Below are positions 1-34,546 of a stretch of DNA of 34,546 nt, piece by piece. How positions within the stretch are numbered: the stretch's first letter is position 1; each line of letters begins with the position of its first letter. Both the position numbers and the translations under genes were made by a program. Under the pieces are notes generated by a model, which saw nothing but the letters and a program-made list of their open reading frames with translations, did no database searches and was not told where the DNA came from. Origin of the DNA: Zoogloea sp. GTDB taxonomy: Bacteria > Pseudomonadota > Gammaproteobacteria > Burkholderiales > Rhodocyclaceae. The stretch spans positions 1 through 34,546 of the forward strand of contig NZ_JAQVCN010000052.1 in NCBI RefSeq assembly GCF_028689785.1. The letters run 5' to 3'.

Positions 1-325
1 GGCCGAAGGTGAGCAGGAGGCCGTAGAGGTGATCAAGCTTGTACAGCTTGCGCAGCATGGTGCGCTCCAGGAGGACACCGAACAAGCCCACCAGCAGCGG
101 CGCGGCGATCAGGGCCACCCAGTAGTTGATGTTGAATTTGGTCAGGGCCAGCCAGGCGATGAAGGCGCCCATCATGTACTGGGCCCCGTGGGCGAAATTG
201 ATGATGTTGAGCAGGCCGAAGATGATGGCCAGGCCGAGGCTGAGGATCGCGTAGAACGAGCCGTTGATCAGGCCGACCAGCAGCTGGCTGCCCAGCAGGG
301 CGGTTGGGACGCCGAAGATTTCCAT
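1..325 (-). CDS. livH: LivH-type branched-chain amino acid ABC permease, N-terminal part (cut by window start)
   Basis: Inner-membrane permease subunit of a HAAT-family (branched-chain amino acid type) ABC importer. About 108 residues are visible, read from an ATG at 325. The N-terminal part has the family pattern: a short lead, then LINGSFYAILSLGLAIIFGL, then NIINFAHG and a second hydrophobic stretch beginning YMMGAFIAWLAL. NFAHG-type motifs are typical of LivH. The gene runs off the left edge, so about two thirds of the protein is missing. It lies 57 bases downstream of the binding-protein gene on the same strand and is the next gene of that operon; livM would be expected beyond the edge. 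The substrate could be another amide or amino acid, since urea and aromatic-acid importers use the same fold. Confidence 0.93.
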   Translation of the reverse strand, partial: MEIFGVPTALLGSQLLVGLINGSFYAILSLGLAIIFGLLNIINFAHGAQYMMGAFIAWLALTKFNINYWVALIAAPLLVGLFGVLLERTMLRKLYKLDHLYGLLLTFG

Positions 326-382
326 GGGTCACTCCAGAGCCGGAGCGGCGCGAGGCCGCCCCGGGGTCGTGGTTGCAGCGGC

Positions 383-1597
383 TTACTTCTTGACCAGCGG
401 GCAGCGGGACTGGGACAGGGGCTGGAAGGCCTCGGCTGCCGGGATGGTCTGGCGGACGTGGTAGTAGTCCCACGGGTACTTGGAGTCGGCAGGTTTCTTC
501 ACCTGCATCAGGTACATGTCGTGGACCATCCGGCCGTCTTCACGGATCTGCCCGTTTTTGGCAAAGAAGTCGTTGATCGGCATCTTCTTCATCTGGGCCA
601 TTACCTTCTTGGTGTCATCGGTGCCGGCGGCCTTGACGGCTTTGAGGTAGTGGTACACCGAGGAGTACTGACCGGCCTGGACCATGGTCGGCATCTTCTT
701 CTGAACGCCGAAGAAGCGCTTGGACCAAGCGCGGGTCTCGTCATTGAGATCCCAGTAAAAGCCCTCGGTCAGGTACATGCCCTGGGTGGTCTTGAGGCCC
801 AGGGAATGGATGTCGGTAATGAACATCAGCAGGCCGGCCAGGGACTGGGTGGGCGTGATGCCGAATTCGGCGGCCTGCTTGATAGCGTTGGTGGTGTCGG
901 CACCGGCGTTGGCCAGTCCGATTACCTGGGCGCCGGAGGCCTGGGCCTTGAGCAGGAAGGACGAGAAGTCGGAGCCCGGGAAGGGGTGGCGCACGGAGCC
1001 CAATACCTTGCCGCCGTTGGCGCTGACGACGGCCGAGGCGTCCTTCTCGAGGGCCTGGCCGAAGGCGTAGTCGGCGGTCAGGAAGAACCAGCTCTTGCCG
1101 CCCTGCTTGGTCACGGCCTTGGCGGTGCCATTGGCCAGTGCATAGGTGTCGTAGGTGTAATGGACGGTGACGTCGTTGCACTGCTCGTTGGTAATGGGGG
1201 TGGAGGCCGGGCCGCTCATCAGGGCGATGCGGTCCTTCTCCTTGGCGATCTTCATCACGGCCAGAGCGACAGAGGTAGTGACCAGCTCGGTGGCGGTGTC
1301 CACGCCCTCACGCTCGAACCACTCGCGGGCCTTGTTGGAGGCGATGTCGGCTTTGTTCTGGTGGTCGGCGCTGACCACCTCGATCTTGAAGCCGGGCTTC
1401 TCCTTGGCGATGAAGTCCTCGACGGCCATTTTGGTGGCTAGCACGGCCCCGGAGCCGGCCAGGTCGGAATAGGTGCCCGACAGGTCGGTCAGCACGCCGA
1501 TCTTCACCACCCCTCCGGAGATCTGTGCCTGGGCTCCTGCAGACAGGGCGGCCAGGGCGGCGGTACAGGCGATGGAAATCGCTTTCTTCATGGTCAT
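383..1597 (-). CDS. Periplasmic substrate-binding protein of a branched-chain amino acid type ABC transporter
   Basis: Captures the transported substrate in the periplasm and presents it to the LivH/LivM permease. The protein is 404 residues, usual for type I periplasmic binding proteins of this class (Peripla_BP_6). It has a clear Sec signal peptide: MTMKK, a hydrophobic Ala/Leu stretch and cleavage near AGAQAQ at about residues 22-26. The mature part opens with VVKIGVLTDLSGTYSDLAG, the hallmark start of this family. The start at 1597 follows a GGAGGAG ribosome site about 7 bases upstream; a second ATG two codons later is an alternative. The gene lies between livF and livH. The C-terminal part, with YYHVRQTIPAAEAF and a final CPLVKK, resembles binding proteins annotated for aromatic or short organic acids as well as Leu/Ile/Val, so the exact ligand cannot be read from sequence. 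Confidence 0.93.
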   Translation of the reverse strand: MTMKKAISIACTAALAALSAGAQAQISGGVVKIGVLTDLSGTYSDLAGSGAVLATKMAVEDFIAKEKPGFKIEVVSADHQNKADIASNKAREWFEREGVDTATELVTTSVALAVMKIAKEKDRIALMSGPASTPITNEQCNDVTVHYTYDTYALANGTAKAVTKQGGKSWFFLTADYAFGQALEKDASAVVSANGGKVLGSVRHPFPGSDFSSFLLKAQASGAQVIGLANAGADTTNAIKQAAEFGITPTQSLAGLLMFITDIHSLGLKTTQGMYLTEGFYWDLNDETRAWSKRFFGVQKKMPTMVQAGQYSSVYHYLKAVKAAGTDDTKKVMAQMKKMPINDFFAKNGQIREDGRMVHDMYLMQVKKPADSKYPWDYYHVRQTIPAAEAFQPLSQSRCPLVKK

Positions 1598-1628
1598 GTC
1601 TCTCTCCTCCTTGTTGTATTGATCCGGC

Positions 1629-2351
1629 TCAGACGCCGAGGGTTTGGTGCAGCCAGTCCATTTTTCCGGGGAGCTCGTCCCGGGTGATCGTGGCGATGAT
1701 CTCGCCGTGTTCGAGTACGTAATGGCGGTCGGCCAGCGGGGCGGCGAAGCGGAAGTTCTGCTCCACCAGCACGATGGTGAAGCCGCGCCTCTTGAGCTCG
1801 ATGATCACCTCACCAAGTTTTTTGACGATGACCGGGGCGAGGCCTTCGGTGATTTCGTCCAGGAGCAGTAGCTTGGCGCCGGTGCGTAGAACCCGGGCCA
1901 TGGCGAGCATTTGCTGCTCTCCGCCCGAGAGTTTGGTGCCCGGGCTGTTGCGGCGCTCCAGGAGGTTGGGGAACATGGTGTAGATCTCGTCCACGCTCAT
2001 TCCGCCGCTGGCCACCTGGGGGGGCAGCATCAGGTTTTCCTCGGTGGACAGGGAGGCGAAAATCGCGCGCTCTTCGGGCACGTAGCCGATACCGTAGCGG
2101 GCCATGCGGTGGGTGGGCTCGGCGATCACATCCTTGCCATTCACCATGATGGAACCGTTACGCCGGCCAACCAGTCCGAGGATGGACTTGAGGGTGGTGG
2201 AGCGGCCCGAGCCGTTCCGCCCGAGCAGGGTCACGCATTCGCCACGGCCGACGTTGAGGTCGATGCCATGCAGGATGTGGGATTCGCCGTAGAAGGCGTG
2301 CAGATCGTGGATCCGCAGCATTTCGGGCTTGGGGTCGAAGGCGCTGGTCAT
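1629..2351 (-). CDS. livF: LivF-type ABC transporter ATPase with an Arg in Walker A
   Basis: One of the two cytoplasmic ATPase subunits that power the importer. At 240 residues it has normal LivF length. The Walker A loop at about residues 44-51 reads GRNGSGRST, where the family consensus has Lys before Ser/Thr. The codon is CGC on the coding strand, so this is a clear Lys-to-Arg change in the raw sequence. The ABC signature LSGGEQQMLAMARVL and Walker B LLLLDEITEGLAP are present, with Ile where Pro is usual in DEPTEG. The LivF-type VEQN switch segment follows. It starts 13 bases after livG and is followed 31 bases later by the binding-protein gene, so it is one operon. All other landmarks are intact, which argues for a functional variant rather than a decayed gene. 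Confidence 0.93.
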   Translation of the reverse strand: MTSAFDPKPEMLRIHDLHAFYGESHILHGIDLNVGRGECVTLLGRNGSGRSTTLKSILGLVGRRNGSIMVNGKDVIAEPTHRMARYGIGYVPEERAIFASLSTEENLMLPPQVASGGMSVDEIYTMFPNLLERRNSPGTKLSGGEQQMLAMARVLRTGAKLLLLDEITEGLAPVIVKKLGEVIIELKRRGFTIVLVEQNFRFAAPLADRHYVLEHGEIIATITRDELPGKMDWLHQTLGV

Positions 2352-2364
2352 GGATCGCTTCCGG

Positions 2365-3132
2365 TCAGTGGTGGGCGTCGTTCATGTCGCTGGAGCCCAC
2401 ATAGGCCTCAAGCACCTGCGGGTTCTTCGACACTTCCTCGTAGGGCCCTTCGGCCAGCACGCTGCCACGCTGCAGCACGGTGATGCGGTCGCACAGATTG
2501 GCCACCACCGACAGGTTGTGTTCCACCATCAGAATGGTGCGCTTGGCCGATACCCTGCGGATCAGCTCGACCACCCGCCCGATGTCCTCCTGGCCCATGC
2601 CCTGGGTCGGCTCATCCAGCAGCATCATGGTGGGTTCGAGGGCCAGGGTCGTAGCGATCTCGAGGGCGCGCTTGCGCCCGTAGGGCATCTCTGCGGTGAC
2701 GGTGTCGGCAAAGCTGCCCAGGTCCACCGATTCGAGCAGCTCCATGGCTCTGTCGTTGAGCACGTCGAGGCTTTTTTCGGAACGCCAGAAATGGAACTCG
2801 GTGCCGAGTTTCTTCTGCAGGCCGATGCGCACGTTCTCCATCACCGTGAGGTGGGGGAAGGTGGCTGATATCTGAAATGAGCGTACCAGGCCGCGGCGGG
2901 CGGTGGCCGCTGGGGCTTCGCGGGTGATGTCGCGACCGTCGAAAGTGATGCTCCCGCGGGTGGGGGGCAGAAACTTGGTAAGCAGGTTGAAGACCGTGGT
3001 CTTGCCGGCGCCGTTGGGGCCGATCAGGGCGTGGATGTGACCGCGGCGGACTTTGAGATCCACGTTGGAGACAGCCGCAAAACCCTTGAATTCCTTGGTC
3101 AGACCGGCGGTTTCGAGGATGAAATCGCTCAT
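2365..3132 (-). CDS. livG: LivG-type ABC transporter ATPase
   Basis: Second ATPase subunit of the branched-chain amino acid type importer, partner of LivF. The protein is 255 residues, standard for LivG. It shows Walker A GPNGAGKTT near residues 38-46, the LivG-specific long insert between Walker A and the signature (about residues 85-145), a degenerate signature region MPYGRKRALEIATTLAL, Walker B MLLLDEPTQGM and the switch motif MVEHNLSVV. The start at 3132 is preceded by a GGGAAG ribosome site. Translation of livF begins 13 bases after its stop, so co-expression is expected. Unlike its LivF partner, this subunit keeps the catalytic Walker A lysine. Confidence 0.95.
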   Translation of the reverse strand: MSDFILETAGLTKEFKGFAAVSNVDLKVRRGHIHALIGPNGAGKTTVFNLLTKFLPPTRGSITFDGRDITREAPAATARRGLVRSFQISATFPHLTVMENVRIGLQKKLGTEFHFWRSEKSLDVLNDRAMELLESVDLGSFADTVTAEMPYGRKRALEIATTLALEPTMMLLDEPTQGMGQEDIGRVVELIRRVSAKRTILMVEHNLSVVANLCDRITVLQRGSVLAEGPYEEVSKNPQVLEAYVGSSDMNDAHH

Positions 3133-3155
3133 GGGACTTCCCGGGTTGGGTGAAA

Positions 3156-3293
3156 TCAGTATTTCGCCGGAGTGGAGCAGCGGACGGGCAGGCGTTGGGG
3201 AGCGGGTTGCCGCTGGCGGGCTGCGAGGTGGCGTGCCATGGCGATGGCGAGGCCGAAGGTGAGGGCTGCGGCCAGGATGGTCAGTGCAGTCAT
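3156..3293 (-). CDS. Possible 45-residue single-span membrane micro-protein at the head of the liv operon
   Basis: A short open frame reads from ATG at 3293 to TGA at 3156. The first 20 residues, MTALTILAAALTFGLAIAMA, are hydrophobic enough for one membrane span or a signal anchor. The rest is basic and rich in Arg, Gln and Pro (RHLAARQRQPAP and onward). A GGAGA ribosome site lies 8 bases upstream of the ATG, and the stop is 23 bases before the livG start on the same strand, so it would be the first gene of that transcript. I do not recognise a family. It could equally be a leader peptide or a chance frame in GC-rich DNA; good spacing and a plausible topology are the only support. Confidence 0.4.
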   Translation of the reverse strand: MTALTILAAALTFGLAIAMARHLAARQRQPAPQRLPVRCSTPAKY

Positions 3294-3594
3294 GGCAAGG
3301 TCTCCGTTGTTTTCTTATGGCATCAAGACTAGGGCCGGAGCGTGTCTACACCGTTGCTCAAAGGTAACGAATGGTGCGTTTGTGCCCCGGGCTGAAAGCC
3401 TTATGCCTACTGTGTTTATGCCTTTATTAGGGGCCTATCCCCGTCCACCGGCCAATGGGGGAATACCCGAACTGACGCCGGCGTAAAGCGCTTGTGGTAA
3501 GCAGGCGCGCATCGAGTCGCAGCACCAGCAGTCTGACGAGCTAGAATGGAAGGCTGGCAGTAAAACCACATGTTTGCAGACGGAGTCCCCCGAG
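3294..3594. other. Intergenic region between the divergent liv operon and ilvD
   Basis: About 300 bases carry no convincing gene. The region must hold the promoters for the leftward liv operon and the rightward ilvD. A TAGAAT hexamer at 3542-3547, some 50 bases before the ilvD ATG, is a possible -10 element, but no good -35 lies 17 bases upstream. A small GGGG/CCCC dyad occurs near 3430-3440. The stretch around 3390-3430 is more AT-rich than its surroundings. Nothing here can be assigned to a known regulator. Confidence 0.4.
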
Positions 3595-5436
3595 ATGCCT
3601 CAGTATCGTTCCCGCACTTCCACCGCCGGTCGCAACATGGCCGGCGCCCGCGCCCTGTGGCGCGCCACCGGCATGAAGGACGGCGATTTTGAAAAGCCGA
3701 TCATCGCCGTGGTGAACAGCTTCACCCAGTTCGTGCCGGGTCATGTGCACCTCAAGGATCTGGGGCAGCTGGTCGCACGGGAGATCGAGAAGGCCGGTGG
3801 TGTGGCCAAGGAGTTCAACACCATCGCCGTCGATGACGGCATTGCCATGGGCCATGGCGGCATGCTCTACAGCCTGCCCAGCCGCGACCTGATCGCCGAC
3901 AGCGTGGAGTACATGTGCAACGCCCACACGGCCGACGCCATGGTGTGCATCTCCAACTGCGACAAGATCACCCCGGGGATGCTGATGGCCGCCCTGCGCC
4001 TCAATATTCCGGCGATCTTCGTGTCCGGTGGCCCAATGGAGGCCGGCAAGGTCAAGTGGGAGGCCAAGGTGATTTCCCTCGACCTGGTGGACGCCATGGT
4101 CAAGGCCGCGGACAGCAGCTGTTCGGATGAAGAGGTGGATGCCATCGAGCGTTCCGCCTGCCCGACCTGCGGTTCCTGTTCCGGCATGTTCACCGCCAAC
4201 TCCATGAACTGCCTGACCGAGGCCCTGGGCCTGTCCCTGCCCGGCAACGGCACCGTGCTGGCCACCCACGCCGATCGCGAGCAACTGTTCCTGCGTGCGG
4301 GTCGCACCATCGTGGATATGGCCCGGCGCTATTACGAGAAGGACGACGAGTCCGTCCTGCCCCGCGCCATCGCCAGTTTCAAGGCTTTCGAGAATGCGAT
4401 CAGCCTTGATGTGGCCATGGGCGGCTCCACCAATACCGTGCTGCACCTTCTGGCCGCGGCCAAGGAAGCCGGTGTGGATTTCACCATGAAGGACATCGAT
4501 CGTATTTCGCGCAAGGTGCCGTGCCTGTGCAAGGTGGCGCCCGCCGTGGCGGACGTGCACATTGAAGACGTGCATCGTGCCGGCGGCATCATGGCGATCC
4601 TCGGCGAGCTCAACCGTGCCGGTCTGCTGCACACCGACCTGCCCACCGTTCACTCCAAGACCATGGCCGAGGCCCTGGCCAGCTGGGATGTGATGCAGGC
4701 CCACGACAGCGGCGTGTTCAACTTTTACAAGGCTGCCCCGGGTGGCGTGCCAACCCAGGTGGCTTTCAGCCAGGATCGGCGCTGGAACGAGCTCGATCTG
4801 GACCGCAGCAAGGGTGTGATCCGTGACAAGGCCAATGCCTTCAGCCAGGACGGCGGCCTGGCCGTGCTCTACGGCAACATTGCCGAGAAGGGCTGTATCG
4901 TCAAGACCGCGGGTGTTGATGAATCCATCTGGAAGTTTACTGGCCGGGCCCGCGTGTTCGAAAGCCAGGAGGATGCCGTGGCCGGTATCCTGGCCGACCA
5001 GATCGTGGCGGGCGATGTGGTGGTGATCCGTTACGAAGGCCCGAAGGGCGGCCCGGGCATGCAGGAAATGCTCTACCCGACCAGCTACCTGAAGTCCAAG
5101 GGCCTTGGCAAGAGCTGCGCCCTGCTCACCGACGGGCGCTTCTCCGGCGGTACCTCCGGCCTGTCCATTGGCCATGCCTCGCCCGAGGCCGGGTGTGGCG
5201 GTGCCATCGGTCTGGTGGAGGAGGGGGATGTGATCGAGATCGACATCCCGAACCGGCGCATTCACCTGGCCGTTAGTGATACCGAGCTGGCCCGTCGCCG
5301 GGTGGCCCAGGATGCCCGTGGCTGGAAGCCGGCCAACCGGGTGCGTCATGTGTCGGCCGCCCTGCAGGCTTATGCCGCGCTTACCACCAGCGCCGACACG
5401 GGTGCAGTCCGTGATGTGACCCAGGTTCAGCGCTGA
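3595..5436 (+). CDS. ilvD: Dihydroxy-acid dehydratase
   Basis: Iron-sulfur dehydratase that converts 2,3-dihydroxy-isovalerate and 2,3-dihydroxy-3-methylvalerate to the 2-keto acids, the step before the last in valine and isoleucine synthesis. The ATG at 3595 gives 613 residues beginning [20 protein letters not shown], the usual start and length of the long (E. coli type) IlvD. The cluster-binding motifs [12 protein letters not shown] (about residues 119-130) and [11 protein letters not shown] (about 192-202) are intact, as are the C-terminal [14 protein letters not shown] and [16 protein letters not shown] blocks. An in-frame ATG 21 bases earlier is less likely, because GGAG at about 3581 suits the 3595 start. 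It stands alone, divergent from a transporter of the amino acids whose synthesis it serves, and ends at a strong hairpin. Confidence 0.97.
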
Positions 5437-5451
5437 TCTTCAGTGCTGGCG

Positions 5452-5493
5452 GTTAACGCAGAAGCCCGGCTCAGGCCGGGCTTCTGCGTTAAC
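5452..5493. terminator. 19-bp perfect inverted repeat between convergent ilvD and the GNAT gene
   Basis: The left arm at 5452-5470 and the right arm at 5475-5493 are perfect reverse complements, separated by the 4-base loop TCAG. The stem is GC-rich in the centre, with GTTAAC at each outer end. It lies 15 bases after the ilvD stop and 25 bases beyond the stop of the convergent acetyltransferase gene, so it can serve both strands. There is no clear run of T after either arm. It is best read as a bidirectional terminator of the strong-hairpin type; cruciform formation or protein binding is possible. Confidence 0.8.
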
Positions 5494-5518
5494 ACCGTGC
5501 AGTGAGTGCGTTCCGCTG

Positions 5519-6004
5519 TTATAGCTTCTTTTCCATGAACAAGGCCTGTCCCATGGCTGGGTCGAGCTGATAGGCCTGAAAACCGAAGCCCGTATAGGCC
5601 TCGCGGGCACCGCCGTTGCCTTCAAGAACTTCCAGCGTCAGCTTGCAGCAGCCAAGCGCCAAAGCCGCCTGTTCGGCGTGGGTCAGCAGGGCCCGGGCGA
5701 TGCCCTGGCGACGGAAGTCCTCGTGGACGATGATGTCGTGGATGTTCAGCAGGGGCTTGCCGGCGAAGGTTGAAAAGCCTTCCACGCAATTGATCAGCCC
5801 GGCGGCACGGCCATCCTGATAGGCCACGAAGCTCAGTACCGTCGGGCGCTTGCGCAGCTCGGTCGGCAGGCGGGTGCGCAACTCGGCGGGCATTGGCTTG
5901 CCGGTTCCGCTGGGGCTGCGCATGTAGTGGTCGAGTAGATTGAGGAAGTCGTCCGTACAGGCCGGATCTTCGAAGTCCACAGGCTGGATGCGAAGGGTGT
6001 GCAT
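5519..6004 (-). CDS. GNAT family N-acetyltransferase
   Basis: A 161-residue protein of the GNAT fold, which transfers an acetyl group from acetyl-CoA to an amine. Motif A is clear at about residues 97-108 (EDFRRQGIARALL), preceded by the beta-4 strand NIHDIIVHE. Motif B follows with LTLEVLEGNGGAREAYTGFGFQAY. The N-terminal half (LNLLDHYMRSPSGTGKPMP) resembles a subgroup of uncharacterised GNATs in proteobacteria. The substrate cannot be deduced. It begins 16 bases after the stop of the upstream W-repeat membrane protein gene on the same strand, so the two may be co-transcribed. Confidence 0.9.
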   Translation of the reverse strand: MHTLRIQPVDFEDPACTDDFLNLLDHYMRSPSGTGKPMPAELRTRLPTELRKRPTVLSFVAYQDGRAAGLINCVEGFSTFAGKPLLNIHDIIVHEDFRRQGIARALLTHAEQAALALGCCKLTLEVLEGNGGAREAYTGFGFQAYQLDPAMGQALFMEKKL

Positions 6005-6019
6005 GGGTGGGCGGCAGCC

Positions 6020-7105
6020 TCAGTGGATCTGGGAGACGGTGTAGATGAAGCCGGCGGTGATGAAGGTCAGCACCAGGACGACGGCACCGCCCGCAGCCAG
6101 GATCGGGGTGTAGCTCACGATGGCAAAGTGCCGGCCGCATTTGCGACAGCGGAAGTACTCCGTGAAGTTGATGCCCGCAAAGCGGTGCGGATGCATGCGC
6201 GAGGGGCGGACATCGACGCTCTTGCAGTGTATGCAGTACGGATTGGAAGTTCTGGCAAAGGCGAAGCGTCGTGCCGGCCGGCGTTTGGTTTGATAGCTTC
6301 CGAAGCTTCGGGTAGGGGGCGATTCAACGGGCGCAGGCAACTCGCTGTCGGGCCCCGTGGCGTCTGAGTCGGACTTTGTGAGCTGGCGGTTGATTTGCTT
6401 GCGACGGAGCAGAAAGAAGGCGAAACCGCCCGAAATGAAGGCCACGAAGATGGCCAACCCGAAGGTGACATAGGGCCCGACCACGCCCCAGATTGAAGCG
6501 AGGCTGGGGGCTGCAGATGCCTGGGCTGGGTTTTGCTGGGCGGCGGTGTCCGCGCTGGCGGCTTCGGCTGCCGCTGCGCTTCCCTTGAGTTCCTTGAGCT
6601 TTTCGTGACCGTTCCAGGCTGCATCGGCTGGTGACATGCCAGCCCGGGCGAGCAGGACCGCGTCGTCGAACACAAAACCGGCTTCCCACCAGGCCAGCCG
6701 GTCGCTGGGGGAGAAGCCCTCGCGTTTCCATTGGCTCGGGTCGGACTGATCGAGCTCGGACATCAGGCTGCGGCTGGTCTTGGCGGAGTCGAGCCACTCC
6801 CGCGCCTCATCGGGGTCGAAACCCTTGTCCGACCAGGTCCGGGCGACCAGGGGGGTGAAGCCGGCGCGCTTCCAATTGACGGCTTCGTTCGGTGTCAGGT
6901 TGTAGGCCTGCCAATCCCGTGCTTCTAGCGGGGTCATGCCGGTGTTTTCCCAGCGGCTGATCTTGGGAGGGCTTGGCAGGGCAGACTCTTCCGCGGGGCT
7001 GTCGGCCTGGGAGGACGCCTGAGCGGGGGCGCCGGGGGGCGTTTGTGCGATGGCCGGTGTCGCAAACAGGGCGAAGGCCGAAACGGCGGTCAAGAGTACT
7101 TTCAT
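6020..7105 (-). CDS. Unrecognised membrane protein with W-rich repeats and a Cys4 zinc-ribbon-like domain
   Basis: A 361-residue protein I cannot assign to a named family. Residues 1-21 look like a Sec signal peptide or signal anchor ending AIAQ. After a Pro/Ala/Ser linker, residues about 52-170 carry successive short units of the form W..xGxTPxEAxxW (examples: NTGMTPLEARDW, RAGFTPLVARTW, KGFDPDEAREW, REGFSPSDRLAWW). An Ala-rich linker leads to a membrane span at about 207-235. A basic segment then precedes a cytoplasmic-looking Cys pair CIHC (about 290) and a second pair CRKC (about 318), which would form a zinc ribbon. A final membrane span occupies about 333-355. The gene is divergent from hypA. 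The layout suggests a repeat domain outside the membrane coupled to a zinc site, but function is unknown. Confidence 0.85.
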   Translation of the reverse strand: MKVLLTAVSAFALFATPAIAQTPPGAPAQASSQADSPAEESALPSPPKISRWENTGMTPLEARDWQAYNLTPNEAVNWKRAGFTPLVARTWSDKGFDPDEAREWLDSAKTSRSLMSELDQSDPSQWKREGFSPSDRLAWWEAGFVFDDAVLLARAGMSPADAAWNGHEKLKELKGSAAAAEAASADTAAQQNPAQASAAPSLASIWGVVGPYVTFGLAIFVAFISGGFAFFLLRRKQINRQLTKSDSDATGPDSELPAPVESPPTRSFGSYQTKRRPARRFAFARTSNPYCIHCKSVDVRPSRMHPHRFAGINFTEYFRCRKCGRHFAIVSYTPILAAGGAVVLVLTFITAGFIYTVSQIH

Positions 7106-7401
7106 GGTCTCGGCACCTTAAAGCAGGGCGCTTTCAAAGTTGTAGCGGAAAGTTTTCGATGATGCGACAAAAGTCATATTGTCGCTGCCTTTTCAGAGGG
7201 TTCAAGGAAGGGAGATGACACATTTCATATTTGTTCCGCATGGTGAGGGTGTCGTCCAGCCCGTGTCAGTGCCCTAGTCGCGCCCTGGCCGTGGATGTAG
7301 GCCCCAGGGCGGTGGTCGGCCGTCCTTCGCAATTCGTCCGGGGAAAGGCGTATTGTGGGGCCGCCGAGCGTCAGGACGGTTCGGCAAGCAAGGGGGTGTG
7401 G
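7106..7401. other. Divergent intergenic region upstream of hypA
   Basis: Nearly 300 bases lie between the W-repeat protein start and the hypA ATG. Its left half is AT-richer and likely holds both promoters. It contains one clear dyad (7164-7185, listed separately). The right half, from about 7260, is GC-rich; a frame open through it into hypA was rejected as coding because HypA proteins start at the MHEMSLAE motif. No sigma-54 or FNR-type site could be recognised with confidence. Confidence 0.4.
7164..7185. promoter_or_regulatory. Inverted repeat GCGACAA-N8-TTGTCGC upstream of the hyp operon
   Basis: Two perfect 7-base arms (7164-7170 and 7179-7185) flank an 8-base AT-rich spacer. The size and spacing fit a dimeric helix-turn-helix repressor or activator. 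It lies about 80 bases into the region divergent to the W-repeat protein and about 220 bases before hypA, so it could control either direction. The same GCGACAAA core recurs in a looser dyad upstream of tonB at 19771-19791. No known regulator consensus was matched. Confidence 0.4.
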
Positions 7402-7743
7402 ATGCACGAGATGTCGCTGGCTGAAGGAATCCGCCAGATCGTTGAAGAGACTGCCCGGCATCAGGGCTTCGGTCGTGTCCGGACGGTGGTGTTGGAAATC
7501 GGTCAGCTGGCCGTAGTCGAACCCGATAGCCTCCGCTTCTGTTTTGACGCGGTGATGAAAGGTGGGCCGGCCGATGGGGCCGTACTGCAGATCGACCGGG
7601 TGCCGGGGACTGGCTGGTGCGCGCAGTGCGCTGCTCAGGTGGAAATCGCCGAGTTGTACGATCCCTGCCCTCGCTGTGGTGGCTACCGTGTGCAGGTGAC
7701 CGGTGGCACCGAGATGCGGGTGAAAGAACTTGAAATCGAGTGA
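7402..7743 (+). CDS. hypA: Hydrogenase nickel incorporation protein HypA
   Basis: Nickel metallochaperone for [NiFe]-hydrogenase maturation, acting with HypB in the cytoplasm. The protein is 113 residues, normal for HypA. It starts MHEMSLAEG, with His2 as the conserved nickel ligand, and has the zinc-binding pairs CAQC (about 74-77) and CPRC (about 90-93). The ATG at 7402 was chosen because the MHE motif must be N-terminal; a GGGGG stretch about 6 bases upstream can act as ribosome site. It is the first gene of the hyp cluster and is followed by hypB after 12 bases. HybF is the paralogue in some bacteria, but the order with hypB supports HypA. Confidence 0.97.
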   Translation: MHEMSLAEGIRQIVEETARHQGFGRVRTVVLEIGQLAVVEPDSLRFCFDAVMKGGPADGAVLQIDRVPGTGWCAQCAAQVEIAELYDPCPRCGGYRVQVTGGTEMRVKELEIE

Positions 7744-7755
7744 AGGTGTTGTGAC

Positions 7756-8652
7756 ATGTGCAATGTGTGCGGTTGTGGGGCCGGAGAAGCCCGTATTGAA
7801 GGGCTCCCGACGGGGCAGGGCGCCAGGCAGGGGCGGCCCGGCGATGCTGCCGGCGAAGTGTCGCCCCGAGGTTGGCGCGTCACCGACTCCCATGAGGCGG
7901 CTCACTATGGCCGCGGCCCGGCGGGGGCCCAGGCCCCGGGAATGAGTCAGGCGAGGATGCTCAGCATCGAGCAGCGCATCCTCGCCAGAAACGATGCCCT
8001 GGCCGACGAGAACCGACGCTGGCTCGCCGGGCGCGGCATCCTGGCCCTGAACCTGGTGTCCAGCCCCGGTGCGGGCAAGACCACGTTGCTGGTGCGCACC
8101 ATTGAAGCCCTACAGGCCCGGGTGCCCGTGAGTGTCGTCGAGGGGGATCAGCAGACCAGCTTTGACGCCGAGCGCATTCGGGCCACCGGCGCCCCGGCCC
8201 TGCAGATCAACACGGGCAAGGGCTGTCACCTGGATGCCCTGATGGTCGGTCAGGCCCTGAGCCGGCTGGCGCCACCGGTCGACAGCGTGCTGCTGATCGA
8301 GAACGTGGGCAATCTGGTGTGCCCCGCGGCCTTCGATCTGGGGGAGCGGGCCAAGGTCGTGGTGCTGTCGGTGACCGAGGGGGACGACAAACCCCTCAAG
8401 TATCCAAACATGTTTGCCGCTGCCAGCCTAATGCTGATCAACAAGACTGACCTCCTTCCCTACGTGGATTTCAACGTGGATAAAGCTATCGATTTTGCCC
8501 TGCGGGTCAATCCCGCCCTGGTCGTGATTCCGGTTTCTGCCACCACGGGTGCAGGTTTCGATGCCTGGCTCGACTGGGTGGATGTTCATCTTGATGAGGC
8601 TCGGACTGTCGTCCCGCTGAAGGCGGATCTCTACGCCGGCAAGGGGGCATGA
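7756..8652 (+). CDS. hypB: Hydrogenase nickel incorporation GTPase HypB
   Basis: GTPase that loads nickel into the hydrogenase large-subunit precursor. The 298 residues begin MCNVCGCG, a version of the N-terminal high-affinity CxxCGC nickel site. The His-rich stretch found in many HypB proteins is nearly absent here: residues 9-65 are Gly/Ala/Pro-rich with only three His. That implies nickel delivery rather than storage. The G domain has the P-loop [11 protein letters not shown] (about 102-112), the GD switch motif [14 protein letters not shown], the metal-binding CHLDA and the later ENVGNLVCP cysteine, and the guanine-specificity motif INKTDLL. The stop TGA overlaps an out-of-frame ATG; the hypF start is 4 bases beyond, so translation is probably coupled. 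Confidence 0.97.
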
Positions 8653-8656
8653 GCGC

Positions 8657-11035
8657 ATGCTGATGTTCGTCGATCCAAGCCGTGTTGCCCGCCGTCTGCG
8701 TGTCCGGGGTGTCGTGCAGGGTGTGGGCTTCCGGCCGTTCGTGTATCGCTTTGCCACTACCCTCGGTCTGGTGGGCTGGGTGCGCAATGACGGGGGGGGC
8801 GTGGAGATCGAGATTCAGGGCAGTGAGCCCCTGCTTGATGCCTTCACCCAGTGCCTGGTCACTGAGGCACCCCCCTTGGCCCGAGTCGATTCGATCGAGC
8901 CGGAGGTCATTCCTCCAGATCTGTCCCGCAAGGCATTCCTGATCCTGCCCAGCGTCGAAGGGGCTGTGGCCACGGCCATCGGCCCCGACGTGGCGGTGTG
9001 CCCGTCGTGCCTGAGGGAGTTGTTCGATCCGGATGATCGGCGCTGGCGCTATCCCTTCATCAACTGCACCCACTGCGGTCCGCGCTACACCATCACCCGC
9101 TCGCTGCCCTACGACCGTGCCCGCACCAGCATGGCCGGTTTTCAGCAATGCCCCGGCTGCGAGGCTGAGTACCATCACCCGGGGGATCGGCGCTTTCACG
9201 CCGAGCCCAATGCCTGCCCGGCCTGCGGGCCGCAGTTGAGTCTGTTTGAGCCCCACGGTGTGCGGGCTCTGGCGCGTGATCCGGTGGCCGAAACCGTACG
9301 TCGGCTGAAGCTCGGCGAGATCGTGGCGATCAAGGGCCTGGGAGGGTTTCACCTGGCCTGCGACGCATCGCAGGCAGAGAGCGTGGCCCGCCTGCGCGCG
9401 CGCAAGCTGCGCCCCCACAAGCCCTTGGCCCTGATGTGCGCAAACGTGCCGAGCGCGGCGCAGTGGGCGCGGGTCTCCGCCGCCGAGGCGGCAAGCCTCG
9501 AAAGCCCAGAGCGGCCGATCGTCCTCCTCGACAAGCAGCCATCCTTTGATGAGGCGCTGCCCGGCGTGGCTCCTGGGCTCGACGAGCTTGGTCTGATGTT
9601 GCCCTATACACCGCTTCACTACCTGCTCTTCCACGAGGCTGCTGGCCGCCCTGCCGGTACGGCCTGGCTGGACGAAGTTCAGCCCCTGGTGCTCGTGATG
9701 ACCAGTGCGAACCCCCACGGCGAGCCCTTGGTGCAGGGCAACGAGGAGGCCTTCGAGCGCCTGGGCGAGATTGCCGATGTGTTGCTCATGCACGACCGGG
9801 ATATCGTGGTGCGCTGTGATGACTCGGTACTGCGCCTGCGGCCTGACCTCCCAGCCGGAGGGCGGGAGGAGGCGGACGGGGGCGTTCAGTTCCAGCGCCG
9901 GGCGCGGGGCTTCACGCCCCTCTCCTTGCCTCTGCCCGATGACGGGCCGGCCGTGCTGGCCTTCGGTGCCCATTTCAAGGCCACCCTGTGCCTGACCCGT
10001 GGGCGGGAGGCCTTCCTGTCCCAGCATATCGGTGGGCTCGATAATCCCGCCGCCTGCAAAGCCCTTGATGAGGCTGCCGAACATCTCCAGACCATCCTCT
10101 CCATGCGTCCGGCAGCGCTGGCCCATGATGCTCACCCGGACTATTACTCTACCCGTGCCGCCCTTGCCCTGGCGGATCGGCTGGGGATTCCGGCCATTCC
10201 GGTTCAGCACCACCATGCACATATCGCCGCCGTGTGTGCCGAGCATGGGCTCGACGAACCCGTCCTTGGCCTGGCCGCCGATGGCGTCGGGCTTGGCACC
10301 GACGGCATGCCCTGGGGAGGCGAGCTGCTGTACGTGGAGGGAGCCGCGTTTCGGCGCCTGGGGCACCTGAGCCCTTTGCCTTTGCCCGGCGGCGACCGGG
10401 CTGCTCGCGAGCCCTGGCGCATGGCTTGCGGGGTGCTCCACGTGCTGGGCCGTGGCGACGAAGCCATCACCCGGTTCGCCGCTCGGCCGAATGTGGAGCA
10501 GGTGCTCGGGATGCTGTTGCGGGGTACCCGCTGCCCGCCCACCACCAGCCTCGGGCGCTGGTTCGACGCCGCCGCCGGCCTGCTGGGGGTGTGTGAAGAC
10601 ATGACCTACGAGGGGCAGGCAGGGATGCTGCTGGAGGCCTTGGCCTGCCGCTTCGGCACCAGCCTGCCTCTACCGGGTGGCTATCACATCGACACAGGGG
10701 CCGAGCCCGGCCTGTCCGTGCTCAATCTCTACCCCCTGCTCATGCAACTCGCGGACGAGAACGATGCCGCGCGGGGGGCCGCCCATTTCCACGCCACCCT
10801 GACTGAGGCGCTGACCCAATGGGTAAGTGATGCGGCACGCACCACCGGTATCCGCAGTGTGGTGCTGGCGGGGGGCTGCATGCACAACCGCCTGCTGTCG
10901 GCGGGGCTGCGTCATCGTCTGCAGGCGCGGGGGCTGGCTGTCTTTGAGGCCCAGCATGTCCCGCCCGGCGACGGCGGCCTCGCCTTGGGGCAGGCCTGGG
11001 TGGCGCGGGCCAGCCTGCGCCAGGGTGTGATCTGA
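8657..11035 (+). CDS. hypF: Carbamoyltransferase HypF
   Basis: Activates carbamoyl phosphate to carbamoyl-adenylate and passes the carbamoyl group to the C-terminal Cys of HypE; this becomes the cyanide ligand of the active-site iron. The 792 residues are full length. Domain order is typical: acylphosphatase-like (about 1-95, VVQGVGFRPFVYR), two Cys-rich zinc fingers (about 113-190, with CPSC, CTHCGP, CPGC and CPACGP), a YrdC-like domain (about 200-390, IVAIKGLGGFHLACDA and RKLRPHKPLALM), and a Kae1-like domain with the metal motif HHHAH near residue 518 and VVLAGGCMHNRLL near the end. The ATG at 8657 or 8663 could be the start. It sits 4 bases after hypB and 18 bases before hypC. Confidence 0.97.
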   Translation: MLMFVDPSRVARRLRVRGVVQGVGFRPFVYRFATTLGLVGWVRNDGGGVEIEIQGSEPLLDAFTQCLVTEAPPLARVDSIEPEVIPPDLSRKAFLILPSVEGAVATAIGPDVAVCPSCLRELFDPDDRRWRYPFINCTHCGPRYTITRSLPYDRARTSMAGFQQCPGCEAEYHHPGDRRFHAEPNACPACGPQLSLFEPHGVRALARDPVAETVRRLKLGEIVAIKGLGGFHLACDASQAESVARLRARKLRPHKPLALMCANVPSAAQWARVSAAEAASLESPERPIVLLDKQPSFDEALPGVAPGLDELGLMLPYTPLHYLLFHEAAGRPAGTAWLDEVQPLVLVMTSANPHGEPLVQGNEEAFERLGEIADVLLMHDRDIVVRCDDSVLRLRPDLPAGGREEADGGVQFQRRARGFTPLSLPLPDDGPAVLAFGAHFKATLCLTRGREAFLSQHIGGLDNPAACKALDEAAEHLQTILSMRPAALAHDAHPDYYSTRAALALADRLGIPAIPVQHHHAHIAAVCAEHGLDEPVLGLAADGVGLGTDGMPWGGELLYVEGAAFRRLGHLSPLPLPGGDRAAREPWRMACGVLHVLGRGDEAITRFAARPNVEQVLGMLLRGTRCPPTTSLGRWFDAAAGLLGVCEDMTYEGQAGMLLEALACRFGTSLPLPGGYHIDTGAEPGLSVLNLYPLLMQLADENDAARGAAHFHATLTEALTQWVSDAARTTGIRSVVLAGGCMHNRLLSAGLRHRLQARGLAVFEAQHVPPGDGGLALGQAWVARASLRQGVI

Positions 11036-11053
11036 ACCGCGGATCTGGAAGCC

Positions 11054-11296
11054 ATGTGCCTCGCCATTCCCGCCCGAGTGGTCGAACTTCTGCCCGACGG
11101 CCAGGCAAGGGTGGATCTGGGCGGTGTGCGCAAGACGGTTTCCCTCGCGCTTGTGGACGCGGTGTGTTGTGGCGATTACGTGATCGTGCATGTGGGCTTT
11201 GCCCTGGCAAGGCTCGATCCTGAGGAGGCGGCCTGGACCCTGGCGCTGATGCGTGAGGTGGGCGTTACCAGCGACGGGGAGTACGGCCCACCGTGA
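11054..11296 (+). CDS. hypC: Hydrogenase maturation chaperone HypC
   Basis: Small chaperone that binds HypD and the hydrogenase large-subunit precursor and helps carry the Fe(CN)2CO unit. At 80 residues it is of family length. It starts MCLAIPARV; Cys2 is the essential residue that contacts iron. The second conserved region DYVIVHVGFAL with its His is present at about 44-54. The stop overlaps the hypD GTG by four bases (GTGA), a translational coupling arrangement that fits the HypC-HypD complex. HybG and HupF are paralogues with the same fold; the position beside hypD favours HypC. Confidence 0.97.
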   Translation: MCLAIPARVVELLPDGQARVDLGGVRKTVSLALVDAVCCGDYVIVHVGFALARLDPEEAAWTLALMREVGVTSDGEYGPP

Positions 11297-12432
11297 AGTA
11301 TGTGGATGAGTTCCGCGACGGTACGCTGGCCGGGCGGCTGGGGGCGGCCATCGCCCGTGAGCTGCCGCCCGGCCGGCGCTATGCCTTCATGGAGTTCTGC
11401 GGCGGCCACACCCACACCATTTCGCGCTACGGATTAGCCGATCTGTTGCCGGCCGGCGTCCGTATGGTGCATGGCCCCGGTTGTCCGGTGTGCGTGCTGC
11501 CCATCGGTCGTATTGATCAGGCCATCAGCCTGGCCCTGGATCACGGGGCAACGGTGTGCACCTACGCCGACACCCTGCGTGTGCCGGCCTCGGGCGGGCG
11601 CTCCATGCTGCGGGCCCGGGCTGAGGGGGGCGACATCCGGATGGTGTATTCCGCTACCGATGCGCTGGCCCTGGCCTGCCGGGAGCCGGCCCGCCAGGTG
11701 GTGTTCTTTGCGATCGGTTTTGAGACGACCACGCCACCTACTGCCGTGGTGATTCGCGAGGCAGCCCGCCTGGGGCTGAAGAACTTCAGCGTGCTGTGCT
11801 GTCATGTGCTGACACCGGCGGCGATCAGCGCGATTCTGGCCTCACCCCCGGCGGGCGCGTTGGAGGCTGTGCCGCTGGATGGCTTTGTTGGCCCGGCTCA
11901 TGTCAGTACCGTCATCGGCAGCCGTCCCTACACCGGCTTCGCCGCGGCCTTCCACAAGCCGGTGGTGATCGCCGGCTTCGAGCCCCTGGACGTGATGCAG
12001 GCCATCCTCATGCTGGTGCGTCAGGTTAATGAGGGGCGCGCCGAGGTGGAGAACCAGTTCACCCGCGCCGTCACCGAAAGCGGCAATCTTAAGGCCCAGG
12101 CACTGGTGGCCGAGGTGCTGGCGGTGCGGGAGTCCTTTGAATGGCGGGGCCTGGGGGGGCTGCCGGCATCCGCCCTCCGGCTCGCCGATGCGTACGCCGG
12201 GCTGGATGCGGAGCAGCGTTTCGGCTTGCACTATCAGGTAGTGCCGGACCACCCGGCCTGCGAATGCGCGGCTATCCTGCGTGGCCTCCGGACGCCCCGT
12301 GAGTGCCGGTTGTTCGGTACCGCCTGCACGCCGGAAAATCCGATGGGCTCGTGCATGGTGTCGTCTGAAGGGGCGTGTGCCGCACACTACACCTACGGGC
12401 GCTTCCGCCATTGTCCGATTGTTGCTGAGTGA
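11293..12432 (+). CDS. hypD: Hydrogenase iron-cofactor assembly protein HypD
   Basis: Scaffold on which the Fe(CN)2CO group is built, together with HypC and with HypE as cyanide donor. The 379 residues start at a GTG that overlaps the hypC stop. Conserved blocks are visible in order: MEFCGGHTHTISRYG (about 35-49), MVHGPGCPVCVLP (about 58-70), FAIGFETTTPPTA (about 138-150) and a Cys-rich C-terminal [4Fe-4S] region with CECAAILRG, TPRECRLFGTACTPENP and GSCMVSSEGACAAHY. All known functional cysteines appear to be kept. A gap of about 160 bases without a gene follows before the FIST chemoreceptor. Confidence 0.97.
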   Translation: MKYVDEFRDGTLAGRLGAAIARELPPGRRYAFMEFCGGHTHTISRYGLADLLPAGVRMVHGPGCPVCVLPIGRIDQAISLALDHGATVCTYADTLRVPASGGRSMLRARAEGGDIRMVYSATDALALACREPARQVVFFAIGFETTTPPTAVVIREAARLGLKNFSVLCCHVLTPAAISAILASPPAGALEAVPLDGFVGPAHVSTVIGSRPYTGFAAAFHKPVVIAGFEPLDVMQAILMLVRQVNEGRAEVENQFTRAVTESGNLKAQALVAEVLAVRESFEWRGLGGLPASALRLADAYAGLDAEQRFGLHYQVVPDHPACECAAILRGLRTPRECRLFGTACTPENPMGSCMVSSEGACAAHYTYGRFRHCPIVAE

Positions 12433-12592
12433 TGGAGCGTTTTATCCAAGTCTTTGTGTCAAAAGAGGGCAATGCTGTGCGGGTGGCGGTCTTGCGGGTG
12501 TGAGGGAAATCCCGCAGAAAGGGTCAACCTCTGCTTCTTGCTGCCGATAAGCGCCCATGGGCCCGCTTCGAGGCCCGCAAGGAGACAACGGA

Positions 12593-14623
12593 GTGAAGCT
12601 TTTCAGAAGCCTGCGCGGTGCCCCTTCGCCGGGCGTCGCAGTTCTGCAGTGCCGGGCGTCCGAAGTGGCGGCAACCCTCGCCGCCACCTCCCTCTCGCCC
12701 ACCTTCATCAGTGGTTACGTGTCGCCCCATGTGGACATCGACCCGATTGCCCGTGACGTGACGGCCCGCTTTCCGGGGGTGCCGGTCATGCTTTGCTCCA
12801 CGGCTGGCGAGCTGTGCGGCGATAACGAGAGCCTTTACTGCCGCACTGGCGGCAGCTGGGATCGGGTGGTGATCCAGTGCTTCGATGCAAGCCTGGTCGC
12901 CCGTGCCCAGGTCATCGCGGTGCCCTTGGGTAGCGAGGATCTGCGTTGCCAGCAGAGCGAGCTTCCGGTGAAGGAGCGGGTCGCCCGGATTGCCCGCAGC
13001 ATCCAGGCCGCCCGGGCGGACATCGATATTGATTACCGTGACACGCTGGCTTATGTGCTCTTCGATGGCCTGTCTGCCTCCGAGTCCTTCTTTATGGAAG
13101 CTCTCTATGATTCGGGACGTTTCCCCTGCCTGTTCGTAGGCGGGTCGGCTGGTGGCAAGTTCGATTTCAAAAACACCTGGATTCATGACGGCAGCCGTCG
13201 CCTCGAGAACCATGCCCTCATCGCCTTTCTGAAGATGCCCAAGGGGGTCCGTTTCGGTGTCCTGAAAAGCCAGAACTTTGTGCCTGACGGCCCGCACTTC
13301 CCGGTCATCGGTGCATCGCTGGAGCAGCGTTACGTCAGCCAGGTGATCGATGCGGAGGGGCGCATCGTGCCGTTTGTGGAAGCCCTCTGCGCCCATTTCC
13401 GCTGTGCGCCGCAGGACCTGGAAAGCAAGCTGGCCGACTATTCGTTTGCGATCCAGGTGGGCAAGGAGATTTTCGTCCGCTCGGTGGTCAACGTCGATCT
13501 GTCGGCAGGGCGGGTGAATTTCTACTGTGACATCTCGCCGGGCGAGGAGCTTTTGCTGGTGCGCCGCACCAGCCTGGTGCAGAGCACGGAGCAGGATTTC
13601 CGTGCCTTCATGGCAGGCAAGCCCGGAGCGCCGGTGGCTGGAATCCTCAACGATTGCATCCTGCGTCGCCTATACAACGACAAGGAATTGTCGAAGGTTG
13701 GTTCGGCGCTGCCCTGCAAACAGCTGGCGGGCTTCTCGACCTTTGGCGAGATCCTCGGCCTCAACCTCAATCAGACCCTGACAGCGGTGTTCTTCTTCCG
13801 GGTGCCGGAGGGCGCGCCCTTCCGCGACGACTACGTGGACAATTTCGTCGCTCACTATGGTGAGTTCAAGGCCTTCTTCCTGCGCCGTCAGAGCGCCAAA
13901 CTGGCCGGCCTGTCGCGGGTTATCGTCAAGCAGATCGCCGATTACCAGTCCCAGGCCTTCGACAGCCAGCTAGACCCATCCAGTTTCGACGACAACATTG
14001 CCCTGGTGGTGCATGGCCTGAACAGCTTGGGTCAGACCCTCCGGGAGTCCCACGATATCCGCGACGACACTGCCCGTCAGCTGGAGCACTGTGCCGGGGA
14101 TCTGTATGCCTCGGTGGGCAGTCTCACCGGCCACATCCAGGAGCAGGGGAGGGTGGTGCATGCGGCCAGCGATACGGTGGGTGAGCTGACCCGCCAGGCC
14201 GCCGAGGCTGCTGACAGTGCCCGCAAGCTGGCTGATGCCAGCGGGCGCATACAGGGGGTGGTGGAGGTGATTCAGCAGATCGCCGACCAGACCAACCTGC
14301 TTGCCCTCAATGCTGCCATCGAGGCCGCCCGGGCTGGCGAGGCGGGTCGCGGTTTTGCCGTGGTTGCCGACGAGGTGCGCAAACTGGCGGAGAAGTCCCG
14401 CACGAGTGCCGGCGAGATCGGTGCCGACATCTCGACCCTGGCCAACGAGATCGGGCGGGTGGCCGGGGAAATCGAGCGTCAGGCCGGGGATGTCTCCAAT
14501 CTGTCTGGCTTGTTGTCCGACATCGAGGCTTTCAGCGGCAAGACGGCGGGTACGGCCGATCACACCAAATCAGTGGCCGACACCCTCAAGAACCTCACCG
14601 GCAATCAACGGGTTCTCGCCTGA
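12593..14623 (+). CDS. Soluble FIST-domain methyl-accepting chemotaxis protein inside the hyp cluster
   Basis: A 676-residue receptor without membrane spans. The N-terminal part (about 10-215) is a FIST_N domain with [24 protein letters not shown] and [14 protein letters not shown] covers about 220-370 ([38 protein letters not shown]). A linker leads to an MCP signalling hairpin whose tip, [20 protein letters not shown] followed by [18 protein letters not shown], is at about 560-600. That tip binds CheA/CheW in known receptors. The GTG at 12593 was chosen because AAGGAG lies 8 bases upstream; an ATG 36 bases earlier has no such site. FIST domains are thought to bind small ligands, and some members such as NosP bind haem and respond to NO. 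Its place between hypD and hypE suggests a cue linked to hydrogen or anaerobic metabolism, which is inference only. Confidence 0.93.
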
Positions 14624-14764
14624 CGCGGGCGGGGCGCAGTATGCTCCGAAGGTACTGCAGGTTTGCGCCGCAGCACCTCTACCTATGAAAGAAATCCCCA
14701 CGCTTTCCGCGATGCGGCTCGCTGCTCTCCGAGGGGGAGCTTTTCATCCTGGGGCGGCCCTGCG

Positions 14765-15811
14765 ATGAAAAGGCCCTGTCTCCGCCCCCTCGACCTGCGC
14801 CACGGCAGCGTGGACCTTGCCCACGGGGGCGGTGGTCGCGCAATGGTCCAGCTCATCACCGAGCTCTTTGGCCGTGCCTTCGACAACCTCTGGCTGCGCC
14901 GGGGCGACGATGGGGCCGTGCTGCCGGCGCCTGGCCCGGGGGAGCGCCTGGTTCTGGCCACCGATGCCCACGTGGTGTCTCCGCTGTTTTTTCCGGGGGG
15001 AGATATCGGCAGCCTGTCGGTGCACGGCACGCTCAACGATCTGGCCGTGATGGGGGCCCGCCCCCTCTACCTTGCAGCGAGCTTCATCCTCGAAGAGGGC
15101 TTTCCCCTTGCCGACCTGCAGCGCATCGTCACCAGCATGGCCGCCGCTGCCCGTGGGGCCGGCGTGCCGGTGGTGACGGGGGATACCAAGGTGGTGGAGC
15201 GGGGCAAGGGCGACGGGGTCTTCATCACCACCACGGGGGTGGGAGCCCTTGCCGCGGGGCGGGATCTCTCAGGTGCGAATGCCCGTCCGGGGGATGTGGT
15301 CATCGTGTCGGGCACACTGGGAGATCACGGTATGGCGATCATGGCCCAGCGGGAGAATCTGGCCTTCGAGTCCGACATCGTTTCCGACAGTGCGGCCCTG
15401 CACGGACTGGCCGCGTGTGCCCTGGCAGCGGCGCCGGGTCTGCGGTTGTTGCGTGACCCGACCCGCGGCGGGTTGGCGGCAACCCTCAACGAGATTGCCC
15501 AGCAATCCGGTGTGGGCATGGTCCTGGATGAGGCAGCGATCCCCGTTGCGCCCCAGGTGGCGGCAGCCTGCGAGTTCCTGGGGCTGGACCCGCTCCACAT
15601 CGCCAACGAGGGCAAGCTGGTGGCGGTGTGTCCGCCCGCCGAGACCGCAGGCCTGGTGGCCGCCTTGCGCAGCCATCCGCTGGGGCTGCAGGCCGCCCGT
15701 ATCGGCGAGGTGATCGCCGATACGCATCGTTTCGTGCAGATGAAGACCGTGCTTGGAGGGCGCAGGATGGTGGACTGGCTGGCTGGCGAGCAGCTCCCGC
15801 GGATCTGCTGA
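14765..15811 (+). CDS. hypE: Hydrogenase maturation protein HypE
   Basis: Dehydrates the thiocarboxamide on its own C-terminal Cys to thiocyanate with ATP and donates the cyanide to HypC-HypD. The 348 residues carry the AIRS/PurM-like ATP-binding fold: HGGGGRAMVQLI at the N-terminus, GDTKVVERGKGDG (about 139-151), RDPTRGGLAATLNEIA and IANEGKLVAVCPP. The protein ends LPRIC, the conserved tail with the reactive cysteine. The ATG at 14765 is the likely start because the family begins close to the LRHGSVDLAHGG motif; an in-frame ATG 102 bases upstream would add an unrelated tail. The ribosome site is weak. It closes the hyp cluster after the FIST-MCP gene with a gap of 141 bases. Confidence 0.96.
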   Translation: MKRPCLRPLDLRHGSVDLAHGGGGRAMVQLITELFGRAFDNLWLRRGDDGAVLPAPGPGERLVLATDAHVVSPLFFPGGDIGSLSVHGTLNDLAVMGARPLYLAASFILEEGFPLADLQRIVTSMAAAARGAGVPVVTGDTKVVERGKGDGVFITTTGVGALAAGRDLSGANARPGDVVIVSGTLGDHGMAIMAQRENLAFESDIVSDSAALHGLAACALAAAPGLRLLRDPTRGGLAATLNEIAQQSGVGMVLDEAAIPVAPQVAAACEFLGLDPLHIANEGKLVAVCPPAETAGLVAALRSHPLGLQAARIGEVIADTHRFVQMKTVLGGRRMVDWLAGEQLPRIC

Positions 15812-15842
15812 TCTCCTGACTTCGTTTGGTGGCCGGTAGCGT

Positions 15843-16679
15843 TTACTGCCGCCCGCCGAAGCGGTTTTCCTGGCCCCGTCCGCCCTCACCGCCATGGCCC
15901 CGATTGTTGTCCCGCGGGTTGTTCATCTCCGTCGGGGGGCGGAAGCGCGAGTTGGGCTCACCCTGCGGGCGGGGGGCCTCCATGCGTGGCATCTCCTGTC
16001 GCGGGGCATTCTGCTGGCCCCAGCCCCCCGGGTTCGGCTGGGGGGCGGCCCGGGGGGATGAGATGGGGGGCGGTGGCTCCTGCCGGGGAGCGCGCTCCCG
16101 CTCCTGACGGGGCGGTGCATTGCGGTAGTCGTCCCGGGGGCCGTCGCGACGCCTGTCGTCCTGCCAGCGATGTTCGCGTTCGTGGTCCCGGCCCGGATTC
16201 CAGCCAGGACGCCAGCCCGGAGGCGGCCCGGGATGGGGCTCCATGCGGTGTGGCGGGGCGCGGTATAGGGCCGGCGGCGGCGCGGGGCGCCAGTGGTGCC
16301 GGTCGCCATACCAGGGGCGATCCCGGTAATGATGGCCCCAGTAATCGCCGATGATGAAGCTGATCAAGGGAATCCCGAGGGAGGGTCCGTACTGGATGAT
16401 CGGCAGGGGTTCGCCGGCCCAGGAGAAGCTGAGCGCGCCACTCCAAGCCCAGCCCCGAAAGCCGTCCCGGGTGACCAGGTCGCACCACTGGTAGCCCTGT
16501 AGGCAGCCCACTACGTCGATCTCCATGCCTGGAGGGAGTAACGCGATTTGGGGGTAGTCCGGCCCCGGTCCGGCATACAGGCGAATGGGCTCGGTGATGT
16601 AGGCCGGGCGAGCGTCGTCCACTGCGGGCAGCAGGGCCGCGGCAATGGCCAGGGTGCGGAGCAGGGTGGGGAAGGGCAA
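15843..16679 (-). CDS. Secreted SH3-domain protein with a long Pro/Arg-rich disordered tail
   Basis: About 278 residues if translation starts at the TTG at 16679, which gives a plausible signal peptide (LPFPTLLRTLAIAAALLPAV) before DARPAY. No ATG in this frame lies close; the frame is open further upstream but would overlap the divergent gene's start. A bacterial SH3 domain occupies about 25-85, with IRLYAGPGPDYPQI, LPPGMEIDVVGCL and DGFRGWAWSGAL, the pattern of wall- or periplasm-binding SH3_3 domains. A conserved Tyr/Trp-rich segment (SFIIGDYWGHHYRDRPWYGD) follows. The last 150 residues are low-complexity Pro, Arg, Gly, Gln and His. It is convergent with hypE, whose stop is 31 bases away. 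Role unknown; envelope location is inferred. Confidence 0.8.
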   Translation of the reverse strand: MPFPTLLRTLAIAAALLPAVDDARPAYITEPIRLYAGPGPDYPQIALLPPGMEIDVVGCLQGYQWCDLVTRDGFRGWAWSGALSFSWAGEPLPIIQYGPSLGIPLISFIIGDYWGHHYRDRPWYGDRHHWRPAPPPALYRAPPHRMEPHPGPPPGWRPGWNPGRDHEREHRWQDDRRRDGPRDDYRNAPPRQERERAPRQEPPPPISSPRAAPQPNPGGWGQQNAPRQEMPRMEAPRPQGEPNSRFRPPTEMNNPRDNNRGHGGEGGRGQENRFGGRQ

Positions 16680-16880
16680 GTGTTTGTCCGAGAGGGACGT
16701 GCTCCTGACAAGGGGGGCGATATGGGGGATCAACGCACCGGGCAGGGGGCGGGACCGACATGGGACTGTAAGCGCAGATTTCGCCCCGCGGGCAAGCCTG
16801 TCAGCGCCCCCTGTGCCGGTCAAGTTGCTTCTCTGTCCGCCGTTGAAGGGGGCAAGTCCCTGATCTGTTAGGAGTCCGCC

Positions 16881-17912
16881 ATGAAAGTCGCCGCTGCCAG
16901 CATGGATCTCGCCGCCACCCATAGGGCCAGCAGCACGGTCGACGTGGACGAGCGCCTGAGAGCGTGGATCGGGCCGCGCCCCGGCTCGGGGGAGGCGCGT
17001 CCGCCCAGTCGGGCGGTGGTGGTTTCCGATGCGGCCAGGCAGGCCTTCGATCTTGAAAAGGCGGCCCCGGCGGCACCGGTTTCGACGGATGAGGTGGAGG
17101 CGGATCCGCGGCTTGAGCTTCTACGCTCCATTGTCGAGATGCTTACCGGGCAGCGCATCCACCTGATGTCTGCATCGGATATGAATCCTGATCAGGTGGC
17201 GGCGGAGTCCGCCCGGTCGACCGGGGCGGCCAACGAGCAGGAGCCGGAGTTCGGTGTCGAGTACGATCGCACCGAGACGCGTACCCACAGTGAGGAAACC
17301 CGGTTTGCCGCCGAAGGGACGATTCGTACCGCGGATGGTCGCGAGATCGGTTTCAGCGTGGCCCTGTCCATGTGGCGCAGCGAAACGGAAACCCACCAGC
17401 TCACCCTGAGGGCCGGTAACGCGGTGAGCAAGGATCCGCTGGTGGTCAATTTTTCGGAGAACGCCGCCAGCCTTAGCAGCCAGCGCTTCAGCTTCGATCT
17501 GATGGGGGATGGCAAGGAGGTGGCCATGCCCGTGCTGCAGCAGGGCAGTGGCTTTCTGGTGCTTGATGCGCGGGAAGGGGCGCAGGTCACGTCGGGCCGG
17601 CAATTGTTCGGGCCCGCCAGCGGTGACGGCTTTGCCGACCTGGCTTTGCATGACAGCGATGCCAATGGCTGGATCGACGAGGCCGATCCGGTGTTTTCCC
17701 GTCTTGGGGTGTGGACCCCGGACGCCAAAGGTGGCGGCACGGTGGTGAGCCTGGGCGAAGCCCGCATCGGCGCGCTCTACCTGGGGCGGGTGACCACACC
17801 CTTTACGCTCAAGGAGGGCGGCGAGAACCTCGGTGCGGTACGCAGCTCCGGCATCTATGCCCGCGAGGACGGTGGCGTGGGGACTTTGCAGCAGGTGGAT
17901 CTGAAGGTCTGA
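16881..17912 (+). CDS. RTX/VCBS-associated calcium-loop protein of unknown function
   Basis: A 343-residue protein with an AGGAG ribosome site 7 bases before the ATG. It has no signal peptide. The N-terminal 150 residues are charged and probably partly disordered. The C-terminal part matches the pattern seen at the ends of large haemolysin-type or adhesin proteins: FSFDLMGDGKEVAMPVL, GFLVLDAREG, GRQLFGPASGDGFADLALHD, then DSDANGWIDEAD (residues 258-269), an EF-hand-like calcium loop, and PVFSRLGVW. Such domains occur as stand-alone proteins in betaproteobacteria and pseudomonads, but their role is not known to me. It is flanked by the divergent SH3 gene and the convergent thioesterase gene, so it is a single-gene unit. 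Confidence 0.85.
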   Translation: MKVAAASMDLAATHRASSTVDVDERLRAWIGPRPGSGEARPPSRAVVVSDAARQAFDLEKAAPAAPVSTDEVEADPRLELLRSIVEMLTGQRIHLMSASDMNPDQVAAESARSTGAANEQEPEFGVEYDRTETRTHSEETRFAAEGTIRTADGREIGFSVALSMWRSETETHQLTLRAGNAVSKDPLVVNFSENAASLSSQRFSFDLMGDGKEVAMPVLQQGSGFLVLDAREGAQVTSGRQLFGPASGDGFADLALHDSDANGWIDEADPVFSRLGVWTPDAKGGGTVVSLGEARIGALYLGRVTTPFTLKEGGENLGAVRSSGIYAREDGGVGTLQQVDLKV

Positions 17913-17932
17913 GCCACTGTTGGGCGGGGTAT

Positions 17933-18364
17933 TCAGTCGGCAGACAGGGTCTTGGCCCGGAAGCCAGCCGGTACGCCCGCCGGGCGACGGGCCTGGTAGT
18001 TGAAGAAGATGATGCCGGTCTTGCCTCGTGCTACCTCACGACCGCTGGCCTTGTCGCTGGCACGCCATACCAGGTCGCAACCGTACTTATTGAATTCCGC
18101 GGGTGCCATTTCGAAGAGCAGGGTTTCGCCGTGGAAGGCCTCGGACTTGTATTGCAGCGCTGCGTCGGCAACGACGATACCGACGCCCTCCACATCCAAC
18201 TCTGTGTAGCCCAGGTGTTTGAGGAAACGCACCCGGGCCTCCGACACCAGGCCGACCAGGGCCGCGTTGTCCAGATGGTGGCCGTAGTTGATGTGGCTGA
18301 TATAGATCGGAATCTCGGTGCTGAAGACGAAGTGCTCGGGCAGGTCAATTAATACGCGGGTCAT
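17933..18364 (-). CDS. Hotdog-fold acyl-CoA thioesterase (4HBT family)
   Basis: A 143-residue protein of the YbgC/FcbC-like thioesterase class, which hydrolyses acyl-CoA thioesters. It shows the hotdog signature near the N-terminus, HINYGHHLDNAALVGLVSEA, followed by RVRFLKHLGY and the strand pairs VVADAALQYKSEAFHGETL and GREVARGKTGIIFFNYQ. The substrate is not readable. The ATG at 18364 gives the family N-terminus MTRVLIDLPEHF; a frame open further upstream has no family similarity. The ribosome site is weak (GAGAC). It is divergent from the nikR-like gene and ends 20 bases from the convergent calcium-loop gene. Confidence 0.9.
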   Translation of the reverse strand: MTRVLIDLPEHFVFSTEIPIYISHINYGHHLDNAALVGLVSEARVRFLKHLGYTELDVEGVGIVVADAALQYKSEAFHGETLLFEMAPAEFNKYGCDLVWRASDKASGREVARGKTGIIFFNYQARRPAGVPAGFRAKTLSAD

Positions 18365-18493
18365 GATGTCTCGTAGAAGGAGGATTCGGGGATTCGCGAG
18401 ATTATCGCAGCCTGCCGGCATCCAGCGGCGGTCAATTGCGCCTGGCGTGCCCGCCGGGCAGAATGCCCCGGTCGTACTGACCATGGAGCCGCC

Positions 18494-18751
18494 GTGGAGC
18501 GATTCACCATTTCCCTCGATGAAGAACTGGCCCAGGAGTTTGATGCTCTGATCGCTACTCGGGGTTACTCCAACCGCTCGGAGGCCGTGCGCGACATCCT
18601 GCGTGCACAAATTGAAGCCAGCCGCCTGGTGCGGGAGGACGCACCGCACTGCATCGCCAATCTGTCCTACGTGTACAACCACCCTGAGCGGGAACTTGCC
18701 GAGCGTGTAACCCACGCCCAGCACGCGCACCATGATCGCCCGCGGAGCTGA
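18494..18751 (+). pseudogene. nikR: NikR-type nickel regulator, 3'-truncated
   Basis: NikR is a nickel-dependent ribbon-helix-helix repressor of nickel uptake. From the GTG at 18494 the frame gives 85 residues against about 135 in the family. The DNA-binding half is intact: MERFTISLDEELAQEFDALI, RGYSNRSEAVRDILR. The metal-binding half begins normally (IANLSYVYNHPERELAERVT, AQHAHHD) and then departs into RPRS and a stop. The segment that supplies the later nickel ligands (His87, His89 and Cys95 in E. coli numbering) is gone, and none of the three forward frames of the next 90 bases encodes it. The product may be a decayed regulator or a shortened DNA-binding dimer without normal nickel response. 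A nickel permease gene follows 89 bases later. Marked as pseudogene with caution. Confidence 0.75.
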
Positions 18752-18781
18752 TGGGCACCCCCTGGTGAGGCGCTGCCGGCT

Positions 18782-18797
18782 TGGCACGATTGTTGTA
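18782..18797 (+). promoter_or_regulatory. Sigma-54-like promoter before the nickel permease gene
   Basis: The sequence TGGCACG-N4-TTGTA matches the -24/-12 consensus TGGCACG-N4-TTGCA except for T in place of C in the -12 element. A T also precedes it, fitting the leading pyrimidine of the consensus. The implied start of transcription is near 18808, about 33 bases before the permease ATG. Sigma-54 promoters are known for hydrogenase genes in several proteobacteria. The single mismatch falls in a normally conserved position, so the promoter is tentative. Confidence 0.45.
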
Positions 18798-18820
18798 TGA
18801 ACTAAACTGTTAAGTTCATA
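18796..18820. promoter_or_regulatory. 25-bp near-perfect palindrome, candidate NikR operator
   Basis: The arms TATGAACT (18796-18803) and AGTTCATA (18813-18820) are perfect reverse complements, and the centre AACTGTT continues the symmetry; only the A/A pair at positions 9 and 17 breaks it. With the preceding G, the left half is GTATGA and the right TCATAA. The E. coli NikR operator is GTATGA-N16-TCATAC; here the spacer is 15. It lies 45 bases after the truncated nikR and 20 bases before the nickel permease ATG, overlapping the predicted transcription start. NikR binding is inferred; another dimeric regulator is possible. Confidence 0.6.
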
Positions 18821-18840
18821 ACTTTGTGCAGGTGCCGGTC

Positions 18841-19665
18841 ATGCACGATCTCCCTTCCGATGGTCTCGCCCTTGTTCTGCTGGTATTCGTGCTGGGCCTG
18901 AAGCATGGTTTCGATGCAGATCACCTCGCCACCATTGATGGCCTGACACGCTACAACGCGGCGGTCCGGCCGAGGCTGGCGCGCTTCTGCGGCAGCTTGT
19001 TTTCCCTCGGGCATGGTGCGGTGGTGGTGGTCATCGCCGTGGGTGCAAGCCTGCTTTCCCAGGGATGGGCTGTGCCGGAGTGGCTGGAGAGCTCGGGAGC
19101 GTGGATATCCATCACCGTCCTGGTTTTGCTCGGCGTGCTCAATTTGCGTGCGGTGTATGCTGCCGAAGCGCACGAAATGGTGCGTCCGGTGGGGCTCAAG
19201 GGGCGATGGGTGGCGCGCAGCGGGCAGGTCAGTCACCCCGCAGGGGTGGCGCTGGTGGGGGCCCTGTTCGCCTTGTCCTTCGATACGGTCAGCCAGGCTG
19301 CGCTGTTTGCGATGGCGGGTGTTCAGGCCGGCGGCTGGCTGCCGGCGGCAGGCCTGGGGCTCGTCTTCATGGCCGGCATGTTGCTGGCGGACGGTGCCAA
19401 CGGGCTGTGGATTGCCCGGCTGATTGCGCGCGCAGACGCCACTGCGCGGATCGCCTCACGGGTGATGGCGCTGGCGGTGGCAGGCATCAGTCTGCTGGTG
19501 GCGGCATGGAGCCTGGCACGGATGCTGGCGCCGACCCTGGATGCCTGGGGGGAGGGCAAGGCGCTGCTTTTCGGGGCAGGCGTGATGGCGGTGATCTTCT
19601 CCAGTTTCCTGCTTGGTCAGCGACTCGCCCGCGCTCCTGCTCACGCGGTAGATATCCCGGGTTGA
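18841..19665 (+). CDS. NiCoT-family nickel/cobalt permease
   Basis: Inner-membrane transporter of the HoxN/NixA/NiCoT family for high-affinity Ni2+ or Co2+ uptake. The 274 residues contain about seven to eight hydrophobic spans. The helix II signature is present as LKHGFDADHLATID (family HAxDADHI), followed by FSLGHGAVVVV, FALSFDTVSQAALF (family FDTATE) and AGMLLADGANGLW (family LGMxxxDTxD). The last two deviate from the strict consensus, so it belongs to a divergent branch. The ATG at 18841 is preferred over a GTG 15 bases upstream. Its placement after nikR, behind a palindrome and 3 kb from hypE, supports nickel as the substrate for hydrogenase. Confidence 0.88.
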   Translation: MHDLPSDGLALVLLVFVLGLKHGFDADHLATIDGLTRYNAAVRPRLARFCGSLFSLGHGAVVVVIAVGASLLSQGWAVPEWLESSGAWISITVLVLLGVLNLRAVYAAEAHEMVRPVGLKGRWVARSGQVSHPAGVALVGALFALSFDTVSQAALFAMAGVQAGGWLPAAGLGLVFMAGMLLADGANGLWIARLIARADATARIASRVMALAVAGISLLVAAWSLARMLAPTLDAWGEGKALLFGAGVMAVIFSSFLLGQRLARAPAHAVDIPG

Positions 19666-19938
19666 GCTTGGGCGTGGAGGGCCCCGCCGTGGCGGTTTGT
19701 GCCCACCGAGCGCGGACAATTCTGTACGATTCGCATTCTTGACCACGCTTAAGGCTGTTTGCTGCACTGCGCGACAAATTTGCGCTGTCGGCACATGATC
19801 CCGATGTGTCCGAATTCCCCTGAAGCGTCGTTCATCCCAAGAGTCTGCATTGAAACCCCTGAAATTGCCTGCCACCGAGGCTCATTTCCAAGCGCCAGAT
19901 ACCTGCACGCAGGGGCGAGTTTTGCGCCTGAGCGTCTG
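19666..19938 (+). other. Intergenic region upstream of tonB with a GCGACA-N9-TGTCG dyad
   Basis: About 270 bases separate the permease from tonB. A frame is open upstream of tonB from 19759, but the added residues have no TonB character. A dyad lies at 19771-19791 (GCGACA, nine bases, TGTCGG; one arm position mismatched) that shares the core GCGACAAA with the dyad upstream of hypA. No convincing Fur box was seen, although the stretch 19725-19740 is AT-richer and contains ATTC repeats. Confidence 0.35.
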
Positions 19939-20646
19939 ATGATGGACCGGAGCTTGACCTACGCCGTCGTGGTGTCCCTTGCGGCCCATGGACTGGTGCT
20001 GGGGTTCGGAGGTGGGAAGCTTCGACAAGAGGTGGAGGCGCCGCGTGTTCTTGAGGCCCGCCTGACGCCGGAACCGCCCCCCGCCCGGCTTCCCGAGCCT
20101 CCTCGACCCCAGCCCGTGAAATCCCCGGCAGCGTTGGCGCCGCAGCGGCAGGTCAATACACGGTCGCCCCAGGCTCAACCCCATGCCAAGCCAGTACCGC
20201 ATCTGATGACGGCTCCACGTGCCGATGCTGAAGCGCCAGCCGTGTCGGCCACGCCCCATCCGGCTCCGGAGCCCGCGCTTGCTGCTACGGCGGTTGCAGC
20301 GGGGGCTGGGACATCTGCCGCACCGTCAGCCAATGGAGGGGCAGCCACCTATTCGCCTCCAGGTTTCGGCGCCAGCTACCTTCATAACCCGAAACCGGCC
20401 TATCCGATCATGGCCCGTCGGCGTGGGCTGGAGGGGTTGGTGCGCCTGGATGTCCGGGTTTCCGCCGAAGGTATCCCTGTTGCAGTGAAGGTGCGCGAAA
20501 GTTCCGGCCACGAGTCCCTTGATGACGCGGCCCTGACTGCGGTGTGGCACTGGCGGTTTTCGCCGGCCCGGCGAGGTGGAGAGCCGATTGAGGGGGTTGT
20601 CGTAGTGCCCGTGCGTTTCAATCTCGAAGGCGATCCCGCTGGTTAG
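19939..20646 (+). CDS. tonB: TonB-family energy transducer
   Basis: Couples the inner-membrane proton gradient to outer-membrane receptors for siderophores, cobalamin or metals. The 235 residues show the usual layout: an N-terminal membrane anchor (about 5-25) containing SLAAHGLVLG, with the His-containing motif that contacts ExbB/ExbD; a Pro/Ala-rich periplasmic spacer (about 40-145); and a C-terminal TonB domain (about 150-232) with YLHNPKPAYPIMARRRGLEG, VRLDVRVSAEG, VRESSGHESLDDAAL and WRFSPARRGG. Two adjacent ATG codons (19939, 19942) can start it. No exbB or exbD lies nearby. Its position after the nickel permease raises the option that it serves a nickel receptor, but nothing in the sequence proves that. 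Confidence 0.92.
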   Translation: MMDRSLTYAVVVSLAAHGLVLGFGGGKLRQEVEAPRVLEARLTPEPPPARLPEPPRPQPVKSPAALAPQRQVNTRSPQAQPHAKPVPHLMTAPRADAEAPAVSATPHPAPEPALAATAVAAGAGTSAAPSANGGAATYSPPGFGASYLHNPKPAYPIMARRRGLEGLVRLDVRVSAEGIPVAVKVRESSGHESLDDAALTAVWHWRFSPARRGGEPIEGVVVVPVRFNLEGDPAG

Positions 20647-20681
20647 CCGGCGAAGCAAATCTGACTTTACTCGGAGCATTC

Positions 20682-21302
20682 ATGTCCCTGCATCTCTGGC
20701 TGGGCTTCCTGGCCGCAGCCCTGGTGGTTGCCGTCTCCCCTGGGCCCGGCGCCGTACTGAGCATGAGCGTCGGTCTGCGCCATGGCTACTGGCACGCCTT
20801 GGCGGGCATTGCTGGCTTGCAGACGGCGCTGTTGCTGCAACTGGCTTTGGTGGCCACGGGCCTTGGCGCCCTGCTGGCCGCTTCGGAAACCGCATTCTTG
20901 GTGGTGAAATTGGTCGGTGCGGGCTATCTGGTGTGGCTTGGCATCCGGAAATGGCGGGCAAGGGTCGAGGAGGGGGCAGGCGCAGCCCTGGAGGCGGATG
21001 TGCCCGAGGGGTTTTACCGTCAGGGTATTCTGGTCAATCTTGGCAATCCGAAGGCTATTGTTTTCATTGCGGCGCTCGTGCCCCAGTTCATCGACCCGTC
21101 AAGGCCCCAGCCTCCCCAGTTTCTCGTCATCGCTGCAACCATGTGCAGTGTCGATACCCTGGTAATGTCTTGCTATGCCCTTCTCGCCAGCCGATTTCGC
21201 GGTCTGACGAGCAGCCCTCGGGCGGCCGTGCTGCAGAACCGGATCTTCGGTGGGCTGTTTGTCAGTGCCGGTCTGCTCCTGGCCGGCAGTTCGCGGCATT
21301 GA
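20682..21302 (+). CDS. LysE/RhtB-family amino acid exporter
   Basis: Inner-membrane exporter of the LysE/RhtB superfamily, which removes amino acids such as lysine, threonine or homoserine lactone from the cell. The 206 residues have about six hydrophobic spans. Family motifs are present: VVAVSPGPGAVLSMSVGLRHG at the N-terminus, KLVGAGYLVWLGIRKWR in the middle and GILVNLGNPKAIVFIAALVPQF toward the end. A GGAG ribosome site lies 6 bases before the ATG. The stop is directly adjacent to the stop of the convergent HDOD gene, with no base between them. The substrate cannot be told from sequence. Confidence 0.92.
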   Translation: MSLHLWLGFLAAALVVAVSPGPGAVLSMSVGLRHGYWHALAGIAGLQTALLLQLALVATGLGALLAASETAFLVVKLVGAGYLVWLGIRKWRARVEEGAGAALEADVPEGFYRQGILVNLGNPKAIVFIAALVPQFIDPSRPQPPQFLVIAATMCSVDTLVMSCYALLASRFRGLTSSPRAAVLQNRIFGGLFVSAGLLLAGSSRH

Positions 21303-22115
21303 TCAGCGCGCGGCATCGAAGTCCGCTGCGAGTTCATTAAGGGCCGCGTCGTCCAGCGCCAACTCATGCTCCACCATTTCAGCCCAGTCGATCCAGTCGG
21401 GTGACATGCCATCCCTCAGCCGTCGCCCGGCCGCGAGGAGCATCGCGATCCGCCTAGGGGCGTCAGCGAGGCGACTGGCGCCACGCGGGTCGTGATGGAC
21501 ACGAATGGCTTCGGATACATCAGCGGGGAGCTTCCAATTGCGTGCAACCAGAAAGCTCGCGGCCGCATGATCCGTTCCGCTGAGCACATCCAAGGCACGG
21601 GCGCTGGCCTCCAGGGCAGGGCCTTGGGCGCGAAACACTTTGCTGTGCTCCGGGGTGCGCTTGAGAATCACCGCCAGTCCGGCGTCCTGCATCAGTGCCG
21701 CCAGATAGGCCGCATCCGCAAATGCCTTGAATGATGTCTGGCGGCTGGCTGCATAAGTCAGCTCGGCAGCCCTTGCGCTGGCCGACCACAAAGACTCGAC
21801 CACGGCAGGGTCCAGCCCGCCGCATTGGCTGCGCAGGGCCGTACTTGCGGCCGTGGCCATGGTGCGGGTCCGGCCGAGCATGGTGATGGCCTCCAGCGCA
21901 GAGCGGGGAGCGCTGCGCGGCCGGAAAACCGGAGAGTTGGCAACCCGTAGCAGGGCTCCGGTGATGGCCGGATCGTGGCTGACGGCGAAGGCCAGTTCCC
22001 GGGGGCCGGCGTTCTCGTCTGCGGCTGCTGCCTGCAGCCGAAGGAAGCCCGGCCCGGGGGCCGGCAGCACGACCCCGCTTGCCAGTACAGCGTCAATCAG
22101 TACGTCCTTGTTCAT
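21303..22115 (-). CDS. HDOD-domain signalling protein
   Basis: A 270-residue protein made almost wholly of one HDOD domain, an HD-related output module usually found in bacterial regulatory proteins and lacking full phosphohydrolase residues. Typical elements are LAFAVSHDPAITGALLRVAN near residue 40-60, SALEAITMLGRTRTMATA, AYLAALMQDAGLAVILKR and AIRVHHDPRG. No receiver, GGDEF or other domain is fused. The ATG at 22115 gives MNKDVLIDAVLASG; the frame is open 54 bases further upstream toward the tRNA promoter but has no family similarity. It is divergent from the tRNA-tuf operon and convergent with the LysE gene. Role unknown. Confidence 0.88.
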   Translation of the reverse strand: MNKDVLIDAVLASGVVLPAPGPGFLRLQAAAADENAGPRELAFAVSHDPAITGALLRVANSPVFRPRSAPRSALEAITMLGRTRTMATAASTALRSQCGGLDPAVVESLWSASARAAELTYAASRQTSFKAFADAAYLAALMQDAGLAVILKRTPEHSKVFRAQGPALEASARALDVLSGTDHAAASFLVARNWKLPADVSEAIRVHHDPRGASRLADAPRRIAMLLAAGRRLRDGMSPDWIDWAEMVEHELALDDAALNELAADFDAAR

Positions 22116-22195
22116 GTTTCCATGCCCTACTTGCGCCGATTTCCCGGCTTCGTTGCCATTACAGCACAAGCCAGGAAAATATTTGAAAATAGCGT

Positions 22196-22224
22196 TTGAC
22201 AGTGTTTGTTTGGGTGCCTATAAT
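22196..22224 (+). promoter_or_regulatory. Consensus sigma-70 promoter of the tRNA-tuf operon
   Basis: TTGACA at 22196-22201 and TATAAT at 22219-22224 are both perfect consensus, separated by the optimal 17 bases. The -10 element is followed by GCGCGC, a GC-rich discriminator of the kind that confers stringent (ppGpp) control on stable-RNA promoters. The tRNA-Tyr gene begins 16 bases after the -10 box. An AT-rich stretch at 22177-22190 upstream could act as an UP element. Confidence 0.93.
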
Positions 22225-22239
22225 GCGCGCTTCTCGCTT

Positions 22240-22325
<86 letters not shown>

Positions 22326-22394
22326 CGGTTTTATGCTGTTGCTCCATGTTTGTGTTTAGGCATGAAGTGGTGATTGTGAGTCGTGCGTTGTATA

Positions 22395-22468
22395 GCGGGT
22401 GTAGCTCAATGGTAGAGCAGAAGCCTTCCAAGCTTATGACGAGGGTTCGATTCCCTTCACCCGCTCCA
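22395..22468 (+). tRNA. tRNA-Gly (anticodon TCC)
   Basis: GCGGGTG pairs with CACCCGC, followed by T and an encoded CCA. The D-loop segment AGCTCAATGGTAGAGC, the anticodon loop CTTCCAA (TCC at 22427-22429) and the T-arm GGGTTCGATTCCC are all present. It lies 70 bases after tRNA-Tyr. Confidence 0.97.
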
Positions 22469-22484
22469 GGTTGAGTGTGTGGAA

Positions 22485-22559
22485 GCTCATGTAGCTCAGT
22501 GGCAGAGCACTCCCTTGGTAAGGGAGAGGTCGGCAGTTCAATCCTGCCCATGAGCACCA
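22485..22559 (+). tRNA. tRNA-Thr (anticodon GGT)
   Basis: GCTCATG pairs with CATGAGC, followed by A and an encoded CCA. The anticodon loop CTTGGTA has GGT at 22517-22519 between CTCC/GGAG-type stem halves, and the T-arm loop reads GTTCAATC. It lies 16 bases after tRNA-Gly and 64 bases before tuf; the Tyr-Gly-Thr-tuf order is the classic tufB arrangement. Confidence 0.97.
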
Positions 22560-22623
22560 TCTTTCTGGGTGTTTCGGTCTTAATTGGTTTCCGATTTCCT
22601 GATTTTTTTGCGGGGTTGATGAT

Positions 22624-23814
22624 ATGGCTAAGGAAAAATTCGAGCGGAAAAAGCCGCACGTAAACGTTGGCACGATTGGTCACGTTGACCATGGCAAGAC
22701 CACGCTGACGGCTGCGATCACGACCGTTCTGTCGCGCAAGTTCGGCGGCGAGGCCAAGGCCTACGACCAGATCGATGCGGCGCCGGAAGAAAAGGCTCGT
22801 GGCATCACCATCAACACCGCTCACGTTGAATACGAAACCGATGGTCGTCACTACGCCCACGTGGACTGCCCGGGTCACGCCGACTACGTGAAGAACATGA
22901 TTACGGGTGCTGCGCAGATGGATGGCGCCATCCTGGTCTGTTCTGCCGCTGACGGCCCGATGCCCCAGACGCGGGAGCACATTCTGCTGGCCCGTCAGGT
23001 TGGTGTTCCGTTCATCATCGTCTATCTGAACAAGTGCGACATGGTTGACGACGAAGAGCTGCTTGAGCTGGTTGAAATGGAAGTGCGGGAGCTGCTTTCC
23101 AAGTACGACTTCCCGGGTGATGATGTGCCCATCATCAAGGGTTCCGCCCTGAAGGCGCTGGAAGGTGATCAGTCCGATATCGGCGAACCCTCCATTTTCC
23201 GCCTGGCTGATGCGCTCGACTCCTACATCCCGACCCCCGAGCGTGCGGTTGATCTGCCCTTCCTGCTGCCGATCGAAGACGTGTTCTCGATTTCCGGTCG
23301 TGGCACCGTGGTGACCGGTCGTGTCGAGCGCGGCATCGTCAAGGTTGGTGAAGAAATCGAAATCGTCGGCATCAAGCCGACTGTGAAGACCACCTGCACT
23401 GGCGTGGAAATGTTCCGCAAGCTGCTGGATCAAGGTCAGGCTGGCGACAACGTGGGCGTGCTGCTGCGTGGCACCAAGCGTGAAGACGTCGAGCGCGGTC
23501 AAGTGCTGTGCAAGCCGGGCTCCATCAAGCCGCACACCCACTTCACGGGTGAGGTGTATGTGCTGTCGAAGGAAGAGGGTGGTCGTCACACCCCGTTCTT
23601 CAACAACTACCGTCCCCAGTTCTACTTCCGTACCACGGATGTGACGGGCTCCATCGCCCTGCCGGAAGGTACCGAGATGGTGATGCCGGGTGACAACGTC
23701 TCCATGACCGTGAAGCTGATTGCGCCGATCGCCATGGAAGAAGGTCTGCGTTTCGCCATCCGTGAAGGCGGTCGTACCGTCGGCGCTGGCGTCGTTGCCA
23801 AGGTTATCGAGTAA
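22624..23814 (+). CDS. tuf: Elongation factor Tu
   Basis: GTPase that brings aminoacyl-tRNA to the ribosome. The 396 residues are full length, starting [21 protein letters not shown]-domain motifs are intact: GHVDHGKTT (P-loop, about 18-26), [12 protein letters not shown] (switch I), DCPGHADYV (81-89) and NKCD (136-139), with [10 protein letters not shown] following. Domains 2 and 3 are complete through [10 protein letters not shown]. The gene lies between tRNA-Thr and tRNA-Trp, so it is the copy usually called tufB; a second copy would be expected in the str operon beyond rpoC, outside this window. Confidence 0.98.
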
Positions 23815-23874
23815 GTTTCGATAGTCGTACTCAGATCGCCTCGCCCCCGCGAGGTGGTCTGTAGTCTCTGCTGC

Positions 23875-23950
23875 AGGGGTATAGCTCAACTGGCAGAGCG
23901 TCGGTCTCCAAAACCGAAGGTTGGGGGTTCGATTCCCTCTGCCCCTGCCA
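23875..23950 (+). tRNA. tRNA-Trp (anticodon CCA)
   Basis: AGGGGTA pairs with TGCCCCT (one G-T pair), followed by G and an encoded CCA. The anticodon loop CTCCAAA carries CCA at 23908-23910 inside the stem TCGGT/ACCGA, and the T-arm is GGGGTTCGATTCCCT. A GC-rich stem-loop at about 23834-23861, without a T run, lies between tuf and this tRNA and may mark RNA processing. Confidence 0.97.
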
Positions 23951-23975
23951 CCGTTTCATCCGGACTCAAGTTTTA

Positions 23976-24329
23976 ATGGCCGACAAAATCAAGTTTGCGC
24001 TGGCACTGGTTCTACTGGTGGCCGGCGTTGTGGGCTTCTATCTGCTCTCCGAACAGGCGATGGTTTTGCGTGTGCTGTCGGTGCTCGCAGGTGTTGCCCT
24101 TTGCGCTGCTGTGGCCTGGAAAACCGAGGCTGGGCAGCGTTTTGCCGTTTTTGCGGGCGAGACTGTTGCCGAGGCAAAGAAGGTCGTCTGGCCGTCCCGC
24201 AAGGAGACGTTCCAAACGACCGGTATCGTGTTTGCTTTCGTGCTGATCATGGCGGTTTTTCTGTGGGTCACCGACAAGACGCTCGAATGGGCGCTTTATG
24301 ACCTGATTCTTGGCTGGAAAAAATCATGA
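23976..24329 (+). CDS. secE: Preprotein translocase subunit SecE
   Basis: Small membrane subunit of the SecYEG channel. The 117 residues have three membrane spans (about 6-25, 31-50 and 85-105), as in the long E. coli-type SecE. The conserved cytoplasmic amphipathic segment [21 protein letters not shown] precedes the last, essential span. It begins 25 bases after tRNA-Trp. Its stop overlaps the nusG ATG (ATGA), indicating coupled translation of the two genes. Confidence 0.97.
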
Positions 24330-24859
24330 GCAAGCGTTGGTACGTCGTACACGCGTATTCCGGCTTTGAAAAATCGGTGCAGCGCGCACTCGTTGAGCGC
24401 ATTGCCCGGGCTGGCATGCAAGACTTCTTCGGTCAGATCCTTGTTCCCGTTGAAGAAGTCATCGAAATGAAGAACGGTCAGAAGAGCATTTCCGAGCGCA
24501 AGTTCTTTCCCGGCTACGTGCTGGTGGAAATGGAAATGAACGATGACAGCTGGCATCTGATCAAGTCGACACCCAAGGTGACTGGGTTCGTTGGTGGGAC
24601 GGCCAACAAGCCGACCCCGATTTCCGAGAAGGAAGTCGAAAAGATCATGCAGCAGATGCAGGATGGCGTTGATAAGCCGCGCCCGAAGGTGTTGTTTGAA
24701 GTTGGCGAAATGGTTCGCGTCAAGGAAGGCCCATTTACCGACTTCAACGGTTCTGTTGAAGATGTTAATTACGAAAAAAGCAAGATCCGGGTGTCGGTGA
24801 CGATTTTCGGCCGCGCCACGCCCGTGGAGCTGGATTTTGGTCAGGTGGAAAAGACCTGA
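24326..24859 (+). CDS. nusG: Transcription termination/antitermination factor NusG
   Basis: Binds RNA polymerase and links it to Rho or to the ribosome. The 177 residues are standard length. The NGN domain opens with [20 protein letters not shown] and includes [13 protein letters not shown] and [15 protein letters not shown]. The C-terminal KOW domain starts at about 125 with [20 protein letters not shown] and ends [15 protein letters not shown]. The start codon overlaps the secE stop. A hairpin 8 bases after its stop separates it from rplK. Confidence 0.98.
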
Positions 24860-24866
24860 TCGTCGT

Positions 24867-24894
24867 GGGGTGTCACAAAGTGACGCCCCGTTTT
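24867..24894 (+). terminator. Hairpin with T run between nusG and rplK
   Basis: GGGGTGTCAC (24867-24876) pairs with GTGACGCCCC (24880-24889) around a three-base loop, with one G-T pair, and is followed by GTTTT. This is the form of an intrinsic terminator. Because the genes beyond are normally also transcribed from their own promoter, it probably acts as a partial terminator separating secE-nusG from the L11 operon. Confidence 0.75.
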
Positions 24895-24961
24895 GTGCCC
24901 GCAAGGGAAAAAGAGGAGCGCGGCGTGAGCCGTGCGTTTGTACTCGATAAGGAGTTGCCAG

Positions 24962-25393
24962 ATGGCAAAGAAGATTATTGGCTACATCAAGCTGCAGGTG
25001 CCTGCAGGCAAAGCCAACCCCAGCCCCCCGATCGGTCCGGCTCTTGGTCAGCGCGGTCTGAATATCATGGAGTTCTGCAAGACCTTCAATGCTCAGACGC
25101 AAGGTCTTGAGCCCGGTCTGCCGATTCCGGTGGTGATCACTGCATTTGCCGACAAGAGCTTCACCTTCGTGATGAAGTCTCCCCCGGCCACCATCCTGAT
25201 CAAGAAGGCCGCCGGCATCCAGAAGGGTTCGCCCAAGCCCCATACCGATAAGGTTGGCTCGATCACCAAGGCTCAGTGCGAAGAGATCGCCAAGGTCAAG
25301 GTCAAGGATCTCACTGCTGCCGACGTCGAAGCCGCTATCCGCACCATTGCTGGCTCCGCTCGCAGCATGGGCATCACCGTGGAGGGCCTCTAA
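24962..25393 (+). CDS. rplK: 50S ribosomal protein L11
   Basis: Part of the GTPase-associated centre of the large subunit. The ATG at 24962 gives 143 residues starting [20 protein letters not shown], with the [21 protein letters not shown] block and the rRNA-binding C-terminal half ([26 protein letters not shown]). An AAGGAG site lies about 7 bases upstream; an earlier in-frame start lacks support. The sequence just before the start is where L1 is known to bind and repress the L11-L1 mRNA in E. coli. It is separated from rplA by 2 bases. Confidence 0.98.
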
Positions 25394-25395
25394 TC

Positions 25396-26097
25396 ATGGC
25401 AAAGCTTTCCAAGCGCGTTCAGGCCCTGCGTGCCAAGGTCGACCGCAACAAGTCCTATGCCCTGACTGAAGCCCTCGCGCTGGTCAAGGAGTCCGCCACC
25501 GCGAAGTTCGACGAGTCCGTCGATATCGCTGTGAATCTTGGCGTCGACGCCAAGAAGTCCGACCAACTGGTTCGTGGCTCCGTCGTGCTGCCTGCCGGTA
25601 CCGGCAAGAGCGTTCGCGTCGCCGTGTTCGCCCAGGGTGAAAAGGCTGAGGCCGCACGTGCGGCGGGTGCCGATGTCGTCGGTTTCGACGACCTGGCCGA
25701 GCAGGTGAAGGGTGGCAACATCGATTTCGATCTGTGTATTGCCACTCCCGACGCCATGCGCGTCGTTGGTGCACTCGGTCAGATCCTCGGTCCTCGTGGC
25801 CTGATGCCGAACCCGAAGGTTGGCACCGTGACCATGGACGTCACCACCGCCGTGAAAAATGCCAAGGCTGGTCAGGTTCAGTACCGCACCGACAAGGGTG
25901 GTCTGATTCATGCCACCGTGGGTCGTGCCTCCTTTACCGTCGAAGCGCTGCAACAGAACGTTGCCGCCCTGATCGACGCGCTGGTCAAGGCCAAGCCCGC
26001 CGCCTCCAAGGGTGTGTATCTGCGCAAGGTTGCCGTGTCGTCCACCATGGGCGCCGGTGTTCGCGTGGAACCCTCTACCCTGAGCGGACAGCAGTAA
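25396..26097 (+). CDS. rplA: 50S ribosomal protein L1
   Basis: Forms the mobile L1 stalk near the exit site and represses its own operon. The ATG at 25396 gives 233 residues, the normal length, starting [20 protein letters not shown]. Conserved blocks include [39 protein letters not shown] and [15 protein letters not shown]. It follows rplK after 2 bases. A long leader region with a strong stem-loop follows before rplJ. Confidence 0.98.
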
Positions 26098-26100
26098 GAA

Positions 26101-26324
26101 CTTTGGGACGGCTGGCAAACGTGGTTTGTCAGCCGGATCGTCAAAGACCGCAGGTGCGGCGCGGGCTGTGAGCCTAAGTCGCTTAATCATCGAAAACCTG
26201 CGTAGACGGTGCCCCAGAACAGGAATCCGGCTCTTCTTTAAAAGGAAAGCCAAACTCCTGATCCAGGTCGCCGTAGGTGCGGTGAACTCATTCATCGCGT
26301 GTTGACTTGATAGGAGGAAAGACC
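26101..26324 (+). promoter_or_regulatory. rplJ leader with a strong stem-loop (L10-leader position)
   Basis: The 227 bases between rplA and rplJ have no gene. At 26109-26135 two 12-base arms (CGGCTGGCAAAC and GTTTGTCAGCCG) pair around GTG with one G-T pair; an outer CTTTG/CAAAG pair extends the structure to 26101-26146. No T run follows, so this is more likely a structural or processing element than a terminator. The rest lies where the L10-(L12)4 complex binds the mRNA to repress rplJL in other bacteria. AGGAGG at 26313-26318 is a strong ribosome site. Confidence 0.6.
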
Positions 26325-26825
26325 TTGAGTCTGAATCTCGACGACAAAAAAGCCGTAGTGGCTGAGGTGTCGGCACAAGTTGCAAACGCCCAGACCATCG
26401 TCGTGGCTGAATACGCAGGTATCGAGGTGGGCAATCTCACCGTTCTGCGTGCCAAGGCTCGCGAATCTGGCGTTTACCTCCGTGTGCTGAAGAACACCCT
26501 GGCACGACGCGCCGTGGCGGATACGCCGTTTGCCGGCCTGGCCGATCAAATGACCGGCCCGCTGATTTACAGCATTTCGGCTGATCCCGTGGCTGCTGCG
26601 AAGGTTTTGGCTGATTTTGCTAAGACCAACGACAAGCTGGTCCTGAAGGCGGGTTCGTATGCAGGCAAAGTGCTCGACAAGGCTGGTGTTCAAGCCCTTG
26701 CTTCGATCCCGAGCCGCGACGAACTGCTGGCCAAGCTGCTGGGCGTCATGCAGGCTCCGGTGTCCGGCTTCGCCGGTCTGCTGGCTGCGCTCGCCAAGAA
26801 ACGTGAAGAAGAAGCCGCGGCCTGA
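26325..26825 (+). CDS. rplJ: 50S ribosomal protein L10
   Basis: Base of the L7/L12 stalk. The start is the TTG at 26325: AGGAGG ends 6 bases upstream, and the product begins [20 protein letters not shown], the usual N-terminus; an earlier in-frame codon at 26307 precedes the ribosome site. The 166 residues include [33 protein letters not shown] and a C-terminal L12-binding helix ([20 protein letters not shown]). A TTG start may limit expression relative to rplL. Confidence 0.97.
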
Positions 26826-26875
26826 TTGGTCGATTCCCGGCAACTCGTACGAAATTAGATCTGGAGTATTTTGAG

Positions 26876-27250
26876 ATGGCAATTACCAAAGAAGACATCC
26901 TCGAAGCCGTTGGCGCGATGACTGTTATGGACCTGAACGACCTGGTCAAGGCGTTCGAAGAGAAGTTCGGCGTTTCCGCTGCAGCCATGGCTGTGGCCGC
27001 TCCTGGCGCTGGCGGTGCTGCCGCTGCCGTGGAAGAGCAAACCGAATTCAACGTGATCCTGCTGGCCGCTGGCGACAAGAAGGTTGAAGTCATCAAGGTC
27101 GTCCGTGCCGTTACCGGCCTGGGCCTGAAGGAAGCCAAGGATCTGGTTGATGGTGCTCCGAAGCCCGTCAAGGAAGCCATCCCCAAGGCTGACGCTGAAG
27201 CTCTGAAGAAGCAGCTTGAAGACGCTGGCGCGAAGGTCGAAATCAAGTAA
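26876..27250 (+). CDS. rplL: 50S ribosomal protein L7/L12
   Basis: Multicopy stalk protein that recruits translation factors. The 124 residues have the N-terminal dimerisation part ([20 protein letters not shown]), the Ala/Gly hinge (about 40-52) and the C-terminal factor-binding domain with [20 protein letters not shown] and [25 protein letters not shown] site lies upstream of the ATG. It is followed by an attenuator-like hairpin before rpoB. Confidence 0.98.
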
Positions 27251-27267
27251 TTTCGGTTTCGTGCAGG

Positions 27268-27298
27268 GGGCTGATGCCATATCGGCATCGGCCCTTTT
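27268..27298 (+). terminator. Attenuator hairpin between rplL and rpoB
   Basis: GGGCTGATGCC (27268-27278) pairs with GGCATCGGCCC (27284-27294) around a five-base loop with one G-T pair, followed by TTTT and a further T-rich stretch. It is 17 bases after the rplL stop and about 150 bases before rpoB. A partial terminator at this position is well known in E. coli, where it lowers rpoBC expression relative to the ribosomal protein genes. The remaining bases to 27450 hold no gene. Confidence 0.85.
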
Positions 27299-27450
27299 GC
27301 GTTTTCTGTTTTCCGTAGTTCCTTTAGAGGCGGTCCTAGACGACAAAAAAGAGCGTTCGACGCAGATTAAGGCGCAAACAGCGTCGAATCAAGCGTCCGA
27401 AATGCTGTCTTTTGTCTTCTGACGTCCGACTTCTCAGACCCGGAGCATCT

Positions 27451-30400
27451 ATGGCGTACTCCTACACCGAGAAAAAGCGCATCCGTAAAAGCTTCGCCAA
27501 GCGCGCAGCTGTACAGAATGTGCCTTATCTGCTGGCCACTCAGCTTGAATCCTATGCGTCCTTCCTGCAGGCAGAGACATTGCCTTCAGCTCGGGCAAAC
27601 CAGGGCCTCCAGGCTGCCTTCAATTCTATTTTTCCGATTTCCAGCCACAGCGGTAACGCTAGGCTGGAGTTCGTGCAGTTCAACCTCGGTGAGCCTGCCT
27701 TCGATGTGAAGGAATGTCAGCAGCGCGGCCTGACCTTCGCGTCCCCGCTGCGTGCCCGTGTCCGTCTTGTCATTCTCGACAAGGAAGCGGCCAAGGAAAC
27801 GATCAAGGAAGTCAAGGAGCAGGAAGTTTACATGGGCGAAATTCCGCTCATGACAAACAATGGCTCCTTCGTCGTCAACGGTACTGAGCGCGTCATCGTC
27901 TCTCAGCTGCACCGCTCGCCTGGCGTGTTCTTTGAGCACGATCGTGGCAAGACCCACTCCTCCGGCAAGCTGCTGTTTTCGGCGCGGATCATTCCGTACC
28001 GTGGGTCCTGGCTCGATTTCGAATTCGACCCTAAGGATTACCTCTACTTCCGTGTGGACCGTCGCCGCAAAATGCCGGTGACCATCCTGCTGAAGGCCAT
28101 CGGCATGACGCCGGAAGAGATCCTGTCGACCTTCCACGACTTCGAGAACTTTACCCTGCTCGAAGACGGCGCACGTTTCGCCCTCGTCCCCGATCGTCTG
28201 CGCGGTGAAATGGCCAAGTTCGACGTGGTGGACGCGTCCGGCAAGGTCATCGTGACTAAGGACAAGCGGATCACGGCCAAGCACATTCGCGAGCTGGCGA
28301 GCGCCGGGATTGACATGGTCGACGTGTCTGACGATTTCCTGCTGGGGCGTGTGCTTGCTGCTAACGTGGTCAGCCCAGACGGTGAACTGGTCGCTCGTGC
28401 AAACGACGAGATTACCGAAGACGTGCTGGACAAGCTCCGGGATGCCGGTGTCTCCGATCTGCGCACTCTTTACCTGAACGACCTGGATCGTGGTCCTCAC
28501 ATCTCGCAAACCCTGCGTGTGGACGAGACGACGGACCAGTGGGCTGCCCGCGTGGCGATCTACCGCATGATGCGTCCGGGCGAGCCTCCCACGGAAGACG
28601 CAGTTGAAGCCCTTTTTCAGGGGCTCTTCTATCTGCCGGAGCGTTACGATCTGTCGGTTGTTGGCCGCATGAAGTTCAATCGTCGGGCCTATCCGGAAAA
28701 ACTGGATGACAAGGCGCCCGAGTGGCAAAAGCGCCTCTACGCAACCGTTGGCCCGAAGGGCGGTGAGGGGCCTGGAACCCTCTCCAACGAAGACATTCTC
28801 GCGGTTGTCGGCGTCCTCGTCGAACTGCGCAATGGTCGTGGCGAGATTGATGACATCGATCACCTGGGCAATCGTCGTGTTCGGTCTGTCGGCGAACTCG
28901 CCGAGAATCAGTTCCGTGCGGGTCTGGTGCGCGTCGAGCGTGCTGTCAAGGAGCGCCTCGGCCAGGCCGAGAGCGACAACCTGATGCCCCATGATCTGAT
29001 CAACGCCAAGCCGATCAGTGCGGCCATCAAGGAGTTCTTCGGCTCCAGCCAGCTTTCCCAGTTCATGGATCAGACCAATCCGCTGGCCGAGATCACCCAC
29101 AAGCGCCGTGTTTCGGCTCTTGGCCCGGGGGGTTTGACCCGCGAACGTGCCGGTTTTGAAGTTCGAGATGTGCACCCGACGCACTACGGTCGCGTGTGTC
29201 CTATCGAAACGCCGGAAGGTCCGAATATCGGCCTGATCAACTCGTTGGCGCTGTTTGCACGCACCAATCAGTACGGTTTCCTTGAGACTCCGTATCGAAA
29301 GGTGACGGATGGCTCGGTGACCGATCAGATCGATTTCCTGTCGGCGATCGAAGAGGGGCAGTACGTTATTGCCCAGGCGAATGCGGAAGTGGACGACACG
29401 GGCAAGCTCACCGGTGATCTGGTGTCGTGCCGTAACCGGGGTGAGTTCACTCTGGCCACGCCCGACACCGTGCAGTACATGGATATCGCGCCGGGCCAGA
29501 TCGTTTCCGTGGCGGCGTCGCTGATCCCGTTCCTTGAGCATGACGATGCGAACCGTGCGCTGATGGGTGCGAACATGCAGCGTCAGGCCGTTCCCTGCCT
29601 GCGCCCTGAGAAGCCCTTCGTCGGGACCGGCATTGAGCGGACCGTTGCGGTTGACTCTGGTACTGCCGAGCAGGCGCGTCGGGGCGGTGTCGTGGATTAT
29701 GTCGATGCCAACCGGATCGTGATTCGGGTGCATGACAACGAAACCGTGGCCGGCGAGGTCGGTGTCGATATCTACAACCTGATCAAGTACACGCGTTCCA
29801 ACCAGAACACCAACATCAACCAGCGCCCTGTGGTGAAGGTCGGCGATGTGGTTGCCCGCGGTGATGTGATTGCCGATGGCGCGTCTACCGACATGGGCGA
29901 ACTGGCCCTCGGTCAGAACATGCTGGTCGCCTACATGACCTGGAACGGCTACAACTTCGAAGATTCGATCCTGATCTCCGAACGCGTGGTTGCTGATGAT
30001 CGCTTCACCTCGATCCACATCGAAGAGCTCACCGTCGTTGCCCGTGACACCAAGCTCGGACCGGAAGAAATCACCCGCGATATCGCGTCGCTCGGTGAGG
30101 CCCAACTGTCCCGCCTGGATGAGTCCGGCATCGTTTACATCGGCGCGGAAGTCGAAGCCGGGGACGTGTTGGTCGGCAAGGTCACGCCTAAGGGCGAGAC
30201 TCAACTGACGCCAGAAGAAAAGCTGCTGCGCGCGATCTTCGGCGAAAAGGCGTCCGACGTTAAGGACACGTCGCTGCGTGTGCCCTCTGGCATGAACGGC
30301 ATCGTCATCGATGTGCAGGTGTTCACGCGTGAAGGTATTGAGCGCGACAAGCGTGCCCAGTCGATCATCGACGACATGCTGCGTGGTTTCAAGACCGATC

Positions 30401-31581
30401 TGGCCGACCAGATGCGGATCGTGGAGCGCGACGCCTTCGAGCGTATCGAGCGCATGATCATCGGCCAGCCTGCTAACGGCGGCCCGAAGCGTCTGGCCAA
30501 GGGAGTGGCGATTACCAAGGAATACCTGGACGGTCTGGATCACTACACCTGGTTTGACGTTCGGATGGCCGACGAAGGTTTGGCTGCCCAGATGGAAGCC
30601 GTGCGTGAAGCCCTTGAGAAGACCCGCAAGGATTTCGATCTGGCTTTTGAAGCCAAGAAGAAAAAGCTTACCCAGGGCGATGAATTGCCTCCGGGCGTCC
30701 AGAAGATGGTCAAGGTTTACCTGGCCGTGAAGCGTCGCCTGCAGCCTGGCGACAAGATGGCCGGCCGTCACGGTAACAAGGGTGTTGTCTCCAAGATTGT
30801 CCCCGTTGAAGACATGCCCTACATGGAAGACGGTACGCCGATGGATATCGTGCTGAACCCGCTGGGTGTGCCGTCCCGGATGAACATCGGTCAGGTGTTG
30901 GAAACCCACCTGGGTTGGGCTGCCAAGGGTCTTGGTAACAAGATCGACAAGATGATCCGGGCCAAGGCCGCAGTGGATGAAGTGCGCGGTCTGCTTGAAG
31001 AGATCTATAACGGTAGTGGCAAGCCCGAGGAGTTGGGCGACTTCACTGATATCGAAGTGATGGAGCTGGCACAAAACCTGCGCAAGGGTGTGCCCTTCGC
31101 AACACCGGTGTTCGACGGGGCCAAAGAGTCCGAGATCCAGGGCATGCTTGAGTTGGCGGGGCTGCCGGCTGCCGGCCAGGTCACGCTGCTTGACGGTCGT
31201 ACGGGTGAGCAGTTCGAGCGCCAGGTCACGGTTGGTTATAAGCACGTGCTGAAGTTGCATCACCTTGTTGATGACAAGATGCACGCCCGTTCCACCGGCC
31301 CGTACTCCCTCGTCACTCAGCAGCCGCTGGGTGGTAAGGCCCAGTTCGGCGGTCAGCGTTTCGGGGAAATGGAAGTGTGGGCGCTCGAAGCCTACGGTGC
31401 CGCCTACACCCTGCAGGAAATGCTCACGGTCAAGTCGGATGACGTTACCGGCCGGACCAAGGTGTACGAAAACATCGTCAAGGGCGAGCACAAGATCGAC
31501 GCCGGCATGCCGGAATCTTTCAATGTGCTGGTTAAGGAAATTCGTTCTCTGGCCATCGATATCGATCTCGACCGCTACTGA
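27451..31581 (+). CDS. rpoB: RNA polymerase beta subunit
   Basis: Catalytic beta subunit of RNA polymerase. The ATG at 27451 follows GGAG by 6 bases and gives 1376 residues starting [18 protein letters not shown], close to the usual betaproteobacterial length. The rifampicin region at about 529-557 ([20 protein letters not shown] and onward to SALGPGG) keeps the Asp, His and Ser that correspond to E. coli 516, 526 and 531, so a rifampicin-sensitive enzyme is predicted. The C-terminal blocks [17 protein letters not shown] and [20 protein letters not shown] are intact, and the protein ends [10 protein letters not shown]. rpoC starts 45 bases later. Confidence 0.98.
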
Positions 31582-31623
31582 GCGGGCGATTTCGACGATA
31601 AGTGCTCACCCTGGATGGAGTGA

Positions 31624-34546
<2,923 letters not shown>

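Follow-up and report, generated by a model that had tools for sequence, protein, structure and literature searches.

The receptor gene and its surroundings

The window considered here is a stretch of 34,546 nucleotides (contig C83 in a 128-contig assembly totalling 5,084,811 bases), the closest relatives of which belong to Zoogloea. Its forward strand carries six hydrogenase maturation genes, all passing the NCBIfam cut-offs: hypA (7402..7743; TIGR00100, 104 bits for a cut-off of 88.1), hypB (7756..8652; TIGR00073), hypF (8657..11035; TIGR00143), hypC (11054..11296; TIGR00074), hypD (11293..12432; TIGR00075) and hypE (14765..15811; TIGR02124, 439.6 bits). The frame of hypE is open from 14663, and the ATG at 14765 was picked by alignment. 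A NicO-type nickel transporter gene (18826-19665), kept in several Zoogloea loci, lies 3 kb past hypE.

Between hypD and hypE, on the same strand, an open reading frame (12593..14623) encodes a protein of 676 residues with a FIST_N-FIST_C-MCP architecture. The frame opens with a GTG codon at 12593, its stop codon ends at 14623, and it is preceded by a ribosome-binding site, AGGAG (12580..12584, forward strand), kept as AGGAGA in the Zoogloea alignment. The nearest copy of the gene, 96% identical, is found in a Zoogloea MAG. The distances to the neighbouring genes given in an earlier note on this DNA proved exact: 160 bases separate the hypD stop (12432) from the receptor start, and 141 bases separate 14623 from hypE, given the chosen ATG.

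Three Pfam matches, each above its curated cut-off, fall within this single protein: the FIST N domain (residues 41-248, 12713..13336; Pfam FIST, E = 6.4e-29), the FIST C domain (residues 268-387, 13394..13753; FIST_C, E = 4e-14) and the MCP signalling hairpin (residues 525-668, 14165..14596; MCPsignal, E = 1.5e-34). No membrane span is evident from hydropathy or from the AlphaFold2 model. Averaged over 19 residues, hydropathy peaks at 1.61 (residues 92-110, a region modelled as two beta strands), versus 2.38 in the N-terminal part of a membrane MCP from the same genome. The cytoplasmic FIST chemoreceptor proposed in the earlier note is thus borne out by the Pfam domains and by the absence of an evident span.

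In the AlphaFold2 model (mean pLDDT 81.9, pTM 0.68), the FIST part is an alpha/beta fold ending at residue 403, followed by a helix (418-452) and by a long antiparallel hairpin (helices 467-580 and 582-675) of lower pLDDT, about 62-72. The tip of this hairpin, where contact with CheA and CheW would be made, is an invariant run (approx. residues 560-599) in sets of 20 and of 27 relatives. A sequence search of solved structures with the protein gave no match. By Foldseek, the hairpin shares its fold with the Thermotoga soluble chemoreceptor 3g67 and with the cytoplasmic domain of Tsr (1qu7_B: TM-score by target 0.74, rmsd 2.8), neither of which has a FIST domain, unlike the window protein. For the FIST part, the closest structure is the FIST domain of human FBXO22, with 10% identity and TM-scores by target of 0.58 (8ua3) and 0.52 (8ua6); FBXO22 is a ubiquitin-ligase substrate receptor for which, in the portion of the source cited, no obvious ligand pocket is reported (PMC11185555).

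Annotated FIST-MCPs from Pantoea, Azospirillum and Agrobacterium plasmids match the window protein in both FIST and MCP parts over most of its length, with 33-41% identity among the matches listed, and none of the 58 annotated records is closer than 60%. The protein is an already known kind of receptor, and its sequence predicts a function in taxis.

A hydrogenase is also predicted in the same genome: another contig encodes a HoxFUYH-like hydrogenase, its four subunits falling below NCBIfam cut-offs and being named by similarity, together with a maturation protease that passes its cut-off. The Hox-like large subunit has both CxxC motifs.

A predicted flagellar-class promoter upstream of the receptor gene

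An exact match to the sigma-28 (FliA) promoter pattern, TCAA-N15-GCCGATAA, lies on the forward strand at 12524..12550 (-35 TCAA, 15-base spacer, -10 GCCGATAA) and ends 42 bases before the receptor start codon. It is the sole match in the window with zero or one mismatch. The gene accordingly has upstream of it a site of the form TMAA-N15-GCCGATAA used to define the sigma-28 regulon, and the spacing equals that of the published consensus, TAAAGTTT-n11-GCCGATAA (PMC2859248). In the leader, an apparent short stem (GGYC...GRCC, 12557-12592) with paired changes in loci L034-L036 was noted by eye in the Zoogloea alignment.

The genome also encodes FliA (272.7 bits, cut-off 189.6). The exact pattern occurs four times in the 5.08-Mb genome versus none for a reversed control, and the three other copies lie upstream of two MCP-domain genes and one PAS-GGDEF-EAL gene. 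From this genomic density, the chance of an exact same-strand site in the 160-base gap is approximately 6e-5. With up to one mismatch allowed, 39 sites were counted versus 13 in the control, so that perhaps a third of these 39 are due to chance. Downstream frames were read for 28 of 30 fetched sites and ten promising ones were scanned with Pfam, a hand-picked and therefore biased sample; the seven one-mismatch sites among them precede genes for MotA, a CheW-receiver (CheV-like) protein, an HD-domain response regulator, a Cache-HAMP protein, a PAS-GGDEF protein, a protein with a sub-threshold MCP match and one without a match.

The site has changed less than the sequence around it: across 17 Zoogloea-clade loci, the majority letter has a mean frequency of 0.87 in the motif columns, 0.53 in the spacer and 0.52 in the 60 bases upstream. 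On a strict 12-position score (threshold 10, reached by 1.1% of 1600 shuffles), 15 of 17 copies between hypD and hypE and both copies beside hypF alone reach the threshold. Among the 46 relatives described below, this makes 17 of 19 hyp-linked loci versus 2 of 27 unlinked copies. The unlinked copies in the Azoarcus-like loci L012, L013 and L014 score 11.5-12, and various others have weaker or differently spaced candidates, or none. The idea that the site marks the whole FIST-MCP family was withdrawn, as the strict form occurs in just 2 of the 27 unlinked copies.

The earlier note had supposed that the gap before the gene could hold a promoter of its own, and had weighed the possibility of a separate constitutive one. 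A promoter of its own does appear to be present; it would not be constitutive, since the site is of the sigma-28 flagellar type. The receptor is very probably a flagellar-regulon unit within a hyp operon, its expression being presumably driven by FliA. In this respect it resembles the E. coli receptor genes of the Aer/Trg type, whose sigma-28 promoters follow the same consensus with equal spacing (PMC2859248), whereas the sensor domains differ; in the part of that source that describes aer, the gene is CRP-activated and a location in a metabolic operon is absent from the description (PMC2859248).

The same promoter opens a reverse reading of the locus, in which read-through from the sigma-28 site of the insert would reach hypE in motile cells and so govern hydrogenase maturation, with the cue of the receptor a secondary matter. 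The position of hypE, downstream on the same strand, is in its favour, as is, weakly, a scan that found no sigma-70-like promoter above threshold in 7000-18000, where 1.2 would be expected by chance. Against it, a weak terminator-like hairpin (14724..14740, forward strand) precedes hypE, although eight such sites were found in the scanned 11 kb for a chance expectation of 6.3. The folded spacers after the receptor gene in nine lineages, with z from +0.47 (window) to -3.5, and the 118-residue frame that intervenes in some Zoogloea further argue against it, and we regard this reading as improbable. A hairpin common to all the spacers was rejected as a candidate, the z-scores being mixed and not significant in the window.

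Distribution of the receptor gene and its neighbours

Scanning 84,980 species genomes yielded 59 loci, of which 46 (L028-L073) match both FIST and MCP parts and 13 match MCP only. Among the 46 relatives, 17 occupy the hypD-hypE junction (16 from the Zoogloea clade and one from Denitromonas), two lie beside hypF alone and 27 are elsewhere, with no hyp gene within the DNA examined around each. Within a family sample of 395 genomes, 53 have the receptor gene. The main clade comprises 43 copies: 19 between hypD and hypE, two beside hypF only (by coordinates), 16 unlinked (five of them judged on only approx. 1.5 kb of flank), five outside the examined set and one cut by a contig end. The 19 belong to the genus of the window (15 copies), to genus g60, which holds the Denitromonas genome (three), and to genus g44 (one). 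In a divergent subfamily, one of ten copies is hyp-linked. Residence in hyp clusters is therefore not consistent across families, with 19 of 43 main-clade copies so placed in the 395 family genomes. A wider search of the class found FIST in 125 of 369 genomes; among the matches listed, no hyp gene was seen near 19 long-frame FIST places, some of which span only 3-8 kb, and just three of these 19 matched the FIST-MCP query.

Within the genus of the window, the gene occurs in 18 of the 21 genomes sampled; in one of the three that lack it (G164), hypD and hypE nearly abut. More generally, the hypD-hypE gap in clusters without the receptor is at most 68 bases in 11 of 14 computable cases and 490-679 bases in the other three. 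The placement is thus kept through Zoogloea and also occurs in two further genera of its family. The alternative raised in the earlier note, that the gene was inserted recently, does not hold for the window, where the arrangement is as old as the Zoogloea clade.

Occurrence in the family is also associated with hypE. While hypE is found in 142 of 199 family genomes overall, it is present in 24 of 25 genomes with a FIST-MCP versus 118 of 174 others (Fisher p = 0.0019, a value that ignores kinship). In one genome (G192), a 4HB_MCP-HAMP chemoreceptor without FIST (L210:12143-13777) lies approximately 2 kb from hypE.

Number of arrivals at the junction

The linked copies fall into a Zoogloea clade and, separately, a group of Denitromonas with G060 and G175. 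A tree in which all linked copies form one clade is rejected by the AU test (p = 8.7e-5; 5.6e-4 with G587 of genus g44 added), as are a clade of Zoogloea and Denitromonas (p = 2.1e-4) and one of Zoogloea and G587 (p = 0.009); G587 may be sister to Denitromonas, a placement that the test does not reject (p = 0.50). These tests left out 15 of 55 rows in the first set and 19 of 58 in the second (long branches and near-copies). With the two long rows L059 and L062 in the tree, which is unrooted, the starred branches by themselves require no more than one change, and it is on the AU tests that the claim of two arrivals stands. From these comparisons, the gene probably came to the hypD-hypE junction on two or more occasions. 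A pair of gains gives a simpler account than a single ancestral linkage lost many times over, and replacement of the gene in situ may be an alternative to separate arrivals.

A further hyp operon has been reached in G066. There, a member of the divergent FIST-MCP subfamily begins 30 bases past hypB, in the order hypA-moaA-hypB-FIST-MCP (L087:6867-11473, L185:3201-4286), next to genes for antiporter-like subunits and for a large subunit whose NuoD-like score falls below cut-offs. This large subunit has the motifs RICSLC and DPCISC, a pair that we take to be the one expected of group-4 [NiFe] enzymes; as judged from sequence, the receptor adjoins a group-4-like [NiFe] enzyme. The same genome has a second, full hyp cluster without a receptor.

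Given the lineage of the window, the chance of at least two further hyp placements is 0.0005-0.0026 and that of at least one 0.03-0.07, assuming approximately 25 other contexts (a rough count), 6-12 hyp junctions and 4000-4500 genes.

A junction that accepts other inserts

The main rival explanation holds that the gene is an independent sigma-28 chemoreceptor that came to rest in an insertion-tolerant junction, with a cue unrelated to hydrogen and a position in the hyp operon that would reflect tolerance and nothing functional. Several observations favour it. The unlinked copies adjoin very different genes: L044 lies between two purine-synthesis-like genes, and L057, L059 and L099 lie near aldehyde-dehydrogenase-like genes (names given by eye). 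No partner gene is common to unlinked copies across lineages, near relatives aside. The receptor gene moreover has its own predicted promoter on one side and, as a weak candidate, the terminator-like hairpin on the other.

The junction itself also takes other material. An element of approximately 540 bases with terminal inverted repeats of 56-59 bases occupies the hypD-hypE gap in two receptor-less genomes of the Denitromonas genus g60 (L090:9291-9828, L091:10097-10634), and a frame of 118-142 residues stands at the hypD-hypE junction in eight loci, of which L004 and L005 probably duplicate listed genomes, and in G098. In Zoogloea this small frame was seen between the FIST-MCP gene and hypE (L031, L032 at approx. 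10129-10485, L033, L043, L050 and L066); that of G098 (L216:8395-8823), between hypD and hypE, is 45% identical to that of L032. It has no Pfam match, and its NCBIfam match is marginal (E = 0.03). Remnants of a FIST-MCP were also sought in the 680-base gaps of L090 and L091 and found unconvincing: blastn matches are short, and tblastx gives scattered short pieces (summed E down to 1.9e-8) that include the ends of hypD and hypE.

Two Zoogloea loci, L029 and L030, show the receptor gene outlasting most of its neighbours: the receptor and hypF remain, the other hyp genes are gone from the site, and both genomes hold hypE at another place. The L029 receptor frame is open, and that of L030 (G635:C10:336237-338264) has one stop codon. 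The other site in the L030 genome (G200) has hypA, hypB, hypC, hypD and hypE, with no hypF match and no receptor. Beside these genes (L162:4195-5743), frames of repeated peptides were seen by eye, like a read-through CRISPR array.

Set against these inserts and unlinked copies are the separate arrivals, at least two at the same junction and one at another hyp operon, with the low chance values given above. We consider the main rival a serious possibility, somewhat short of an even chance.

What the FIST module may sense

The residues common to FIST-MCPs include D158, E164, C179, R246, R296, C312, D354, C355, R358, R359 and E386. The earlier note stated that members of the NosP family bind haem and sense nitric oxide. 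NosP is a solo FIST-FIST_C nitric-oxide sensor controlling a kinase (PMC8846402, PMC12570481, as far as the portions cited go), and it has FIST_N, FIST_C and cysteine positions in common with the window protein, C312 and C355 being shared with NosP-like proteins. However, NosP is solo, whereas the window protein is fused to an MCP hairpin and flanked by hyp genes; the NosP context, a solo FIST beside a histidine kinase or c-di-GMP gene, is absent here. The NosP NCBIfam model gives 118 bits for a cut-off of 450, while the solo FIST protein of the same genome reaches 407.6, also just below. The sole histidine invariant in seven close NosP-like proteins, for which haem ligation is a suggestion, is asparagine in 18 and serine in two of 20 FIST-MCPs; 12 more varied solo FIST proteins show no histidine at the 85% listing threshold. 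Membership of NosP was rejected on this score and on the missing histidine, which leave NosP-type haem sensing unsupported. The cue is probably not nitric oxide bound to a NosP-type haem, sensing of this kind being unlikely on sequence grounds, and a NosP-like taxis receptor is the least credible of the readings weighed here. The gene for the solo NosP-like protein overlaps a PAS-GGDEF-EAL frame (L106:4628-8808).

Haem might be ligated in some other way, and the invariant cysteines would leave room for redox or metal sensing. In the open-licence literature searched, no ligand of FIST chemoreceptors was found, and a word search gave no paper that joins a FIST domain with chemotaxis and hydrogenase or with methyl-accepting chemotaxis.

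A probable sigma-28 receptor unit in a hyp operon

The explanation that we favour combines these elements. The FIST module would sense an intracellular cue, and the MCP hairpin would take its place in the chemosensory array, where it would modulate CheA. Sigma-28 would transcribe the receptor gene from 12524-12550 in motile cells, making it an autonomous flagellar-regulon unit, and read-through from the hyp operon may add to its transcription. Such read-through is possible because the scan found no terminator-like site between hypD and the promoter. The role in the array and the read-through are deduced from the anatomy of the locus. That the gene came to stand between hypD and hypE, probably on two or more occasions in the family, may reflect that a reporter of the state of hydrogenase use gains from being there; the candidate cue would be redox, carbon monoxide or cyanide chemistry, nickel, or a Hyp intermediate.

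The evidence on the cue points both ways. A cue linked to hydrogen metabolism gains support from the recurrence of the receptor gene next to hyp genes, and related genes at the same place in a second lineage hint at a link between hydrogen metabolism and swimming. On the other hand, the 27 of 46 relatives that lie elsewhere and the unrelated inserts at the junction argue against a hydrogen-linked cue. Such a cue for the receptor is plausible, and the hydrogenase-linked reason for the placement is the least certain step. Taken jointly, that a sigma-28 receptor unit was placed in the hyp operon for a [NiFe]-hydrogenase-linked cue seems to us about evenly balanced between right and wrong.

A narrower proposal goes further: FIST would bind a Hyp intermediate or partner (carbamoyl, cyanide or carbon monoxide chemistry, or the HypC-HypD scaffold) or a redox species of the hydrogenase, swimming would be steered by hydrogenase assembly or hydrogen oxidation, and recruitment to hyp operons would have been independent in Zoogloea, in Denitromonas (perhaps with g44) and, for another FIST-MCP subfamily, in G066. 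In this specific form we think it unlikely.

Neither the placement of a FIST-MCP gene nor its sigma-28 promoter within a hyp operon was found in print in the open-licence literature searched. Steering of bacteria toward hydrogen is little described in the literature searched, and the recurrence of FIST-MCP genes in hyp operons offers a concrete set of cues to try. A flagellar-class promoter within a metalloenzyme maturation operon could, in turn, couple motility and hydrogenase assembly.
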